A stretch of DNA of 64,000 nucleotides from Flavobacteriaceae bacterium (GTDB taxonomy: Bacteria; Bacteroidota; Bacteroidia; Flavobacteriales; Flavobacteriaceae), in contig JABSPK010000002.1 in NCBI GenBank assembly GCA_013214065.1, positions 124,001 through 188,000 of the forward strand. The letters run 5' to 3'. Position 1 is the first letter of the stretch; each line of letters opens with the position of its first letter. The notes under the pieces are model-generated. The model had not been told where the DNA came from. It did not search any database and saw only the letters and a list, made by a program, of their open reading frames with translations. Positions 1-64,000 of the stretch are shown in pieces. The translations under genes were made by a program, and so were the position numbers.

Positions 1-483
1 CTTCCTCCGAAGGAACCGCATGGCGGTCCTTTAGAGGCCGATGTGCCTGAATTCATTGAGTTTATGGGCAAAGACCTGCCCGAAATGCAGATGACCCTTT
101 TGGGTGGATTGATGTGGTTGGACCATAAAAGCAATACCGAATTCGGTTTGGAATTCAAATCGGCAAGTCTAGAGCAACAACAGCAGATCTGTGATCAGAT
201 CTGCTGGCATGATCCTGAAATATCCTTGGACGAACAGGCCTTGGAGATCCAGTTTTTCGCGCTGATGCGGAATTTGGTCGTCTGCGGGTATTATACCTCT
301 AAAGTGGGAATTGCCGATTTAGGATATAAAGGCAACATGCCCAATGTTTGGGATGGGGTACCTGAAGATGTACTGGCCCAGCATGGGGTATCTTATGATC
401 CCGAATGGTTGGCCAAATGTGTCGATCAAAGCAAAAGGGGCGTTATTGCCGAATGGGATGAAAATGGGAATTTATTGACCTAA
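1..483 (+). CDS. Gluconate 2-dehydrogenase subunit 3-like protein (5' end cut off)
   Basis: The reading frame is open from base 1 to the stop at 481-483, so the start lies left of the window; the GTG at 43 is only an internal codon. The visible 160 residues match the small subunit-3 family, which partners a GMC-type FAD oxidoreductase in periplasmic oxidation of sugars: an acidic, aromatic C-terminal part with a segment like MWLDHKSNTEFG and a later GYYTSKVGIADLGYKGN stretch resembling the conserved 'ggYYg...lgY.G' region. The normally preceding Tat-type signal region is outside the window. It ends 10 nt before a secreted isomerase/epimerase gene, a pairing common in Bacteroidota clusters for 3-keto-glycoside catabolism. 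Family assignment is by recognition and has not been searched. Confidence 0.8.
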   Translation, partial: LPPKEPHGGPLEADVPEFIEFMGKDLPEMQMTLLGGLMWLDHKSNTEFGLEFKSASLEQQQQICDQICWHDPEISLDEQALEIQFFALMRNLVVCGYYTSKVGIADLGYKGNMPNVWDGVPEDVLAQHGVSYDPEWLAKCVDQSKRGVIAEWDENGNLLT

Positions 484-493
484 AACCTGGGCT

Positions 494-1321
494 ATGTTTT
501 CGCGACTTCTCTCGAGCTTGCTTCTTCTAGTGGTTTTCATGCCGTTGGAATTGCGGTCCCAAGAGGTCGGGCTCCAATTGTACAGTCTTCGTAATCAGTT
601 CGAGAACGATGTGCCGGCCACTTTTACGCTTATCAAGAGTTGGGGTATTACGAAAATCGAAGGTGGGGCGGTTACCTATGGCGTTTCCGAAGAACGGTTC
701 AAGAGGCTATTGCAGGAGCATGGTCTCGAAGTTGTTAGTATCGGGGCTTCTTATCAAGAGTTGAAGAAAGACCCCGGTATCGCACTAGACCGGGCCAAGG
801 GTTTTGGGGCGCGTTTCGTGATGTGTCCTTGGATTCCCCATGGTAAACGGTTTACCCTAAAGGACGCGAAGAAGGCAGTGGGGGTGTTCAATGCGGCCGG
901 ACAGGTTTTGGCGACCGCTGGGATTACCTTGCTGTATCATCCGCATGGGTATGAATTCGAAGCTCATGCAGGTGGAACGGTTTTCGATTTCATGGCCCAG
1001 AACGCCCAATATTTCGCTTTTGAACTCGATATCTTTTGGGCCTGGCATGCCGGTGTCGATCCCCTTGCCTTAATGAAGGCCTATCCGGGTCAATTCAAGA
1101 CCCTTCATTTAAAGGACATGCGAAAAGGTGTGGTGGGCGATGGAACCGGTAGACAAGATGTTGAAGACAGCGTCGCCTTGGGTGCAGGTTCACTTGCCGT
1201 CGCAGAGATAGTGAAGTTGGCTCGAAAACAGGGGGTGGTGTATATGTTCCTGGAAGACGAATCGTCGGCAGTGCTGACCCAAATCCCGAAAAGCCTGGCT
1301 TTTTTGGAAACCATTGATTGA
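494..1321 (+). CDS. Secreted sugar phosphate isomerase/epimerase-like TIM-barrel protein
   Basis: 275 residues. An N-terminal signal peptide (residues 1-22, hydrophobic LLSSLLLLVVF core, ending near RSQ) precedes an AP-endonuclease-2/xylose-isomerase-like TIM barrel. VGLQLYSLR at residues 25-33 is the typical first strand. Probable metal ligands are the YHPHG motif (His149, His151), Glu154, the ELDIFW segment (Asp179), His185, the TLHLKD motif (His205) and FLEDE near residue 253. It follows the GMC-partner subunit by 10 nt, so the two are probably one operon acting on oxidised sugars in the periplasm. Relatives include 3-keto-sugar isomerases/lyases. The exact substrate cannot be read from the sequence. 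Confidence 0.85.
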   Translation: MFSRLLSSLLLLVVFMPLELRSQEVGLQLYSLRNQFENDVPATFTLIKSWGITKIEGGAVTYGVSEERFKRLLQEHGLEVVSIGASYQELKKDPGIALDRAKGFGARFVMCPWIPHGKRFTLKDAKKAVGVFNAAGQVLATAGITLLYHPHGYEFEAHAGGTVFDFMAQNAQYFAFELDIFWAWHAGVDPLALMKAYPGQFKTLHLKDMRKGVVGDGTGRQDVEDSVALGAGSLAVAEIVKLARKQGVVYMFLEDESSAVLTQIPKSLAFLETID

Positions 1322-1347
1322 ATGTAGGCCAATCTCCCTTTTTGACT

Positions 1348-1355
1348 TAAATTTG
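1348..1355 (+). promoter_or_regulatory. Promoter -7 element (TAAATTTG) of queD
   Basis: Exact match to the Bacteroidota -7 consensus TAnnTTTG, 18 nt before the queD ATG. No clear -33 TTG at the right spacing. Confidence 0.4.
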
Positions 1356-1373
1356 CAGCCCAAGTTGCGATAG

Positions 1374-1784
1374 ATGGTATCAACGATTTGTAGAAAAGCA
1401 CACTTTAATGCCGCCCATAGGTTGCACAATCCGAAATGGAGCGATGCCAAGAACCTTGAGGTATTCGGAAAGTGCAACAGTCCGTATTACCACGGCCACA
1501 ATTTTGAGTTGGAAGTACGTATTCGGGGTACTGTAGATCCCGATACCGGATTTGTGATGGATTTGGCGGTTTTAGGGAAGTTGATCAAGGAAGAGGTCGA
1601 AGAGCGTTTCGATCACAAAAACCTGAACGAAGACTGTCCTGAATTCGATGGCCTGTTGCCTTCAACGGAATATTTCGTCAAAATTATCTATGATATCTTG
1701 AAGCCGAAGCTTGAAAATGGGCAATTATTGCACATTACGTTGCATGAAACGCAAAAGAATTCGGCAGAATATGGTGATTGGTAA
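1374..1784 (+). CDS. queD: 6-carboxy-5,6,7,8-tetrahydropterin synthase (QueD)
   Basis: 136 residues, the usual length of the PTPS/QueD family. The enzyme converts 7,8-dihydroneopterin triphosphate to 6-carboxytetrahydropterin, the second step of queuosine/preQ0 synthesis, in the cytoplasm. Zinc ligands are visible as His15 in FNAAHRL and His40/His42 in YHGHNF; Cys34 in GKCNSPYYHGH is the expected catalytic cysteine. The C-terminal LHITLHET motif holds the conserved substrate-binding Glu. ATG 1374 directly follows a promoter-like -7 box at 1348. It stands alone, with tRNA-Val downstream. A BH4-type PTPS role is less likely in this phylum. Confidence 0.93.
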   Translation: MVSTICRKAHFNAAHRLHNPKWSDAKNLEVFGKCNSPYYHGHNFELEVRIRGTVDPDTGFVMDLAVLGKLIKEEVEERFDHKNLNEDCPEFDGLLPSTEYFVKIIYDILKPKLENGQLLHITLHETQKNSAEYGDW

Positions 1785-1812
1785 CAAATTTCCGATATTG
1801 CAGCACTTTTTT

Positions 1813-1890
1813 GGAGTATTAGCTCAGTTGGTTTAGAGCGCTGCCTTGACAGGGCAGAGGTCACTGGTTCGAATCCAGTATACTCCACCA
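1813..1890 (+). tRNA. tRNA-Val (anticodon GAC), CCA encoded
   Basis: Full cloverleaf. Acceptor GGAGTAT (1813-1819) pairs with ATACTCC (1880-1886); D stem GCTC/GAGC; anticodon stem CTGCC/GGCAG around loop TTGACAG, giving anticodon GAC for Val; T arm ACTGG-TTCGAAT-CCAGT; discriminator A1887 and genomic CCA 1888-1890. It sits between queD and hipA and is followed by its own terminator hairpin. Confidence 0.96.
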
Positions 1891-1896
1891 GCTTAG

Positions 1897-1932
1897 AAAA
1901 CCTTGTTGTCAGCGCGATAGCAAGGTTTTTTT
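1897..1932 (+). terminator. Rho-independent terminator after tRNA-Val
   Basis: The arm AAAACCTTGTTGTC (1897-1910) and the arm GATAGCAAGGTTTT (1916-1929) pair around the 5-nt loop AGCGC, with two wobble pairs and a run of Ts to 1931. It begins 7 nt after the tRNA CCA end. Confidence 0.8.
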
Positions 1933-2001
1933 GTTCGGGTCCGAATCGATTTCGATGCGCTGAAGCCCCCAGGATGTTATGGTTGTTCCGAATACACCGG
2001 C

Positions 2002-3303
2002 TTAGAAGGTGTTCAGGTTTTCCGCAATGCGTATTTTAAGATCTTCGCGTAGGTCGACCCGTTCGGCGTAACGTTGCCATTGCGAAACCGTGGCATTGAT
2101 GGAGTCGATGATCTTTGCGCCTCTTTTAATGTTGTTGTCGGTAGCCAAGGTCATTAGGTCGTCTTTGGTGATGTTGCGGCGTTTGCCATTCACGCTAAGG
2201 GTCTGTTGGTTGACCCAATAGTTGTTCGGGTCGTAGGCGAAACAGAGATCATAAGCCGGGGCCAATCGCCATTCGGTATTTTTTTTAAGCAGAAAGGAAA
2301 AGTTTTTGGTGTGGTCGTCATAGTTCGTCGCAATGACATTGAACACCATTCTGCGGAAGAGTTGTTCGGCTTCCGGATAGGTCAATCGCAACTGCCGCAA
2401 GGTTTGAAAGAGTTGCTCGTAGCTAAAGCCGTACATGTCATTGAAATCATAATGTTGCAAACCGCATAGCGATTGGATATGATGTCTTTCATTATCCTCA
2501 CGGTCGAAGCGTTTGGTCATAAAATGGGCCCTGCCGTTTTCTTCAAGCAGTTGACAGGAGGTCATCTCGATGCCACAATCTATAGCCATCAAGTGGTAGG
2601 CGTATTCGACCCGGCCCCAACCTGAACTTTCGCCGAACTGCTCGCTACTGACCCCGTCGAGTTTGAGCAGCCAATGTTCGAAACCTTTCGGGACCTTTCC
2701 TTGTCCGGAACGTATTTCTTTTGTTTTCGGATGGTAAGCAATAACGGCCTTGGGCCTGGCACCGCCCGCCGAGGTTCCGATTTTGAGGATGTCCGTCATG
2801 GCTTTTTCGCTATCCTTATCGAGATGGGTCAAAAAACGCTCCCGTTCGTTCAGCATTTTTTTGGCCACTTCGACCAGGCTGTCCATCGCCAGAGGAAAGG
2901 TGCGGGTCGCCGGTTTGTGTCGAGTAGGATGGAATTCCAAGGCACCCATGGCCCTGGTGCCGATGAAACAAAGTTTTTCTACGGGGTTCATGCTGTTCGC
3001 GGGTCGTCCTTGGCGGGCTAGCCAGGTGTCGATCAATCGATTGCCATATTTATCGGGGAGGGCATCTGATAGTAAGCCGGGCAGTCCTTTAAAGGTGTCT
3101 TCCGTTTCATCCCGTCCTTTGCGTAATTCCGGAAAACTGAAGATGCGTTGTCCTTGGTCCAGGGGCATCTTGATGGGTGAAAGCTCCCAGCCGGTATCCT
3201 GAAATTCGGGAGCATATTGAAAATAGCCCAGTTTTTGGCTGTCGTCCCATCGAACGGCGCCTACCAATGTTCCCCAGATATATACCTCGGCGACATCTAC
3301 CAT
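2002..3303 (-). CDS. hipA: HipA-family serine/threonine kinase toxin
   Basis: 433 residues, typical for HipA. The N-terminal 'couple_hipA' part (about 1-115) is followed by the HipA_C kinase fold. Visible motifs: GTSAGGARPKA at 176-186 (nucleotide-binding loop), MTKRFDR at 262-268, the catalytic loop NYDDHTKN at 327-334, and APAYDL at 348-353 (metal-binding Asp). In E. coli HipA phosphorylates glutamyl-tRNA synthetase and induces persistence; family members target various translation factors, and the target here is unknown. The gene overlaps the end of the upstream HTH gene by 7 nt, the usual antitoxin-toxin order and coupling. All kinase motifs are intact, so the toxin is probably active. 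Confidence 0.95.
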   Translation of the reverse strand: MVDVAEVYIWGTLVGAVRWDDSQKLGYFQYAPEFQDTGWELSPIKMPLDQGQRIFSFPELRKGRDETEDTFKGLPGLLSDALPDKYGNRLIDTWLARQGRPANSMNPVEKLCFIGTRAMGALEFHPTRHKPATRTFPLAMDSLVEVAKKMLNERERFLTHLDKDSEKAMTDILKIGTSAGGARPKAVIAYHPKTKEIRSGQGKVPKGFEHWLLKLDGVSSEQFGESSGWGRVEYAYHLMAIDCGIEMTSCQLLEENGRAHFMTKRFDREDNERHHIQSLCGLQHYDFNDMYGFSYEQLFQTLRQLRLTYPEAEQLFRRMVFNVIATNYDDHTKNFSFLLKKNTEWRLAPAYDLCFAYDPNNYWVNQQTLSVNGKRRNITKDDLMTLATDNNIKRGAKIIDSINATVSQWQRYAERVDLREDLKIRIAENLNTF

Positions 3304-3650
3304 CCCAAATCACTGTTTTCTTCGGTATTCCGCTTTTTCGGGGATGCCTGTTTTCGTTCTTTCCGCTTTAGCTTGGCATATTCAAGAGGACTGATCTGTT
3401 CGCGTATCGCGAAGGCGTCCATAACGTGTAACAGGTCGAGAACGCGCAATACTTGGATGAAGCTATCGATACGAACTTTTTCCCCGCGTTCGAGCAAACT
3501 CAGTGTAGAACGACTGATCCCAGCGTCGTTGGCGACTTGGGTCTGCGATTTGTTTTGGTTCAACCGATGCGATTGGATGAAAGAACCAATGGTTTCCAGT
3601 AGGGCTTTATCGGATAGTAACTGCCATTTATTGTATGATATATCATTCAT
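3297..3650 (-). CDS. hipB: HipB-like HTH antitoxin/repressor
   Basis: 117 residues with a Cro/C1-type helix-turn-helix at about 20-75 (SQTQVANDAGISRSTLSLLE), ending in a basic tail (KLKRKERKQASPKKR) after a predicted helical region. In HipBA systems this protein binds and inhibits the kinase and represses the operon. The start codon at 3650 lies inside one of four repeated palindromes, so the first four residues (MNDI) are encoded by operator sequence, which fixes this start. It overlaps hipA by 7 nt. Autoregulation is very likely given the operator array upstream. Confidence 0.93.
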   Translation of the reverse strand: MNDISYNKWQLLSDKALLETIGSFIQSHRLNQNKSQTQVANDAGISRSTLSLLERGEKVRIDSFIQVLRVLDLLHVMDAFAIREQISPLEYAKLKRKERKQASPKKRNTEENSDLGW

Positions 3651-3688
3651 AATGGTATGTTTATAAATGAAATGAATGTTATCTCATG

Positions 3689-3696
3689 CAAATATA
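3689..3696 (-). promoter_or_regulatory. Promoter -7 element of hipBA
   Basis: Minus-strand TATATTTG, an exact TAnnTTTG match, about 40 nt before the hipB ATG. A T-rich stretch stands at the -33 distance. The predicted transcription start (about 3683) falls inside the second operator copy (3674-3689), which fits repression by occlusion. Confidence 0.55.
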
Positions 3697-3758
3697 GATA
3701 ATATTTATAAAAAATGAAAAAGAATGAATGACATATCACTCAAGATGAACATGAAAAT

Positions 3759-3790
3759 ATTAAATTGAATGATATGTCATTCAATTTAAT
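3759..3790. repeat. Perfect 32-bp palindrome in the hipBA control region
   Basis: Arms ATTAAATTGAATGA (3759-3772) and TCATTCAATTTAAT (3777-3790) are exact reverse complements around the centre TATG. It contains the most distal operator copy, extended by further matching bases. It probably marks the highest-affinity HipB site. By chance it also reads as the start of a small plus-strand ORF resembling the HipB N-terminus. Confidence 0.85.
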
Positions 3791-3916
3791 AGCAATTAAA
3801 AGACTGTTTTTGGAGCATCTTCTCCTGCCTGGACTCGGTCTAGGAAATCGATATGCAAAAGTCGAAATACCTTGCGTTCAGCGGAATGTTCCAAGATTCA
3901 ATCCGTACTTAGGGAT

Positions 3917-4288
3917 TCAAAAACTTACCGTACAGGAAGTCGATCGGCCGAACCAACGTACGCGGTTCTTGGATGCTAGATTGTAAATGGTATCCCTGAT
4001 GATGCGTGAGATAAAGGCCAATAAGGCCGCTACCAAACGCCACTTAGGGATTTGGGATACGATTTTCAAGAAACCGTCCGAATGGGTATGTGCCCCCCAC
4101 TGGTCTATGAAAATCACGGTGGTCAGCGATTCGGTCGGAAAGCCATAAGAACGCAACAGTTCTTGACCTCTAGGGGACTGAAAGGCCACGAATTCAAAAA
4201 TATCTTCAGGGGCGAACTTCAATAACCATCCAACGACCCCATTGCAGAGGTTGCACTCGCCGTCAAAAATGATAATGTTCTTTTCCAT
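3917..4288 (-). CDS. DCC family (DUF393) thiol-disulfide oxidoreductase-like protein
   Basis: 123 residues. The N-terminal FDGECNLCN segment (Cys12 and Cys15) is the DxxCxxC signature that names the DCC family, a thioredoxin-related fold suggested to carry out thiol-disulfide exchange. Later features are the AFQSPRGQELL segment and a hydrophobic stretch WRLVAALLAFI near residues 85-95. There is no signal peptide, so it is probably cytoplasmic. It lies alone between hipB (divergent operator region) and murF, reading away from the hip promoter. Its physiological substrate is unknown; the assignment is by motif. Confidence 0.88.
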   Translation of the reverse strand: MEKNIIIFDGECNLCNGVVGWLLKFAPEDIFEFVAFQSPRGQELLRSYGFPTESLTTVIFIDQWGAHTHSDGFLKIVSQIPKWRLVAALLAFISRIIRDTIYNLASKNRVRWFGRSTSCTVSF

Positions 4289-4380
4289 AGTTGGTTTGTT
4301 TATGGACTATGGGTCGTAAGAAAACGGGCTTCTTTTCAATCGAATCCGCTAAATATCAATATTTTGGAAAAATTTATGAA

Positions 4381-5655
4381 TTATAGGTCGTTCAAGAGTC
4401 GCTCAAGGGCCATGCCTCGCGAACCTTTGATCAATACATGGGTAGCTGGGCCGATCAGCTTGGGGAGGTCGGCCTCTAGGGTCTCGAAGTCAGCATATTG
4501 CGGGTGGTCGGTCCGAATTCCGGCGAAGTGCTCGCCCACAAAAACAATGCTGTGGAATCCGAGTTTATCGGCCAAATCGGCGATGTTCTGGTGTTCTTCG
4601 GCCGAAGATCCACCCAATTCGAACATGTCACCCAAGAAAACCGCTTTGGTATTTCCGGGCATGCGATCAAAACTTTCCAAGGCGGCCTTCATGCTGGTAG
4701 GATTGGCATTGTATGCATCCAAGATCACCGTTTTGCCGTCGCGTTCCAAAATCTGGGATCGATTGTTTTCTGGGATGTAGCGCTCCAAGGCTTCTTTGAT
4801 ATGGTGTTCGGCCACATTAAAGTACTTTCCGATCAGTACCGCCATGCAGCAGTTCGGAAAATTATAGGTACCGATCAGGTGGGTACGTACCTGCTTCCCT
4901 CCGAAACTGAGTTCGACAAAAGGTTCGGTACGTTCCAGAACGATATTGAAATACTGGGTGTCTTCTTGGCTAAACCCCACTTTTTTTACATAGCGGGCTA
5001 GTTTTTCTTTTTGTATCGGGTCATCGGCATTCATAAAAATATGGGCGTCATGATCCATGAGATACCGGTACAGTTCGCTTTTGCCTTTTATCACCCCTTC
5101 AACACCCCCAAAGCCTTCAAGATGGGCCTTGCCGAAATTGGTGATCAATCCGAAATCGGGTTCTGCCAGTTTGCTCAACATTGCGATTTCCCCCTGGTGA
5201 TTGGCGCCCATTTCGATTACGGCCAGTTCGGTTTCCTCGCTAAGGGTCAATAAGGTCAACGGTACCCCGATATGGTTGTTGAGGTTGCCTTGGGTCGCAA
5301 TGGTGTTGAAGGTGGTGGAGAGTACGGCATGGATCAGTTCCTTGGTCGTCGTCTTGCCGTTGCTTCCGGTAAGTGCAATGACTTTTGCCTTGCAATATCG
5401 TCTGTGGTAAGTGGCCAATCGTTGTAGGCACTCCAAAACGTCATCCACCAATATGGTATCAGCAAGGCCGGCGTATGCAGCATCGTCGACGATCGCTTTG
5501 ACCGCTCCTTTTTCCAAGGCTTGTGCTGCGAAGGCGTTGCCATCGAAATTGGGTCCTTTTAGGGCGAAAAAGAGGCTTCCTTCTTCAATTTTTCGGGTGT
5601 CGGTGGTAACTTTTCGGTGGGCAAGGAATAGGGTGTGTAGCCGGGGTATGTCCAT
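4381..5655 (-). CDS. murF: UDP-N-acetylmuramoyl-tripeptide--D-alanyl-D-alanine ligase (MurF)
   Basis: 424 residues from the ATG at 5655. The enzyme adds D-Ala-D-Ala to UDP-MurNAc-tripeptide in cytoplasmic peptidoglycan synthesis. The N-terminal MurF/substrate domain contains TTDTRKIEEGSLFFALKG (17-34), then the ATP loop TGSNGKTTTKE at 96-106, a central GNLNNHIGVPLTLL and EMGANHQGEI (conserved MurF motifs), and a C-terminal domain with DAYNANPTSM and GDMFELG. A longer frame up to 5709 would run through the gldJ terminator hairpin and is rejected. The gene starts 11 nt after that hairpin, so it either has its own promoter or depends on read-through. Confidence 0.95.
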   Translation of the reverse strand: MDIPRLHTLFLAHRKVTTDTRKIEEGSLFFALKGPNFDGNAFAAQALEKGAVKAIVDDAAYAGLADTILVDDVLECLQRLATYHRRYCKAKVIALTGSNGKTTTKELIHAVLSTTFNTIATQGNLNNHIGVPLTLLTLSEETELAVIEMGANHQGEIAMLSKLAEPDFGLITNFGKAHLEGFGGVEGVIKGKSELYRYLMDHDAHIFMNADDPIQKEKLARYVKKVGFSQEDTQYFNIVLERTEPFVELSFGGKQVRTHLIGTYNFPNCCMAVLIGKYFNVAEHHIKEALERYIPENNRSQILERDGKTVILDAYNANPTSMKAALESFDRMPGNTKAVFLGDMFELGGSSAEEHQNIADLADKLGFHSIVFVGEHFAGIRTDHPQYADFETLEADLPKLIGPATHVLIKGSRGMALERLLNDL

Positions 5656-5666
5656 AAATCGAAGAT

Positions 5667-5698
5667 AAAAAAAAGCCCCGAGGAAAACCCGGGGCTTT
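5667..5698 (-). terminator. Rho-independent terminator of gldJ
   Basis: On the minus strand AAAGCCCCGGG and CTCGGGGCTTT form a GC-rich stem, followed by eight Ts. It lies 18 nt after the gldJ stop and just before the murF start. Confidence 0.85.
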
Positions 5699-5715
5699 GG
5701 CAAAAGCAATTTTTT

Positions 5716-7377
5716 TTATCGCGATTTCTTGTGTCGAACCGTTTTGTTCTTCGACTTTGATTTTGAACCGACACGCGACATGGCGCAGCGGAACCCGATA
5801 TCGTCGGTCGCCATATATTGTGGCAGGTAGCGACGTTGTGCTGGATCCAACCAGAAGGCCCGGTCCCTCCATGAACCTCCTTTGTAAACCCTTACTTCAT
5901 CATTGATTAGGGAGGTGCGGTAGTTCGATGTATCGTATTGACGCAAGATCTTTCCGGTAGAGTCACGCTCCACCTTGTGTTTTGGAGCGTCGTACATTTT
6001 TCTGCTATCGTCGGCCTCATCGCTAAAACGTTCGAAGAACCTTGAAGAACCGGCATCGCCATCACGATAACCACGGTTATCACTAGAGGAGAAGTTCGTT
6101 CTCAAATAAGTTTCCTCTTCGCCTACGGGCACTTCCTTGATTTCTCCTGGAAGGTTCACCGCAACGATCTTGCCATTTGGAAGGGTGTCGTAAACGATTT
6201 CATCTTTGATGATATCGACCTTACCTTCTTCGTTGATCGCTTTTTTCAAATAGATGTTACCACGGTAGTAGTTGAAGTCACTGATTTCGTCATCAACGAT
6301 CGGACGGTAAACATCGGCGACCCATTCGGAAACGTTTCCTGCCATATCATACAATCCGAAATCGTTCGGTTTATACGATTTGACTTGGGCGGTGATATCG
6401 GCGCCGTCGTCAGACCATCCTGCGATTCCGCCGTAATCCCCTTTTCCTTGTTTGAAGTTCGCCAATTGGTCACCACGACCGACGCGCTGTCCATTTCGGG
6501 TATAATCCCCTTCCCATGGATATTTTTTTCGTCCGCGATAATTGTTGTATTCACGGCTACCGATCAAGGCCTGTGCGGCGTATTCCCATTCCGTTTCCGT
6601 GGGCAATCGGTATTCTGGGGTGATCACACCCGTGCTACGCTTGGCGAATACGCTGATCGAATCCCGTTTTTGTTTTCCTTGAAGTGAGTCGATTTGACCG
6701 TTGTAAACCGATTCCGGATTGTTCAAATACGCCTCTGTACTGAACGTTCCATCAACTTCACCGCTAAGGGCACCGTACATTGCGTCTTCGGCAAGATAAC
6801 CTTCTTTGACCAAGTTGATCTCATTGACCCTATCGGTACGCCATTCGGCATATTGCGTCGCTTGGACCCAATTGACACCAACGACCGGATATTCGGCATA
6901 GGCCGGGTGTCTCAGGTAGTTGTTGGTCATGGTTTCGTTGAAACCTAATCTATTTCTCCAAACCAAAGTGTCGGGCAAGGCCCCTTTATAGATGTTCTCA
7001 TAGGTAGGATTTTCTGGAGGATATACTTTTTTTAAGTAATCGAGGTATTCCATGTACATCTTATTGGTTACCTCGGTCTCGTCCATATAGAATGATTGCA
7101 CGTGTTGTTGTGTAGGTGTATTGTTCCAATCGTGCATGATATCGTCTTGTACCTTTCCTTTGGTAAAGGTTCCACCTTCGATGAACACGGTACCCGGTGG
7201 GGTTACTTGTTCCTTAAAGTCGGAATTGTACTGGAACCCACCATCTTTGGAATTGATTTTCCATCCGGTAGCTCTCGAGACATTTTTGGATGAAGACGAT
7301 GAAGAGTTTTTACAACTTGTGAATGACACGGCCACTGCCAAACAAGAAAGCACAATTTTTAAAGGGCTTTTTTTCAT
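5716..7377 (-). CDS. gldJ: Gliding motility lipoprotein GldJ
   Basis: 553 residues, matching the size of Flavobacterium GldJ (about 560). Signal peptide with lipobox SFTSC (Cys22) followed by a serine-rich spacer, then a formylglycine-generating-enzyme/sulfatase-modifying-type domain over most of the protein. Visible landmarks: GGTFTKG, FYMDETEVTN, PVVGVNWVQATQYAEWRTDR, YRLPTETEWEYAA, KPNDFGLYDMAGNVSEWV and YKGGSWRDRAFWLDP, all typical of this fold. GldJ is an outer-membrane lipoprotein needed for gliding and for stability of the type IX secretion motor proteins. The C-terminus is strongly basic. It has its own terminator and is divergent from porV. Confidence 0.95.
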   Translation of the reverse strand: MKKSPLKIVLSCLAVAVSFTSCKNSSSSSSKNVSRATGWKINSKDGGFQYNSDFKEQVTPPGTVFIEGGTFTKGKVQDDIMHDWNNTPTQQHVQSFYMDETEVTNKMYMEYLDYLKKVYPPENPTYENIYKGALPDTLVWRNRLGFNETMTNNYLRHPAYAEYPVVGVNWVQATQYAEWRTDRVNEINLVKEGYLAEDAMYGALSGEVDGTFSTEAYLNNPESVYNGQIDSLQGKQKRDSISVFAKRSTGVITPEYRLPTETEWEYAAQALIGSREYNNYRGRKKYPWEGDYTRNGQRVGRGDQLANFKQGKGDYGGIAGWSDDGADITAQVKSYKPNDFGLYDMAGNVSEWVADVYRPIVDDEISDFNYYRGNIYLKKAINEEGKVDIIKDEIVYDTLPNGKIVAVNLPGEIKEVPVGEEETYLRTNFSSSDNRGYRDGDAGSSRFFERFSDEADDSRKMYDAPKHKVERDSTGKILRQYDTSNYRTSLINDEVRVYKGGSWRDRAFWLDPAQRRYLPQYMATDDIGFRCAMSRVGSKSKSKNKTVRHKKSR

Positions 7378-7731
7378 AATGAGGACTTGAGTTCACTAAC
7401 CGGTCGCTATGTTCGAGCCGGTACTTTGGTTTTATTCGATTTAAATCACTTTCGGCAATAGAACGAAAAGTTTGTCACAATATTTTATTCGCTCAAAATA
7501 TTTCCAACGGCGTTTTCGTGACTATCGTAAAGAAATAACGGTGACTGGGGGTTTATATTATGTTCGACTTAGGTCTTTAACAATCGAAATCGTATTTTGG
7601 TCGAACATTTCTTCGAAAAAAGGAAAAGGGGTATAAGAATTCGTTGAAATACCCGTTCATGTGTAATACGTCTAATTTTTTTTTGGTTTAACCCAAGATT
7701 TTAGACTTTCGAACCACTTTAAAAAAGAAAA
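7378..7731. other. gldJ-porV intergenic region without porU
   Basis: 354 bp between divergent gldJ and porV. It is AT-rich and holds no open frame that resembles a protein, no convincing hairpin and no exact TAnnTTTG box; TATTTTG near 7592 is one base short, and TAGACTTTCG near 7702 is a weak match. It must contain both divergent promoters. In several flavobacteria a large porU gene occupies this interval; no trace of PorU coding sequence was recognised here. Confidence 0.6.
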
Positions 7732-8874
7732 ATGAAAAAGTTATTGCTTATTGCGGTTCTTCTGCTTGCCTTTTCGGCAACTTCCCAACAAGAACGAACC
7801 ATAACCACTGCTGTTCCATTTTTGAACATTTCGGCCGATGCCCGGGCATCCGGTATGGGTGATATGGGGGTCGCGACTTCGGTTGATGCGTTTTCACAAC
7901 AGTGGAACCCGGCGAAATACGCCTTCGCAACACGTAAGTCAGGTATCGGTGTAAGTTACACCCCGTATTTGGAGAGTATCGTGACCGATATCTCCTTGTT
8001 GAACGCGAATTATTTCAATAGGGTCGGTGAACGGGGAGCTTTCGCTTTCAGTATCCGGTATTTCGGTCTTGGTGATATCGAATTACGCCAAACCATCGAT
8101 GATTTGGGAACGACTGTCAGTCCGAACGAATTTTCGATCGACGGTTCGTATTCCCTACAATTGAGCGAGACCTTTTCGATGGCCGTCGGTGGCCGTTTTA
8201 TCAGTTCGAACCTGAAATTCCAAGATAGCGGGGCCGATTCGCAGGCCGCCAATGCATTCGCGGTCGACGTTGCCGGTTTTTTCCAGTCCCGCGAAGTGGC
8301 TTATGAAGCCTTCGATGGTCGCTGGAGAGCAGGGTTCAATATTTCCAATCTTGGTGGAAAACTACAGTATGATGAGGGGGGGCAAGAGAACTTTCTGCCG
8401 ACCAACTTGAAGTTCGGTGGTGGATTCGATTTCATTTTCGACCAAGACAATGTATTGGGAATCTATACCGAGTTCAATAAACTTTTGGTGCCTACCCCAC
8501 GTGATTTTACAGGGGACGGCTTGATTACCTCTGAAGATAACAACGAATACCAACAGATCGGATTCTTCAATGGTGTCTTCGAATCATTCGGCGATGCCCC
8601 TGACGGTTTCAGCGAAGAATTGCAAGAGGTCACTTGGGCGCTTGGTGCGGAATATAAATTTCAGGAAGCCTTCATGCTTCGGGCCGGTTATTTTAATGAA
8701 AACGAAAATAAAGGGGCCAGACAGTTCTTTACACTGGGAGCCGGATTCAAGTTCAAATCAGCGCAAATCGATCTTTCATATTTATTCTCGACCTCACAGG
8801 TCAGGAATCCTTTGGAGAATACTTTGCGTTTCTCCTTATCTTTCGATTTCGGGGAGGAGTTAACGAACAATTGA
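7732..8874 (+). CDS. porV: Type IX secretion outer-membrane protein PorV (LptO)
   Basis: 380 residues. Signal peptide (KKLLLIAVLLLAFSATSQ) then a 14-strand FadL-like barrel. PorV hallmarks are the early PFLNISADARASGMGDMGVATS segment, WNPAKYAF, a long run of alternating hydrophobic strands, and the final RFSLSFDF strand. PorV shuttles type IX cargo with C-terminal domains from the translocon to the PorU attachment complex. An acidic insert around residues 255-280 (DFTGDGLITSEDNNEY) is like those in marine relatives. The partner protease gene porU is not upstream. A strong terminator follows. Confidence 0.93.
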   Translation: MKKLLLIAVLLLAFSATSQQERTITTAVPFLNISADARASGMGDMGVATSVDAFSQQWNPAKYAFATRKSGIGVSYTPYLESIVTDISLLNANYFNRVGERGAFAFSIRYFGLGDIELRQTIDDLGTTVSPNEFSIDGSYSLQLSETFSMAVGGRFISSNLKFQDSGADSQAANAFAVDVAGFFQSREVAYEAFDGRWRAGFNISNLGGKLQYDEGGQENFLPTNLKFGGGFDFIFDQDNVLGIYTEFNKLLVPTPRDFTGDGLITSEDNNEYQQIGFFNGVFESFGDAPDGFSEELQEVTWALGAEYKFQEAFMLRAGYFNENENKGARQFFTLGAGFKFKSAQIDLSYLFSTSQVRNPLENTLRFSLSFDFGEELTNN

Positions 8875-8896
8875 TGAAGACTTAAAAAAATCAAGG

Positions 8897-8924
8897 AAAA
8901 CCCCGCCTACAAGCGGGGTTTTTT
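8897..8924 (+). terminator. Rho-independent terminator of porV
   Basis: Perfect 10-bp stem AAAACCCCGC / GCGGGGTTTT with loop CTACAA, followed by Ts, 22 nt after the porV stop. Confidence 0.88.
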
Positions 8925-8947
8925 AATTTTTAGGTAGTTTCGTGTTT

Positions 8948-9442
8948 ATGGGGACCAAACGAATTGGATTTGAACTGACCGTATACGATACGTTGGACGA
9001 GATGTCGGAAGAAGATCGAGGGTTGTTGCATCAAGCGAATTTGGCGCGTGAGAAGGCGTATGCCCCTTATTCGAAATTCCACGTTGGTGCTGCCGTCTTG
9101 TTGGAAAACGGGACCGTGGTCTTGGGGAACAACCAAGAGAACGCGTCTTATCCGTCAGGCCTTTGTGCCGAACGGGTAGCCATTTTCCATGCAGGGGCCA
9201 ACCATCCCGGTGTGGCCATCAAATCCATTGCCATCAGTGCCGTGTCTACTACTTCGAATGAAACCACCGCTCCGGCCGCTCCCTGCGGCAATTGTCGCCA
9301 GGCCATCGCTGAGTATGAACATAAACAAAAAGGACCCATTGCAATTTTGATGCAAGGCGCATCGACGACGGTTTACAAATGCCATGCCATCGCCGATTTG
9401 TTGCCATTGGCGTTTGACAACTCTTTTTTAGGGGATTCTTAA
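8948..9442 (+). CDS. cdd: Cytidine deaminase
   Basis: 164 residues from ATG 8948 (a GTG at 8942 in frame is less likely). Cytidine/deoxycytidine deamination to uridine in pyrimidine salvage. The zinc site is complete: CAERVA (Cys and catalytic Glu) around residue 72 and PCGNCRQ (two Cys) around 116. The AYAPYSKFHVGAA substrate-binding segment at about 37-49 is typical of the homotetrameric class. It lies between porV and the pyruvate dehydrogenase genes, an order seen in other flavobacteria. The promoter must sit in the short interval after the porV terminator. Confidence 0.94.
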   Translation: MGTKRIGFELTVYDTLDEMSEEDRGLLHQANLAREKAYAPYSKFHVGAAVLLENGTVVLGNNQENASYPSGLCAERVAIFHAGANHPGVAIKSIAISAVSTTSNETTAPAAPCGNCRQAIAEYEHKQKGPIAILMQGASTTVYKCHAIADLLPLAFDNSFLGDS

Positions 9443-9473
9443 TTCAAATATTTTCCGAAAACAGATATATACG

Positions 9474-9481
9474 TATTTTTG
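9474..9481 (+). promoter_or_regulatory. Promoter -7 element (TATTTTTG) of pdhA
   Basis: Exact TAnnTTTG match 42 nt before the pdhA ATG. The TTG extension of the frame at 9479 overlaps this box, which argues for the ATG at 9524. Confidence 0.45.
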
Positions 9482-9523
9482 TTTTCCTTCGCGAATCGGA
9501 GGAAGCGACAAATTGTTCATTTG

Positions 9524-10522
9524 ATGAAAAAAATCACCAAGGAAGTTTACCTAAAGTGGTATGAGGATATGTTGTTCTGGCGCAAGTTCGAAGACAAACT
9601 AGCGGCTGTTTACATACAACAAAAAGTACGCGGATTCCTGCATTTATACAATGGTCAGGAAGCCGTCCTTGCAGGGGCGTTGCATGCGATGGACCTGACC
9701 AAGGACCGGATGATCACCGCCTATAGAAACCACGTTCAACCCATTGGTATGGGTGTAGATCCAAAAAAGGTCATGGCCGAACTCTATGGTAAGGTGACCG
9801 GAACCTCCAAAGGGATGGGGGGATCCATGCATATATTTTCAAAGGAACACCGTTTTTACGGTGGCCATGGTATCGTAGGGGGTCAGATTCCCCTTGGGGC
9901 CGGATTGGCTTTTGCCGACAAATATTATAAACGCGATGCGGTCACGCTCTGTTATATGGGCGACGGTGCCGTGCGACAGGGCTCCCTGCATGAGACGTTC
10001 AATTTGGCCATGCTTTGGCAGCTTCCGGTGGTCTTTATATGTGAGAACAACGGATATGCCATGGGAACTTCGGTGGCACGGACTTCATACTCAACCGAAA
10101 TTTATAAACTGGGCTTGGGTTATGAAATGCCTTGTGGTGAGGTCGACGGAATGGATCCAGCGAACGTGGCCAAAGAAATGGACAAAGCCATCGAAAGGGC
10201 CCGTTCAGGTGGAGGACCGACTTTCCTTGAAATGAAGACCTATCGTTATCGCGGTCATTCCATGTCCGATGCCCAACACTACCGAACCAAGGAAGAAGTT
10301 GAGGAATACAAAAAAATCGACCCGATTACCCAGGTCAAAGACGTCATCCTTGAAAAGAACTATGCAAGCGAAGACGATTTGAAAGCAATCGATAAACGTG
10401 TCAAAGAGCATGTGGCCGAATGCGAGAAGTTCGCCGAAGAGTCGGAGTTTCCGCCCGTCGAACAACTCTATGACGTGGTTTACGAACAAGAAGATTATCC
10501 ATTCATCAAACACAAACTTTAG
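9524..10522 (+). CDS. pdhA: Pyruvate dehydrogenase E1 component subunit alpha
   Basis: 332 residues from ATG 9524. E1-alpha binds thiamine diphosphate and decarboxylates pyruvate for the acetyl-CoA-forming complex. Landmarks: GFLHLYNGQEAV (37-48), YRNHVQPIGMG, GKGMGGSMH-like segment at 96-103, the thiamine motif GDG (147-149) to NN (175-176), and the YRGHSMSD loop equivalent to the regulated loop of eukaryotic E1-alpha. The gene for E2 follows after 3 nt, so they are co-transcribed. The beta subunit gene is not next to it in this window and must be elsewhere. There is no signal peptide; it is cytoplasmic. Confidence 0.95.
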   Translation: MKKITKEVYLKWYEDMLFWRKFEDKLAAVYIQQKVRGFLHLYNGQEAVLAGALHAMDLTKDRMITAYRNHVQPIGMGVDPKKVMAELYGKVTGTSKGMGGSMHIFSKEHRFYGGHGIVGGQIPLGAGLAFADKYYKRDAVTLCYMGDGAVRQGSLHETFNLAMLWQLPVVFICENNGYAMGTSVARTSYSTEIYKLGLGYEMPCGEVDGMDPANVAKEMDKAIERARSGGGPTFLEMKTYRYRGHSMSDAQHYRTKEEVEEYKKIDPITQVKDVILEKNYASEDDLKAIDKRVKEHVAECEKFAEESEFPPVEQLYDVVYEQEDYPFIKHKL

Positions 10523-10525
10523 GCA

Positions 10526-12151
10526 ATGGCAGAAGTGATCAATATGCCGCGGTTGAGCGATACCATGGAAGAAGGTACCGTTGCCAAATGGCTTAAAAAT
10601 GTAGGGGATAAGGTCGAAGAAGGGGATATTTTGGCCGAAATCGAAACGGATAAGGCCACCATGGAATTCGAATCCTTTCATGAAGGCACCCTGTTGCATA
10701 TCGGAATTGCCGAAGGTGATGGTGCCCCTGTTGATTCCCTTTTGGCCATCATCGGTGAAGAGGGTGAAGATATTTCAGGCCTATTGAACGGTCAGACGGC
10801 TGAAGCTCCTGCTGCCGAAGCAGCTGAACCAGCGATAGCAACACCGGAGCCTCCGAGTCAGTCGGCCCCTGTGGCCATACCCGATGGGGTAGAGGTCATC
10901 TCCATGCCCCGTTTGAGTGACACCATGGAAGAAGGTACCGTGGCAAGCTGGTTGAAACAAGTTGGTGATACCGTTGAAGAAGGCGATATCTTGGCCGAAA
11001 TCGAAACCGACAAGGCTACCATGGAATTTGAATCGTTCTATTCAGGAACCCTATTGCATATCGGTATCCAAGAAGGGGAAGGTGCTCCTGTAGACTCACT
11101 ATTGGCGATCATCGGCCCTGAAGGAACCGATGTGAATGCCGTATTGAGCGCTTCGGAGAATCCGCAACCAGTAGCATCCGAACCAGCTCCGGTAGCCTCT
11201 GAAAAAGAAACTGTGACTACGGAAACCGCTGTTGAAGCGATTCCGGCAGCTGATGGGCAACGCGTTTTCGTTTCCCCATTGGCCAAAAAAATGGCAGCAG
11301 ACAAAGGCATCGACCTATCGACCGTAAAAGGGTCGGGAGATCATGGAAGGATCATCAAACGTGATATCGAAAACTATCAGCCGTCACAAGCAGCGGCAGC
11401 TGCCCCAGCGGTTGCTGAACCTGCACAGAACGTTGCTGCACCTGTACAAATTCAAGTGCCGGTCGGTCAAGAGCATAGCGAAGAAGTCAAGAATTCGACC
11501 ATGCGTAAGGTAATCGCCAAGCGTTTGAGCGAATCGAAATTCACCGCACCACATTATTATTTGACCATTGAAGTCGATATGGATAATGCGAAGGCTTCAA
11601 GGGCCCAAATTAACGGACTGCCCGATACCAAGGTGTCGTTCAACGATATGGTATTGAAGGCCTGTGCCATGGCGCTGAAAAAACACCCTCAGGTGAATAC
11701 GACTTGGAACGGCGATACCACCCGATACAACCAACACATCCATATCGGTGTGGCCGTCGCGGTAGATGATGGATTGGTCGTGCCAGTATTGAAGTTCACC
11801 GATCAGATGAGCCTAACCCAAATCGGGGCTTCGGTCAAAGATTTGGCGGGCAGGTCAAGGACCAAAAAAATCAAGCCGGACGAAATGGAAGGGAGCACTT
11901 TTACGGTTTCCAATCTCGGAATGTTCGGCATCCTAGAGTTTACCTCGATCATCAACCAGCCGAATTCGGCTATTTTGTCCGTTGGGGCCATTGTAGAGAA
12001 GCCGGTCGTGAAACAAGGCGAGATCGTTGTGGGTAATACCATGAAAGTGACCTTGGCCTGTGATCACCGAACCGTTGATGGTGCCACAGGGGCCCAGTTC
12101 TTGCAGACCCTCAGGGCCTATTTGGAAAATCCGGTTACCATGCTGGCTTGA
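10526..12151 (+). CDS. pdhC: Pyruvate dehydrogenase E2, dihydrolipoamide acetyltransferase with two lipoyl domains
   Basis: 541 residues. Two nearly identical lipoyl domains carry ETDKATMEFES with lipoyl lysines Lys43 and Lys163, separated and followed by Ala/Pro/Glu-rich linkers. A peripheral subunit-binding domain follows at about 247-285 (VSPLAKKMAADKGIDLSTVKGSG), then another Ala-rich linker, and the catalytic acyltransferase domain from about 325 with the DHRTVDGATGA motif (active-site His) near the end. It transfers acetyl groups from E1 to CoA. It is directly downstream of pdhA and ends in a strong terminator, so pdhA-pdhC is a two-gene unit. Confidence 0.96.
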   Translation: MAEVINMPRLSDTMEEGTVAKWLKNVGDKVEEGDILAEIETDKATMEFESFHEGTLLHIGIAEGDGAPVDSLLAIIGEEGEDISGLLNGQTAEAPAAEAAEPAIATPEPPSQSAPVAIPDGVEVISMPRLSDTMEEGTVASWLKQVGDTVEEGDILAEIETDKATMEFESFYSGTLLHIGIQEGEGAPVDSLLAIIGPEGTDVNAVLSASENPQPVASEPAPVASEKETVTTETAVEAIPAADGQRVFVSPLAKKMAADKGIDLSTVKGSGDHGRIIKRDIENYQPSQAAAAAPAVAEPAQNVAAPVQIQVPVGQEHSEEVKNSTMRKVIAKRLSESKFTAPHYYLTIEVDMDNAKASRAQINGLPDTKVSFNDMVLKACAMALKKHPQVNTTWNGDTTRYNQHIHIGVAVAVDDGLVVPVLKFTDQMSLTQIGASVKDLAGRSRTKKIKPDEMEGSTFTVSNLGMFGILEFTSIINQPNSAILSVGAIVEKPVVKQGEIVVGNTMKVTLACDHRTVDGATGAQFLQTLRAYLENPVTMLA

Positions 12152-12174
12152 TCAGTACGGGAAATGATTTGAAC

Positions 12175-12201
12175 AAAAGCATCCATCCGGATGCTTTTTT
12201 T
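12175..12201 (+). terminator. Rho-independent terminator after the E2 gene
   Basis: 10-bp perfect stem AAAAGCATCC / GGATGCTTTT with loop ATCC and a T run to 12201. An in-frame codon at 12191 that could extend the next gene lies inside it. Confidence 0.88.
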
Positions 12202-12232
12202 ATCTTTAATCCGATACCATAATACGCTGCCA

Positions 12233-13267
12233 ATGGGCAAAATCGCTTTATATCTCGTGTTGACATTCGCCATGACCTGCGGGTCAGTGAAAAAAACCGA
12301 CAATGGGTCACCTTCAAGTATGGTAGTCGACCCCAACGCCCCGGATGGGGTAAAAGGACGTGTCGAAACGAAGTCGGGGGCACAAGGATTCACGGATGCC
12401 GATAAAGTCAATGAAATTATCAGCTATTTGGCCTCCGACGAATTGCAGGGTCGTGATTCGGGTAGCGAGGGCATCGCTTTGGCCGCTTCTTACATTGAAT
12501 CTCGATTTGAAGCATTTGGCATCCGGCCTTATTTTAAGACCTTTCGGGATACCCTTGGAAATTTTGAAGGTGACGCCTACAATGTCGTGGGAATGATCGA
12601 AGGAACGGATTCCGAATTGAAGAACGAATATATCCTTATAGGGGCCCATTACGACCATATCGGCCTAATCGCTCCTGAAAACGGCGATGCGATTGCCAAT
12701 GGAGCCAATGACAACGCTTCAGGGACCACTGCGGTACTTGAATTGGCACGTTATTTCGGAACTACCAAAAACAACAGACGCAGTTTGATATTTGCCCTGT
12801 TCAGTGCCGAGGAAAAGGGATTGCTCGGTTCAAAGCATTTGGCCAAAAGAATGAAAGAGGCTGATTTGAACCTTTATACCATGCTGAACTTTGAAATGAT
12901 CGGGGTGCCGTTACAGGATAAGGACTATCAACTATATATCACGGGCTATATAAAATCAAATTTGGCCATAATCAGCAATGCCTACGCTGAAGAAAAATTA
13001 ATCGGTTTCCTTCCGACGGCGAAACAGTACAACTTGTTCTTTCGATCTGACAATTATCCTTTTTTCAAAGAGTTCGGGGTGCCATCGCATACCTTTTGTA
13101 CGTTTGACTTCACCAATTTCGCCTATTACCATAAAGTAGATGACGAAGTTGCGGAGATCGATGTGGCCCATATGGCGGATGTCATCAATAAAATGGTACC
13201 CGTTGTAGCGGCGATTACCAATGCCGATGACCAAGAAATCAAGATGAACCCAACATCCAAAGACTGA
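12233..13267 (+). CDS. M28 family zinc aminopeptidase-like exported protein
   Basis: 344 residues from ATG 12233. A signal sequence (GKIALYLVLTFAMTC) may end in a lipobox with Cys18, though Thr at -1 is unusual. The M28 di-zinc site is visible: GAHYDHIG (His/Asp), DNASGTTA (bridging Asp), SAEEKGLLGS (catalytic Glu pair), NFEMIGV (Asp replaced by Glu as in many relatives) and the late VPSHTF histidine. Probable periplasmic or surface peptidase for peptide uptake. The start upstream at 12191 is rejected because it lies in the terminator hairpin. Followed after 27 nt by an SDR gene. Confidence 0.9.
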   Translation: MGKIALYLVLTFAMTCGSVKKTDNGSPSSMVVDPNAPDGVKGRVETKSGAQGFTDADKVNEIISYLASDELQGRDSGSEGIALAASYIESRFEAFGIRPYFKTFRDTLGNFEGDAYNVVGMIEGTDSELKNEYILIGAHYDHIGLIAPENGDAIANGANDNASGTTAVLELARYFGTTKNNRRSLIFALFSAEEKGLLGSKHLAKRMKEADLNLYTMLNFEMIGVPLQDKDYQLYITGYIKSNLAIISNAYAEEKLIGFLPTAKQYNLFFRSDNYPFFKEFGVPSHTFCTFDFTNFAYYHKVDDEVAEIDVAHMADVINKMVPVVAAITNADDQEIKMNPTSKD

Positions 13268-13294
13268 GATTGTTCAAAATACGAATCGATTTAC

Positions 13295-13975
13295 ATGGCA
13301 AAAAATATCATAATAACAGGCACAAGTAGGGGCATCGGATTTGAATTGGTGCGCCTATTTGCCGAAGCGGGGCATCAGGTATTGGCCTTATCGCGCAATT
13401 CGGATACGGTCAATGCGTTGGATCACCATAATATCCAATGCGTATCCTGTGACATCGCGAATTCCTCAGATTTGGATCAAGTGTCCGAAATCGTTTCAAC
13501 TTGGGACACTGTGGATGTACTCATCAATAACGCCGGTCGGTTATTGCATAAACCGTTTTCCGAAACCACGGTAGAAGATTTCGAATCGGTGTATAAAGTC
13601 AATGTATTCGGTTTGGCCGAATTGACCAGGCGTGTACTTCCGAAAATGGGAGCTGCTAGCCATGTGGTGACCGTTAGCTCAATGGGAGGGATACAGGGGA
13701 GTATGAAGTTTCCAGGACTTTCGGCCTATAGCTCCAGCAAAGCGGCCGTTATCACCTTGACCGAACTTTGGGCGGAGGAGTTCAAGGAAACCGGTCCCAG
13801 TTTCAATGTATTGGCCATTGGCGCCGTTCAAACGGAAATGCTGGCTGAAGCGTTTCCAGGGTATAAGGCGCCATTATCCGCACTTGAGATGGCTGAATAT
13901 ATCCATGGTTTTGCCTTGACCGGCCATCGCTATTATAATGGAAAAGTGCTGCAAGTTAGTAGTTCAACGCCCTGA
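13295..13975 (+). CDS. SDR family NAD(P)-dependent oxidoreductase
   Basis: 226 residues, a classical short-chain dehydrogenase. Cofactor motif TGTSRGIG at 8-15, NNAG at about 76-79, catalytic Ser in VSSMGG and the YSSSK pair (Tyr and Lys) around residues 148-152. The Arg in the glycine motif and SRN after the second strand suggest NADP preference. It may be co-transcribed with the M28 peptidase 27 nt upstream. Its last 12 nt overlap the convergent cyclophilin gene. The substrate is unknown. Confidence 0.92.
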   Translation: MAKNIIITGTSRGIGFELVRLFAEAGHQVLALSRNSDTVNALDHHNIQCVSCDIANSSDLDQVSEIVSTWDTVDVLINNAGRLLHKPFSETTVEDFESVYKVNVFGLAELTRRVLPKMGAASHVVTVSSMGGIQGSMKFPGLSAYSSSKAAVITLTELWAEEFKETGPSFNVLAIGAVQTEMLAEAFPGYKAPLSALEMAEYIHGFALTGHRYYNGKVLQVSSSTP

Positions 13976-14584
13976 TTTGGCGATTACCTTAGCATTTAAA
14001 ATGCGATCCAATTTGGGGTATTTCCCTAAAAAGCGGACTTCGTCTTCCAACATCAGTTGCAAGTCGCTCATGGTCGAATCGGAATAACCGTCATAGAAGG
14101 CTTCTAAGACATCCATGCCCACGGTGACCTTTCCGAAGGCTGGAAATCCGACCACGTCAAGGTAGTTGATGGTGTCTAATCTCGAGTTGTCACGCAAGTT
14201 GATAAAGATATCCCCACTACGCGAGTTCTTTCCACCTCTTGCAAAACTTAAAGTGCCTTTGGTATTGCTTTGTCGAACGGGTTCATCGGGTATCGGGGCC
14301 TTTTCCCAACCCGCGACCTCTTGGGCATTGTGTCCACCAAACTGAACGACGAAATTCGGGTGGGTGCGGTAAGCCAACGATCCGTCGAAATATCCGCTTT
14401 TGACCAAAGAGTAAAAACGATCGGCCGCTTCGGGTGAGGCCTGACGAACTACTTTAAGTTCAAATGGACCCTTTGAGGTATCAAACCGAACTTCAAAGTG
14501 TTCTGGGGCCACACGATTTTTGAACGGCTGACTTGCGCATCCTAAGAGAACAACGGTCAAGACCCCATACGCAAGCCGTTTCAT
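13964..14584 (-). CDS. Peptidylprolyl isomerase (cyclophilin type), lipoprotein
   Basis: 206 residues from ATG 14584, giving a clean lipoprotein signal (KRLAYGVLTVVLLGC). The cyclophilin fold is shown by FDTSKGPFELKVVRQASPEAADRF, FVVQFGGHN (normally QGGD), GTLSFARGGKNSRSGDIFINL (normally MAR...S.QFFI) and FGKVTVGMDVL. It should assist folding of envelope proteins. An alternative start at 14620 overlaps the stop of the upstream hydrolase gene as ATGA, which argues for translational coupling; that form would have a 12-residue extension before the signal. Several catalytic-site residues are changed from the canonical set, so activity may be low. Confidence 0.85.
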   Translation of the reverse strand: MKRLAYGVLTVVLLGCASQPFKNRVAPEHFEVRFDTSKGPFELKVVRQASPEAADRFYSLVKSGYFDGSLAYRTHPNFVVQFGGHNAQEVAGWEKAPIPDEPVRQSNTKGTLSFARGGKNSRSGDIFINLRDNSRLDTINYLDVVGFPAFGKVTVGMDVLEAFYDGYSDSTMSDLQLMLEDEVRFLGKYPKLDRILNAKVIAKSGR

Positions 14585-14616
14585 TGTCGACGGTAAACTT
14601 ATGCTAACTTGACTGC

Positions 14617-16989
14617 TCATTCGCTACCATAACTGATTTCGACTTCGTTTGCCTTAGTCTCCAAGATATTTTCGCTCAAGGTGCCATTGGTGTAGTTCAG
14701 CGACGCTGATCCCGAGTCAGGGACCTTGATTTTCATGATCCAATCAGGGTCGGTCTTTTGGATAATAAGGGTCGTTTTTCTATTAGCCTTTTTGTATTGG
14801 ATGGAAATACTATTTTCGGCGACTTGAATGTTCTCAAGACTGGCTTCATCCCAATCCGAAGGCATCAAGGGATCGATTATTATTTCTTTTTTGGCGGCAT
14901 AGGGCCGCAGACCGAAAAACTGATGTACGATCGGGTAAGCAAAGCTATAAATGTTCCAGGCTTGTGTAATCATACCGTAGTCCGGAGAAACTTCATACAT
15001 ACTTCCCGGTAGGGCGTAGCTAAAGGTACGGGCCATGCGGTTCAAGTAGTTCAACGCCTTGTCCGGTCTTCCATAGTTGTTTTCAGATATGGCCTGGACC
15101 CCGGTGGGCAAGGTCATTACCGCACCGGTATATGAAAAAATCTTGCTGCCTTGAAAAGAGCCGTCATCAGAGCCTGCAGAAGCATCACGGTCGATGCCGG
15201 TGACGAAGACCCCGAACGGATTGACGAAACGTTCGGCGACTTCCAAGGCTCTGACTGCCTTACTAGAATCGGCGATGCCCATTTCCATAGGCGTATTGAC
15301 TACCCAGTTATGGTGCATCACGAAGGGTCTCGGTTGGTCGGATGGATTTGCTTTGATGAAGTTTCTAGTGGCCTCGAGTTCTTCGATGGCCCAAGGTTTG
15401 TTCAAGGTGTCGGCCCGTACAATCGCATCTTCGATCAGATGAAGGGCTTGTTCGTCGGTTCCGATAAAATCGGCAAAGGAACCGAAATCTTCCGACCAAA
15501 AGGAACTGTTTATGCGTTCCGCTAGTGCTGTTGCCGTTTTCGCATAGGAATCGGACAATTCCGTTTCGCCCAATTCTTTGGCCATCATTGCGGCATCGTG
15601 AAAGGCTTTTTGGGTGTAGGCCGCTACATCGATCATTTCGCTGTCAAGACCGTGGATTTCCATCATCCCGAACCCTTCAGGAAACAGGTTGCCATCAGTG
15701 TCGTTTTCCGACAGCAGCCAATGCAAACCTTTTTTAACGGTCGGGAAATAGCGAGCTAGGAACTCCCGATCACCGTTCCATAAATAGGTGTTCCAAATCA
15801 GTGAGGCGAATTGAGGGGTTTCATTGATATTGCCCGGATTGAATACGGCACCATTGGTCGACATTTCGTGAATGATCTTGCCATTTCCGTTGACCGCATT
15901 GGAGACACTATCCAACAAAGCGATGGTATTGTAAACGGCTTCGGTTTGGCCGATGGCCATATACCCTTGTAAAGCATATTCACTATCGACACCGAACCAC
16001 CAAGGATAATCGGGAATCCCGGCCGTGATGCCCGAACCGATTTCAGGGACCTCCCTTATCAACCAATCACAGTTGTACTTCAGCCATTCGAAGGTCCGCT
16101 CCAAATGTTTGTCCGGAATAGTAAGTTTGGTGCGTTGTGCAAGATCTTGGTATCTCTTCCGTTTTGCATCCAACAAACTGACCCGATCATCAAAAAGGGT
16201 ACGCAACGTGTTCCGTGCAGCTTTTTCATCACTATACGAGCCCGCAATGGCAAAAGTGATGGATTGTTGCTGGCCCGGTGACAGTTGCATGTTATAGGAC
16301 AAAGAGCCCGAAGTCCCTTTTCCCTGATATTCCGAATCAGTTCGGTCATGCGCGGTTGGAGGTTGATCTGCGGCGAAAATCGCATACCATGGGTTTTGGT
16401 CATCCTTGATTACCCAACCTCCGATTCCGTCGTCGAATTCGGCCTGGTCTTCCGAATCGATGAGATCGGTTCGTTCACCTAGCCAGGTCGGACTCAGGTC
16501 TGAATGGCCGATAAAATCAAGTTCAAAAGCCTGATTGGTTTCCCCATTGTTCATGACGGTGATTTCAATGACCAAACCTTCGGTATCGTCAGGCACGAAT
16601 TGTAAGCGCTCAATGACCAATTGTTTGTCTTCAATAAGAAATCGATGTGTGTTTGCAAAAGGATAATTGGTGAATTGTTCAGCCGCGTCCAAACCAAAGG
16701 AAGTGTTGTCGAATCGCAAGGCGACGTCAAAACCGTCCATTAATTTAATGGGATGGTTCCAGATGCCCCCCATTTCACCTTTGATATGCCATCCGATTTC
16801 AGGGAACGTCCCATTTTGATGCCCGACCATATAGACGCGATTGCCTGCTGTTACGTAGGGCGATTCCAAATAGGCCGCCTTTCCATCGATGCCATCGATT
16901 TGCGAAAGTACGGGGAGTAATTCATTGTCGGCGTTATCGGCACAAGACATGATAAGTACGAGTGCAAAAAGAAGGGTCGATTTTTTCAT
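14617..16989 (-). CDS. Lipoprotein with (alpha/alpha)6-barrel glycoside hydrolase domain (MGH1/GDE-like)
   Basis: 790 residues from ATG 16989, with lipobox LIMSC (Cys16). The N-terminal ~280 residues are beta-rich (like the super-sandwich domain of GH63/GH15 relatives). A six-hairpin barrel follows from about 290, with YNCDWLIREVPEIGSGI, GIPDYPWWFGVDSEYAL, PQFASLIWNTYLWNGDREFL, DGNLFPEGFGMMEIHG and GMITQAWNIYSF. These resemble mannosylglycerate hydrolase/glycogen-debranching-like enzymes; catalytic Asp/Glu are probably in the FGVDSEY and EIHGLDSE regions. It should act on an alpha-linked oligosaccharide at the cell surface or in the periplasm. The substrate cannot be told. The in-frame codon at 17037 precedes the signal and is not used. 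Confidence 0.85.
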   Translation of the reverse strand: MKKSTLLFALVLIMSCADNADNELLPVLSQIDGIDGKAAYLESPYVTAGNRVYMVGHQNGTFPEIGWHIKGEMGGIWNHPIKLMDGFDVALRFDNTSFGLDAAEQFTNYPFANTHRFLIEDKQLVIERLQFVPDDTEGLVIEITVMNNGETNQAFELDFIGHSDLSPTWLGERTDLIDSEDQAEFDDGIGGWVIKDDQNPWYAIFAADQPPTAHDRTDSEYQGKGTSGSLSYNMQLSPGQQQSITFAIAGSYSDEKAARNTLRTLFDDRVSLLDAKRKRYQDLAQRTKLTIPDKHLERTFEWLKYNCDWLIREVPEIGSGITAGIPDYPWWFGVDSEYALQGYMAIGQTEAVYNTIALLDSVSNAVNGNGKIIHEMSTNGAVFNPGNINETPQFASLIWNTYLWNGDREFLARYFPTVKKGLHWLLSENDTDGNLFPEGFGMMEIHGLDSEMIDVAAYTQKAFHDAAMMAKELGETELSDSYAKTATALAERINSSFWSEDFGSFADFIGTDEQALHLIEDAIVRADTLNKPWAIEELEATRNFIKANPSDQPRPFVMHHNWVVNTPMEMGIADSSKAVRALEVAERFVNPFGVFVTGIDRDASAGSDDGSFQGSKIFSYTGAVMTLPTGVQAISENNYGRPDKALNYLNRMARTFSYALPGSMYEVSPDYGMITQAWNIYSFAYPIVHQFFGLRPYAAKKEIIIDPLMPSDWDEASLENIQVAENSISIQYKKANRKTTLIIQKTDPDWIMKIKVPDSGSASLNYTNGTLSENILETKANEVEISYGSE

Positions 16990-17072
16990 ATTTGGAAATT
17001 GCTCAATTAAAAATACACAGATATCCGAAAACGCCACAAAGACCGTCCTTTTTTCGTATCGAATGTAGTAAT

Positions 17073-17693
17073 ATGGAGTATTTTTGGGACGTGAACCAAG
17101 TATTGCTGAAGTATCTACCGGAACGGGCAGTAGGTCCGTGTTTTGATTTGATAAAACAACATCAAGTCAATCTCAAGGTCGTGGATCATCGGGTCACTAG
17201 ACATGGTGACTATCGCCGGATGCCGGATGGGATGCACCAAATCACCGTCAACGCTTCATTGAATCCGTATCGTTTTTTGGTCACCTTGATCCATGAAATC
17301 GCGCATTTGGTGGCTTTTGAAAAATTCGGTCGGCGGATCAAACCCCACGGCAAGGAATGGAAACTTACATTCAAATATTTAATGGTCCCGTTTATCAGGC
17401 CTGATGTATTTCCGAACGAGTTGTTACCGCTGCTCGCCGCACACTTCAAAAATCCCAAAGCGAGTAGCAGTACGGATGCAAAGCTTTCCATTGCATTGAA
17501 AGCCTACGATGCAACACAAGATAATGGTACTTCTTACGTTTTTGAACTGCCTGCAGGTGCGATTTTCAAATTGTATAACGGAAAGTTGTACAAGAAGGGC
17601 AACAAGCGGGTCAAAAGGTATGAATGTACCGAACTGGAATCAGGAAAGACTTACTTGTTCCAACCCAATGCAGAAGTTCAATTGATCAATTAA
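17073..17693 (+). CDS. SprT-like zinc metalloprotease domain protein
   Basis: 206 residues from ATG 17073 (the frame is open further upstream but begins inside the divergent gene). The SprT-like motif HEIAH is at 74-78 with a third ligand His92 in KPHGKEW. The C-terminal half lacks the usual zinc-ribbon Cys set; instead it ends in a beta-rich segment (YVFELPAGAIFKLYNGKLYKKGNKRVKRYECTELESGKTYLF) typical of the flavobacterial version. The E. coli homologue is uncharacterised; eukaryotic Spartan repairs DNA-protein crosslinks. It is 9 nt upstream of manC and so probably co-transcribed. Confidence 0.88.
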   Translation: MEYFWDVNQVLLKYLPERAVGPCFDLIKQHQVNLKVVDHRVTRHGDYRRMPDGMHQITVNASLNPYRFLVTLIHEIAHLVAFEKFGRRIKPHGKEWKLTFKYLMVPFIRPDVFPNELLPLLAAHFKNPKASSSTDAKLSIALKAYDATQDNGTSYVFELPAGAIFKLYNGKLYKKGNKRVKRYECTELESGKTYLFQPNAEVQLIN

Positions 17694-17702
17694 ACATACG
17701 AA

Positions 17703-18782
17703 ATGAACAAAGATTATTACGCAGTATTGATGGCCGGGGGTGTCGGCTCTAGGTTTTGGCCGGTCAGTACGACCGAGAATCCAAAACAGTTTCATGATAT
17801 GTTGGGCACGGGCAAGACCCTGATCCAAAAAACATTCGACCGTTTGAATCGATTCATACCAACTGAGAATATTCTCATTTTGACCAATGAGCGTTACAAC
17901 GAAATGGTCTTGGAACAGTTACCGGCGGTCACTCCTGAACAGGTCGTTCTGGAGCCTGCTATGCGCAATACCGCTCCATGTATTCTCTATGCTTCGATGA
18001 AAATCCAAAAGATGAACCCGAATGCCGTTATGATCGTGGCGCCAAGTGATCATTGGATCGAAGACGAAGCGGCTTTCGAAAAGGATGTGAAAGCATGCTT
18101 CGAAAAGTGTGCCGGCGAACCTGTGCTCTGTACGCTGGGAATTCAACCGACCTATCCGAATACCGGTTTCGGTTATATCGAATACAAAAAGGGCAGTGCG
18201 GCCCCGATTAAGGAAGTGGAACAGTTTCGCGAGAAGCCTGATTTGGAAACCGCAAAGGAATTTTTGGTCCAAGGTAATTTTCTTTGGAATGCGGGTATCT
18301 TCATGTGGAGTGTCGAAACGATCATCAAGGCCTTCGAAAGTTACCAGCCCGAACAATTCGATCTCTTTGACGGAGGTATGAGCTGTTACAATACGCAAGA
18401 TGAAAAAGCTTTTATCGACGACAACTACCCTAAAGCGGAGAACATCTCGATAGATTATGCTATCTTGGAGCGATCGGATGCCATTTTCACCTTGCCCGCC
18501 ACCTTTGATTGGAACGACCTGGGTACCTGGGGCGCCCTTTATGAAAAGTTGGACAAAGATGCTGATGACAACGCCGTTGTGAACAGTGAGACCTTGCTAA
18601 TGGATGCAAAAGGGAACATGATCCGATCCGATAGGGGTAAAGTCGTGGTTATCGACGGTCTCGAAGATTATATTATCGTCGACAACGCGGATGTCTTGAT
18701 GATTTACCCCAAAGCGAAGCAACAAGATATCAAAAAGGTCAGGGGCGCCGTACAAGAAAAGTTCGGCAACGGGTATGCCTAA
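17703..18782 (+). CDS. manC: Mannose-1-phosphate guanylyltransferase
   Basis: 359 residues, the short (single-domain) type without the phosphomannose isomerase fusion. The nucleotidyltransferase motif GGVGSRFWPVS is at 13-23 (normally GGxGxRLWPLS), with PSDHWI near 105, GFGYIEY near 140, FREKPDLETA near 165, NAGIFMW near 186 and DWNDLGTWGAL near 263. It makes GDP-mannose for surface polysaccharide and LPS. It sits between the SprT-like gene and the DUF389 gene with gaps of 9 and 5 nt, suggesting a three-gene operon of unrelated functions. No glycan cluster surrounds it. Confidence 0.94.
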   Translation: MNKDYYAVLMAGGVGSRFWPVSTTENPKQFHDMLGTGKTLIQKTFDRLNRFIPTENILILTNERYNEMVLEQLPAVTPEQVVLEPAMRNTAPCILYASMKIQKMNPNAVMIVAPSDHWIEDEAAFEKDVKACFEKCAGEPVLCTLGIQPTYPNTGFGYIEYKKGSAAPIKEVEQFREKPDLETAKEFLVQGNFLWNAGIFMWSVETIIKAFESYQPEQFDLFDGGMSCYNTQDEKAFIDDNYPKAENISIDYAILERSDAIFTLPATFDWNDLGTWGALYEKLDKDADDNAVVNSETLLMDAKGNMIRSDRGKVVVIDGLEDYIIVDNADVLMIYPKAKQQDIKKVRGAVQEKFGNGYA

Positions 18783-18787
18783 AAAAC

Positions 18788-20230
18788 ATGGATAATACGA
18801 ATAACGACAACCTTACCGATACGTCGGGCCATGAAGTCAAAAGGGATTTTCAAGGCCTTTTGGGCAGTGCCCGTAAATTCTTATTCGAACTTTTGGAAAT
18901 CCGCAGCAATACGGATGCAGTGGCCACGAAGGAGTCGATTATAGCCGATATACCCTTTAAGGGGCATACTTCTTGGATCCTTATTTGTTCCATATTTATC
19001 GCTTCGGTCGGGCTAAACGCGAATTCAACGGCCGTGGTCATTGGTGCGATGCTTATTTCCCCCTTGATGGGCCCTATTCTTGGGATGGGGATGTCGTTGG
19101 CGATCAATGATATCGATATGTTGCGCCGGTCCTTGAAGAATTTCACGGTGATGGTGGTGTTGAGTGTATTGACGGCCTATTTGTTTTTCGCCTTATTTCC
19201 ATTGCGTGACGAATCCTCTGAACTGCTGGCCCGAACGGCACCGGATATCCGTGATGTACTGATCGCGTTTTTCGGTGGCTTGGCATTGGTGATCGCCCGC
19301 GCCAAGAAAGGTACGATTGCCAGTGTAATCTTTGGAGTGGCCATTGCTACGGCCCTGATGCCGCCTTTGTGCACCGTTGGCTTCGGTCTTGCCATAGGAA
19401 AACCGCTATATGCCGCTGGGGCGATGTACCTTTTTGTCATCAATACCATATTTATAGGGTTAGCGACCTTTTTGGTCATCAAATACCTGCGTTTTCCCAT
19501 GGTACGGTACGCGAACTCAAGGCGTAGGCGATTGATCGCCCGGTTGGCATCGTTGATAGGCTTGGCCGTTATGATTCCCGCTGGAATTACTTTTTATGAT
19601 GTGCTGCAGGAGTCTTTGTTCAAAAGGGAAGCGCGTGATTTTTTAAAGGAAACCATCGAAGTATACCAGTTCAATTCCACTGGGGTCTATATGAAAGACT
19701 TCACCCGTTTGGAATACAACGGTGGTGAGAACTCCAGTATCAATTTGGTCTGTATGGGAGATGAGACCATACCCCAAAGCGTGATCAACACCTGGAATGT
19801 CCAGAAGAATGGATTCAAACGACTGAAAGAAGCGGATCTCAACGTTTTGCAAGGGGGCGATGGCGGGTCGGAAACGAATTTGAAATATGTTGATGAGCTC
19901 TATGAGACCAAAAAAGCCGAACTCGTCAGCAAAGATGCCCAGATCAAAACCTTGGAAGAAGAAGTGCTGAACCTTAGGAAGACGGTTTCGAAACAAATCC
20001 CGTTTCAATCGATCAGTGCTGAAGCCAAAGCGAATTACACCAATTTGACGAACCTGAGCTTTGCGTATCAACTACAGACCGATTTCAAAAAGACCGATAC
20101 CGTACCCGTATTCGAAGTGCAATGGAAGGATGGATTGCGCGATAAGGTCGTCAAGGAAGAGGAAGCCAAGCTTTTGAAGTGGTTGCGAATTCGGTTGAAG
20201 GATTCAACGATCCAGGTTAAGAAGTTGTAA
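18788..20230 (+). CDS. DUF389 (TIGR00341-type) membrane protein
   Basis: 480 residues. The DUF389 domain spans about 45-270, with several transmembrane helices and the hallmark segments STAVVIGAMLISPLMGPILGMG and GTIASVIFGVAIATALMPPLCTVGFGLA. A soluble C-terminal region (about 270-480) contains a short coiled coil (YETKKAELVSKDAQIKTLEEEVLNLRKTVSKQ). Function is unknown in the family; the conserved glycine/proline-rich helices suggest a channel or transporter in the inner membrane. It follows manC by 5 nt. It ends directly against the convergent MlaF gene (20230/20231), with no terminator between. Confidence 0.9.
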   Translation: MDNTNNDNLTDTSGHEVKRDFQGLLGSARKFLFELLEIRSNTDAVATKESIIADIPFKGHTSWILICSIFIASVGLNANSTAVVIGAMLISPLMGPILGMGMSLAINDIDMLRRSLKNFTVMVVLSVLTAYLFFALFPLRDESSELLARTAPDIRDVLIAFFGGLALVIARAKKGTIASVIFGVAIATALMPPLCTVGFGLAIGKPLYAAGAMYLFVINTIFIGLATFLVIKYLRFPMVRYANSRRRRLIARLASLIGLAVMIPAGITFYDVLQESLFKREARDFLKETIEVYQFNSTGVYMKDFTRLEYNGGENSSINLVCMGDETIPQSVINTWNVQKNGFKRLKEADLNVLQGGDGGSETNLKYVDELYETKKAELVSKDAQIKTLEEEVLNLRKTVSKQIPFQSISAEAKANYTNLTNLSFAYQLQTDFKKTDTVPVFEVQWKDGLRDKVVKEEEAKLLKWLRIRLKDSTIQVKKL

Positions 20231-20998
20231 TCAATTACGCTCCTCGATATACATCTGCCGTACTTTTTTGAAAAGTTCCGACGAATAGACGAAATCCGTG
20301 ACCGCTTTGTTGTCGGTCTTAAAGATTTCCTTATTGGTGCTTTCCCATTCTTTATGTCCGTCTTTTAGGAAGATGATCTTTTCCCCGATTTCCATGACCG
20401 AGTTCATGTCGTGGGTATTGATGACGGTCGTGATGTTGTATTCTTGCGTGATTTCTTGAATGAGATTGTCGATCAAAATCGCCGTTTTGGGATCAAGTCC
20501 CGAATTTGGTTCATCACAAAAGAGATAGGTGGGGTTCATGACGATGGCCCGCGCTATGGCCACCCTTTTTTTCATTCCCCCAGAGATTTCGGAAGGAAAT
20601 TTTTTATGGGCATCGATCAAATTGACCCGCTCCAAGACGAAATCGACCCGATCTTGCATCTCACCTTTACTCTTCTTGGTGAACATATCCATCGGGAACA
20701 TCACATTTTGTTCTACGGTCATGGAGTCGAACAAGGCACTTCCTTGAAAGACCATTCCCATGTCTTGACGCAGGTCACGACGTTCACTTTGGGAGAGTTC
20801 CGAATAGATTTGACCGCTATAGGCAATCGAGCCCTCTTCCGGTTCGAAAAGGCCCAAAAGACATTTTAGGAAAACGGTTTTACCCGATCCGCTCTGACCG
20901 ATGACCAAGTTTGTTTTGCCTTGGTCGAAACAGGTGTTGATACCCTTGAGTACATGGGTATCACCGAATGATTTATGGATATTCTTTACTTCGATCAT
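20231..20998 (-). CDS. mlaF: ABC transporter ATP-binding protein, MlaF family
   Basis: 255 residues. Walker A GQSGSGKT at 34-41, signature ISGGMKKR near 140, Walker B YLFCDEPNSGLDP near 165, and the switch His in NTHDM near 195. Best fit is the ATPase of the Mla phospholipid transport complex that maintains outer-membrane asymmetry. The start codon overlaps the stop of the permease gene (TGATG), showing translational coupling. No MCE-domain (MlaD) gene is next to this pair, so the substrate-binding ring must be encoded elsewhere. Confidence 0.92.
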   Translation of the reverse strand: MIEVKNIHKSFGDTHVLKGINTCFDQGKTNLVIGQSGSGKTVFLKCLLGLFEPEEGSIAYSGQIYSELSQSERRDLRQDMGMVFQGSALFDSMTVEQNVMFPMDMFTKKSKGEMQDRVDFVLERVNLIDAHKKFPSEISGGMKKRVAIARAIVMNPTYLFCDEPNSGLDPKTAILIDNLIQEITQEYNITTVINTHDMNSVMEIGEKIIFLKDGHKEWESTNKEIFKTDNKAVTDFVYSSELFKKVRQMYIEERN

Positions 20999-21747
20999 CA
21001 GCCTAACAATAGTTGGGTCAAAACGTAATTCAAGATAATAATCACCACACTAGTCCATACAAAGGCCGTGGTACTTGCTTTCCCTACCTCAAGGGCACCA
21101 CCTTTCATATAGAACCCATGAAACGAAGGTACCGTTGCGATGACGAAGGCGAATACCAAGGTTTTGATAAAAGCGTAGGTTACGTGAAACGGGGTGAAAT
21201 CAAGTTGAAGTCCTTTAATGAATTCGCCGCTTGGGGCATATTCACCAAAGACCGCGGCGACCCATCCACCCAAGACTCCGACATACATGGCAATAGCCAC
21301 GGCAAAGGGGTACATGAACATGGCAATGATCTTTGGAAATACCAGATAGTTCAACGAATTGACCCCCATGACCTCCAAAGCATCGATTTGTTCGGTCACC
21401 CGCATGGTTCCGATACTGGAAGTAATGTAAGAGCCGACTTTACCGGCCATGATGATGGAGGTAAAAGTCGGGGCGAACTCCAAAATGACCGATTGTCTGG
21501 TAGCGAACCCGATTAGGCTTTTTGGTAAAAAAGGACTGTTCAGGTTTAGTGCGGTCTGAATGGTGACGACCCCTCCGATAAAGAAGGCAATGAAAATGAT
21601 GATCCCCATTGAGCCGTAGATCAATTCATCGATTTCCTTTAATATCAAGGATCTCATAATGGGCCATTTGGTCGGTTTTTTGAAAACCTCCCATACCATG
21701 ATAAAGTATTTGCCAATGGCGCCGATATAGTTGAGTAGCATGCCCAT
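20998..21747 (-). CDS. mlaE: ABC transporter permease, MlaE family
   Basis: 249 residues from the ATG at 21747; a longer frame to 21798 adds an unlikely N-terminus. MlaE permeases have five to six inner-membrane helices and a conserved core, seen here as FIGGVVTIQTALNL, GFATRQSVILEFAPTFTSIIMAGKVGSYITSSIGTMRVTEQIDALEVMGVNSLNYLVFPK and GGALEVGKASTTAFVWTSVVI. It works with the ATPase encoded immediately downstream (1-nt overlap). It is divergent from the PafA-type phosphatase gene. Confidence 0.92.
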   Translation of the reverse strand: MGMLLNYIGAIGKYFIMVWEVFKKPTKWPIMRSLILKEIDELIYGSMGIIIFIAFFIGGVVTIQTALNLNSPFLPKSLIGFATRQSVILEFAPTFTSIIMAGKVGSYITSSIGTMRVTEQIDALEVMGVNSLNYLVFPKIIAMFMYPFAVAIAMYVGVLGGWVAAVFGEYAPSGEFIKGLQLDFTPFHVTYAFIKTLVFAFVIATVPSFHGFYMKGGALEVGKASTTAFVWTSVVIIILNYVLTQLLLG

Positions 21748-21824
21748 GAAAGAATCTAAAGGTAAAAATAAGCATATTGCGTTGCTTTTGACCAGCAATC
21801 GGACCTATAAAAGCAATATTTAAA

Positions 21825-21832
21825 TAGCTTTG
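21825..21832 (+). promoter_or_regulatory. Promoter -7 element (TAGCTTTG) of the PafA-type phosphatase gene
   Basis: Exact TAnnTTTG match 17 nt before the ATG at 21850. A TTTTG at 21786-21790 is too far upstream to be its -33 element. Confidence 0.45.
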
Positions 21833-21849
21833 CCCGAAAGCATTCCTTA

Positions 21850-23526
21850 ATGAAAAGAACCCAGTTTTTCGTCCTTGTGCTGATGGCATTGGCCTTCAAC
21901 AACCTTGTTGGCCAACGTAAAACAAAATCAAAAAAGTCCGTCGTTGCCGAAGTCCCCGACAAAGGGCCACGTTTGGTGGTAGGTATCGTTGTGGATCAAA
22001 TGCGATTCGACTACCTGACCCGTTTTTGGGACCATTATGGTGATGGTGGGTTCAAACGACTCGTAGCGGAAGGATTTAATTGTAAGAACCACCACTTCAA
22101 TTATGCCCCGACCAGTACAGGTCCAGGCCATGCTTCGGTGTTTACCGGTACTACTCCCGCAGTACACGGTATCATAGGTAATGATTGGTACGATAAGGAA
22201 ACGGAAAGTGAAGTTTATGTGGCGGGTGATGAAGCTTATGAAAGTGTGGGCTCAATGGGGGAGGCAGGTAAAATGTCACCACATCGTATGTTGACCACTA
22301 CCATCACCGATCAAAACCGATTGCATACCCAAATGCGTGGCAAGACCATAGCGGTAGCCATCAAAGATCGCGGTGCGGTTCTACCTGGTGGTCATACGGC
22401 CAATGGAGCCTATTGGTTCGAAGGAGGGGACGTAGGAAAATGGATTAGCAGCAGCTACTATATGGAAGTACTTCCCGATTGGGCTACCGCGTTTAATGCT
22501 TCAGGCATCATCGCGAGTTACAAAAAGCCGTGGACTACCCTACATCCAATTGAATCGTATGTTGAAAGTGGAGCGGATGACAATCCGTATGAAAGTCTTT
22601 TCGAGGACGAGCAAAAGCCCGTATTTCCACATCAAAGCCCGAATTTGCTGAATAAGACCAAGGACTTTGAAATTTTGAAGTATACCGCCCATGGAAATAG
22701 CCTGACCCTTGATTTTGCCCTGGCCGCTTTAGCGGGCGAAAACTTGGGAAAAGACGAAGACACGGATTTCTTGACCATCAGTTTTTCGAGTACCGACTAT
22801 ATCGGGCATAAGTTCGGGGTGAATTCAAAAGAAATCCAGGATACCTATGTACGGTTGGATCGCGACATCGAACGGTTATTGAACACTCTTGATGCCCAAG
22901 TTGGGCAAGGCCGTTATACTCTTTTTCTTACTGCGGATCATGGGGCCATTCATGTGCCTGCCTACTTGAAAGATAAAGGGATACCGGCAGGCTATCTCGA
23001 TTTTAAGGCACTTCGTGAGCGGTTTGACGCTTTTGTAAAATACAAATACGGTACGACGGATATCGTGAAGACCATTAGCAACTACCAAGTCTTCTTGGAT
23101 CATAAGGTCATCGACAACCTCGATATGGATTTGGACGATGTTCAGGAAGAAATGGCCTTGGAGATGCTAAGATATGCCGGTATCGACAAGGTTTTTACCG
23201 GTTTTCAATTGTGGCAACAACACTTTTCGAGGTCTTCGGGGGTCCCGTTTCTCATCCAACAGGGTTGGCATCAAAAACGATCCGGTGATGTGATTTTCGT
23301 GCAGCGTCCGGGCTATGTTTCCTATCCTCGAACGGGATCGACCCATGGATCACCTATGATCTATGACACCCATGTACCCTTGTTGTTTTTCGGAAATGGG
23401 ATACAACGTGGAGAGACAACCAATAGAACGGAAATACCGGATATCGCCCCGACTATTTCGGTATTGCTAGGGGCCGGATTTCCGAACGGTACTACAGGCA
23501 CGCCGATCACTGAGGTTCTAGACTAA
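21850..23526 (+). CDS. pafA: PafA-type alkaline phosphatase
   Basis: 558 residues with a signal peptide (about 1-21). Alkaline-phosphatase superfamily. The PafA/NPP-like site is visible: metal Asp in VVDQMRFDY, nucleophile Thr90 in APTSTGPGHAS, Asn111 in IIGNDW, and the Lys/Arg pair in AIKDRGAVLPGGH that marks the monoesterase PafA group. Later metal ligands are SFSSTDYIGHKFG and LTADHGAIHVP. PafA of Bacteroidota is a periplasmic phosphatase made regardless of phosphate supply, releasing phosphate from sugar phosphates and other monoesters. The last 9 nt overlap the convergent glycosyltransferase gene. Confidence 0.92.
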   Translation: MKRTQFFVLVLMALAFNNLVGQRKTKSKKSVVAEVPDKGPRLVVGIVVDQMRFDYLTRFWDHYGDGGFKRLVAEGFNCKNHHFNYAPTSTGPGHASVFTGTTPAVHGIIGNDWYDKETESEVYVAGDEAYESVGSMGEAGKMSPHRMLTTTITDQNRLHTQMRGKTIAVAIKDRGAVLPGGHTANGAYWFEGGDVGKWISSSYYMEVLPDWATAFNASGIIASYKKPWTTLHPIESYVESGADDNPYESLFEDEQKPVFPHQSPNLLNKTKDFEILKYTAHGNSLTLDFALAALAGENLGKDEDTDFLTISFSSTDYIGHKFGVNSKEIQDTYVRLDRDIERLLNTLDAQVGQGRYTLFLTADHGAIHVPAYLKDKGIPAGYLDFKALRERFDAFVKYKYGTTDIVKTISNYQVFLDHKVIDNLDMDLDDVQEEMALEMLRYAGIDKVFTGFQLWQQHFSRSSGVPFLIQQGWHQKRSGDVIFVQRPGYVSYPRTGSTHGSPMIYDTHVPLLFFGNGIQRGETTNRTEIPDIAPTISVLLGAGFPNGTTGTPITEVLD

Positions 23527-24363
23527 CTTGTCTCTAATTCCCTTCCAACGAAGGCTGCGAATAAACCGTCCTTCGGACCGGGTGACGAATCTTGTTTTTC
23601 GGGATGCCAGAGCCCCAAGATATCCGAATATCCCATACACATACAATTTAAGGTTTTTCGATTGCCAGGCCATTTTAAGTAAGGCGAGCTTCGCTAAAAT
23701 CAGGCCATAACGCATCTGGTATAAGGCGATACCTTTTGCCCTATGGTTTTGTTTTGTGTACCCATGACCGGTCGGTCTGAGATGTTTCACCCTAAGTGAT
23801 TTGATGGTTTTGACGTGAAAGTCATGGTACCGGGCCAAGAGCACATCGACCGTATCCCATCCAGTACCCATTCTAAGCCCCCCGATTTTCTCGAAACAGG
23901 CCTTGTGGTATAGTTTGATCGGCCCGCGGACATGATTCGCATCGGCAATGCGTTCGTACGTCCAATCGGCACCATTGGCAACGAACAGCAATCCACCACA
24001 AATACCCAGCTTCCAATCACTTTGGAAAGCCGCTTCCATGTTTTCGATATAGTCAGGGGGTAATACGATATCGGCATCGAATTTGCCTATCAATTCATGA
24101 TCTTGAGTTTTGGATAAGCCAAAATTAAATGCTGAAACTACTTTTGTACCCGGTAAGTGCCCGGGGCGGCTTTCATGTTTGAAAACCTTAATGAAAGCTT
24201 GCTTTTCAGCATAGTTCGAAGCAATGTCAAACGTGCGGTCCGTTGAACTATCGTCGACCACAATGACTTCATCAGGAAGACGGGTCTGTGCCACAATGGA
24301 ATCCAGACAGGCCTTTAAGTAAGGGGATTCGTTGTGTGCCGGTATGACGAGACTTATCCGCAT
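23518..24363 (-). CDS. Glycosyltransferase family 2 protein
   Basis: 281 residues from ATG 24363, 19 nt after the upstream methyltransferase stop; the longer frame to 24522 would overlap that gene. GT-A fold: SLVIPAHNES (4-13), VIVVDDSSTDRT, and GKFDADIVLP with the DxD-type motif near residue 90. A C-terminal hydrophobic region near ALYQMRYGLILAKLALLKMA suggests membrane association. The pairing with a methyltransferase points to modification of a surface glycan or lipid. The acceptor is unknown. Confidence 0.88.
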   Translation of the reverse strand: MRISLVIPAHNESPYLKACLDSIVAQTRLPDEVIVVDDSSTDRTFDIASNYAEKQAFIKVFKHESRPGHLPGTKVVSAFNFGLSKTQDHELIGKFDADIVLPPDYIENMEAAFQSDWKLGICGGLLFVANGADWTYERIADANHVRGPIKLYHKACFEKIGGLRMGTGWDTVDVLLARYHDFHVKTIKSLRVKHLRPTGHGYTKQNHRAKGIALYQMRYGLILAKLALLKMAWQSKNLKLYVYGIFGYLGALASRKTRFVTRSEGRFIRSLRWKGIRDKLV

Positions 24364-24382
24364 GCTTCGATTTGCTGTTGCG

Positions 24383-24916
24383 CTAGGATGGATTTTCGAT
24401 ACGTTCGGCATAAACGAGGTAATAGCGGTCGGTAAACCAGCGTAATAGGGGGCGAAGGCCGATTTTCTTGGTCGGGTTGGTCCATTTAACGGAATCTTTG
24501 ATACGCCATCCGGCTTTTTCAAGCAACCAATCGAATTGCCAATCCTCGAACTCGTGATAGTGTCGATCCCAGGGGTCGGTTTTGCTCTTGTAAGCCGAAG
24601 CGAACCAAAGTCTCAATGGTACGCTAGCCACCAAGGTATCCGCTTTGATCTCACGTAAAACGTTATATGGGGCTACCAAATGTTCGAAAATCTCAAAAGC
24701 GGTAACTGTCTTGCTAGTCGATTGCCGTATTGCGGTAAAATCAGTGTCCAAATCCTCACCACTGGTATTTTCGACCTGATACCCTGCTGCTTTCATGATT
24801 TCGCTGAACGGGTTGGTAACTCCCAAATCAAGGATGGAATCCTTTGGGGAAACATGTTTTTTTAAAAACGCAAGGGTGATTCGGTACCGCTTGTGTGGGT
24901 ATTTGCCTTCGTACAT
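24383..24916 (-). CDS. Class I SAM-dependent methyltransferase
   Basis: 177 residues, short for the family. Motif I is ILDLGVTNPFSEIM (28-41), a variant lacking the usual GxGxG; an acidic SGEDLDTDF follows, and a motif with AFEIFEHL (typical cExiEHl) is near residue 75. A VASVPLRLWF stretch corresponds to strand 5. The target could be a glycan or lipid, given the glycosyltransferase gene 19 nt downstream in the same operon. It has no signal or membrane segment. Confidence 0.85.
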   Translation of the reverse strand: MYEGKYPHKRYRITLAFLKKHVSPKDSILDLGVTNPFSEIMKAAGYQVENTSGEDLDTDFTAIRQSTSKTVTAFEIFEHLVAPYNVLREIKADTLVASVPLRLWFASAYKSKTDPWDRHYHEFEDWQFDWLLEKAGWRIKDSVKWTNPTKKIGLRPLLRWFTDRYYLVYAERIENPS

Positions 24917-24979
24917 CCCTCAAAAATCCAAAATAAATCGGCAATTTCCCAAAAGCGTCGTAAAAATCACGAACAGCGC

Positions 24980-26038
24980 TTAGATCTCGTAGACGACGCA
25001 GTTGACGTTCATTCCGGCACCGACGCTAGCGAAAAGGACAATGTCCCCTTTGTGCAGTTGGTGATCATTGACAAGTCCGCGTTTGACACGATCAAAAAGA
25101 ATGGGGACCGTCGCGACCGAATTGTTCCCCATTTCATGGATGATCATGGGCATCACATCTTCTGGGACTTGGAGCCCATACAAACGATAGAACCTTTTGA
25201 TGATGGCCTCATCCATTTTTTCATTGGCTTGGTGGATGAAAATCTTACGGACTTTTTCAATAGGGATTTCGCTTTTGTCCAAGCAGGTTTTCATAGCCTT
25301 CGGTACATGGGTACAGGCGAATTCATAGATTTTTCTACCGAACATCTTGATGTATCGGGTATCACTACAGCCGTCCGTATCATAGGTTTTGTCAAAAAAC
25401 AGATAATAGGCTTCCCCGTTGGCATGCGTTTGCGAGGCATGGCCTAAAATGCGACCATTGCCTGGGTTCGCCTCGACGATACAGGCCCCTGCGCCATCTG
25501 AATAGATCATGCTATCACGATCATGGGGGTCGATGACCCTTGAAAGGGTTTCACCACCGATGACCAAACATTTTTTTGCCATCCCGCTTTTGATGAAGGC
25601 GTAAGCTTGGATGACTCCTTCTACCCAACCTGGGCATCCGAATATCATATCGTAAGCAACACAGGAGGTATTTTCGATTTTCAGGAGATGCTTGACCCTT
25701 GTGGCCAGACTTGGTAGGGTATCGCCTTGGATCTTGCCATGGGCGACATCACCGAAGTTATGGGCGAAAATGATGTAATCGATATGCTCTTTATCAATAC
25801 CGGCATTCGAAATGGCCTGTTTTGCCGCTTCAAAGCCGAGGTCGGACGTATTCAAAGTCGGATTCGCATAGCGCCTTTCGGCAATGCCCGTAATTGCTTC
25901 GAATTTTTCGATAATGACACTATTGCTGTGTTCGAATCGGGTGCCATCCCGATCCAAGAATCGGTGGTCAAGAAAATCTTCGTTCTTTGTTATGATTTCG
26001 GGCAGAAAACTACCCGTGCCGGTGATGCCGATTTGCAT
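24980..26038 (-). CDS. Beta-ketoacyl-ACP synthase III-like protein (FabH/OleA group)
   Basis: 352 residues, thiolase fold. The catalytic triad is complete: Cys135 in IFGCPGW, His269 in FIHQAN, and Asn in MGNNSVAT (305-306). Compared with housekeeping FabH the active-site cysteine is in a GCPGWVEG context, and an insert near residues 25-45 (RFLDRDGTRFEHSNS) is present, so it may accept unusual or longer substrates. It sits alone upstream of the methyltransferase/glycosyltransferase pair with a 63-nt gap. It could be the fatty-acid-initiating enzyme or a specialised condensing enzyme such as those making aryl polyene or flexirubin-type lipids; the neighbours do not decide. Confidence 0.88.
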   Translation of the reverse strand: MQIGITGTGSFLPEIITKNEDFLDHRFLDRDGTRFEHSNSVIIEKFEAITGIAERRYANPTLNTSDLGFEAAKQAISNAGIDKEHIDYIIFAHNFGDVAHGKIQGDTLPSLATRVKHLLKIENTSCVAYDMIFGCPGWVEGVIQAYAFIKSGMAKKCLVIGGETLSRVIDPHDRDSMIYSDGAGACIVEANPGNGRILGHASQTHANGEAYYLFFDKTYDTDGCSDTRYIKMFGRKIYEFACTHVPKAMKTCLDKSEIPIEKVRKIFIHQANEKMDEAIIKRFYRLYGLQVPEDVMPMIIHEMGNNSVATVPILFDRVKRGLVNDHQLHKGDIVLFASVGAGMNVNCVVYEI

Positions 26039-26084
26039 AATGCTTCATTTTCAACGACTTGAAGTTAAACATATCCCCATAGTT

Positions 26085-26100
26085 ATTATGCATGCATAAT
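26085..26100. repeat. Perfect 16-bp palindrome upstream of the KAS III-like gene
   Basis: ATTATGCATGCATAAT reads the same on both strands, centred 54 bp upstream of the start codon at 26038. The position fits a regulator binding site for this gene. No further copy was noticed in the window. Confidence 0.45.
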
Positions 26101-26119
26101 ATTGGTTACGATGTCCAAC

Positions 26120-26145
26120 CTGTGGTTTCCTGAAAACCGCCACAG
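26120..26145 (-). terminator. Hairpin after gcvP, possible terminator
   Basis: CTGTGG and CCACAG arms with an inner GGTTT/AAACC pairing form a stable stem about 50 nt after the gcvP stop. No T run follows, so intrinsic termination is uncertain. Confidence 0.35.
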
Positions 26146-26194
26146 CATTTCTAAGGTCAAAATATGCTAAACCCCAGTGTTTACTGCCGTTTAC

Positions 26195-29035
26195 CTATAC
26201 TTCAGCATAGGCTTCGATAGGGGTGCAGGTGCAGATCAAATTACGATCCCCAAAGGCTTCATCCGTTCTTCTTACCGTCGGCCAAAACTTGTTTTCGTGT
26301 ACAAAAGGTAGTGGAAAAGCCGCTTTTTGCCTCGAATAAGGAAAATCCCATTGGTCGCTGGTTACCATGGCCAAGGTATGTGGCGCATTTTTCAGGACAT
26401 TGTTCGGCTCTTCGGCAACAGCAGTTTCTATTTCCGCTCGAATCGACAGCATGGCATCACAGAAACGATCCAATTCAGCCAAGCCTTCGCTCTCGGTAGG
26501 TTCGATCATGATGGTGCCCGCGACAGGAAACGAAACCGTAGGGGCATGGAATCCATAGTCCATCAGCCTTTTGGCAATATCGGTCACTTCGATACCGTGT
26601 GCTTTGAAAGGTCGGCAATCGATGATCATCTCATGAGCGGCACGACCGCCTTCACCCGTATATAGGACCTCATAACTTCCGTTAAGACGTTCTTTGATAT
26701 AATTCGCGTTCAAAATGGCGATTTTGGTGGCATCGGTAACCCCTTGGCCCCCCAACATTTTGATGTAGCCATATGATATCAAGCAAGCCAAGGCACTACC
26801 CCAAGGGGCGGCCGAAATTGCGGTTATCGCTTGTTCACCCCCCGTTTCGATAACGGGATTCGTCGGTAAAAACGGCTTTAGCTGAGGTGCGACACAGATG
26901 GGGCCTACACCTGGTCCGCCCCCTCCATGTGGAATGGCGAAGGTCTTATGCAGGTTCAAATGGCAGACATCCGCACCGATGGTTGCGGGGTTGGTCAGCC
27001 CTACTTGGGCGTTCATGTTGGCCCCATCCATATACACTTGTCCACCATGATCATGGATCAGCTGGGTGATATATCGTATGGAGGATTCGAATACACCATG
27101 TGTCGAAGGGTATGTGACCATTAGGGCGGCAAGATTTTCGGAATGGGCCTTAACCTTTTCTTCGAGATCGATGACATCGATGTTTCCTTGTTCATCGGTT
27201 TTGGTGACTACCACCTTCATGCCGGCCATAACCGCCGAAGCTGGATTCGTTCCGTGGGCAGAAGCAGGAATGAGGCAAATGTTGCGATGCGCTTCACCGT
27301 TGGCCTCATGATAGGCCCGAATGGTCATTAGGCCTGCGTACTCGCCCTGAGCACCCGAATTGGGTTGTAAAGAGGTGGCGGCGAAACCGGTAATCGTATT
27401 TAATTGGGCTTCGAGCTCGTTCAGCATTATTTGGTATCCTTCCACTTGGTTTAAAGGAACGAACGGGTGGATGTTTCCCCAATTCGGCCAACTCAATGGC
27501 AGCATTTCAGAAGCTGCGTTCAGTTTCATCGTACAACTTCCCAATGATATCATGGAATGGTTCAATGCGAGGTCTTTGCGCTCGAGGCGTTTGATATAAC
27601 GCATCAATTCCGTTTCCGAATGGTAGGCGTTGAACACTTCATGTTCCAGATATGGGGAGTTTCGCTGAAGCGTTAATGGAATGCCGTCGGTCGTTGCCGA
27701 AGGGGTATTCGGGGCGTCTACCAATGCGAATAGTTTCAAAAGTGCGTTGAGATCCTCATGACTGGTGGCCTCGTTCAAAGAAATAGTGACCGTTTTACCA
27801 TCGATGTAGTGGAGGTTGATGCCGCGATCTTCAGCCTTTTCCTTTAACTCATCTGCATTGAAGACATCCAGTTTAAGCGTATCGAAAAACGCGGTGTTCC
27901 GTTGTCCGAAACCGATTTCAGAGAGCTTATTGCCCAACATAACGGTCTTCTGATGGACTTGTGATGCGATGTAGCGTAACCCTTTTGGGCCGTGATAAAC
28001 AGCATACATGCCGGCCATCACCGCCAAAAGTACTTGTGCGGTACAAATATTCGAGGTCGCTTTATCGCGTTTGATGTGCTGTTCACGGGTCTGCAAGGCC
28101 ATCCGCAAGGCAGGGTTGCCGTCGGTATCCTTGGTCATTCCAATGATCCGACCGGGAATATTTCTTTTGTAGGCTTCCTTGGTAGCGAAAAAAGCCGCAT
28201 GTGGGCCGCCATAACCGAGTGGTATCCCAAAGCGTTGGGTGGTGCCTACGACGACATCCACTCCCCATTCACCAGGAGGGGTCAAGAGTACTAAGCTCAA
28301 GATGTCAGCGGCGACCGCCACCTTGATATCGTTCGTTTTGGCATTTGCCGTAAATTCGGAATAATCGGTTACTTGCCCATGTTTGCCGGGGTACTGCAAT
28401 AAGGCCCCATAAAAATCCTCCGAAAAATCAAAGGAAGCGGGGTCCCCGTATTGCAATTGGATACCTAGGGGTTTCGAACGGGTTTCGAGCAAACTCATAG
28501 TTTGCGGCAATACGTCATTCGCAACGAAAAATTTAGATACACCGGCTTTCTTCTGAACCCTTCTACGGGTATCGAACAACATCGTCATGGCCTCTGCCGC
28601 CGCGGTACTCTCATCAAGCAGGGAAGCATTGGCGATCTCCATGCCGGTCAAATCACAGACCATGGTCTGGAAATTCAACAAGGCTTCAAGTCTTCCTTGG
28701 GCGATTTCTGCCTGGTAGGGTGTATATGCGGTGTACCAACCCGGATTTTCAAGAATGTTCCTTTTGATTACCGAAGGGGTCAAACTTTCATGATACCCAA
28801 GACCGATGTACGATTTGAAAACCTTGTTCTTTGCGGCCAATGATTGTAATAGCTCCAAAAATCGATGCTCACTGATCGCTTCGGGTAATGCTAAGGACCC
28901 TTTTAGACGAATGTCATCCGGAATAGTCTGGTCAATCAGTTCGTCAAGATGGGCAACTCCAACGATTTCGAACATTTTTTGTAAGTCCCCCTCGCCGATG
29001 CCAATGTGGCGCAATGCAAAATTCTCCGTATTCAT
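26195..29035 (-). CDS. gcvP: Glycine dehydrogenase (decarboxylating), P-protein
   Basis: 946 residues from ATG 29035, the full single-chain length of GcvP (both P1 and P2 halves fused). It is the pyridoxal-phosphate enzyme of the glycine cleavage system, decarboxylating glycine and passing the aminomethyl group to the H-protein lipoyl arm. The PLP lysine is Lys697 in [19 protein letters not shown]. Other landmarks: [60 protein letters not shown] and [10 protein letters not shown]. No glycine riboswitch fold is visible upstream, and gcvT and gcvH are not in the window. Confidence 0.96.
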
Positions 29036-29053
29036 AATGCGAAAATAATTGGG

Positions 29054-29061
29054 CAAAATTA
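29054..29061 (-). promoter_or_regulatory. Promoter -7 element of gcvP
   Basis: Minus-strand TAATTTTG, exact TAnnTTTG match, 18 nt before the ATG at 29035. It lies downstream of the alternative start at 29056, which is therefore unlikely. Confidence 0.45.
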
Positions 29062-29145
29062 GGGATAAATTGGGGGAAAACGTCCATTTTTCCGTTGTGG
29101 TGGACCAAAGTTTTTAACTAGTATTCAATTTTCTTCAGCAATGGG

Positions 29146-29153
29146 TAATTTTG
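29146..29153 (+). promoter_or_regulatory. Promoter -7 element (TAATTTTG) of the UbiA-like gene
   Basis: Exact TAnnTTTG match only 4 nt before the first ATG (29158). If used, the transcript would begin at or just after that ATG, favouring the second ATG at 29167 or leaderless initiation. Confidence 0.35.
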
Positions 29154-29157
29154 TTGA

Positions 29158-29988
29158 ATGCAGACGATGCGACGATTTTTTGATTTTTACCTAGATGCCA
29201 GTGTACATGTGGCTTTAGCCGTAGTTGCCCTATATGGCCAAACCCTGCTTACCTTCAACATAACGGCCAACCCCAAGGTGTCGGTTTTCCTTTTTTGTGC
29301 CACAATTGTCTGCTATAATTTCATGAAATACGGTGTTGAGGCCGAAAAATACGTTTTGGTTTCCAATGCCTACCACCGGATCATTCAGGCATTTAGCTTT
29401 TTGGCCTTCTTGGGGTGTCTTTATTTTTTTTGGTATTTAGACCTTAGGTTATGGATCTGTATCTTGATTTTGACCTTGGTATCGGCCTTGTATGCCATAC
29501 CGTTTTTACCCGGTTTTAAAAATCTTAGGAGTCTTGGGGGCATGAAAGTATTTTTGGTGGCTTTTGTTTGGGTCGGCCTCACCTTGGTCGTACCGTTCGT
29601 AGAAGCCCAGCTTCCGATACATGGTGGATTTTATGCCGCCGCAGCGATGCGTTTTTTATTGGTGGTCGTATTGATATTGCCATTCGAAATAAGGGACTTA
29701 GGGGTCGATGATAGCAGCCTTCGGACCCTGCCCCAACAATTTGGGGTAGGACGAACGAAACTATTGGGATATGGTTTGGTAACCACAATGGTCTTCATTT
29801 TTATCCTAACGGCCCCGTCTTTCAACGAAGCCTTGCATTTTTCAATGTTGTGCGTATTTCTTTTGCTGGGATTGTATTTCAGTTCGGAGCGGAATACGAA
29901 ATACTACGCGGGGTTTTGGATCGAATCGATTCCAATAGCATGGTGGTTGTTGGGACTGGTAATGCTGCGGTATCAGCTTCCTTTTTGA
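29158..29988 (+). CDS. UbiA-like multi-pass membrane protein
   Basis: 276 residues with about eight hydrophobic segments spread over the whole length. The shape and the segment EIRDLGVDDSSLRTLPQQFGVGRTKLLGY (about 179-207) resemble the second Asp-rich loop of UbiA prenyltransferases. The first loop, normally NDxxDxxxD, reads CYNFMKYGVEAEKY here and has lost the metal-binding aspartates. It may be a divergent prenyltransferase-fold protein with another role. The start may be 29158 or 29167. Its end overlaps the convergent anti-sigma gene by 16 nt. Confidence 0.7.
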   Translation: MQTMRRFFDFYLDASVHVALAVVALYGQTLLTFNITANPKVSVFLFCATIVCYNFMKYGVEAEKYVLVSNAYHRIIQAFSFLAFLGCLYFFWYLDLRLWICILILTLVSALYAIPFLPGFKNLRSLGGMKVFLVAFVWVGLTLVVPFVEAQLPIHGGFYAAAAMRFLLVVVLILPFEIRDLGVDDSSLRTLPQQFGVGRTKLLGYGLVTTMVFIFILTAPSFNEALHFSMLCVFLLLGLYFSSERNTKYYAGFWIESIPIAWWLLGLVMLRYQLPF

Positions 29989-30203
29989 AGTTCTTGCTTC
30001 ATCTTTTCCTTTTCGGAGTCAGAGAGCATTTTCATGTTGGCCTGTTCACACAGGCCGGTTAAGGTAGTGTTCTTTTTGGTGAATGCCGCACAGGTTTTAC
30101 AATACAGAATGTGGAATTTCAATTTCACGATTTCCCAAAAACTGGCTTCCTCGTATTGCGATTTATTGCAGATAATTGCGGCTTCTTCACATGAAATCTT
30201 CAT
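29973..30203 (-). CDS. Small ZAS-type zinc-binding anti-sigma factor
   Basis: 76 residues with no membrane segment. The HxxxCxxC zinc-anti-sigma motif is seen as His31-Cys35-Cys38 in FHILYCKTC, with an additional early Cys5/Cys12 pair. It starts 1 nt after the stop of the ECF sigma gene, the usual order for a sigma/anti-sigma pair. A soluble ZAS protein can respond directly to redox or zinc inside the cytoplasm (as RsrA does), but the signal here is unknown. The identification rests on motif and position. Confidence 0.75.
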   Translation of the reverse strand: MKISCEEAAIICNKSQYEEASFWEIVKLKFHILYCKTCAAFTKKNTTLTGLCEQANMKMLSDSEKEKMKQELQKGS

Positions 30204-30204
30204 T

Positions 30205-30759
30205 CTAAAACCAATTTTGATTCATACAGCCCATCAAGGCCGTCCGTGCCCGATGGATCATCACCCAAAGGTTTGATGGGTTGATTCCTAGTTCATTGCA
30301 GATGTCTTCGGTGCTCATTCCTTGTATAGTCTTCATTTTAAAGACCAAGGATTGCTTTTGGGGTAGCTTTGCGATACATTCTTGGATCGCAAGGCCCAAT
30401 TCTTCATTTTCAATGGTATCATCACCACCCTTGCTGAAGGGGTCGGCAACACGTTCTTCCAACCAATCACCTTCGTCTTCGCTAGCTGAAGTATAATTGA
30501 TGCGTACCTCGGCCTTACCCTTTTTCGAGTTTATCTTGCGGTAGTGGTCGATGACTTTTCGTTTCAATATAGCGATAAGCCATGTGCGTTCTGCAGCATC
30601 ACCCTTGTAGTTTTTAGCGGAGTTCAACCCGGCAAAAAAGGTTTCTTGTACCAAGTCTTTTGCTATTTCCGCATCACTAACTCGAGCTACGGCATAGTTG
30701 AACAGGTAGTCGGCATAATTATCGACCCATTTTTCAGGATGTAACTCGTGTGCGGGCAT
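30205..30759 (-). CDS. ECF-type RNA polymerase sigma-70 factor
   Basis: 184 residues from ATG 30759. Region 2 is about 15-85, with DYLFNYAVARVSDAEIAKDLVQETFFAGL and the DNA-melting segment AERTWLIAILKRKVIDHYRK. A longer-than-usual acidic linker follows (ASEDEGDWLEERVADPFSKGGDDTIEN). Region 4 is about 120-180 with LPQKQSLVFKMKTIQGMSTEDICNELGINPSNLWVMIHRAR. The promoter -7 box at 30778-30785 overlaps the upstream in-frame codon at 30780, supporting the start chosen. Its partner ZAS protein follows 1 nt later. Targets are unknown. Confidence 0.92.
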   Translation of the reverse strand: MPAHELHPEKWVDNYADYLFNYAVARVSDAEIAKDLVQETFFAGLNSAKNYKGDAAERTWLIAILKRKVIDHYRKINSKKGKAEVRINYTSASEDEGDWLEERVADPFSKGGDDTIENEELGLAIQECIAKLPQKQSLVFKMKTIQGMSTEDICNELGINPSNLWVMIHRARTALMGCMNQNWF

Positions 30760-30777
30760 GCTAGTTTTTCGGAGTAC

Positions 30778-30785
30778 CAAATGTA
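30778..30785 (-). promoter_or_regulatory. Promoter -7 element of the ECF sigma/anti-sigma operon
   Basis: Minus-strand TACATTTG, exact TAnnTTTG match, 18 nt before the sigma ATG. This implies transcription by the main sigma factor rather than only by autoactivation. Confidence 0.45.
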
Positions 30786-30901
30786 ATGGATTTTAGTTAA
30801 TGCTTCTTGTTAATGAATCAATACAAACGACTTCAAAAAATATCACAAGAAGTTCACGGTCCTATACTTTGACGTAATGTTAACAGTTGGATTTAAGCCG
30901 A

Positions 30902-32932
30902 CTATGCCGTTTTGTCAACAAGTCCGGCCCGTTCTAAAAGGGGCTCAATGCTAGGTTCGGCGCCTCGAAATCGAACATAAAGTTCCATGGGGTCTTCGGT
31001 ACCCCCTTTTGAAAGTACGTGGTTTTTGAACTTGTCGGCCACGGTTCTATTGAATATACCCTCTTGTTTAAAGTACGCAAAGGCATCGGCATCGAGTACT
31101 TCGGCCCACTTATAACTATAATAACCTGATGCATACCCGCCTTGAAATATGTGGGCAAAAGCGGTACTCATACATGTTGAAGGGGTTTCAGGATATAAGC
31201 CGGTGTCTTTGAACGCCTTGGTTTCAACGGCCTTGACATCCGTGACGCCAGTGGGATCACTACCATGCCATGCCATATCCAGAAAACCAAAGCTTAACTG
31301 CCTGAGGGTGGCCATACCTTCTTGAAAGGTAGCTGTAGCCTTGATTTTATCGATTAAGTGTCGTGGGATCACTTCTCCGGTCCCATAATGTTTGGCGAAG
31401 AGTTTTAGGGCTTCCGGTTCGTAGCACCAATTCTCAAGGATTTGACTGGGCAACTCCACAAAATCCCAATAGACCGAAGTTCCTGAGAGTCCAGGGTAAA
31501 CCGTATCCGCCAACATACCGTGTAATCCATGACCGAACTCGTGAAAAAGGGTGGTCACTTCGTTAAACGTCAACAAAGAAGGTGTGCTGGGGGTTGATGG
31601 GGTAAAATTGCAGACATTCGAAATATGGGGGCGCACATTTTCGCCGTTTTGCTTGTATTGTGGTTTGAAGGAAGTCATCCAGGCACCGCCCCTTTTTCCC
31701 TTCCGGGGATGGAAATCAGCATAAAACAAGGCAACATACGTTCCTTGTTTGTTGTAAACTTCGTAAGTCTTTACTTCTTTATGATAGGTTTCAACCTCAT
31801 GGACTTCTTTGAAGTTAAGATCGAACAATCGTTCTGCGACCTCGAACACCCCAGCAATGACGTTTTCAAGCTTGAAATAGGGCTTTAGTTGTTCGTCATC
31901 CAAATCAAAACGCTCTTGTTTTAGTTTTTCGGTGTAGAAGGAGCCGTCCCATTTTTCAAGGGTCTCGATGCCGTCGGTCTTGTATGCGAAATCTTGAAGT
32001 TCCTTGAATTCCTTTTCAGCCGCCGGTTTTGCTTTTTGTAAAAGTTCGTCCAAGAAACCCAATACGGTTTCCGGGCGTTTGGCCATGCGTTCTTCTAAAA
32101 CGAAGTGGGCGTGGTTGGCATACCCTAATAAATTGGCACGTTCAAAGCGCAAATTGGCAATGGCGATCACGTGCTCTTGGTTGTCATGGTCGTTGCCTTT
32201 GAAGGCCTTGCTGCCAAAGGCTAGGGCCAGTTTTTTACGCAGGCTCCTATTTTTGGCATATTTCATAAAGGGAAGGTAGCTGGGGTAGTCCAACGTGATC
32301 AACCAGCCCTTTTTATTTTTCGACTTGGCCAACTGGGCAGCCGCTTCCTTGGCATGTTCAGGTAGACCATCCAAATCCCCCTCCTCGGTCAAGTGCATTT
32401 CAAACGCATTGGTCTCGGCCAGCACATTCTCACCGAATTTGAGTTTCAATTGCGCTAAGGTGGCGTCGATTTCCCTTAAGCGCTGTTTTTTATCATTCGG
32501 CAGATTGGCCCCGTTTCGACTAAAGTTCTTGTAGGTCTTTTCAAGAAGCATGCGCTGTTCGGCGCTTAATTCGAGCGTTGATTTTTGGTCATAGACGGCC
32601 TTGATCCTTTCGAATAGCTTCTCGTTCAAGATAATATCGTTCTGATAGGCCGACAACCAGGGTGATACCTCTTGGGCGATTTGCTGAATAGTCTCATTGG
32701 TTTCGGCCGCATTAAGATTGAAGAAAACACTTGAAATCCGCCCGAGTTGCTGTCCTGCGAAATCGAGTTTGGCAATGGTATTCCCAAAAGTAGGGGCTTC
32801 ACTTTGTGCTGTAATGGCATCGATTTCGCCCCGTGCCTCTTCGATGGCATGTTCGAAGGCCGGTTTGAAATGGGCATTTTCGATTTTTGAGAACGGCGCT
32901 TGATCAAAGGGTTGAAGCAGGGGGTTGTTCAT
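30902..32932 (-). CDS. M3 family zinc oligopeptidase (Dcp/OpdA-like)
   Basis: 676 residues, the normal length of the family, without signal peptide, so cytoplasmic. The zinc motif HEFGHGLHG begins at His464, with the downstream Glu ligand in WDFVELPSQILENW (about 489-502). N-terminal helical domain typical of M3A peptidases (NPLLQPFDQAPFSKIENAHFKPAFEHAIEEARGEI) and the C-terminal YYSYKWAEVLDADAFAYF are both visible. It cleaves short peptides, as in dipeptidyl carboxypeptidase or oligopeptidase A. It begins 32 nt after purE on the same strand and may be read from the purKE promoter. Confidence 0.94.
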   Translation of the reverse strand: MNNPLLQPFDQAPFSKIENAHFKPAFEHAIEEARGEIDAITAQSEAPTFGNTIAKLDFAGQQLGRISSVFFNLNAAETNETIQQIAQEVSPWLSAYQNDIILNEKLFERIKAVYDQKSTLELSAEQRMLLEKTYKNFSRNGANLPNDKKQRLREIDATLAQLKLKFGENVLAETNAFEMHLTEEGDLDGLPEHAKEAAAQLAKSKNKKGWLITLDYPSYLPFMKYAKNRSLRKKLALAFGSKAFKGNDHDNQEHVIAIANLRFERANLLGYANHAHFVLEERMAKRPETVLGFLDELLQKAKPAAEKEFKELQDFAYKTDGIETLEKWDGSFYTEKLKQERFDLDDEQLKPYFKLENVIAGVFEVAERLFDLNFKEVHEVETYHKEVKTYEVYNKQGTYVALFYADFHPRKGKRGGAWMTSFKPQYKQNGENVRPHISNVCNFTPSTPSTPSLLTFNEVTTLFHEFGHGLHGMLADTVYPGLSGTSVYWDFVELPSQILENWCYEPEALKLFAKHYGTGEVIPRHLIDKIKATATFQEGMATLRQLSFGFLDMAWHGSDPTGVTDVKAVETKAFKDTGLYPETPSTCMSTAFAHIFQGGYASGYYSYKWAEVLDADAFAYFKQEGIFNRTVADKFKNHVLSKGGTEDPMELYVRFRGAEPSIEPLLERAGLVDKTA

Positions 32933-32964
32933 TGGGATGGGAATTTGCTACGAACGGATTCGGA

Positions 32965-33456
32965 TTATTGCTTTTTTTTCATGGCTTCGGCGCCTTTGAT
33001 GACTTTCTCTTTGAGACCCTCTTTATAGAGCACCATTTTATCGCGGACGCATGGATCGTTGCTCCCGATGATCTGGGCTGCCAAGATCCCGGCATTTTTG
33101 GCCCCGTTTAAGGCCACCGTCGCCACTGGCACCCCACCTGGCATTTGTAAGATCGACAAGACCGAATCCCAACCATCGATGGAATTCGAACTCTTGACCG
33201 GCACGCCGATGACCGGCAGTGGTGACAAGGACGCCACCATGCCCGGTAAATGGGCTGCTCCGCCCGCACCTGCGATAATGACGCTATAGCCATTGGTGTG
33301 GGCGTTTTTTCCGAATTCGAATAATTTCTCAGGCGTACGATGTGCCGAAACGATATCGACATCGACTTCGATATCGAAACCTTTCAGGATATCAACGGCA
33401 TCTTGCATGACGGGCAGGTCACTGGTACTGCCCATGATTACGGCTACTTTGCTCAT
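32965..33456 (-). CDS. purE: N5-carboxyaminoimidazole ribonucleotide mutase (PurE)
   Basis: 163 residues, class I PurE. It interconverts N5-CAIR and CAIR in purine synthesis. The N-terminal VAVIMGSTSDLPVMQ substrate loop, SAHRTPEKLFEF (catalytic His), AGAGGAAHLPGMVAS and LPVIGVPVKSSNSIDGWDSVLSILQMPGGVPVATV are all conserved. The start overlaps the purK stop by 4 nt (ATGA), so translation is coupled to its pathway partner. Confidence 0.97.
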   Translation of the reverse strand: MSKVAVIMGSTSDLPVMQDAVDILKGFDIEVDVDIVSAHRTPEKLFEFGKNAHTNGYSVIIAGAGGAAHLPGMVASLSPLPVIGVPVKSSNSIDGWDSVLSILQMPGGVPVATVALNGAKNAGILAAQIIGSNDPCVRDKMVLYKEGLKEKVIKGAEAMKKKQ

Positions 33457-34607
33457 TTGCTTTTTACGATTATCGTTTCTTTTACTTGTTGGGCCAGTTG
33501 CCTTGCTTTGGCCATATCGGGATCAACAATGGTCACGTGGCCCATTTTTCGAAATGGCCGGGTCTGTTTTTTTCCATAGATATGTGGGGTGACACCTTCC
33601 AATTCAAGGATCTGTTCCATATTCTCATAAACCACCCCGCCGGTATGGCCTTCAGCTCCGACAAGGTTGACCATTACCCCCGCGACCTTGCTATCCGTGT
33701 TGCCCAAAGGTAACCCTAAAATAGCCCTGATGTGTTGTTCGAATTGGTTGGTATAACTGGCTTCGATGCTGTAGTGACCGCTGTTATGCGGCCGAGGAGC
33801 CACTTCGTTAACCAATATCGAGTCATCTTCGGTTTGGAACATCTCAACGGCCAAAAGCCCGACCTGTTTGATGTTCTCTGAAACCTTCAATGCGGTTTCC
33901 CTGGCTTTTTTGGCTACTTCTTGGTCGATACGCGCCGGGCAGATGACGTATTCCACCTGATTGGCCTCAGGGTGGAATTCCATTTCGACGACCGGGTAGG
34001 TCTTGATCGATCCATTGGCGCTGCGCGCCACGATGACGGCCAATTCGTTTTTAAAGGGGATTAGGGTTTCGGCAATGCATTCGACATTCGGCAAAGCATC
34101 AAGGTCCTCCGCCTTGCGTACTATTTTTACCCCTTGCCCATCATATCCGAACTGGGCGCTTTTCCATACGAAGGGCAATTGTACCCCACCGTTGGCCAGG
34201 CTGTCTTTGATTTCAGAGGTATAGGCAAACCGAGTAAACGGGGCGGTGGGTATCTGATTATCGGTATAAAATAGTTTTTGGGTCGCTTTGTTCTGTATGA
34301 TCCTTAAGGCCTTGGTCGGTGGGTAGACGGTCACCCCTTCGTTTTCCAACCGTTCCAAAGCGTCGGTATTGATATTTTCGATTTCTATGGTCACTACATC
34401 GCAGTCTTTCCCAAACCGGTATACCGTTTCGAAATCCAAAAGATCGCCCAAGACGAACTCATCACATGCCAATCGGCTAGGGGCTGCCTGAGAGGCGTCC
34501 ATTACTTTGGTACGGATATCCCACTTCCTGGTCTCGTATAAGAGCATTTTTCCCAATTGCCCTCCACCTACGATTCCTAATTTAAATGATGACGAAAAAT
34601 ACTGCAT
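33453..34607 (-). CDS. purK: 5-(carboxyamino)imidazole ribonucleotide synthase (PurK)
   Basis: 384 residues. An ATP-grasp enzyme that makes N5-CAIR from AIR, bicarbonate and ATP. N-terminal GIVGGGQLGKML (11-22), the ATP-grasp core with PFVWKSAQFGYDGQGVKIV and VECIAETLIPFKNELAVIVARS, and EVAPRPHNSGHYSIEA in the active site. Upstream of purE in the classical purK-purE order with a 4-nt overlap. A -7 promoter box lies 20 nt before its ATG, and the divergent gene is another purine enzyme, so this is a purine region. Confidence 0.97.
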   Translation of the reverse strand: MQYFSSSFKLGIVGGGQLGKMLLYETRKWDIRTKVMDASQAAPSRLACDEFVLGDLLDFETVYRFGKDCDVVTIEIENINTDALERLENEGVTVYPPTKALRIIQNKATQKLFYTDNQIPTAPFTRFAYTSEIKDSLANGGVQLPFVWKSAQFGYDGQGVKIVRKAEDLDALPNVECIAETLIPFKNELAVIVARSANGSIKTYPVVEMEFHPEANQVEYVICPARIDQEVAKKARETALKVSENIKQVGLLAVEMFQTEDDSILVNEVAPRPHNSGHYSIEASYTNQFEQHIRAILGLPLGNTDSKVAGVMVNLVGAEGHTGGVVYENMEQILELEGVTPHIYGKKQTRPFRKMGHVTIVDPDMAKARQLAQQVKETIIVKSK

Positions 34608-34626
34608 GACGATGTTGTAACGCTAG

Positions 34627-34634
34627 CAAAAATA
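34627..34634 (-). promoter_or_regulatory. Promoter -7 element of purKE
   Basis: Minus-strand TATTTTTG, exact TAnnTTTG match, 19 nt before the purK ATG. It faces away from the hpt-adk promoter about 60 bp further on. Confidence 0.45.
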
Positions 34635-34689
34635 CATCGAATTCACCAAAGGATAAAGGCATGCCAGCAAGGGCGCATTCAAAAAATGC

Positions 34690-34697
34690 TATCTTTG
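34690..34697 (+). promoter_or_regulatory. Promoter -7 element (TATCTTTG) of the hpt-adk fusion gene
   Basis: Exact TAnnTTTG match 13 nt before ATG 34711. The predicted start site (about 34703) is at or beside the alternative GTG start at 34705, favouring the ATG. Confidence 0.5.
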
Positions 34698-34710
34698 CGC
34701 TCCTGTGAAA

Positions 34711-35826
34711 ATGAGACCTTTGATACGTTTACATGACAAATCCTTTAAACCGTTTCTCAGCGAAACGGAGATTTTGGCGGCGGTTCGGCGAATGGCTGAT
34801 CAAATCGCAGGGGATTATGGCGACGAAACACCCATTTTCGTGGGGGTACTCAATGGCTCTTTCATGTTCGTTTCCGATTTTTTGAAAGCCTATGACCACC
34901 CTTGTGAGGTGACTTTCGTTAAGTTGAGTTCTTATCAGGGGTTGACCTCGACCGGTATTGTTGAGACCTTATTGGACGTGTCAGAGGATATCGAGGGCCG
35001 TAGCGTCGTTATTTTGGAAGATATTATCGATACGGGAAGGACCCTGCAACAGTTGGTCCATCTTTTTTCGAATACCAACGTAAAGGAATTCAAGATCGCT
35101 TCCTTGTTCTACAAATCGGAGATTTACAATGGGGAATATTCGATCGATTATGTGGGAATCGAGATTCCCAACAGTTTTATTGTAGGATACGGACTCGATT
35201 ATAACGAATTGGGTCGAAACCTAAAAGAAGTATACCAACTAAACCAAACAGCGATGATCAATCTGGTACTTTTTGGAAAACCCGGTGCGGGAAAAGGAAC
35301 CCAAGCGGGATTTTTAAAAGAAAAATACAATCTAAAGCATATTTCGACCGGCGACGTTTTTCGATATAATATGAAGAACGATACCGAACTCGGGAAATTG
35401 GCCAAGTCTTACATCGATCGCGGTGACCTTGTTCCAGATGAGGTAACTATCGATATGCTAAAAGACGAGGTGGAAAAGAACCCGGAAGCCGCTGGGTTCA
35501 TTTTTGATGGGTTTCCGCGTACCGAGGCACAAGCTTTGGCGTTGGATAATTTTTTGGAATCAAAGGATATGAAGGTCGACGCTACGATTGCCCTGGAAGC
35601 CGATGACAATGTGCTTGTCGCCCGGTTGTTGGAAAGGGGCAAACAAAGTGGTCGTAGTGATGATCAAGATGAGGACAAGATTCGAAATCGTTTTGATGAG
35701 TACAACCAAAAGACAGCTCCTTTGAAGGCTTACTATAAGGCCCAAGGGAAATTCCATTCCGTCAACGGAATAGGTGGAATCGACGAGATCACCCAACGAC
35801 TTAGCACCGTCATCGACGGTTTGTAA
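34711..35826 (+). CDS. Fused hypoxanthine phosphoribosyltransferase-adenylate kinase
   Basis: 371 residues in one uninterrupted frame. Residues 1-178 are a complete hypoxanthine phosphoribosyltransferase with VGVLNGSFMFVSD, KLSSYQG and the PRPP motif ILEDIIDTGRT (101-111). Residues 182-371 are a complete short-lid adenylate kinase with P-loop GKPGAGKGTQ (189-198), STGDVFR, GFPRTEAQA and LLERGKQSGRSDDQDEDKIRNRF. The junction is only about four residues (LNQT), and Met182 (ATG at 35254) is where a free Adk would start, so separate Adk could also be made. Both activities serve purine salvage and nucleotide balance. Divergent from purK; obgE follows. Confidence 0.93.
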   Translation: MRPLIRLHDKSFKPFLSETEILAAVRRMADQIAGDYGDETPIFVGVLNGSFMFVSDFLKAYDHPCEVTFVKLSSYQGLTSTGIVETLLDVSEDIEGRSVVILEDIIDTGRTLQQLVHLFSNTNVKEFKIASLFYKSEIYNGEYSIDYVGIEIPNSFIVGYGLDYNELGRNLKEVYQLNQTAMINLVLFGKPGAGKGTQAGFLKEKYNLKHISTGDVFRYNMKNDTELGKLAKSYIDRGDLVPDEVTIDMLKDEVEKNPEAAGFIFDGFPRTEAQALALDNFLESKDMKVDATIALEADDNVLVARLLERGKQSGRSDDQDEDKIRNRFDEYNQKTAPLKAYYKAQGKFHSVNGIGGIDEITQRLSTVIDGL

Positions 35827-35887
35827 AACCGATTCGTCCCGGTTGACCGACAGGATCATGCGGGATCCGTTCTAGAAATCCTAAACA

Positions 35888-36889
35888 ATGACCGAAGGTA
35901 ATTTCGTAGACTACGTTAAGATACATGTTGCTTCGGGCAACGGTGGCAAAGGGTCTTCCCATTTGCATCGCGAGAAATATGTGGCTAAAGGCGGGCCTGA
36001 TGGGGGAGATGGGGGCCGGGGTGGCCACATCATCGTCAAAGGAAACAACAACCTTTGGACTTTGGTTACGTTTAAATTCAAGAAACACTTTAAGGCAGGC
36101 CATGGTGAACATGGTAGCAAGAACCGCAGTACTGGGGCCGACGGCAGCGACGTTTTTATCGAAGTGCCACTCGGCACTGTGATCCGCGATACTGAAACGA
36201 ATGCCGTGCTTTTTGAGATTACCGAGCATGATCAAGAAGAAATCGTCGCCAAAGGTGGCATGGGGGGGCGCGGTAATTGGCATTTCAAATCGCCTACGAA
36301 TCAGACTCCACGATACGCGCAACCCGGTACCGGGGGCGAAGAACGACAGCTTACCTTAGAGCTCAAGGTATTGGCCGATGTGGGCTTGGTCGGTTTCCCA
36401 AATGCCGGTAAGTCGACCTTATTATCGGTAATGACCTCGGCGAAACCGAAAATCGCCGATTACGAGTTTACCACCTTGAAACCCAATTTGGGTATCGTCG
36501 AACACCGTGACTTTCAAAGTTTCGTGATGGCCGATATTCCCGGAATCATCGAAGGTGCTGCTGAAGGCAAAGGTTTGGGGCACTATTTCTTGCGGCATAT
36601 CGAACGGAATGCGACCTTACTTTTCTTGATACCGGCCGATAGCAACGATATTTCAAAGGAATATGAGATCTTGCTTGATGAACTGCGCAGATACAATCCG
36701 GAGCTGTTGGATAAAAAAAGACTGGTGGCCATCTCCAAATGCGACATGCTCGATGAGGAACTGATCGGCGAAATGGACGCCATGATCAAACAGGATTTCA
36801 AAGACGTATCCTATCTTTTTATTTCCTCGGTCGCACATCAAGGCGTACAGGAATTGAAAGACAAGCTTTGGCAGCTGTTGAACGAATAG
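35888..36889 (+). CDS. obgE: Obg family GTPase (ObgE/CgtA)
   Basis: 333 residues. The glycine-rich Obg fold at 1-157 ([45 protein letters not shown]) is followed by the G domain: G1 GFPNAGKST (169-177), switch [12 protein letters not shown]3 [26 protein letters not shown]4 SKCD in VAISKCDML, and SSVAHQG. The variable C-terminal OCT domain is absent, as usual in Bacteroidota. It acts in 50S ribosome assembly and growth control. The order adk-obgE is common in flavobacteria. Confidence 0.97.
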
Positions 36890-36948
36890 TTCGGTGAATC
36901 GCCCATGGGCCATGGAATTCTTCGTAAATTTATGAGGAACCCCAGGTT

Positions 36949-37476
36949 ATGAGAACTTCTGAGATTCTTGTCTTGTTTCTTACCCTCATCGGACTTTCCT
37001 GTGCTTCGGTCAAGGTCAGTTATGATTATGACCGCACCACCGACTTTGACAATTACAGTACGTATAACTACTTCATCGATATGGAAACGGGCCTGAGTCA
37101 GTTGGATGAGAAACGGCTTTTACACCATCTCGATACGACCCTGGCCGGAAAAGGGTATTTGTTGGCCGAAGAACCTGATTTTTATATCAATATCCTGAGC
37201 AGCGAGTTTCGCAATACGGCCAACAACAATGTCGGTGTCGGTGTTGGCGGTACCGGGCGCAATGTAGGGGGTGGTGTTTCCGTCGGTATCCCACTAGGCA
37301 ACTCAGGATGGCAACGTAGACTGTAGTTCGATTTCGTAGATGCCCAAAAAAACGCCTTGTTTTGGCAGGCCATCAGCGAAAGTGGGTATCGCGACAACGC
37401 CTCACCAAGCGTGCGTGAAGAAGCCCTTAGAAAGTTGGTATTCAAGGTGTTCGCCAAATTTCCTCTCGAAAAATAA
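36949..37476 (+). pseudogene. DUF4136 lipoprotein gene interrupted by an in-frame TAG
   Basis: ATG 36949 gives a lipoprotein (lipobox IGLSC, Cys18) with the DUF4136 start VKVSYDYDRTTDFDNYSTYNYF, then a Gly-rich GVGVGGTGRNVGGGVSVGIPLG. A TAG stop at 37324-37326 ends the product at 125 residues. The same frame continues for 49 codons to TAA at 37474-37476 and encodes the expected family C-terminus (FDFVDAQKNALFWQA, then SPSVREEALRKLVFKVFAKFP). The intact protein would be 175 residues. A single C-to-T change (CAG to TAG) explains it. A sequencing error, suppression or a truncated functional product cannot be excluded. Confidence 0.8.
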
Positions 37477-37506
37477 ACCGCTTTTTCAATTTGGCGCCTT
37501 TCCCTT

Positions 37507-37535
37507 ACCGTTCGGTAAGCTCCCTTTACCGTTCG
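37507..37535 (+). promoter_or_regulatory. Candidate LytTR regulator binding site (two direct repeats)
   Basis: ACCGTTCG occurs at 37507-37514 and 37528-37535, each preceded by CCCTT or CCCTTT; the period is exactly 21 bp. LytTR regulators (AlgR, AgrA, YpdB type) bind paired direct repeats of about 9 bp with this period, and the core matches the AlgR core CCGTTCGTC. It lies immediately upstream of the promoter at 37570, the classic activator position. Confidence 0.6.
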
Positions 37536-37569
37536 TCATAATTTAGTTTCCGTCACCCCATGCTTCCTA

Positions 37570-37577
37570 TACTTTTG
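37570..37577 (+). promoter_or_regulatory. Promoter -7 element (TACTTTTG) of the small-membrane-protein cluster
   Basis: Exact TAnnTTTG match, 43 nt before the first small ORF (37613) and 35 nt after the second LytTR-type repeat. A TAGTTTC segment at 37544-37550 is a poor -33 element, consistent with a promoter needing an activator. Confidence 0.5.
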
Positions 37578-37612
37578 TGTTGTACAGAAGTGCTAAAACA
37601 ATCAAAAACAAA

Positions 37613-37666
37613 ATGATAACACTGGTAAAAATAATCGTAAGCTTGGTTTTGAGCATTTTACTCTAA
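37613..37666 (+). CDS. Tiny hydrophobic 17-residue ORF
   Basis: ATG 37613 to TAA 37664-37666 encodes MITLVKIIVSLVLSILL, entirely a hydrophobic helix. It resembles the signal-peptide start of flavobacterial GIN-domain lipoproteins cut off before the cysteine. It could be a functional micropeptide, a leader peptide or the remnant of such a gene. It is the first ORF after the promoter at 37570 and 33 nt ahead of the next small membrane protein. Coding status is unproven. Confidence 0.35.
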   Translation: MITLVKIIVSLVLSILL

Positions 37667-37699
37667 GCAGGAACCGAGTCCATCATCTAAAGGAAAAAC

Positions 37700-37882
37700 A
37701 TGAAATTCAGTACCATCATCCAAAGAATAACCCATATCGAAATTTTGAGTGCCTTGTTATGGGCATCCGTCATCCTCGTAGCGGGCTTTCTTTTGGTAGA
37801 TCCAGCGATGATTTCCACTTTGATCACCGCAGCGGGATTGCATGTTGTCTTATTGTCCAACCATAAAAAATCAATCAAATGA
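37700..37882 (+). CDS. Small membrane protein, 60 residues
   Basis: Residues about 13-33 (LSALLWASVILVAGFLLVDPAM) and 38-53 (STLITAAGLHVVLLS) form two hydrophobic segments with a basic C-terminus (NHKKSIK), suggesting a two-helix inner-membrane protein. Its stop overlaps the ATG of the next small gene (ATGA, 37879-37882), evidence that both are translated. No family recognised. It is part of the cluster ending in the LytS/LytTR pair. Confidence 0.65.
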   Translation: MKFSTIIQRITHIEILSALLWASVILVAGFLLVDPAMISTLITAAGLHVVLLSNHKKSIK

Positions 37883-38064
37883 AAACCATGGAAAACACCA
37901 AAAAAGTAGTATTCGCCATTGGCGCCCTTTCCGTTTTGACGGGAATCGTCGAATTAGGGATGAAAGGGGCGACCCTTGACAACTTTTTCCCCTTGTACAT
38001 CGGTCTGACCCTCATCGGATCGGTAGTATTCAATGGATCGAAACCGATCGAGAAAACCGTTTGA
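37879..38064 (+). CDS. Small membrane protein, 61 residues
   Basis: Two hydrophobic segments, VVFAIGALSVLTGIVELGM (10-28) and FFPLYIGLTLIGSVVF (36-51), with a basic N-terminus and short polar tail. It is translationally coupled to the preceding gene by a 4-nt ATGA overlap. No known family recognised. Probably an inner-membrane component of the circuit controlled by the downstream two-component system. Confidence 0.65.
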   Translation: MKTMENTKKVVFAIGALSVLTGIVELGMKGATLDNFFPLYIGLTLIGSVVFNGSKPIEKTV

Positions 38065-38078
38065 CGAAACCATTTATT

Positions 38079-38420
38079 ATGAAAAGGAAAAACCTGCCCC
38101 TTTATACATCGATATGTGCCGGTTTGATCTTGATGCTAACGGCCATTCTTGTGTATCAAGGTAAAGCCGAAGCCCTACAACCAACCTTGTTAATGTCGGC
38201 AGGCCTCCTCATGCTGGTACACGCGGTTCTGTTGAACCGCGCACCGGCCTACGTCAAGTGTGAAACCCCGGATCAGCATGGACAAAAGCCGTTAAGTTGG
38301 TCGACCATTACCACTAAAAAAGGGTTTCTCAAGGTCATTGGGATAACCTTTGGGACCATCGTGGTCTTTTTCGGTCTTGGATTTTTGATAGGCCGGCTCC
38401 TGTTTCATGTCATCCATTAA
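38079..38420 (+). CDS. Membrane protein of unknown function, 113 residues
   Basis: Start at ATG 38079 (a TTG at 38061 overlapping the previous stop is less likely). Three hydrophobic segments: YTSICAGLILMLTAILVYQ (8-26), QPTLLMSAGLLMLVHAVLL (33-51) and VIGITFGTIVVFFGLGFLIGRLLF (85-108). A polar loop (NRAPAYVKCETPDQHGQKPLSW) lies between the second and third. No family recognised. Third small membrane protein in a row ahead of the LytS/LytTR genes, 14 nt after the second. Confidence 0.65.
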   Translation: MKRKNLPLYTSICAGLILMLTAILVYQGKAEALQPTLLMSAGLLMLVHAVLLNRAPAYVKCETPDQHGQKPLSWSTITTKKGFLKVIGITFGTIVVFFGLGFLIGRLLFHVIH

Positions 38421-38432
38421 ACAGATCCTTAA

Positions 38433-38440
38433 TATCTTTG
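38433..38440 (+). promoter_or_regulatory. Promoter -7 element (TATCTTTG) of the lytS-lytTR pair
   Basis: Exact TAnnTTTG match 21 nt before the histidine kinase ATG. It would allow the sensor and regulator to be made independently of the small membrane proteins upstream. Confidence 0.45.
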
Positions 38441-38461
38441 ATACGTTAGTAGCATTCGAAT

Positions 38462-39520
38462 ATGAACATTAGCGAGAAAGGCAGAAATCGACTCTTCTGG
38501 ACGTTGCAATTCGCGGGATGGGGTTTTATCAACCTCATCTCGATTTTTTTTCTAAACAAGTTGAGTACGGCCTTTATGGTCTTCTCCATCGTCACGGGAA
38601 TAGGTATCGGTATTTTTACGACCACTTTGCTCCGATACTATTTGAAGCACAATGTTTTCTTCGAGGATTTCGGGCTAAAGGAATTGATCAAGATCGTGGT
38701 CGGTTCGTTAGTGGCCTCGATCATTTACGGTGGCCTGAATATCGGTTTCGGGGTGCTTTATGTCAAGTTTGGTCCTACCATAACGGAGGCGGAAAAAGGC
38801 ATTTTAAAGGCCTTTGATAGCCCTTGGATCGTCGTCTTCAATTCGTTGTTCATCACTTCATGTTGGGTCATTACCTATTTGGTCATTAAACTTTTGATGA
38901 AGATCAATAAAGATCGTATCGAACGACTCGAATTGAATACCAATTTGAAGCAGGCCCAATTAAACACCCTGAAGGGACAGATCAATCCACATTTCATGTT
39001 CAATAGCCTGAACAACATTCGAGGTTTGATGCTCGAAGACGTTGAAAAATCACGTGAGATGCTGACCAAACTTTCTGAAATGCTCCGCTACTCGTTGACC
39101 AAGAACAATGTGAATGCCATTGCGGTTTCAGAGGAGCTGGAAATGGTCGAGAATTACATCGCGCTTTCCAAGATACAGTTCGAGGACCGGTTGGAGTATG
39201 TTGAGGAGGTCGACCCGGGTTGTTTGCAACTGCAAATCCCACCGATGATCATTCAATTGCTTATCGAAAATGCGGCCAAACACGGCATTGCAACGCTAAA
39301 AAACGGGGGGAGGATTTTGTTGTCGATTCAAAGTGAAGCCTCGGTTTTGACGATAGTCGTCAAGAATACCGGTGTTTTGCAAATCGCAAAAAACAGTACC
39401 CAATTGGGATTAAAAAACATCAGACAGCGCTTACGATTATTGTACGGTGACCAAGCCCGTTTTGAATTGGGCGAAGATGCCGGGGAAGTGAAAGCTACCA
39501 TCAAAATTCCATTGACATGA
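38462..39520 (+). CDS. LytS-family membrane sensor histidine kinase
   Basis: 352 residues. Four hydrophobic segments in the first ~150 residues form a membrane sensor domain. A linker helix leads to the His_kinase domain with QINPHFMFNSLNNIRG, phospho-acceptor His177, and an ATPase region (IPPMIIQLLIENAAKHGI, then GLKNIRQRLRLLYG). No PAS or periplasmic domain is present, so the signal is probably read in the membrane, as in LytS or BceS-type kinases. The response regulator ATG overlaps its stop by 4 nt. The small membrane proteins upstream are good candidates for partners or targets. Confidence 0.93.
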   Translation: MNISEKGRNRLFWTLQFAGWGFINLISIFFLNKLSTAFMVFSIVTGIGIGIFTTTLLRYYLKHNVFFEDFGLKELIKIVVGSLVASIIYGGLNIGFGVLYVKFGPTITEAEKGILKAFDSPWIVVFNSLFITSCWVITYLVIKLLMKINKDRIERLELNTNLKQAQLNTLKGQINPHFMFNSLNNIRGLMLEDVEKSREMLTKLSEMLRYSLTKNNVNAIAVSEELEMVENYIALSKIQFEDRLEYVEEVDPGCLQLQIPPMIIQLLIENAAKHGIATLKNGGRILLSIQSEASVLTIVVKNTGVLQIAKNSTQLGLKNIRQRLRLLYGDQARFELGEDAGEVKATIKIPLT

Positions 39521-40242
39521 AAATACGGGCAGTTATAGTTGAAGATTCCAGGTTGGCCCGAAATGAGCTGAAAGAGCTGATCAAGACTTTCGACGAAATC
39601 GAGTTGGTCGGAGAGGCCGAGAATGTGGATATGGGTTTTGAGCTGCTGCAAAAAGAACTTCCGGATCTATTGTTTTTGGATATCAATATGCCCGAGAAAG
39701 ACGGGTTCGATCTACTCGAAATGCTCGATGAGGTCCCGATTACCGTATTTACGACTGCATTCGATGAGTATGCTATCAAATCATTCGAATACAACGCTTT
39801 GGACTACCTTCTAAAACCTATTAACGCCAAGCGTTTTAGTCTGGCTATTGAGAAAGTCAAGATCCAGCTTGAAAAAACTTCGGATACGGGCACTACCGCA
39901 ACAAGATTGACCGGAAGTAGTCAGATTTTCATAAAAGATGGGGAACGTTGCTGGTTGGTCAAAATCAATGAAATCTCCCATTTTGAAATCGTTGGCAACT
40001 ATACCCGGGTGTTTTTCGCCGAAGAGCGGCCCATGCTCTATAAATCATTGCAACAGATCGAGGAAAAGCTTCCTGAGGCCAACTTTTTCAGGACCAACCG
40101 ACAGCAGATCGTCAATACGAATTTCATCAAAGAAGTGGTGCCATGGTTCAATGGCAAATTGAAGCTGGTCATGGGCAATGGGGAAGAGATCGAGGTCTCT
40201 AGACGACAGTCTTACCTTTTTAAAGATAAACTCAGTTTTTAG
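39517..40242 (+). CDS. LytTR family response regulator
   Basis: 241 residues. Receiver domain (1-120) with the acidic pair in VIVEDSR, phospho-acceptor Asp55 in LFLDINMPEKDG, conserved Thr in FTTAFDEYA, and Lys in YLLKPI. The LytTR DNA-binding domain is at about 140-241 (IKDGERCWLVKINEISHFEIVGNYTRVFF, FFRTNRQQIVNTNFIKEV). LytTR proteins bind paired direct repeats with a 21-22 bp period, such as the ACCGTTCG pair at 37507-37535. It is coupled to the kinase gene by an ATGA overlap. Confidence 0.94.
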   Translation: MKIRAVIVEDSRLARNELKELIKTFDEIELVGEAENVDMGFELLQKELPDLLFLDINMPEKDGFDLLEMLDEVPITVFTTAFDEYAIKSFEYNALDYLLKPINAKRFSLAIEKVKIQLEKTSDTGTTATRLTGSSQIFIKDGERCWLVKINEISHFEIVGNYTRVFFAEERPMLYKSLQQIEEKLPEANFFRTNRQQIVNTNFIKEVVPWFNGKLKLVMGNGEEIEVSRRQSYLFKDKLSF

Positions 40243-40269
40243 AAATCGCTTAATCGTTTTTTCATCGGA

Positions 40270-41277
40270 TTACCGAACGACCTCAACGACATAGGTTGAA
40301 ATGGCCTGGTCACCTGAGAAGATATGAAGGTCGTAATGCCCTCGCCTTTTGAAGGAATGCCGAAGGTGGATAGTGTCACCACTGCGGTATTGGATCGGGT
40401 CGATCTTTGAGGTTTTTCCATTTTTATTGATAACGAATCGCATCGGCCGGTCGGCCAGGTTATCAAGTTGTTGTATGGTGAACTCAAGGGGTTGGTTGAC
40501 TTTGAGCGCGACGTCCATGGTGGCAGGGTAGGTTGGGTTTAATCGGTTTTCGAACGCCGATCGATAAATGATCGGTCCAGTGATAAACGTCTTGAAGGAG
40601 GGTGGCTCTTCGAGCAAGGCCCACTGTGGGTCGATCGGATAATGGTTCTTGATGAAAAGTTTAGGGTCGGGCAAGAAATAGCTGTCATTGAAATCGGGTT
40701 TGAAGGATATGGCCTCCTTTTCAAACCGGATGCTTCCTGCCGACCAAGTTGCATCGCATAGATACCAGTTTCCATCCAATTCAATGGCATTCCATGAATG
40801 GTTAGCAACACTTGTTTCATTCAAAGCGGTATGCGCGGTACGTCCGTAACCATCAACGATACGGCAATCAAGCCCTGATAATGATGAAAGTTCGCGAATC
40901 AGATATGCATATCCGGTACAAGCGGTTTTTTTCTTCTTCAATAGGTTTTTGAACATGGTCGGCAAATACTTGCGGTTCCATTGTTCGAATGCCAAAGGCT
41001 CTTTCCTTAATTTTTGACGCCGGTGTTTTGTTTTGGTGAAGGCATCGTAATCGTTGGCGATGTTGGTGCTTACCCATGTGAAAATCGCCCTGAATTTCCC
41101 GTGATCGGTCGGCAGGTCTTTGGTCAGACGATAAGCAAGCAGCGGTAGGTTGTCAAGTGACATCCCACGATGTATTGCGGCGATGCTATCGGCTTTATGG
41201 TAGGCAATGCCATTCTTTGCTTCCCATTGCCCATGTGCCGCAATACATGTAAGATACACTAGGATGAAGATCCGCAT
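40270..41277 (-). CDS. Exported transglutaminase-like cysteine protein
   Basis: 335 residues with a signal peptide (MRIFILVYLTCIAAHG). The transglutaminase/papain-like triad is visible: Cys120 in KTACTGYAYLIRE, His160 in NHSWNAIEL, Asp175 in LCDATW. The C-terminal third is beta-rich (VNQPLEFTIQQLDNLADRPMRF, GDTIHLRHSFKRRGHYDLHIF), like a small Ig-type module. It could be a peptidase or a cross-linking enzyme in the periplasm. It follows the carboxypeptidase-regulatory-domain gene with a 1-nt overlap of stop and start, so they are co-expressed. Confidence 0.87.
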   Translation of the reverse strand: MRIFILVYLTCIAAHGQWEAKNGIAYHKADSIAAIHRGMSLDNLPLLAYRLTKDLPTDHGKFRAIFTWVSTNIANDYDAFTKTKHRRQKLRKEPLAFEQWNRKYLPTMFKNLLKKKKTACTGYAYLIRELSSLSGLDCRIVDGYGRTAHTALNETSVANHSWNAIELDGNWYLCDATWSAGSIRFEKEAISFKPDFNDSYFLPDPKLFIKNHYPIDPQWALLEEPPSFKTFITGPIIYRSAFENRLNPTYPATMDVALKVNQPLEFTIQQLDNLADRPMRFVINKNGKTSKIDPIQYRSGDTIHLRHSFKRRGHYDLHIFSGDQAISTYVVEVVR

Positions 41278-41951
41278 TATCTTCTGTTTTGGGGATGTTT
41301 TTTGATCGGGTCGGGTGTACTGCTATAGAGTCCTTCTACCATGATTTCACCCATTAAGAGGATATCGGCTTGATCGAATTGTACCGTAATCACCACCTTT
41401 TGGCCTGTCTCTTTCGTGACCTCATAAGACTTGGTGTCATAGCCCAAGAAACTGAAAAGCAAGGTGTCCCCTACTTTTAGGGGCTTAGGAAATTCGAACT
41501 TACCGTTGAAGTCCGTAGTGGTCCAAAGTTCACTATCCTTCAAGACTACATTGGCTCCGACCATCGGAATACCCTGGTCATCGAATACGGTTCCTGAGAC
41601 TATGGATTCACCCACGGTCGCGGTAACTACGGTTTTTTCAGTATCGATTGGGGTCGTGGCCTCTTGTGCCTGCAAGTTTTGGGTAGCCAAAACGCCCAAT
41701 AGCGAGAAACCGGCCAATCGCAGTCCATGTCGACGCTTGAAGGGATCGAATAGTTGACCGATTTTGAAACGACCACACAAGGCATCTTTTCCGTGTTCGA
41801 GTCGTTGCATCATCTCGTCTCTGCCCATTTGGGTAAAATCGATGACTTCCTTGCTGCAGCTTTGGCAGTAGCCCCCGGATCGGGTCGGTTCAAAACTTTC
41901 AAAATCTTCGGTGCACGGCCTTTTCAGTGTAATTTTTTTCATTGTTTCCAT
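41277..41951 (-). CDS. Carboxypeptidase-like regulatory domain membrane protein
   Basis: 224 residues from ATG 41951 (41942 and 42005 are alternatives). The N-terminal cytoplasmic part carries the Bacteroidota cysteine pattern RPCTEDFESFEP...YCQSCSKEVIDFTQM...LCGRF, followed by one transmembrane segment (GLRLAGFSLLGVLATQNL, about 75-92). A CarboxypepD_reg-like domain follows (VSGTVFDDQGIPMVGANVVLKDSELWTTTDFNGKFEFPKPLKVGDTLLFSFLGY). Function unknown; similar proteins are thought to connect a cytosolic zinc-binding end with an exported beta-domain. It overlaps the transglutaminase-like gene by 1 nt. Confidence 0.8.
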   Translation of the reverse strand: METMKKITLKRPCTEDFESFEPTRSGGYCQSCSKEVIDFTQMGRDEMMQRLEHGKDALCGRFKIGQLFDPFKRRHGLRLAGFSLLGVLATQNLQAQEATTPIDTEKTVVTATVGESIVSGTVFDDQGIPMVGANVVLKDSELWTTTDFNGKFEFPKPLKVGDTLLFSFLGYDTKSYEVTKETGQKVVITVQFDQADILLMGEIMVEGLYSSTPDPIKKHPQNRR

Positions 41952-42060
41952 AGGATTCAAATTTTGATTAGAACCTGAAAGTACTTTAGGTGAAAGCGTA
42001 TTCAAACCTAAAAATAGTGGTCGCGTACCTTGAACGAGTGACGCTGGGGTTTCATTGAGG

Positions 42061-42090
42061 TAAAAAAAAAGCCCCGTTTGGGGCTTTTGC
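42061..42090 (-). terminator. Rho-independent terminator after the DoxX gene
   Basis: Perfect 9-bp stem AAAAGCCCC / GGGGCTTTT around a 4-nt loop and a run of Ts on the minus strand, 11 nt after the DoxX stop. Confidence 0.85.
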
Positions 42091-42098
42091 GATTCAGG

Positions 42099-42455
42099 TC
42101 AAGCTTTCAGTATCTCGGCGTATCGATCCTTGTATCCGACCAAGGCCAGTACGTTCAAGACCAATAAGGCCAGGGCAGGGCCGATATTCGGAGGGTCCAA
42201 GGTGGCATGGAATAGTACGGCGCAAACCGAAATACTCATCAAGACCACGGCCATTAAAGCGCCCCATTTGTTGAAAATCAACGCTAAGCCGGCTAAGGTC
42301 TCGACTACACCGACCATGGTCAAGTGCTGGCTTTTCGATAAAGCGGTGAAATACTCAAGAGGGTCACCGGTCAATTCAAAGGCGGGCAGGAACTGAAAAA
42401 ACTTATTCAGTCCGAAGACCAAAACGAACAAGCCCAACAATATCCGTACGGCCAT
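42099..42455 (-). CDS. DoxX family membrane protein
   Basis: 118 residues with four hydrophobic helices. The start MAVRILLGLFVLVFGLNKFFQFLPA matches the DoxX-like first helix with its FGxNKFxxF motif; VVETLAGLALIFNKW and LMSISVCAVLFHATL follow. DoxX-family proteins are associated with oxidative-stress complexes in some bacteria, but most members are uncharacterised. It stands alone, with its own terminator. Confidence 0.86.
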   Translation of the reverse strand: MAVRILLGLFVLVFGLNKFFQFLPAFELTGDPLEYFTALSKSQHLTMVGVVETLAGLALIFNKWGALMAVVLMSISVCAVLFHATLDPPNIGPALALLVLNVLALVGYKDRYAEILKA

Positions 42456-42546
42456 AAAAACTTTTGCATTTATAAGGAATATAATTAGTTAGTTATCAAT
42501 TAAATGTAGCAAAAAATGCGAATTCCTTACGCTTTTGGTGCTTTTT

Positions 42547-43332
42547 CTATAAAGACTTTAGGAGTCCGCCATCGATCGGAAGGTTGATGCCGTTGATATA
42601 AGCGGCCTTGTCCGAAGCCAGAAAAGCAACTAAAAACCCATACTCTTCAGGTTTCCCGATGCGGTTAGCGGGTACCTTTTTTTCCATTTCGGTGCGTACC
42701 TCATCTTCTTCGACCCCCATTTTTTCAGCTTTCTTGGCATTCAGTGATGCCAGACGTTCAGTGTCGAAATACCCGGTCAATATGTTGTTTACCGTAATCC
42801 CGTCACGTGCGATATCGATCGCAAGGCTCTTTGCCCAAGTAACAACGGCAGCTCGTATGGTATTCGAAAGGGCTAAATAATTCAAGGGTTCCTTGACCGA
42901 AATCGAAGCGACATTAATGATGCGTCCCCAGTTCGACCGTTGCATTTCCTTCAGGGCCAGTTGCGTGGTATAGACCACCGATTTGAACAACTGATCAAAT
43001 GCCTTTTGATAATCCTCGACCGATTTTTCAAGGGCACCTCCCGCTTCGGGGCCTTGGGTATTATTGACAAGGATATCGATGTGGTTATTGGAGAAAAACC
43101 GTGTTAGAACCCTTTTATATCCTTCGAAATCGTTGAAATCGACCACAAGGTATCCATGTTGTTGTCCTTCATGGGTCGGTAAATCGGCGATAATCTCTTG
43201 TAGCAGTTTTTCACTTCTGGCCATGAGGGTAACCTGGGCACCACTTTCGGCCAATTGTTTGGCAATGGCCTTTCCGATACCCCGGCTGCTCCCACCGATC
43301 AAGGCACGTCTTTTTTTTAAGGAAACGATCAT
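42547..43332 (-). CDS. SDR family oxidoreductase
   Basis: 261 residues from ATG 43332, fixed by a 4-nt ATGA overlap with the stop of the cupin gene. Cofactor motif GGSSRGIG (13-20), NNTQG near residue 91 in place of NNAG, catalytic Ser in NVASISVKEP and the Tyr motif, which reads NYLALSNTIRAA here: the usual YxxxK pair is replaced by Y..xSN, so Lys is missing at its canonical place. This is typical of the divergent SDR subgroup that includes 3-oxoacyl-ACP-reductase-like proteins with an N in that position. Function with the coupled cupin is unknown. Confidence 0.85.
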   Translation of the reverse strand: MIVSLKKRRALIGGSSRGIGKAIAKQLAESGAQVTLMARSEKLLQEIIADLPTHEGQQHGYLVVDFNDFEGYKRVLTRFFSNNHIDILVNNTQGPEAGGALEKSVEDYQKAFDQLFKSVVYTTQLALKEMQRSNWGRIINVASISVKEPLNYLALSNTIRAAVVTWAKSLAIDIARDGITVNNILTGYFDTERLASLNAKKAEKMGVEEDEVRTEMEKKVPANRIGKPEEYGFLVAFLASDKAAYINGINLPIDGGLLKSL

Positions 43333-43640
43333 TTGTACGCTTCCCTTACCGGACTGAAAACGTCCATTAGTTTGCATGGGGTCAATGCTTTTCCGCCATG
43401 TGGGGTATCGGAAGGGATGACCACGACATCGTCTGCACGATAAACCGAGGTTTTTCCGTCAAGGGTGAATTCGAATTCCCCTTCGACCACGTGCATGATC
43501 TGCTCGTGATGGTGTTGGTGTATGGGAACTTCAGCGTCTTTCTCGACAGTCCAAAAGACCCAACTTAGTTTTTCTCCATGGACCATTTTTCCGTGGTACC
43601 CTGGCATGATTTCTTTCGAAACCAAAGATGATAGGTTCAT
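43329..43640 (-). CDS. Cupin domain protein
   Basis: 103 residues from ATG 43640. A single cupin_2 barrel: motif 1 is seen in VPIHQHHHEQIMHVVEGEFEF (metal-binding histidines) and motif 2 in VVIPSDTPHGGKAL. No signal peptide. It is translationally coupled to the SDR gene and may act in the same step or bind a small-molecule effector. Divergent from the Mpl-like gene, with promoters in the 74-bp gap. Confidence 0.88.
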   Translation of the reverse strand: MNLSSLVSKEIMPGYHGKMVHGEKLSWVFWTVEKDAEVPIHQHHHEQIMHVVEGEFEFTLDGKTSVYRADDVVVIPSDTPHGGKALTPCKLMDVFSPVREAYK

Positions 43641-43689
43641 AGGTGTAAATTTCTGTATGAAGTTAAAAATATTCCTCAAGGCCAATGGC

Positions 43690-43697
43690 TATCTTTG
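43690..43697 (+). promoter_or_regulatory. Promoter -7 element (TATCTTTG) of the mpl-like gene
   Basis: Exact TAnnTTTG match 17 nt before ATG 43715. It lies downstream of the longer in-frame start at 43685, which is therefore not transcribed from this promoter. Confidence 0.5.
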
Positions 43698-43714
43698 ATG
43701 CGAAATCCATTTCA

Positions 43715-45067
43715 ATGAAAATCCATTTTATCGCAATCGGCGGTAGCGCCATGCACAACCTGGCTTTGGCCTTGGCCTATAAAGGGTATACGGTAACCGG
43801 AAGTGATGATATTATTTTTGAACCCTCCAAAGGAAGGTTAAAAGCCAAAGGCCTTTTGCCCGAAACCTTCGGTTGGTTTCCTGAAAAGATAACCGCCGAC
43901 CTTGATGCCGTTATTTTGGGAATGCACGCCAAACCCGACAACCCTGAATTGGAGCGGGCCCAGGAGCTGGGAGTGAAGATCTTCTCCTATCCGGAATTCC
44001 TCTATGAACAATCGAAAGACAAAACAAGGGTCGTTATCGGCGGTAGCCATGGAAAGACCACGATTACTTCGATGATCTTACATGTATTGGACTACCACGA
44101 TATATCAGTGGATTATATGGTTGGGGCCCAACTGGATGGGTTCGAACGTATGGTCCATTTGACCGAAACCAATGATTTCATTGTACTGGAAGGTGACGAG
44201 TATTTGAGTTCGCCCCTAGACCGACGACCAAAATTCCACTTATACCAGGCGAATATCGCGCTCTTGAGCGGTATCGCATGGGACCATATCAATGTCTTTC
44301 CGACTTTTGAGAACTATGTGGCCCAATTTCAATCCTTTATCGATGGCATCGTCCGTGGTGGTAGTATTACCTATTTTTCGGAAGATCCAACGGTAGTCCA
44401 GGTTGTCGAGGCTACGGAGAACACCATTCGAAAGTTCCCCTATGCCGTTCCGGAATATGAAGTGATAGGAGGTGAAACCTATCTGCAGACCGAAGATGGT
44501 CCGTTACCCTTGCAGGTATTCGGTCGACATAATTTGGGTAATGTGATGGGGGCAAAATGGATCTGCCAGCAAATGGGCGTTGATGAAACCGATTTTTATG
44601 AGGCCATTGCAAGCTTCAAGGGCGCCAGTAAACGAATGGAGAAAATCGCAGAGAAATCGAATCGGGTAGCGTTTAAGGATTTTGCGCATTCCCCAAGCAA
44701 AGTAGGGGCGACTACCGCGGCCTTGCGGGAGCAGTACCCTAAGCATCACTTACTGGCCTGTCTCGAATTGCATACCTACAGCAGTTTGAACCATGACTTC
44801 CTCGAACAATATCGTAATGCCCTCGATAAGGCCGACGAAGCGGTCGTATTTTATTCACCAGAGGCCGTCAAGATCAAACGATTGGACGAGGTGTCACCAG
44901 ATCGTATAAAGAGTGCTTTCAAGCGCGAAGATTTACTGGTGTTCACCGATCCGAAGGCCTTCGAAGCCTATTTGTTTGAAAAAGACTTCGCCAATACCGC
45001 CTTGCTTTTAATGAGTTCAGGAAATTACGGCGGACTTGATGTTGAGGCCTTACTCAGCAGATTTTAG
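43715..45067 (+). CDS. mpl: Mur ligase family protein, UDP-MurNAc:L-Ala-gamma-D-Glu-meso-DAP ligase (Mpl)-like
   Basis: 450 residues from ATG 43715, as set by the promoter at 43690. The N-terminal Mur domain contains IHFIAIGGSAMHNLALAL (3-20) and GSDD, then the ATP loop VVIGGSHGKTTITSM (107-121), LEGDEYLSSPLDRRPKFHLY, a central GRHNLGNVMGA and a C-terminal FAHSPSKV and LELHTYSSLN. Mpl recycles the murein tripeptide by attaching it to UDP-MurNAc. Length and motifs fit Mpl more than MurC. It is a single gene, followed by a small ORF. Confidence 0.9.
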   Translation: MKIHFIAIGGSAMHNLALALAYKGYTVTGSDDIIFEPSKGRLKAKGLLPETFGWFPEKITADLDAVILGMHAKPDNPELERAQELGVKIFSYPEFLYEQSKDKTRVVIGGSHGKTTITSMILHVLDYHDISVDYMVGAQLDGFERMVHLTETNDFIVLEGDEYLSSPLDRRPKFHLYQANIALLSGIAWDHINVFPTFENYVAQFQSFIDGIVRGGSITYFSEDPTVVQVVEATENTIRKFPYAVPEYEVIGGETYLQTEDGPLPLQVFGRHNLGNVMGAKWICQQMGVDETDFYEAIASFKGASKRMEKIAEKSNRVAFKDFAHSPSKVGATTAALREQYPKHHLLACLELHTYSSLNHDFLEQYRNALDKADEAVVFYSPEAVKIKRLDEVSPDRIKSAFKREDLLVFTDPKAFEAYLFEKDFANTALLLMSSGNYGGLDVEALLSRF

Positions 45068-45119
45068 GCAATTTTGTCAGTTCGGACACCTTAGGAACGG
45101 CTTTTGAAATCCATCAAAC

Positions 45120-45293
45120 ATGAAAAAGCATGGTACGATAAAACGTTCTGCAAAGCTCCTACGCTTACTTTCAATGTCGTTAATGGCCGTAATGATCGGT
45201 TTTTCAAATAGCATTTTGGAAGAAAACAGAAGCATCAACGATACTAGGGCCCGTATCGAGCAGCAGTTCGAACAGGCCGACGAAGAAGAATGA
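45120..45293 (+). CDS. Small single-pass membrane or secreted protein, 57 residues
   Basis: ATG 45120 to TGA 45291-45293. A basic N-terminus (MKKHGTIKRSAKLLR) precedes one hydrophobic segment (LLSMSLMAVMIGFSNSIL, about 15-32) and an acidic, helical C-terminus (EENRSINDTRARIEQQFEQADEEE). The overall shape is a small membrane-anchored peptide. It is 52 nt downstream of the mpl-like gene in the same direction and fills an otherwise empty 240-bp gap. No family recognised. Confidence 0.5.
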   Translation: MKKHGTIKRSAKLLRLLSMSLMAVMIGFSNSILEENRSINDTRARIEQQFEQADEEE

Positions 45294-45304
45294 AGGCGCG
45301 TCGG

Positions 45305-45748
45305 TCAAAGGCCGAATTGGCGCAAATGGTGGTCGAGATGTTTGTACTGCATTTGTCCCCATTGCTCTCGGGTAAAGGTGCCGAACAATGGATGGGGGTT
45401 CCATTCTTCCCGGTTTTTCACCCCATGGCATTCGTCGATCAACGCTTTTAATTTTGGAAGCTCGACCTTGAAATCCTTTTCCTCTTTTGCAACCAATCCC
45501 GGTGCCGTCGGAAGGTTTTTGCGCCAAGGCTTGTCATTGTACATTGATTTTTTGAACAACCACCGTACCAACGGGTTGCCCTTTACCTTATGGGGTTCGT
45601 TCTTAATGGCCAGTTTTAAAGGAAACTGACAATGCCAAACCATTTGTGCGGCAGTCATTTTACCCCATTGCCGCGGAGAATCCGGTTGGAGCTGTTCTAG
45701 ACGGGTCATGATCTCGCCATGGTGCTGGGTATCAAAAATTGACTTCAT
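45305..45748 (-). CDS. DUF1569 domain protein (DinB-like four-helix fold)
   Basis: 147 residues. Recognisable as DUF1569 from the regular pattern of His/Trp residues: MTAAQMVWHCQFPLKLAIK (His near residue 40), RWLFKKSM, EECH-like IDECHGVKN and a C-terminal FGTFTREQWGQMQYKHLDHHLRQFGL with HLDHH. Together these can form a metal site, as in DinB relatives. Function unknown. The promoter must lie in the 63-bp gap towards radC, which is divergent. Confidence 0.85.
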   Translation of the reverse strand: MKSIFDTQHHGEIMTRLEQLQPDSPRQWGKMTAAQMVWHCQFPLKLAIKNEPHKVKGNPLVRWLFKKSMYNDKPWRKNLPTAPGLVAKEEKDFKVELPKLKALIDECHGVKNREEWNPHPLFGTFTREQWGQMQYKHLDHHLRQFGL

Positions 45749-45811
45749 CCTTTCGTTTTTTTACAAATTAAGGAAAGCATGCCAAAGAAGTGGCAAAAAC
45801 CATAAAAACGA

Positions 45812-46510
45812 ATGGGGATACCGAAACACCACCTGGCCATAAAGGATTGGGCCATTGATGACAAGCCTAGGGAAAAGCTTTTGGAAAAAGGAAGCTCCGT
45901 CCTTTCCGATGCCGAGATCATTGCCATCCTTATCCGCTCCGGAAACCGCTATGAAAGTGCTGTAGAACTCTCCAAACGCATTCTTTCAAGTGTCGATCAT
46001 GATCTTGATAAATTAGGAAGGCTTTCGGTCGACCGCTTGTTGCACTTCAAAGGCATCGGTGAAGCCAAGGCCATTACCATAACCGCAGCCCTTGAATTAG
46101 GACGGAGAAAACGACTGGTTGGTGCGTTCCGTTCGCTGAGGATCCATAAAAGTTCCGATGTATTCGAGTTGATGTATCCTGTGATCGGTGATTTGCCCCA
46201 TGAAGAATTTTGGGTCCTATACCTCAACAATTCGAACAAGCTTTTGGCAAAAGATCTGATCAGTAAAGGGGGTATCACAGGAACACTGGTCGATGTGAGG
46301 TTGGTGTTAAAGCGAAGTCTTGAGCTAGGTGCCATAGGCCTCATATTGATCCACAACCATCCTTCCGGGGCATTACGGCCAAGTAATCAAGACAAACAAG
46401 TGACCAAAAAAATGAAAAATGCCGCGAATACCATCGACATCAAAATATTGGATCATGTGATCTTAGCCGAAAAAAACTATTTCAGCTTTGCCGACGAAGG
46501 CATTCTTTGA
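45812..46510 (+). CDS. radC: RadC family protein (JAB1/MPN domain)
   Basis: 232 residues, usual length. An N-terminal UPF0758 helix-hairpin-helix part (LLEKGSSVLSDAEIIAILIRSGNRYESAVELSKRIL, FKGIGEAKAITITAALELGRR) is followed by the MPN domain with EEFWVLYLNNSNKLL, the metal motif HNHPSG (181-186) and Asp194 in SNQDK. Named for DNA repair, but its biochemical role is not settled. Start at ATG 45812 places the IKDWAIDDKPREKLL motif at the N-terminus, as in homologues. Confidence 0.94.
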   Translation: MGIPKHHLAIKDWAIDDKPREKLLEKGSSVLSDAEIIAILIRSGNRYESAVELSKRILSSVDHDLDKLGRLSVDRLLHFKGIGEAKAITITAALELGRRKRLVGAFRSLRIHKSSDVFELMYPVIGDLPHEEFWVLYLNNSNKLLAKDLISKGGITGTLVDVRLVLKRSLELGAIGLILIHNHPSGALRPSNQDKQVTKKMKNAANTIDIKILDHVILAEKNYFSFADEGIL

Positions 46511-46557
46511 GTAATTCACTGTTCTTATAGGCGGTGACGGGTTGGCGGTGATATTCG

Positions 46558-46565
46558 TACATTTG
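46558..46565 (+). promoter_or_regulatory. Promoter -7 element (TACATTTG) of the deacetylase-like gene
   Basis: Exact TAnnTTTG match 13 nt before ATG 46579. The in-frame TTG at 46570 is at or before the predicted transcription start, so ATG 46579 is the likely start. Confidence 0.45.
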
Positions 46566-46578
46566 GGTTTTGAAGACT

Positions 46579-47874
46579 ATGCTACTTGTCTACACCCATA
46601 AGATAACCAACAGGTTCAGTTATACGGCCAGGCATCTTTTTACACGGATTTTAGGGGTGGAAGTCGATTTTACGACAAAAGTCGAGGATTTCATAAAGCA
46701 TAAGGGCCCCAAGATTACCTATACCAAAAAACCTTTACAGAATGAGTTTTTCATTCGGTCGAATGACCTGTTATTCGAACAAGGGATCAATGATGTTGCC
46801 CTAAAAATGGGAAATTGGGACGGTCTGCCCTGTTTTTTTGAGGCGGGGGAGCGCAGCAATGTGCCCTTCGACATCTTTGCGGCGAGTTTTTATTTATTGA
46901 GCCGATATGAAGAATACCTGCCCCATGTAAAAGATCATCTAGGACGATTTCCACCAGAGACCGGTCTTGCCCATCAAGAAGGTTTTTTGGAACGACCATT
47001 GGTCGATCTTTGGTCGAAGAAACTGCTTAGGTCGCTACAAGAACGTTTTCCTGATTTGATGTATCGACCAAAGACATATCGTTTTACATCCATAATCAAT
47101 GTAACCAGTTCGCACTCCTATGCACTCCGCGGTTTTTCAAGGGGCTTTGCGGGTTTTGTACATGATTTGGGCCGGTTTAAATTGCGAAGGTTGGCAAGAA
47201 GGGTGGCCGTTTGGTTCGATCCAAAAAAAGACCCCTTTGACAATTTTTCCAGTTTGATCGCTATACACAAGCGTTTCAAGATGAAAACGATGTTCTTCTT
47301 TCAATTTGCCGATTACTCTCGGCATGACAAGAATATTTCCATCCACAAGAATAAATTCCGCTTTTTGATCAAGTCCATTGCCGATTATAGTAGGGTGTCG
47401 TTGAGTGCGTCGATGGCCTCTTCCATGAACAATGCTATTTTAATTGAAGAGAAGGCACGCTTGTCCCAGTTGATCAATCGGCCGGTGAACAGTTCAAGGA
47501 TGCGGTACAACAAAGTCGTCTTGCCGGAAACTTATAGAAATCTAGTCGAGGCCGAGTTTACCGATGATTATTCCATGGGGTTCACCCATCGGATCGGCTA
47601 TCGTGCCGGCACCAGCTCACCCTTCTACTTTTACGATATCAATCTTGAAGTACAACAACCGATCAAGATACATCCGTTTGCTTTTTGCGACCATGCCCTG
47701 GTCAATTGTACCACCAAAGATGAGGTTTTTGCCTTGACCGATCCTTTATTCGATGAGGCCAAACAGGTCGGTAGTGATTTCGTCATGGTGTTCTCGAATC
47801 AATTGTTGGGCAGCAAGCATAAAATAAACTGGCTTGAATTGTATGAGGCTATGGTAAAACGGTACTATGTTTAA
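46579..47874 (+). CDS. Polysaccharide-deacetylase-family protein with altered catalytic residues
   Basis: 431 residues from ATG 46579. It is a flavobacterial DUF7033 plus polysaccharide-deacetylase protein: N-terminal domain (LLVYTHKITNRFSYTARHLFTRILG; FAASFYLLSRYEEYLPH; LERPLVDLWSKKL) and a NodB-like barrel. Segments PFDNFSSLIAIHKRFKMKTMFFFQFADYSRHDKNIS and TDDYSMGFTHRIGYRAGTSSPFYFYD match the family. At the usual metal motif (typically YDIDIAY), however, the sequence is IINVTSSHSYA (172-182), without Asp, and the usual HPSY motif is SASM (276-279). It may be a pseudoenzyme. It overlaps the next gene by 8 nt. Confidence 0.75.
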   Translation: MLLVYTHKITNRFSYTARHLFTRILGVEVDFTTKVEDFIKHKGPKITYTKKPLQNEFFIRSNDLLFEQGINDVALKMGNWDGLPCFFEAGERSNVPFDIFAASFYLLSRYEEYLPHVKDHLGRFPPETGLAHQEGFLERPLVDLWSKKLLRSLQERFPDLMYRPKTYRFTSIINVTSSHSYALRGFSRGFAGFVHDLGRFKLRRLARRVAVWFDPKKDPFDNFSSLIAIHKRFKMKTMFFFQFADYSRHDKNISIHKNKFRFLIKSIADYSRVSLSASMASSMNNAILIEEKARLSQLINRPVNSSRMRYNKVVLPETYRNLVEAEFTDDYSMGFTHRIGYRAGTSSPFYFYDINLEVQQPIKIHPFAFCDHALVNCTTKDEVFALTDPLFDEAKQVGSDFVMVFSNQLLGSKHKINWLELYEAMVKRYYV

Positions 47875-48556
47875 AGAAAGGGTCACCGATGTCTTTTTCG
47901 ATTTGGACCATACCCTTTGGGACTTCGAGCGAAATTCGGCCCTTACCTTTGGTAAAATATTCGCTGAAAGCGGCATAGCGGTCGATTTAGAAGCATTCTT
48001 ACAACATTATGTGCCCATAAACCATAGCTATTGGAAGTTGTTCCGTGAAAACAAGGTGACCAAGCAAACACTGCGTTTTGAGCGATTGCAGCGCTCTTTT
48101 CAGGCCTTAGGGGAGCAACTGCCCAATGCGGTCATCGATACCCTTTCGGATGCCTATATCGATACCCTTTCCTCGTTCAACCATGTTTTTCCAGGAGCCT
48201 ATGAAATTTTGACCTATTTGAAACCGCATTATAAGTTGCATATCATCACCAATGGATTCGATAGGGTTCAGGATAGGAAGCTTAGAAATGCCGATCTCGA
48301 TGGGTTTTTCTCCATTGTGGTCAACTCAGAAATGGCGGGGGTTAAAAAACCGGATCCGGGCATATTCGAAATGGCCTTGGCGAAAGCCGGGGCAAGACCG
48401 GAAAAATCATTGATGATCGGAGATAACTTGGAAGCCGATATCTTGGGTGCCATGAAGCTCGGAATGTATGGGCTCCACTTTAATTCAAACGATGAACCCG
48501 AGCATGGGTTTTGTCCGATAATTACCGATTTGGTCGAAATAAAATCATTTTTATGA
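47867..48556 (+). CDS. YjjG-family noncanonical pyrimidine nucleotidase (HAD)
   Basis: 229 residues. HAD motif I FFDLDHTLWDF with Asp12 (nucleophile) and Asp14; motif II Thr in LHIITNGFD; motif III Lys in VKKPDPGIF; motif IV IGDNLEADILGA. The insertion cap is C1-type. YjjG-type enzymes remove phosphate from noncanonical pyrimidine nucleotides to keep them out of DNA. It begins 8 nt inside the end of the preceding deacetylase-like gene, so the two are co-expressed although unrelated. Confidence 0.92.
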   Translation: MFKERVTDVFFDLDHTLWDFERNSALTFGKIFAESGIAVDLEAFLQHYVPINHSYWKLFRENKVTKQTLRFERLQRSFQALGEQLPNAVIDTLSDAYIDTLSSFNHVFPGAYEILTYLKPHYKLHIITNGFDRVQDRKLRNADLDGFFSIVVNSEMAGVKKPDPGIFEMALAKAGARPEKSLMIGDNLEADILGAMKLGMYGLHFNSNDEPEHGFCPIITDLVEIKSFL

Positions 48557-48610
48557 AGTTATAGTAGGGTAACAGGACCACTTAGCTGTTCTACCTACAA
48601 ACCCCAGAAG

Positions 48611-49156
48611 ATGAACCGGACGATTTTCGGTATTGTGATAGTTTTTTTGTTTTTGGCCATGGGCGCATGTGCCGATGAACAGAACTTCGATCAGGTTGAT
48701 GATCTGGAAGTCATTCCCACCGCGGCGACCAGTATTTTTTATTTCGAATCGGATGAGAATACCATTAATCAAGCGCCAATAGGTGCATTTTATACCCAAA
48801 CCTTCACTTTTGAGGCCTTCAACCAAGACTTCGTCGCCGACAACGTGTTGGACGGTACCATTACCTATCAGGTTGAGAATACCACGAGCAAGGAACTGGA
48901 TATTTTGATCGAGTTCTTGGATGCCGGTGGAAATGTGCTCGATACGGAGAATTTCATCATCCAACCGGAACCAACGGCCTTGATCGAGCGTCAAATCACC
49001 TATGGACCGGGAGGTAGGAGCCTTGATATCTTGATCAATACCACCGATATACGGGTGGTCGGAACCAACCTTGGTGATAACACCAGTCAATCATCGGTCC
49101 CACAACCTCTAATCATTTTAAGATCCAGCGCGGTATTTAGGGTAAGACTACTATGA
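48611..49156 (+). CDS. Hypothetical lipoprotein, 181 residues
   Basis: Lipobox AMGAC (Cys20) after a hydrophobic signal (IFGIVIVFLFLAMGAC), then an acidic spacer (ADEQNFDQVDDLEVIP). The rest looks like one beta-sandwich domain (TFTFEAFNQDFVADNVLDGTITYQVENTTSKELDILIEFLDAGGNVLDTENFIIQPEPTALIERQITYGPGGRSLDILINTTDIRV). No family was recognised. The stop overlaps the ATG of the outer-membrane DUF5723 gene by 4 nt, so this lipoprotein is probably its partner in the outer membrane. Confidence 0.8.
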   Translation: MNRTIFGIVIVFLFLAMGACADEQNFDQVDDLEVIPTAATSIFYFESDENTINQAPIGAFYTQTFTFEAFNQDFVADNVLDGTITYQVENTTSKELDILIEFLDAGGNVLDTENFIIQPEPTALIERQITYGPGGRSLDILINTTDIRVVGTNLGDNTSQSSVPQPLIILRSSAVFRVRLL

Positions 49157-50607
49157 GAAAACTACTGACAATGGTTTTGGTCACATTGGTTTTCGGTGTG
49201 GGCGGACTCACTGCGCAAAATCAACAGCTACTGTACGATTTTTATGAGATCCCCCAATCCGCAATGCTGAATCCCGGAGTGAAGACCATACAGCAATGGC
49301 ATGCAGGCCTGCCCTTACTTTCCGGATTGACTTTGCAAGCTGGAACCAGTGGCATCACGGTAAACGACCTGTTCGCAGATGATGGTATCGACTTCACGAC
49401 CAAATTACGCGATCGTGCGATCAACGGGTTGGGTCAAAACGATGAATTTGGTGCCAGTGGTACATTTGAGGTTTTCAGCGGAGGGTTTCGAACTGCGAAT
49501 CGACCGAATGACTACTATTCTTTCGGGGTTTATGGGGAAGGGTTCATTTCACAATTTTGGCCCAAGGATATCGCCATATTGGCCTTCGAGGGCAATGCAC
49601 CGAATATTAATAGAAGGTTCAGTCTGAACCATTTCTCAAACCAAGGGGAGGCGGTCAATGTGTTTCATTTCGGGCTGAACCGAAAGCTCAACCAAAAGTG
49701 GACCGTCGGGGCGAGGGCAAAGCTTTACTCTAGTGTATTCGAATTCCGATCTGCCAAGAACGATGGGTATTTCGTGACGACGGTCGGCGAGAATAATTTA
49801 TTGCGCAATACCTTGGTGGCCGATGTACGGATGCGTACCTCAGGAGTCGATGAACTGCTTGATATTCTCACTGACGATTCCGCGGCAACGCAAGAGGAAC
49901 TCTCCAAACTCCTTATTCGAAAATCGCTCTTGGGCGGAAACCTAGGGTTGGGTATGGATTTCGGATTTACCCATGAGCTAAGCCGGCAGACCGTCATAAC
50001 GGGAAGCGTCTTGGACCTTGGTTTCATCTATTACAATAAGAACGTAAAGAATTATGCGTTGAACGGCGCCGCTTCCAATGAAGGTATTGAGATCATCCTA
50101 CCTGAGGATTTGACCAATCTTACCAGTGATATTTGGCAAGAACTTGTCGATGAAATCGAAAGATTGGTGCCCTTTGAAACCGATGAAGATGCTTATTTGG
50201 CCATGAGACCGATAAAGTTATACGGTTCGATCCGACATAATTTCGGCCAAAAGGACCCCCGTAGTAATGATTGTGATTGTGACATCAGACCGAAGATAAA
50301 CCTCGATCGGTTCGACTATATCAACAGCGTTGGGGCCCAATTGTTCATGATGCAGCGGCCTAGGGGCCCCCAATTGGCTGTGACGGCATTTTTCCAAAAA
50401 CGTTTTGGTAATTTCCTAACCCTGAAAACAACATATACCGCCGATAAATACTCCTTGTCGAACATCGGTATGGGAATGAGCTGGCAGTTGGGAAAATTCA
50501 ATTTCTACGCCATGGCCGACAACCTTCTTGGGTACACCAATATTCCCGATAGCCATTACGCATCTTTCCATTTAGGATTTAATATCATATCTTGGAACGG
50601 TAATTGA
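49153..50607 (+). CDS. DUF5723 family outer-membrane protein
   Basis: 484 residues with signal peptide (KLLTMVLVTLVFGVGGLTAQ). Pattern of DUF5723: early QQLLYDFYEIPQSAMLNPGVKTIQQWHAGLPLLSG, later NHFSNQGEAVNVFHFGLNRKLNQKWTVGARAKLYSS, and a C-terminal string of aromatic-ended strands (FFQKRFGNFLTLKTTYTADKYSLSNIGMGMSWQLGKFNFYAMADNLLGY). This indicates a beta-barrel like PorV/FadL. Function unknown. It is translationally coupled to the lipoprotein gene before it and 13 nt from the next gene. Confidence 0.88.
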   Translation: MRKLLTMVLVTLVFGVGGLTAQNQQLLYDFYEIPQSAMLNPGVKTIQQWHAGLPLLSGLTLQAGTSGITVNDLFADDGIDFTTKLRDRAINGLGQNDEFGASGTFEVFSGGFRTANRPNDYYSFGVYGEGFISQFWPKDIAILAFEGNAPNINRRFSLNHFSNQGEAVNVFHFGLNRKLNQKWTVGARAKLYSSVFEFRSAKNDGYFVTTVGENNLLRNTLVADVRMRTSGVDELLDILTDDSAATQEELSKLLIRKSLLGGNLGLGMDFGFTHELSRQTVITGSVLDLGFIYYNKNVKNYALNGAASNEGIEIILPEDLTNLTSDIWQELVDEIERLVPFETDEDAYLAMRPIKLYGSIRHNFGQKDPRSNDCDCDIRPKINLDRFDYINSVGAQLFMMQRPRGPQLAVTAFFQKRFGNFLTLKTTYTADKYSLSNIGMGMSWQLGKFNFYAMADNLLGYTNIPDSHYASFHLGFNIISWNGN

Positions 50608-50620
50608 TTACTAGCTCAGC

Positions 50621-51457
50621 ATGAAGAAAATTGTATTTGTTTCGCTCCTTGTTTTCAGTTTAAGTTTCAATGGGTCGGCACAGCTGAACGGTTTCAAATA
50701 CGTCATCGTTCCTAAAAAATTCAGTGCCTTTAAGAACATGAACGAATTTCAGACCAGTACCTTGATAAAGTTCTTGTTCGATAAAGCCGATTTCAATGTG
50801 GTCTATGATGACAATTTACCTGATGACCTCAAAGACGACCCTTGTCTCGGTGCCCTTCTTGATTTAGAAGACGAATCGAATTTATTCGCTACAAAAACCA
50901 GACTTCTGGTTAGGGATTGTGAGGGGAAGTTCGTATTCGGAAGCATTCAGGGCAAATCGAAGCTTAAGGATTTCAAAAAATCGTATCAAGAAGCGATAAC
51001 CGAAGCCTTTGCATCGTTTAAGGGCATGGAGTATGCCTATGATCCCGAGTTGCGAAAGAAACGGAGCACCGAAGGACGGAATACCGAAGAAAAGTCCGAA
51101 ACCGAATCGGAGACGGTCACGGTAAGTTTCAAAGACGACGTCAAAAACATTGATGAAGTTGAGGAACGCGATGTGAACGTGATGCCCGAAAGTACCGAAA
51201 ATCAAACTCCAACATCGATTACCACCGGATCAAAGGGTGATAAAGATATCTTATATGCCCAACCAGTGGCAGAGGGCTACCAATTGGTCGATAGTAGCCC
51301 GGCGGTTGTTTATGCACTACGAGCTACCTCCTCACCGGATATCTTCATGGTCACGAAGGATGGTAAAAACGGAATCGTTTACAAGAGCGGTGAAAAATGG
51401 TTCCTTGAGATGGACGGAAAAAGTAAGAAAGCGACGGAGCTTAAGATCAAATTCTAA
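50621..51457 (+). CDS. Secreted hypothetical protein, 278 residues
   Basis: Signal peptide (KKIVFVSLLVFSLSFNGSAQ), then an N-terminal domain seen in other Bacteroidota proteins of unknown function (LNGFKYVIVPKKFSAFKNMNEFQTSTLIKFLFDKADFNVVYDDNLP), a highly charged low-complexity middle (KKRSTEGRNTEEKSETESETVTVSFKDD, about 145-175) and a C-terminal small beta domain (YALRATSSPDIFMVTKDGKNGIVYKSGEKWFLEMDGKSKKATELKIKF). Last gene of the trio beginning at 48611. Its stop interlocks with the rarA stop on the opposite strand. Confidence 0.82.
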   Translation: MKKIVFVSLLVFSLSFNGSAQLNGFKYVIVPKKFSAFKNMNEFQTSTLIKFLFDKADFNVVYDDNLPDDLKDDPCLGALLDLEDESNLFATKTRLLVRDCEGKFVFGSIQGKSKLKDFKKSYQEAITEAFASFKGMEYAYDPELRKKRSTEGRNTEEKSETESETVTVSFKDDVKNIDEVEERDVNVMPESTENQTPTSITTGSKGDKDILYAQPVAEGYQLVDSSPAVVYALRATSSPDIFMVTKDGKNGIVYKSGEKWFLEMDGKSKKATELKIKF

Positions 51458-52731
51458 AAATTGTACTTGTCTTTCCACCGCTGTTTTAGAAAGGCACGAA
51501 TCGCATTTTCGCGTTGGCTGTTTCCAGGTTGGTAAAACTCCGTACCTGAAATTTCCTCGGGCAAGAACTCTGAAGCCACGAAATTCTTTTCATAATCATG
51601 CGCGTAGGCATAACCATCCCCATAACCCAATTCCTTCATGAGTTGGGTCGGCGCATTTCGTATGGCCAACGGTACTGAAAGATCTCCGGTATCCTTAACG
51701 GTTTTTTGGGCTTTTTTGATGGCGACGTAGCTGGCATTGCTTTTCGGTGACCCCGCCAAATATGTGGCACATTGGCTTAAAATGATCCTAGCTTCAGGGT
51801 AGCCGATGGTGTTTACCGCTTGAAAGGTGGCATTGGCCAAAACCAGGGCAGTGGGGTTGGCGTTACCGATATCCTCTGAAGCGAGTATCAACATACGGCG
51901 GGCGATGAACTTCACGTCTTCACCCCCTTCGATCATACGTGCCAACCAATAAACGGCTGCATTGGGATCGCTGCCCCGTATCGATTTAATAAAGGCCGAA
52001 ATGATGTCGTAATGCTGTTCGCCGGTCTTATCATAGAGTACCGTGTTCTTTTGAACCCGTTGCAACACCTTGTCATTGGTAATCCTAATGTCTTTCGAAG
52101 GTTCCGAATTGATCAACAATTCGAAAATATTCAATAGTTTTCTTCCATCACCCCCTGAAAGTCTGAACAAGGCTTCGGTTTCTTCGATCTTGATTTTTTT
52201 CGTTTTTAAAATGGGGTCCGTTTTCATGGCCCGGTCAAGGAGCGACTGAAGATCCTCTTTGGAAAAAGGATTCAAAACATAGACTTGGCATCTTGACAGC
52301 AGTGCCGGTATAACTTCAAAACTGGGGTTTTCAGTGGTCGCCCCGATTAGGGTGACCCAACCTTTTTCTACGGCACCCAATAAAGAGTCTTGTTGTGATT
52401 TGCTGAACCGATGTATTTCATCAATAAAAAGGATGGGGTTTTTCGCGGTGAACAACCCACCGCCTTTTTTTGCTTTTTCGATGACTTCGCGAACGTCTTT
52501 GACCCCACTGCTTATGGCACTCAAGGTATAAAAGGGACGTTCGCTTTCTTCAGCTATAATATGGGCCAATGTGGTTTTTCCAGTGCCTGGGGGACCCCAA
52601 AAAATCAACGATGGAATGACCCCTGAGGTAATTTGGTTCGTTAACGAGCCATCGGTGCCCACAAGATGCCCTTGGCTGACGTATTCGTCTAAGGATTTAG
52701 GTCGGATGCGTTCTGCTAGGGGTTCGTTCAT
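51454..52731 (-). CDS. rarA: Replication-associated recombination protein A (RarA/MgsA AAA+ ATPase)
   Basis: 425 residues. Walker A FWGPPGTGKTT (44-54), Walker B ILFIDEIHR (about 101-109), sensor motif GATTENPSFEV, and the C-terminal MgsA tetramerisation domain with KFIARRMLILASEDIGNANPTALVLANATFQAVNTIGYPEARIILSQCATYLA. RarA acts at stalled replication forks with SSB. The terminal part YAYAHDYEKNFVASEFLPEEISGTEFYQPGNSQRENAIRAFLKQRWKDKY is conserved in the family. Convergent with the preceding trio by a 4-nt stop overlap. Confidence 0.96.
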   Translation of the reverse strand: MNEPLAERIRPKSLDEYVSQGHLVGTDGSLTNQITSGVIPSLIFWGPPGTGKTTLAHIIAEESERPFYTLSAISSGVKDVREVIEKAKKGGGLFTAKNPILFIDEIHRFSKSQQDSLLGAVEKGWVTLIGATTENPSFEVIPALLSRCQVYVLNPFSKEDLQSLLDRAMKTDPILKTKKIKIEETEALFRLSGGDGRKLLNIFELLINSEPSKDIRITNDKVLQRVQKNTVLYDKTGEQHYDIISAFIKSIRGSDPNAAVYWLARMIEGGEDVKFIARRMLILASEDIGNANPTALVLANATFQAVNTIGYPEARIILSQCATYLAGSPKSNASYVAIKKAQKTVKDTGDLSVPLAIRNAPTQLMKELGYGDGYAYAHDYEKNFVASEFLPEEISGTEFYQPGNSQRENAIRAFLKQRWKDKYNF

Positions 52732-52810
52732 AAGGTAAAAATACGGAAATAGCAGGATGACAATTTATCAGATTTTGCATTTCTGGTAAGTTAATTGCAA
52801 TTTTAAAGGA

Positions 52811-53533
52811 ATGACTGAAAAAGGGGATTTGCGGTTTTCATTAGGCTTATTGATCGTTCCATTGTTCGCGGTATTGTCCATTTGGTTCGTTTTTTGGCTT
52901 GAGTTGATCACAGGGTCGAATTTCAATACGCATGGTATTTATCCCCGTCGTTTGAGCGGTCTACAGGGCATCGCATTCAGTCCGTTCATCCATGGTTCCG
53001 TGGAACACTTGTATAATAATACCATTCCATTGGCGGTTTTGACCACTGCCTTGGTTTATTTTTATAGGAGCAGTGCCTTCAAGGTCATTGTGTTCGGCTT
53101 GCTGCTTTCAGGGGTTCTTACATGGATGATCGGGAGACCGTCTTATCATATCGGGGCTAGCGGATTGATCTATGTTTTGGTCAGTTTCATTTTTTTCAAG
53201 GGAATCTTCGCAAAGCACTTTCGCTTGATCGCACTTTCATTGGGTATCGTCTTTTTGTACGGAAGCATGCTTTGGTATATTTTTCCTATCGAAGACGGGA
53301 TTTCTTGGGAAGGACACCTGTCCGGATTTTTGACAGGGCTCTTTTTGGCCCGGTTCATCAAGGTCGATTTGCCAAAAAAGAGAACGTATCAATGGGAAAG
53401 GGATGATTATAATGAAGAGGAAGATGAGTTTTTAAGACATTTTGACAAAGACGGGAACTTTATCGAACGACCTGATGATGATATCGAGATCGTATACCAC
53501 TTCAAAAAAAAGGAACGAAAAGATGGCGACTAA
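52811..53533 (+). CDS. Rhomboid family intramembrane serine protease
   Basis: 240 residues, six hydrophobic segments. The family motif HGSVEHLYNN is at 61-70; the catalytic Ser117 is in HIGASGLIYV (GxSG) and the catalytic His169 in WEGHLSGFLTG. The C-terminus is an acidic, charged cytoplasmic tail (DDYNEEEDEFLRHFDKDGNF). It cleaves transmembrane substrates in the inner membrane; the substrate is unknown. Divergent from rarA, convergent (4-nt overlap) with rlmB. Confidence 0.92.
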   Translation: MTEKGDLRFSLGLLIVPLFAVLSIWFVFWLELITGSNFNTHGIYPRRLSGLQGIAFSPFIHGSVEHLYNNTIPLAVLTTALVYFYRSSAFKVIVFGLLLSGVLTWMIGRPSYHIGASGLIYVLVSFIFFKGIFAKHFRLIALSLGIVFLYGSMLWYIFPIEDGISWEGHLSGFLTGLFLARFIKVDLPKKRTYQWERDDYNEEEDEFLRHFDKDGNFIERPDDDIEIVYHFKKKERKDGD

Positions 53534-54267
53534 GCCTGGCGTTGTCGAACGACTTCGTATAAAAAGGCCCCACAGGCCACTGAGACATTCAAGGAATCGA
53601 TATCACCGAGCATAGGCAATTTCGCTTTTTCGTCGACCAATTTCAACAGTTGTTCGGAGACCCCTTTTCCTTCAGAACCCATCAATAGCGCTGTGGGCTG
53701 GTTGAAATCGACATTGTAAAGCAGCTTGTCGGTCTTTTCGGAAGCCGCAATAATGCGGACACCTGAAGCATTGAGGTAGTATATGGCATCTTTTAGATGG
53801 TCTACTTTACTAATAGGGACATTGAAGACCCCTCCTGCCGATGTCTTTACCGTATCTTGATTGACCGGAGCCGAACCTGATTTTGGTACGATGACCGCCT
53901 GTACCCCGGTACATTCCGCCGTTCTAAGGATCGCCCCGAAATTCCTGACATCGGTGACTTGATCCAGCAACAATAGAAAGGGGACACCGTCTTTCGAGAG
54001 CACTTCTTCGATAAGTGTCTCGAAATCCCTAAAGTTGATCGGTGCTATTTTCGCTACGGCCCCTTGATGGTTGTTTTGAGTGAACCTGTTCAATCGTTCA
54101 ACGGGCACGTAGGAAACGCTCAGCCCTTGTTTTCTCGCCTTATGTTCAAGTTCGCGAAAAAGAGGTCCTGATAGTCCTTTTTGCAAAAAAAGCTTGTTTA
54201 TGGGCTTTTCTGCACTTATTGCTTCAAGTACGGTTCGGATACCGTAAATCTGTTGTTCTTCTTTCAT
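53530..54267 (-). CDS. rlmB: 23S rRNA (guanosine-2'-O-)-methyltransferase RlmB
   Basis: 245 residues from ATG 54267; a codon at 54297 precedes the promoter box at 54276 and is not used. SpoU/TrmH fold: an N-terminal substrate-binding domain (IYGIRTVLEAISAEKPINKLFLQ), then the SPOUT domain with motif 1 LLDQVTDVRNFGAILRTAECTG, motif 2 LLMGSEGKGVSEQLL and motif 3 LPMLGDIDSLNVSVACGAFLYEV. It methylates G2251 of 23S rRNA in E. coli; other family members modify tRNA G18, which sequence alone cannot rule out. Confidence 0.94.
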   Translation of the reverse strand: MKEEQQIYGIRTVLEAISAEKPINKLFLQKGLSGPLFRELEHKARKQGLSVSYVPVERLNRFTQNNHQGAVAKIAPINFRDFETLIEEVLSKDGVPFLLLLDQVTDVRNFGAILRTAECTGVQAVIVPKSGSAPVNQDTVKTSAGGVFNVPISKVDHLKDAIYYLNASGVRIIAASEKTDKLLYNVDFNQPTALLMGSEGKGVSEQLLKLVDEKAKLPMLGDIDSLNVSVACGAFLYEVVRQRQA

Positions 54268-54275
54268 TAGGAAGG

Positions 54276-54283
54276 CAAAGGTA
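54276..54283 (-). promoter_or_regulatory. Promoter -7 element of rlmB
   Basis: Minus-strand TACCTTTG, exact TAnnTTTG match, 8 nt before ATG 54267. The leader would be very short. Confidence 0.4.
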
Positions 54284-54337
54284 GCCTTTTGGATCAAATC
54301 GTTGCCGAAAAACCAGTTATAGGTCTTTTGATAAAAG

Positions 54338-54364
54338 AAATGCAGCCCGGATAAGGCTGCATTT
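54338..54364 (-). terminator. Rho-independent terminator after the 246-residue secreted protein gene
   Basis: 10-bp perfect stem AAATGCAGCC / GGCTGCATTT followed on the minus strand by CTTTTAT, 27 nt after the stop at 54391. Confidence 0.75.
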
Positions 54365-54390
54365 CCATAGCTGTAAAATAGAAAGGGGTA

Positions 54391-55131
54391 TCAGCTGTTC
54401 AGAAATTGAACTACTTTATGGATATCGCCCTCGTCACTCACTTTGATCCTGTTCTCTTTCAGAAACGACTTTAATTCACTTTGCATGTCGCCTTCGACAA
54501 GGTTGAGCAGTTTTTTATTGCTGAGTTGTACCTCATCGATGCGGTTGCCGCCATCGACTTCGATATAGTACTCCGTGAATTTGGTAAATCGGGCCGGTGA
54601 AGCTTTGACGAACGTATTCGGAGCTTTCTTGGCTTCTTTGAACGTAATCTTAAGGCGTTTGTATAGTTTGTACTTGCCATCGCTCAAAAGCGTCAGATAG
54701 CCATTTTGTGTCTTTCCGTTACGATCGATAAAGGTCTTGAAGGCCATTCGCTTCCCATCGACGACAAGGTTGATTTTCTTGTCACGACCCAAGGCCCGTA
54801 TCGGCTCTTCTTCTACATTTTGCTGCTTGAGTTCGATTTCCTCGTTATGGGCATTATACCGGTAGTACATATCGCCTGCCTTTTCATCCCCATAATAGAT
54901 TTGCGTCAACTTGAACTCATTCGCCATATAGGGCGAGCCTTCGATGTTCTCATCGAGATAGGTAGCTTTGGCTTCGGAATCCTCGATCGATCCCATGGCA
55001 TATTTGTAAAGGGCATCAGAAACCCCACCATCGGCAGAATTCGCGTTATAACTGACTACTTGTCCTGAAGTTTGGGCGTTGCCGACGGCGACTATCGCCA
55101 GAGCGGCCAAAAAACTGCATACTTTTTTCAT
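54391..55131 (-). CDS. Secreted hypothetical protein, 246 residues (paralogue A)
   Basis: Signal peptide MKKVCSFLAALAIVAVGNAQ, then a protein strongly similar in order and motif to its upstream neighbour at 55253-55999: SPYMANEFKLTQIYYGDEKAGDMYYRYNAHNEEIELK, IRALGRDKKINLVVDGKRMAFKTFIDRNGKTQNGYLTLLSDGKYKLYKR, SPARFTKFTEYYIEVDGGNRIDEVQLSNKKLLNLV and a C-terminal EGDIHKVVQFLNS. No recognised family. Each paralogue has its own terminator, so they can be regulated separately. Confidence 0.82.
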   Translation of the reverse strand: MKKVCSFLAALAIVAVGNAQTSGQVVSYNANSADGGVSDALYKYAMGSIEDSEAKATYLDENIEGSPYMANEFKLTQIYYGDEKAGDMYYRYNAHNEEIELKQQNVEEEPIRALGRDKKINLVVDGKRMAFKTFIDRNGKTQNGYLTLLSDGKYKLYKRLKITFKEAKKAPNTFVKASPARFTKFTEYYIEVDGGNRIDEVQLSNKKLLNLVEGDMQSELKSFLKENRIKVSDEGDIHKVVQFLNS

Positions 55132-55202
55132 TTTGATTGATTTTATTTTTCTTTAAAATACGTTTTTTTTTTCGACAGCGGGGTAAAGGTTCATCGGGAG
55201 GC

Positions 55203-55233
55203 AAAAAAAAACGGCCTGAAAAGGCCGTTTTTA
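55203..55233 (-). terminator. Rho-independent terminator after paralogue B
   Basis: Stem AAAAACGGCC (55207-55216) / GGCCGTTTTT (55223-55232) around TGAAAA. On the minus strand it is followed by Ts, 20 nt after the stop at 55253. It lies between the two paralogues. Confidence 0.85.
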
Positions 55234-55252
55234 AACGTAGTACCATGAGGTA

Positions 55253-55999
55253 TTAGCTGTTCAAATATTCAAGGACTTCATACACATCGTATTCGTCTTT
55301 GATTTTGATTTTGTTTTCTTTTAGGTAAGCCTTCAGTTCCGCTTTTTTAGCATCAGGGATCAACTTGAGTAACTTTCTGTTGCTCAATTCCAATTGATCG
55401 ATCCTATTGATCCCTTCGATTTCCAAATAATATTCAGTGAACTTCGTAAAACGGGCCGGAATCGCTGGAATGAACGAGTTTTGGGCTTTTTGGCCTTCAG
55501 TGAATTTTACATCGGTTCGCTTGTACAAACTGTATTTACCATCCCTAAGTTGGGTCAAATATCCGTTTTGGGTGGTTCCTTTCTCATCGATAAACGTCTT
55601 GAAACTCATCGGTCTTCCGTTGATCTTGATGGAAATTTTCTTATCTCGGCCCAAAGCGCGAACCCCTTCGGACTCCAAATTGGTCTCCTTGATCTCGATT
55701 TCTTCGTTATAGGCATTGTAACGATAGAATAGATTTCCTAGGTTCTCGTCACCATAGTAAAGAACGGTTGGCAAAAATACATCCGAAGTGTAAGGCGATC
55801 CTTGGAAATCATCGTTCTTGAAAGCTAATTTTTGATTCGCTTCCTGAATTGGCCCCAAGACCGCATTTAGTTGCCCCGCAGAAGCAAAGTTCGCACTTCC
55901 TGAAGAGCTGTAGTTTGCAATTTGGCCGGTCGCTTGGGCAGCTGCGATAAACGTACCTGCCACAAAAGCCAAAAGGGTAAAAAGGTTTTTCATTTTCAA
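55253..55999 (-). CDS. Secreted hypothetical protein, 248 residues (paralogue B)
   Basis: Signal peptide (KMKNLFTLLAFVAGTFIAAAQ). Same architecture as the neighbour at 54391: YGDENLGNLFYRYNAYNEEIEIK, VRALGRDKKISIKINGRPMSFKTFIDEKGTTQNGYLTQLRDGKYSLYKR, IPARFTKFTEYYLEIEGINRIDQLELSNRKLLKLI, ending EYDVYEVLEYLNS. The repeated SPY(T/M), alternation of strands and Lys-rich C-terminal helix suggest one beta-domain plus a helical tail. A tandem duplication gave rise to the pair. Function unknown. Confidence 0.82.
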   Translation of the reverse strand: MKMKNLFTLLAFVAGTFIAAAQATGQIANYSSSGSANFASAGQLNAVLGPIQEANQKLAFKNDDFQGSPYTSDVFLPTVLYYGDENLGNLFYRYNAYNEEIEIKETNLESEGVRALGRDKKISIKINGRPMSFKTFIDEKGTTQNGYLTQLRDGKYSLYKRTDVKFTEGQKAQNSFIPAIPARFTKFTEYYLEIEGINRIDQLELSNRKLLKLIPDAKKAELKAYLKENKIKIKDEYDVYEVLEYLNS

Positions 56000-56016
56000 G
56001 TGATTTTTGAGAGTAG

Positions 56017-56024
56017 CAAATCTA
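56017..56024 (-). promoter_or_regulatory. Promoter -7 element of paralogue B
   Basis: Minus-strand TAGATTTG, exact TAnnTTTG match, 17 nt before the ATG at 55999. Confidence 0.45.
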
Positions 56025-56087
56025 ACGAAATAAAGGTGTCATATAACGCGATTCATGATAAAACTTTCATAAAAATCGTCATATGGT

Positions 56088-57413
56088 TCAGAGGCCAAGA
56101 CTTTGTATTTCAGGGGCGTCCTTGTCATAATGGTACCCTCTCCAGAAGAAACCGGGTGTGGTATACCGCCAAACCAGTCCTCCATCGCGATCGACTTCCC
56201 AAAATCCGAAGTCACCTTCGGTAATCAAACGATTGCCATTGGGCAATGCGACCGCGCCGGATACCCTACCCGAAAACAGATCGGTGTCTGTGAAACTCCA
56301 TACGACTTCAGGCTCGTTGTCGGTATTGGCCAAAAGCGAAAACGTAGAGGGCATCTCGAGTTCGTAGACGGTCGATTGCGCCGCGTTGAAACCATTGGCG
56401 AAAATCAACATATTGCCAGCTGATTCACCCGTCAAAAGGTTGGGGTGATGGTTGCGATCGAACCTTCTTACCCCTTGATCGTTTTTATAGGCGGTCGGGT
56501 TGCCGAAGCGGTACAGAAGGTCTCCTCCTACACCAAAGTTCCCCCCAGTACCCGTTTGGGCTTCGGCAGTGCTGGTGCTGTGGTCAATGACCCAAACCTC
56601 ACTGTAAAAATTGGCGCTGATATAAATCAGGTCGTTTTCCGCATCATAAGCCAAACCGTTGGCATGACTGACATCACCGTCATCATTCGGAACTTCCAAA
56701 TAATTGATATCGATTCGGTTCGGATTGTCCGCTACGGATCCAAAATTCAGTTTGGTGTCGTCGAAGTCTTGGACCAAATGATCCCACATATGCCATTGCC
56801 AAACGATTTCATCCGTTGATGGGTCGATTTCGAAAACAGCATCGTAAATTACCTGAGTGCCGGCCGAAAATCCGATCTCGGTGGCTTCTTCCATTGATTT
56901 TCGCTCCCAAGTCAGAAAAAGGATGTTTCCGTTGGGCAACATCACGGCATCGTGGTGGGCGATGTGTTCCGAACTTGAATATTCGTACGACCACTCAACA
57001 CCCCCATCTTTATCCAACAATGCAATGACCCCTCCGAAACCACCTAGGGTGATTTCTGGGCTTTCCGATTCAAGCATGGTCAACAATTGGCCGTTGGGCA
57101 GTAAGAACGCATCATTGCCCAAACGGCTGCCGTTCAAGTTCCATTCGAAAATCGTTGCGGCCTCTTTGTTCATTAGATACACCCGATTTGCCGAAGCATC
57201 GTTCACCAAAATAAACCCGTCATAAACCAAGTCGGCATTGAACACTTCCAAGCCTTCTACCGGAGGAGGGGCGTCGTCATCGCCGCCTGAGACATCGTCA
57301 TCGGTCTGCACTACATCATCGGTAATGGATCCGTCATCGTTGTTACAGCCTATAAAAAAAATAAATAGCAAAAGGGCCGCGAACGGGCCGAGTAATTTAT
57401 GTGATAGTTTCAT
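56088..57413 (-). CDS. Arylsulfotransferase (ASST)-family lipoprotein
   Basis: 441 residues. Lipobox FFIGC (Cys23) is followed by an Asp-rich linker (DDGSITDDVVQTDDDVSGGDDDAPPP). The rest fits a six-bladed beta-propeller: repeated short motifs such as LLPNGQLLTM, LDKDGGVEWSYEYSS, MLPNGNILFLTWE, WQWHMWDHLVQDFDD, YLEVPNDDGDVSHANGLAYD, GGVVWSF-like EPEVVWSFTDT and ALPNGNRLITEGDFGFWEVDRDGGLVWRY. The histidine-rich RNHHPNLL and HIAHHD segments are candidates for the active site. PAPS-independent sulfotransferase activity is a family property; the lipoprotein could instead be a structural propeller. It lies downstream of the FG-GAP gene. Confidence 0.83.
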   Translation of the reverse strand: MKLSHKLLGPFAALLLFIFFIGCNNDDGSITDDVVQTDDDVSGGDDDAPPPVEGLEVFNADLVYDGFILVNDASANRVYLMNKEAATIFEWNLNGSRLGNDAFLLPNGQLLTMLESESPEITLGGFGGVIALLDKDGGVEWSYEYSSSEHIAHHDAVMLPNGNILFLTWERKSMEEATEIGFSAGTQVIYDAVFEIDPSTDEIVWQWHMWDHLVQDFDDTKLNFGSVADNPNRIDINYLEVPNDDGDVSHANGLAYDAENDLIYISANFYSEVWVIDHSTSTAEAQTGTGGNFGVGGDLLYRFGNPTAYKNDQGVRRFDRNHHPNLLTGESAGNMLIFANGFNAAQSTVYELEMPSTFSLLANTDNEPEVVWSFTDTDLFSGRVSGAVALPNGNRLITEGDFGFWEVDRDGGLVWRYTTPGFFWRGYHYDKDAPEIQSLGL

Positions 57414-57465
57414 AGCAATGGTGTTTGGGTCGTAAGGCCCTGAACATCGGTGAAAAGATACGAAA

Positions 57466-60400
57466 TCATTTTATTAACGAATGCAATTGAACCGGACCGT
57501 CATTTTGGGTTGCTATCAAATAAAGGTCATCGGTGCCGGTGATCAAATCGAGGTCTTTGATGTTTCCTTCAAGAAGCAAGCCCGATTCGACCCAGGGTAG
57601 GGGAGTATACCCGTCTTTTCGGTTTGAAAGCAGTACCAGGCCTGAAAAAGCGTCCAACCTTGGGGTTTCGACTTCGGTTTCGTAGATATTGCCACCTACG
57701 ATGAGGTCTTCGAAACCGTCCTTATCGATATCGAGTGAAATCAAATCCAGTATCGGGAACAATTGCGCCTCAAAAGGTAGGTAGTGCTTGCTAAAGGTTC
57801 CATCCCCATTGTTCAAAAGCAAAGAAGAGCGGAACTCGGTAACTTCGCCTTCAAACCCTGAATTCAACTTTTCACCATAAATGTCAACCAATTTGGCATT
57901 GGCGAATTCAGAATAGGTCTCGAATTTTTGTTGGATGAACGGCATTTGTTGCGAAGAACATTCGCGGCCCCTTACCGGAACGTATTCGCCGTTGTATTGC
58001 TTGCTCAACACGATATCATTGGTTCCGTTTCCATCAAAATCATTGGAAAATACCTTGAATGGTTTCTTTTGACTTGCCTTGAATTTGATGTTCAACCCTG
58101 CATTGCCCAATACATAGTCTGGAAGGCCATCATTGTTGACATCGGTTTCGGTGATCCCGAACCACCACCCTTGGTTTTCTTCGCTGTTCACGAGATCGTT
58201 GTCACGGGTGAATCGTCCTTCCGAATTGGTGAAAAACCCAATGCCGGTCCATTCGCCAACAGCGATGAAATCGGCCCAACCGTCGCGGTTGTAATCGGTT
58301 ACAAGAATGTCATTGATGATGCCGAATCTTTCCAAATCATGGGCCACCTCGGCGGTGACGTCGATTAGTGTGCCGTTTTCGTTTTTCCATAAGGTCGAGC
58401 TCGATGGGTTTGGATAATTTTGGGCGACGATTCGGTTTCCGACCAACAAATCCGGTTGGCCATCACGGTTAAAATCGATAACATCCACAGATCGACCGCT
58501 TTTCGGATTCCGTTGTAAGGCATCGATTTCCGCTTTCGAAAAATTCCCGATACCGTCGTTCAGATAGAGTCGATCGGCATATAAGGACGAATAATTAGCG
58601 AATTCGTTGCCACCACTTACCACGAAAAGGTCAAGATCGCCATCCCCATCGAAATCAAAAAACAGTCCTTGCATGTCTTCATAACTGCGATCGTTCTCAA
58701 AAGCCTTGGTCGATTTGGCCGTGAATTCGCCATTAGGCCGCTGCAAGTATAGCATACCGTATTGGCCGGAAGCCCCACCGATGTAAAGGTCTTCCAATTG
58801 ATCGCCATTAACGTCCCCTTTGGTTACGAAAGGTCCTAGGGTAGATTGCTTGTAGGGTAGCAATACTTCCGTAGCGAAATCGTCATACGTATTTTCCTTA
58901 TGCACGAAATCCAATCCGCTTTTCATGACATCGATTTGATTGAAATAGGTCGGGTTAGGACTTGTTTCAACATTTTGGGCGAGGTCTCCATCCTTTTCAT
59001 TGACTTCAAGAAGGGTATTGGCCTCGATTTCGTAGAAACGTTGGATGGCCCCGTTCGGCCATTTGACGATTACGCTATCAACTTTATCATGTGCTCCTAA
59101 CCCAAAGTGGCTGATATCCTCATGGGCTGAACGATACCCACGAACCCTTCTTGATTCAACGAGTTGGGTTTCGCCCTTGTAGGAGATTGCAATTTGCGGG
59201 AAGGCCTCGGATAACTTGCCCTGGGCCTTTATTTTTAAATAATTACCACCACCGTTTTCCATGGTCATGTTGCGATACAGAAAACCCACATCGTCGATGT
59301 TGTTCACCACTAGATCCAGATCTCCATCGTTGTCAAGATCACCCTGGGCGGCCCCGTTGCTAAAAGAGAAGTCCGCTAACCCCCATGATTTCGCTTTTTC
59401 CGAAAAATCAAGCTTACCGCCGTTCTCATAAAGGATGTTTGGGAGCTTTTCGGAGGGCATGGACTCATAGAGCTGCTTTTTAACGGCCAAAGGCACTTGA
59501 CCCTTATATTTTCTTTTGGCTTCGAAAACACTTCGTTGAAGGTCGTTATCGAGTGCATAACGCCTGTATCCGTTCGTGATATAGATGTCCTTATCGGTGT
59601 CGTTGTCAAAATCCGACATCAAGACCGACCAACTCCAATCCGTATTGGCCATGGTCGTTGCCTGTGAAATGTTCGAGAATTTAGTATCGGAAGTTCGGAG
59701 TTGAAGGGAATTGTACATGTATTGGTGGTGAAAACCGGCATCATTGATCAAGTAGTCAAAGCGATCGGTATTCATGGAGGCCATCAAGGTCTTTGAACGC
59801 ACATGGTCGTTGGCGGCCATATCGAGTACGAAAATATCTTGTTGCCCGTCGTTGTTGATATCGGCTACATCCATACCCATTCCGTAGAAAGAAATTTGCT
59901 TGGTATAGGTCTTGATTTCATCCGAAAACGTACCGTCATGGTTGTTTATGAACAGGGCATCAGGTATGTAATAATCACTTGCTATATAAAAATCGAGCCA
60001 ACCGTCATTGTTGAGGTCGGCTACTGATAGGCCCAATCCGAAAATCGGGCGTTCAATTCCGGCTTCTTTGGTCACGTCGACAAAGCGACCGTTATCATTG
60101 CGGTACAAGTGAGAGCTGTTGAAATAGGTGCTTTCTTCATTTTCGGCGACCAAGCGATAAAGATTGATAGGGTCGACACCATAGAGTTCATTTTCGTTCA
60201 TGACGAGGCAATCAAGGTCACCGTCACGATCGTAATCGAAGAATACCGATTGCGTGCTGATCCCCATGTCAGCTAAGCCGTAATCAGCAGCAGATTCTAT
60301 AAAAGTATCATCTTGCTGGTTGATGAACAATAGATTTTTGCGTTGTAACCTAGGGTTTGGCCCTCCTTGCGAGACATAGATGTCCAGCCAACCATCGGCG

Positions 60401-60840
60401 TTGATGTCAACGAAGGTTACCCCATTTGACCATACTTTACCTGCATTGATGTCCGCTGCCGGAGAAATGTCACTGAAGGTTAGGTTGCCCTGGTTGATGT
60501 AAAGCTTGTTATCGACTTGGTTGCCACAAAAAAAGATATCGGGCAAACCGTCGTTGTTCAAGTCGGCAATTCCAACGCCGGCCCCATTGTAGAAGTAATC
60601 GTAGTTGAATAGATTGGCCAGGGAATTTACGTCTTCTTGAATCTGGTTTTTAAAGTCGATTCCGCTGTCTTCGGATGAAACCGATTGGAAGACCGGTGAA
60701 GGTTTTTCGGTCTCGTCTTGTTGTTTCTGTTCAACAGTTTTTTTGCATCCGAAAAACAATACACCAACAAGAAGGACTAAGGGAAGAAGAAAACGGACAA
60801 AACCAAGTTGCCTGCTATGACTACTTTTCAACGGACTCAT
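57466..60840 (-). CDS. FG-GAP/VCBS repeat and ASPIC/UnbV domain lipoprotein
   Basis: 1124 residues from ATG 60840 (a TTG at 60849 is less likely). Lipobox LFFGC (Cys32) after a long signal. Many FG-GAP/VCBS repeats with the calcium-binding core DxNxDGxxD are spread over two propeller-like blocks: GVGIADLNNDGLPDIFF, DINADGWLDIYV, DYDRDGDLDCLV, DLNNDGWLDFYI, DINNDGQQDIFV, then later DVNGDQLEDLYI and DFNRDGQPDLLV. An ASPIC/UnbV domain sits between them (YKGETQLVESRRVRGYRSAHEDISHFGLGAHDKVDSVIVKWPNGAIQRF, about 570-620). Probably a large surface glycan- or protein-binding protein. It is followed by the ASST-like gene on the same strand. Confidence 0.9.
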   Translation of the reverse strand: MSPLKSSHSRQLGFVRFLLPLVLLVGVLFFGCKKTVEQKQQDETEKPSPVFQSVSSEDSGIDFKNQIQEDVNSLANLFNYDYFYNGAGVGIADLNNDGLPDIFFCGNQVDNKLYINQGNLTFSDISPAADINAGKVWSNGVTFVDINADGWLDIYVSQGGPNPRLQRKNLLFINQQDDTFIESAADYGLADMGISTQSVFFDYDRDGDLDCLVMNENELYGVDPINLYRLVAENEESTYFNSSHLYRNDNGRFVDVTKEAGIERPIFGLGLSVADLNNDGWLDFYIASDYYIPDALFINNHDGTFSDEIKTYTKQISFYGMGMDVADINNDGQQDIFVLDMAANDHVRSKTLMASMNTDRFDYLINDAGFHHQYMYNSLQLRTSDTKFSNISQATTMANTDWSWSVLMSDFDNDTDKDIYITNGYRRYALDNDLQRSVFEAKRKYKGQVPLAVKKQLYESMPSEKLPNILYENGGKLDFSEKAKSWGLADFSFSNGAAQGDLDNDGDLDLVVNNIDDVGFLYRNMTMENGGGNYLKIKAQGKLSEAFPQIAISYKGETQLVESRRVRGYRSAHEDISHFGLGAHDKVDSVIVKWPNGAIQRFYEIEANTLLEVNEKDGDLAQNVETSPNPTYFNQIDVMKSGLDFVHKENTYDDFATEVLLPYKQSTLGPFVTKGDVNGDQLEDLYIGGASGQYGMLYLQRPNGEFTAKSTKAFENDRSYEDMQGLFFDFDGDGDLDLFVVSGGNEFANYSSLYADRLYLNDGIGNFSKAEIDALQRNPKSGRSVDVIDFNRDGQPDLLVGNRIVAQNYPNPSSSTLWKNENGTLIDVTAEVAHDLERFGIINDILVTDYNRDGWADFIAVGEWTGIGFFTNSEGRFTRDNDLVNSEENQGWWFGITETDVNNDGLPDYVLGNAGLNIKFKASQKKPFKVFSNDFDGNGTNDIVLSKQYNGEYVPVRGRECSSQQMPFIQQKFETYSEFANAKLVDIYGEKLNSGFEGEVTEFRSSLLLNNGDGTFSKHYLPFEAQLFPILDLISLDIDKDGFEDLIVGGNIYETEVETPRLDAFSGLVLLSNRKDGYTPLPWVESGLLLEGNIKDLDLITGTDDLYLIATQNDGPVQLHSLIK

Positions 60841-60968
60841 GTATATCAAATACTGTAAATGCGGTTAAATGTACTAATTTGGAAAGATACCGATTGCCGA
60901 AGCAATGTTAAATCCCTTTTTAGGAATAGTCTTTAAAATAATAATGGCCTTACGTTTAAATAAAGCGC

Positions 60969-60999
60969 AAAAAAAAAGCCACCCAGCTGGGTGGCTTTT
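60969..60999 (-). terminator. Rho-independent terminator of the SusD-lipoprotein operon
   Basis: Perfect 11-bp stem AAAAGCCACCC / GGGTGGCTTTT with loop AGCT and a run of nine Ts on the minus strand, 19 nt after the stop at 61018. It could also stop plus-strand transcripts weakly. Confidence 0.88.
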
Positions 61000-61017
61000 C
61001 TATATTGAAAAATTCGA

Positions 61018-61950
61018 TTAGTCTTTGCAGAAATCGATAGCTATGCTTCCTGCCGGTGTACTGGCCGGAATATCCGCTACTGTATTACCATTTGGTGTAA
61101 TCAATTGGAACGACATTTCGCCCCAGAAATCACCCCTGAAGTTGAAATCTGCAGCTTCGGTCAAACCGGCCGGAACGGTAAATGTTGCCGTACCTGCACT
61201 GGCACCATCGGTACAATCGTACCCTGGATCTTCGTACGGAGTACAAAGTCCGATTTCGAAGACAGTGCCGTCACTTAAGGTAATAACCAGACCAGGACCG
61301 CCACCACCACTGGTAGTAGGTTGCCATCCATCTCCGTATGAATCCTGCATGTTCACGGTCCAAACCCCAGGGGTCGGTGCTTTCGGTGGGCAAACCACCG
61401 TAGCGGTGTACAAGAAGGGTGAGCTGAAGAACGAACCGGTCAAGGTACCTGAGTTGTCAGCGAACGAATAGCGGCTGCCATCGCTCAATACCAACTCGAA
61501 ACGGATCGTGAACTGGTCGGAACCGTCAACGGTCGAATCTGAAATCGGAAGTGCCGCAACCAATTGCGGTAGCGTGATCATGTACATGAACCTCGGCAAT
61601 CCGAACTCACCGGTGGTGAAGGTCGAAGCGTCCAAGGTCTCTGCCAATACTTCATCCGCACTGAAATCAGTGCCTCCATCGGCGACTGAATTATCACGGA
61701 ACCCTACCCAGACCTCTACGGACTGTACCAAGGTACCTTCCTCTTGATCTTGGACCTCGAGTTCAACGGCGAAATTGGAATCTGCACTACCGATCGGAAT
61801 TTCATTGGATATCACACTAACGGTTCTAAGAATGGCCCCTCGGGTCTCGGCATCAACAATACTGTCGAAAACGGTGTCACCGTCTTCACAGCCGACGAAG
61901 AGCATGGCTAAACCTAATAGCGTGTAAAGAGTAATTTTTATTTTTTTCAT
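61018..61950 (-). CDS. Modular lipoprotein paralogue (C-terminal variant 1)
   Basis: 310 residues. Lipobox LFVGC (Cys21) then EDGDTVFDSIVDAETRGAILRTVSVISNEIPIGSADSNFAVELEVQDQEEG, matching the neighbour at 62050-63018 nearly residue for residue through GSFFSSPFLYTATVVCP at about residue 190. The C-terminal third is different: a Gly-rich segment WTVNMQDSYGDGWQPTTSGGGGPGLVITLSDGTVF, close to calcium/metal-dependent 'DSYGDGW' modules in other secreted proteins. It is third in the SusD-led operon. Function unknown; the shared part probably binds or presents the substrate handled by the SusD complex. Confidence 0.83.
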   Translation of the reverse strand: MKKIKITLYTLLGLAMLFVGCEDGDTVFDSIVDAETRGAILRTVSVISNEIPIGSADSNFAVELEVQDQEEGTLVQSVEVWVGFRDNSVADGGTDFSADEVLAETLDASTFTTGEFGLPRFMYMITLPQLVAALPISDSTVDGSDQFTIRFELVLSDGSRYSFADNSGTLTGSFFSSPFLYTATVVCPPKAPTPGVWTVNMQDSYGDGWQPTTSGGGGPGLVITLSDGTVFEIGLCTPYEDPGYDCTDGASAGTATFTVPAGLTEAADFNFRGDFWGEMSFQLITPNGNTVADIPASTPAGSIAIDFCKD

Positions 61951-62006
61951 CAGTAGTTTATTAGTGATATTGTGGTAAACCGGCTTTAAATACCGGACTT
62001 TAAGAA

Positions 62007-62033
62007 GACAACCATCCGCGGGGGATGGTTGTC
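62007..62033 (-). terminator. Strong hairpin between the two lipoprotein genes
   Basis: Perfect 11-bp stem GACAACCATCC / GGATGGTTGTC with a 5-nt loop, 16 nt after the stop of the upstream lipoprotein. No T run follows, so it may be an attenuator or an mRNA-stabilising 3' hairpin rather than a full terminator. Confidence 0.6.
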
Positions 62034-62049
62034 CTTAATATAGCTATGA

Positions 62050-63018
62050 CTAGACTTTAGTCAGTGTTACCTCGGCATCTACGCCTCCACCACAATCGTC
62101 GCTCTCATCATCCCTAAGAACGATATTGAAAACGCTATCATCGAATGGATCGTAAGTTCCAGGGGCAGCATCAATCGGTGGGCCCAATGTGATGCCCGCA
62201 GAACATTGTAGACCTGAAGCTTGGGCTGCGATAGGATTAACCGACTCGCAAACCAAATCAAAAGCAAAAGCACGTGGTCCGTTACCGATTCCGAAATCTG
62301 GAAGGTAAACGGCTTCAAATACCCGTTGGGTCGAAGTTTCACCAATGGCCAATGTTACGGTAGTACCGGCACCCCAAGTGTTAGAGCTAAAGATACCTGG
62401 AACCACTTGGTTCACCACATAGTCTCCAATAAACTGCTCTGCACCTACCGGGCAAACCACGGTAGGGGTGTACAAGAATGGGGAGCTGAAGAACGAACCG
62501 GTCAATGTACCGGAGTTGTCGGCGAAAGAGAACCTGCGCCCATCATTCAACACCAATTCGAAACGTACAGTGAACTGATCACCTCCGAAAAGGTCATCTT
62601 CACTCACACCCGTAAAGGAAAGCATTTCAACAAGGGTTACCGCAAACGACGTTCTTGGCAGACCGAATTCACCGATAGTGAACTCGCTACTTGGAATGGT
62701 CGTGAACAAACTTTCAGCAACATCCAAATCGGTGCCACCTTCCGCAACGGTATTGTCTCTGTATCCAACGAAAACTTCAATGTTGTTTACGTTGGCTCCA
62801 TTTGCTTGATCTTGTACCTCTACTTCGACAGAGAAACCAGCATCGGCAACACCGATAGGCAATTCGTTCGAAATAAGGTTAACCGTTCTTAGGATCGCAC
62901 CTCGTTGCTCTGCATCGATGATGGTGTCGAAAACGGTATCACCGTCTTCACACGCCGTGAACATCAATACTGAAGCCAAGGAAGCGAAACCAAGAATATT
63001 CTTAATGATTCTTTTCAT
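62050..63018 (-). CDS. Modular lipoprotein paralogue (C-terminal variant 2)
   Basis: 322 residues. Lipobox MFTAC (Cys23), then EDGDTVFDTIIDAEQRGAILRTVNLISNELPIGVADAGFSVEVEVQDQANGANVNNIEVFVGYRDN, parallel to the downstream paralogue up to GSFFSSPFLYTPTVVCP. The C-terminus differs: EQFIGDYVVNQVVPGIFSSNTWGAGTTVTLAIGETSTQRVFEAVYLPDFGIGNGP, then VCESVNPIAAQASGLQCSAGITLGP and an Asp-rich FNIVLRDDESDDCGGGV. It starts 11 nt after the SusD stop, so it belongs to the same operon. Function unknown. Confidence 0.83.
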   Translation of the reverse strand: MKRIIKNILGFASLASVLMFTACEDGDTVFDTIIDAEQRGAILRTVNLISNELPIGVADAGFSVEVEVQDQANGANVNNIEVFVGYRDNTVAEGGTDLDVAESLFTTIPSSEFTIGEFGLPRTSFAVTLVEMLSFTGVSEDDLFGGDQFTVRFELVLNDGRRFSFADNSGTLTGSFFSSPFLYTPTVVCPVGAEQFIGDYVVNQVVPGIFSSNTWGAGTTVTLAIGETSTQRVFEAVYLPDFGIGNGPRAFAFDLVCESVNPIAAQASGLQCSAGITLGPPIDAAPGTYDPFDDSVFNIVLRDDESDDCGGGVDAEVTLTKV

Positions 63019-63029
63019 ATCGCAATTAT

Positions 63030-64000
63030 TTAGTTAGCAGGTGGGAAGGTCGGGCTAGCCGGATTGTTATCCCAGAATACCTGCGTGGTCAAATCTGTTC
63101 TTTGATCCAAGTTCGGGTTGTTGATCACCTCGTTCTGTGGCAATAGGAACGTTCTTGGGAACGGACCAGGGTTCAATTCCCAGTTCGGTAATACCGTAGT
63201 TGGGAAACCAGTTTGACGGTAGTAGTTGAATGCATCGGTTCCTCCACCGAACAAAGTGGTGAAGTACTGCTCCGCATAGATGTTCTCCTTGTCATCACCG
63301 GTAGCGGCATCGAAAGCAGCTACGATTCCATCAACATAGGCAGTTACAGCCGCAGCATCAGGGGCGAAAGAAGTGTCAGCGCCTCCATCAAGTGCGCCGA
63401 AAGTTTGAACTTTAGCGATAGACTTTGTAAGACCATCACGTAGGAAACCTGAACGGGCAGCATCACTTGCAGCCATCTGACCTCTCCAGAAGTCGATGTA
63501 AGAGGCAAGGATGATCGGCTCGATACCGGCTCCACCGCCACCAAGTCCAAGACCGACATTTCCAAAGCTGTTATCGTCAAAGCGACCACCTGCAGGGTAT
63601 ACCCCAACAGCAGCTCTCAAGAAGTTGTCAGGAGGCGTACCTTCATCGTTACCGTGAGATCTACCCCAGTACCCGTTAGGGACACTGCAGTAAGTAAATC
63701 CACCATCTTGGTAGTGCTGTGGTGGCACGACCAATGAACAGGCCAAAGTCTCTTCGTTTGGTGGTTCATCAGCACCAGGCGTAGTGCTACGCTGGCGGTA
63801 GAAGTAGTAACGGATACGTGGATCGTTGTTGTCCAACATCAATTCCATCAACCAGTTAGACTGATAAATGTTGGCACCTGAAGGGGTGTAATCAGCAGCG
63901 AAATCCGGATGTCTGTCATCAGGCTGCAACTCACTCGTTCCATAAGTCAATTGGAAATCATCAGCAGAATCAGCGATGAAATTCCCAGCTGAAATAACCC
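63030..64000 (-). CDS. SusD/RagB-like outer-membrane lipoprotein (5' end beyond the window)
   Basis: The frame is open to base 64000, so only the C-terminal ~323 residues are visible and the start is to the right. SusD-like features: NFIADSADDFQLTYGTSELQPDDRHPDFAADYTPSGANIYQSNWLMELMLDNNDPRIRYYFYRQ, later PIILASYIDFWRGQMAASDAARSGFLRDGLTKSIAK, FGGGTDAFNYYRQTGFPTTVLPNWELNPGPFPRTFLLPQNEVINNPN. This is the ending typical of the SusD-like_2 group. SusD proteins cap a SusC TonB-dependent porin; that gene should lie beyond the right edge. Followed by two lipoproteins 11 nt downstream. Confidence 0.9.
   Translation of the reverse strand, partial: VISAGNFIADSADDFQLTYGTSELQPDDRHPDFAADYTPSGANIYQSNWLMELMLDNNDPRIRYYFYRQRSTTPGADEPPNEETLACSLVVPPQHYQDGGFTYCSVPNGYWGRSHGNDEGTPPDNFLRAAVGVYPAGGRFDDNSFGNVGLGLGGGGAGIEPIILASYIDFWRGQMAASDAARSGFLRDGLTKSIAKVQTFGALDGGADTSFAPDAAAVTAYVDGIVAAFDAATGDDKENIYAEQYFTTLFGGGTDAFNYYRQTGFPTTVLPNWELNPGPFPRTFLLPQNEVINNPNLDQRTDLTTQVFWDNNPASPTFPPAN

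Follow-up and report, generated by a model that had tools for sequence, protein, structure and literature searches.

In LytTR regulatory systems (LRS; HdrRM, BrsRM), as presented in the accessible part of PMC6193735, an autoactivated operon encodes a regulator together with an inhibiting membrane protein, and the promoters carry paired ACC-type direct repeats, separated in most cases by 12 bp and located preferentially 10 bp upstream of the -35 element. In Pseudomonas, the LytTR-family regulator AlgR is accompanied by its own kinase, AlgZ, and recognizes sites with the core CCGTTCGTC that, in the sections of PMC4064291 at hand, are not necessarily paired 12 bp apart and are accompanied by no mention of a micropeptide. 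A different precedent is MgrB, a small membrane protein of 47 residues within the regulon of the kinase PhoQ, which it inhibits according to the available portion of PMC8404706. In Flavobacterium johnsoniae, the coevolution table of PMC10197871, as it reads in the excerpt, places mutations in a LytTR-regulator or kinase gene (neighbouring locus tags) in 5 of 5 coevolved isolates, an observation that is not counted as evidence here.

The locus described in this work lies in a 64,000-nucleotide stretch of Flavobacteriaceae DNA, the whole of which is referred to as the window, and contains the following features:

37507..37514, forward strand: first LytTR-type half-site ACCGTTCG, aligning at fixed spacing in all 81 loci compared (the window and the best 80 of 569)
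37528..37542, forward strand: second half-site, extended form ACCGTTCGTCATAAT, containing the AlgR core
37547..37549, forward strand: putative -33 element TTT, 10 bp past the second 9-bp repeat
37570..37577, forward strand: putative -7 box TACTTTTG (TAnnTTTG)
37613..37666, forward strand: pep17, a 17-residue hydrophobic peptide MITLVKIIVSLVLSILL; smallest ORF and first gene of the cluster
37700..37882, forward strand: 60-residue protein with two predicted membrane helices
37879..38064, forward strand: 61-residue protein with two predicted membrane helices
38079..38420, forward strand: 113-residue protein with three predicted helices and a C-terminal FFGLGF.(I/V)G(K/R)L motif
38433..38440, forward strand: putative internal lytS promoter box TATCTTTG
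38462..39520, forward strand: LytS-type histidine kinase (His_kinase PF06580, E 3.5e-26) with a QINPHF box
39517..40242, forward strand: receiver-LytTR response regulator (LytTR E 1.4e-24, Response_reg E 1.1e-18) with Asp55 in LFLDIN

The kinase is of the PF06580 type with an intact His box, and the regulator combines receiver and LytTR domains with a phospho-acceptor Asp, as expected of a LytS-LytTR pair. As in the LRS of the cited excerpt, paired ACC-type repeats, a membrane protein in the operon and, as proposed here, autoactivation occur together, whereas the LRS definition, i.e., a LytTR regulator lacking a phosphorylation domain plus one membrane inhibitor, does not describe this locus, where a receiver is present and a LytS kinase adjoins. 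The preliminary description had read the cluster as three or four tiny membrane proteins of no recognised family behind a promoter, followed by a LytS-type kinase and a LytTR regulator with a second internal promoter at 38433. Four small ORFs of 17, 60, 61 and 113 residues are indeed found, the three larger ones without a Pfam or NCBIfam match below E 0.01, and the domain matches bear out the kinase and the regulator. The predicted internal box is likewise conserved, since 65 of the 81 loci (window and best 80 of 569) have TAnnTTTG in the 100 nt before lytS, compared with 4.2 expected by shuffling. Neighbouring genes resembling obgE, hpt/adk and an exchanger are named by resemblance only.

The promoter element and its association with LytS

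Copies of ACCGTTCG lie at 37507-37514 and 37528-37535, 21 bp from start to start. As a stand-alone signal the 8-mer was discarded, as it occurs at chance frequency (5 in the window versus 2.43 expected, a count reached in 10 of 100 shuffles), and a relaxed pattern of one half-site, TACCRNTSGTCAT with one mismatch, was of no help either, with 113 places in the own genome versus 62 in the reversed control. The pair, in turn, is unique in the window with a gap of 8-18 (0 in 100 shuffles) and, with a gap of 10-16, occurs once in the 3.48-Mb own genome. The element was followed through 80 relatives, the best of 569 confirmed candidates by LytS similarity, which together with the window make up the 81 loci; chosen in this way, the relatives are related rather than independent. 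Every one of the 81 has it upstream of lytS, amounting to 77 distinct elements, with a fixed geometry in which the repeats are 21 bp apart, the -33 element falls at +40 and TAnnTT at +63. Position +40 is T in 89% and position +41 in 99% of these 81 loci, while TA at +63/64 and TT at +67/68 are present in 81 of 81 and the strict TAnnTTTG in 22. The conserved second half-site is longer than ACCGTTCG, reading ACC(A/G)(C/T)T.GTCATAAT, and its CATA is invariant across the element alignment A1, which holds 57 of the 81 elements and has rows drawn from the window and the survey genomes G228, G119, G210, G125, G101 and G149. Leave-one-out scores span 23.6-46.8 over all 81 loci (best 80 of 569 plus window), and the control maxima are 5.2 on the reverse strand, 4.1 downstream and 1.4 in shuffled sequence.

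Both the repeats 21 bp apart with a TAnnTTTG promoter behind them and their LytTR-type period had been pointed out earlier, together with a core matching the AlgR site. Each of these points stands: the pair is unique and its geometry kept, the form of the repeats, the spacing of about 12 bp between them and the distance of about 10 bp to the -33 element fit the LytTR promoters in the available text of PMC4064291 and PMC6193735, and the second half-site contains CCGTTCGTC as given in the former. The locus shares with AlgZ/AlgR this core and a LytTR-family regulator with its own kinase, and differs in its paired sites and in the presence of pep17. The comparison with relatives proposed at that stage would have spoken against the reading had the repeats and small ORFs not been kept alongside lytS/lytTR, and it did not do so.

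A survey of 299 Flavobacteriaceae genomes, 29 of which carry this LytS, gives a broader view. An element match at E<=0.05 lies within about 3 kb upstream of lytS in 25 of the 29 LytS-bearing genomes, or in 18 of 22 when the seven genomes that contributed sequence to the model are removed. Some of these 25 matches are weak when taken alone (E 0.026 in G056, where a weight matrix found no element, and E 0.0496 in G112), and matches at E<=0.05 anywhere occur in 108 of the 299 genomes. In the own genome, one such match (C7:52798, E 0.041) falls within a coding gene and is taken as chance. At E<=3e-4, by comparison, the element is found in 17 of 299 genomes, 10 of them outside the model. In a draw of 395 genomes across the phylum, Flavobacteriaceae among them, matches at E<=0.01 were found in 2, both of that family. 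It might be argued that the element is bound by a regulator other than this LytTR protein, as no element was detected near lytS in 4 of the 29 LytS-bearing genomes, and matches at E<=1e-3 occur in three genomes that lack this LytS, against about 0.3 expected. However, all 17 genomes at E<=3e-4 carry this LytS with at least one match near its gene, and the form of the element fits LytTR direct repeats, which makes another regulator very improbable.

The 17-residue peptide

A pep17 counterpart of 17-20 residues is present in 81 of 81 loci (window and best 80 of 569), with 17 residues in 73 and 18-20 in 8, which makes it the gene most consistently retained in the cluster. From locus to locus the remaining small proteins differ or give way to others, and the 61-residue protein is matched at E<=0.01 in only 7 of 299 genomes, its own included; the larger proteins are replaceable cargo, and pep17 is the constant part. 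The predicted structure of the 113-residue protein (mean pLDDT 71.4, pTM 0.40) was set aside as a clue to its role on account of the pTM value. Peptides were selected by a rule that favours hydrophobic ORFs with Lys at positions 5-8, a threshold passed by 79 of the 81 loci, the remaining two being read from the list of misses; the ORF listing is incomplete for L039-L046, while the peptide list is whole for all 81. Amino-acid changes are suppressed in the pep17 codons (pS 0.72, pN 0.30 over 2346 pairs; pS 0.47, pN 0.08 in close pairs). Because of this codon-level selection, pep17 is very probably translated. From its composition, the peptide is most likely an uncleaved, signal-peptide-like helix of the inner membrane with Lys6 on the cytoplasmic side.

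In 75 of 79 loci drawn from the best 80 of 569 and the window, pep17 lies 93-109 nt from repeat 1, usually as the first ORF behind the promoter, a position that would suit a leader peptide that controls the genes behind it through its translation and whose residues are immaterial. Such a role is quite unlikely in view of the selection at the amino-acid level, of the 22 pep17 leaders, in which no conserved RNA pairs were found, of the loci in which pep17 stands behind other ORFs (L073, L076, L078, L081), and of similar peptides that come after BlaR1-type genes. In two of these loci, L078 and L081, the relocated pep17 has its own element. An RNA leader or riboswitch was also rejected, given 0 conserved pairs in those 22 leaders and no Rfam match.

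Across the survey, where the scan was judged by eye and the list also holds unrelated hydrophobic ORFs, a pep17-like peptide was recognised in 21 of the 29 LytS-bearing genomes, G000 included, and none was recognisable in the other 8. Six of the 21 are divergent forms located 95-112 nt after the element (G142, G044, G137, G085, G239, G276); in G235 the peptide lies away from the element, and in G059 it occurs without a detected one.

Pep17-type peptides resemble a lipoprotein signal peptide minus its lipobox, and the start of pep17 is very similar to that of head-GIN (DUF2807) lipoproteins, with the pattern M.TLAKII.TL..SLL. Unlike these lipoproteins, pep17 stops before any lipobox and has no mature domain; 80 of the 81 peptides (window and best 80 of 569) contain no Cys, and only that of L034, with 19 residues, ends in Cys. 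The resemblance to MTTLAKIIITLLISLLFTSC, with which a DUF2807 protein in L172 begins, would also be expected of a decaying, functionless remnant of such a signal peptide, a reading that is scarcely credible for a peptide whose length and residues are under selection (17 residues in 73 and 18-20 in 8 of those 81 loci) and whose codon pattern disfavours it. LytTR regulators are frequently found with kinases that sense peptides and with promoters that are autoinduced, and lipoprotein signal peptides are the source of some known pheromones. Pep17 could on these grounds, and for its own likeness to such a signal peptide, be an autoinducer, secreted or processed, that LytS senses in a quorum circuit like Agr or Com. 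This is highly improbable, since pep17 is conserved from genus to genus and shows no division into specificity groups, the window operon has no exporter or protease family match, and the kinase is of the PF06580 type.

Similar peptides beside other envelope sensors

Pep17-like peptides also adjoin BlaI-BlaR1/M56 and PspC-GIN genes. A peptide profile search of the 299 genomes gave 23 matches at E<=0.01, all in four settings: 10 beside lytS, 8 of these being rows of the query profile (G000, G228, G210, G101, G119, G149, G163 and G214, all in alignment A2); 8 in the locus of a 50-residue protein, which may or may not include a BlaR1-type gene; 3 next to PspC-type genes; and 2 as head-GIN-type signal peptides. 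The alignments A2 and A3 comprise 54 peptides, namely 52 of the 81 plus L141 and L142. Beside the PspC-type gene, a free peptide is found in L160 and L161, while in L171 and L172 a head-GIN protein fills that slot. It is tentatively suggested, at somewhat less than even odds, that pep17 represents an unannotated family of signal-peptide-like peptides of about 14-24 residues, a common membrane effector or feedback part encoded beside three unrelated Flavobacteriaceae envelope sensors (LytS-LytTR, BlaI-BlaR1/M56 and PspC-GIN). That sensors unrelated to one another share this peptide type speaks against a role as a LytS-specific partner; if the peptide acts alike beside all three, this would point to an envelope-stress output common to these systems in a major group of marine bacteria.

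The size, hydrophobicity and single positive charge of pep17 fit membrane-permeabilising peptides, and its placement beside three unrelated envelope systems would suit a shared effector of this kind. Pep17 might accordingly be a regulated permeabilising peptide of the type I toxin sort, made under envelope stress and without a kinase partner, an unlikely reading for a peptide that sits in a sensor operon in 81 of 81 loci (window and best 80 of 569) and is conserved across genera. Moreover, genes for type I toxins normally stand on their own and are accompanied by an antisense RNA.

The proposed circuit and a second target

The locus is best described as a positively autoregulated LytS-LytTR envelope-response circuit of marine flavobacteria in which the inner-membrane micropeptide pep17 would be a constant output or feedback part, a reading based on sequence comparison to which we assign a probability of roughly 0.7. 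A basal promoter at 38433, whose box is conserved, would supply kinase and regulator, and an envelope signal would lead to phosphorylation of the regulator, which, judging from the comparison of loci, would bind the half-sites at 37507 and 37528 and recruit RNA polymerase to the -33/-7 promoter just downstream. The resulting transcript would carry pep17, the three small membrane proteins, lytS and lytTR; pep17 would then insert in the inner membrane and act as the constant output or feedback part, around which other cargo would be exchanged between lineages. The regulator-driven control of the small-protein cluster put forward in the preliminary description is supported, at the level of sequence, by the conservation of element, geometry and co-occurrence. 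Pep17 may tune the kinase, as that description proposed for the small membrane proteins, or it may act on the membrane. As with MgrB in the consulted portion of PMC8404706, a small membrane protein would belong to the predicted regulon of a kinase, although pep17 has 17 residues compared with 47 and may or may not inhibit its kinase. The proposed circuit provides a LytS-LytTR system of Bacteroidota with a testable target site of exactly defined geometry and with a predicted regulon, and it brings to light a class of conserved membrane peptides so short that routine gene calling misses them.

About 125 kb away in the own genome, the element recurs in weaker form (model R1, E 0.0042) at a gene for a hydrolase of the prolyl-oligopeptidase family. 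This site scores 16.3, and a false site that falls within a coding gene of this genome reaches 15.1; support for the hydrolase site therefore comes from position rather than score. An element lies within 400 nt upstream of 26 out of 31 hydrolase ORFs, and these 26 include the relocated ORF of the own genome. In this count a few contigs appear twice as separate loci (L033/L143, L065/L140, L066/L148), and the lowest scores (14.8-16.3) are close to the 15.1 of the false site. The own-genome hydrolase is probably a second target of the regulator.

The tandem element and its conservation upstream of lytS

In the window, ACCGTTCG occurs twice, at 37507 and 37528, with the 21 bp between starts that the preliminary description had claimed, and this pair is found only once in the window (0 in 100 shuffles) and once in the 3.48-Mb source genome. 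On its 3' side follow four small ORFs, a PF06580 histidine kinase and a receiver–LytTR regulator:

37507 and 37528: tandem half-sites, followed by a putative -33/-7 promoter (together, the element)
37613–37666: pep17, hydrophobic peptide of 17 aa
37700–37882: 60-aa protein
37879–38064: 61-aa protein
38079–38420: 113-aa protein
38433: putative internal promoter box for lytS
38462–39520: lytS
39517–40242: lytTR

The 60-, 61- and 113-aa proteins, described earlier as belonging to no recognised family, indeed match nothing in Pfam or NCBIfam below E 0.01. Further upstream, the DUF4136 lipoprotein gene (36949–37476) carries an in-frame TAG at 37324 that is read through in the four relatives compared; thus, this gene either is interrupted in the source genome or owes the stop to a sequencing error.

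A search for the repeat pair upstream of similar clusters in other Flavobacteriaceae had been suggested, and with LytS as query 80 loci were taken from named records, mostly Flavobacteriaceae (the best 80 among 569 confirmed candidates). In the window and in every one of the 80, a weight matrix placed the element upstream of lytS. With similar sites taken out of training (leave-one-out), the best upstream score ranged from 23.6 to 46.8 in the 81 loci, against control maxima of 5.2 (reverse strand), 4.1 (downstream) and 1.4 (shuffled), and the best place was unchanged in 79, a second element being chosen instead in loci L078 and L081. The geometry is constant: repeat 2 lies at +21 in all 81 loci, the -33 element has T at +40 in 89% and at +41 in 99%, and the -7 box, which is excluded from the site-finding columns, has TA at +63/64 and TT at +67/68 in 81/81, while the strict TAnnTTTG is present in 22. 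The second half-site extends as TCATAAT, with CATA invariant in a 57-row alignment. The lytS-proximal promoter box is kept in 65 of the 81 loci versus 4.2 expected.

Among 299 evenly drawn Flavobacteriaceae genomes, 29 encode LytS of the window type (E<=1e-60), and the element model R1 matches at E<=0.05 in 108 versus about 15 expected by chance. By coordinates, 25 of the 29 have such a match no more than ~3 kb upstream of lytS, the exceptions being G059, G185, G194 and G223; seven of the 29, the source genome included, supplied model rows, and without them the count is 18/22. Taken singly, some of these 25 matches are weak (G056, E 0.026; G112, E 0.0496); in G056 no element reached 15 with the weight matrix. 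At E<=3e-4, all 17 genomes with a match carry window-type LytS, and at E<=1e-3 three lack a LytS match at E<=1e-60 (G188, G132 and G289; element E 4e-4 to 1e-3), where ~0.3 would be expected.

LytTR regulators recognise imperfect direct repeats whose spacing, ~12 bp, is crucial, and the AlgR core is CCGTTCGTC (PMC4064291); in LRS promoters the repeats are of the ACC type, in most cases separated by 12 bp, and tend to lie 10 bp upstream of -35 (PMC6193735). Taken as 9-bp repeats, the window sites are separated by 12 bp, and the second lies 10 bp from the -33 TTT. The best-supported part of our reading is that the internal promoter would set a basal LytS–LytTR level and that the LytTR system would then activate its own operon. 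Separately, and given no weight as evidence here, each of five coevolved isolates of Flavobacterium johnsoniae is mutated in the gene for a LytTR regulator or for a kinase, the two having neighbouring tags FJOH_RS09515/09520 (PMC10197871).

Exchangeable genes under the element

In many of the retrieved loci, obgE and a DUF4136-type gene lie upstream (names given by resemblance, DUF4136 being confirmed by Pfam in the window) and lytS–lytTR downstream, with exceptions such as L215, L218, L220, L224 and L227. The genes under the element vary and encode, besides small membrane proteins, a hydrolase of the Peptidase_S9 family, a beta-lactamase-family protein (PF00144) and ankyrin proteins, among others; this cargo is exchangeable between loci. 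An element scoring above 13 lies <=400 nt upstream of 26 of 31 hydrolase ORFs, some loci being counted twice. In the source genome the hydrolase lies ~125 kb from the window cluster. Its element there is weak (score 16.3, R1 E 0.0042), and a false place within a coding gene reaches 15.1, so that this case rests on position before the same gene. G202 has a strong element (E 7.6e-9) ahead of ankyrin genes, with lytS on a different contig. In L142 and L144, several element copies, one ahead of each small gene, look like duplicated element–gene units.

A second LytS-like gene stands upstream of intact lytS in L076, L079, L080, L144, L147/L228 and L149. These extra genes lack the phospho-acceptor His (HINSRF, HLNPDF, HLNPEF, HVNPEF, HVNGKF and HLNPNF versus QINPHF); a pseudokinase thus recurs next to its kinase, across six genomes.

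Conservation and form of pep17

All 81 loci have a hydrophobic 17–20-aa ORF that bears Lys or Arg near position 6 (a script picked 79, and two were taken from the list of its misses); in 75 of the 79 it lies 93–109 nt after repeat 1. Because of the codon evidence (pS 0.72 and pN 0.30 over 2346 pairs of distinct 17-mers; 0.47 and 0.08 in 178 close pairs), pep17 is very probably a real gene, and its composition predicts a membrane location. Residue 10 is mostly Ser/Thr and residue 14 mostly Ser/Asp/Asn, which together with Lys6 may form a polar stripe along one helix face. The leader and peptide region gave 0 conserved RNA pairs among 22 sequences, and Rfam had no match in 37300–40400. In L075 the counterpart is the sole ORF listed between element and lytS, and in L078 and L081 the peptide is relocated with its own element. 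Distant lytS loci (G142, G044, G137, G085, G239 and G276) have 17–24-aa peptides 95–112 nt after the element; no recognisable peptide was found in 8 of the 29 LytS genomes (G202, G056, G112, G178, G185, G194, G223 and G287). The openly accessible literature searched yielded no description of pep17 or the element promoter.

Similar peptides beside other sensors

A peptide profile gave 23 matches at E<=0.01 in the 299 genomes, with about three expected by chance; by neighbourhood, 10 lie beside lytS (8 of them query rows) and 13 elsewhere. Eight of these 13 lie in a locus that also encodes a conserved 50-aa protein, which has no Pfam family; in G175, G077, G239 and G114 the peptide there is directly 3' of a BlaR1-type gene (Pfam M56 was checked in L237 only). 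Three stand beside PspC-type genes (one tested, L160), and in two the peptide serves as the signal peptide of a head-GIN-type protein (tested in one, L172). The source genome also has a similar 20-aa peptide after a BlaI–BlaR1/M56 pair (profile E 0.0188). In this locus (G000:C8, L231) and in L235–L241, BlaI–BlaR1/M56-type genes precede a 16–23-aa peptide starting MIT or MIA, followed in most loci by the 50-aa protein.

Homology among such short peptides is beyond proof, and they may have converged on a signal-peptide-like form. Since this peptide type accompanies three unrelated sensors, we lean slightly toward pep17 as an effector or a general membrane-feedback part rather than a dedicated LytS subunit; the small proteins may still act to tune the kinase, as first suggested. 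Between PspC-type and DUF2807-type genes, L160 and L161 have a free 17-aa peptide, and L171 and L172 have in the same slot a lipoprotein whose signal peptide resembles the free peptide.
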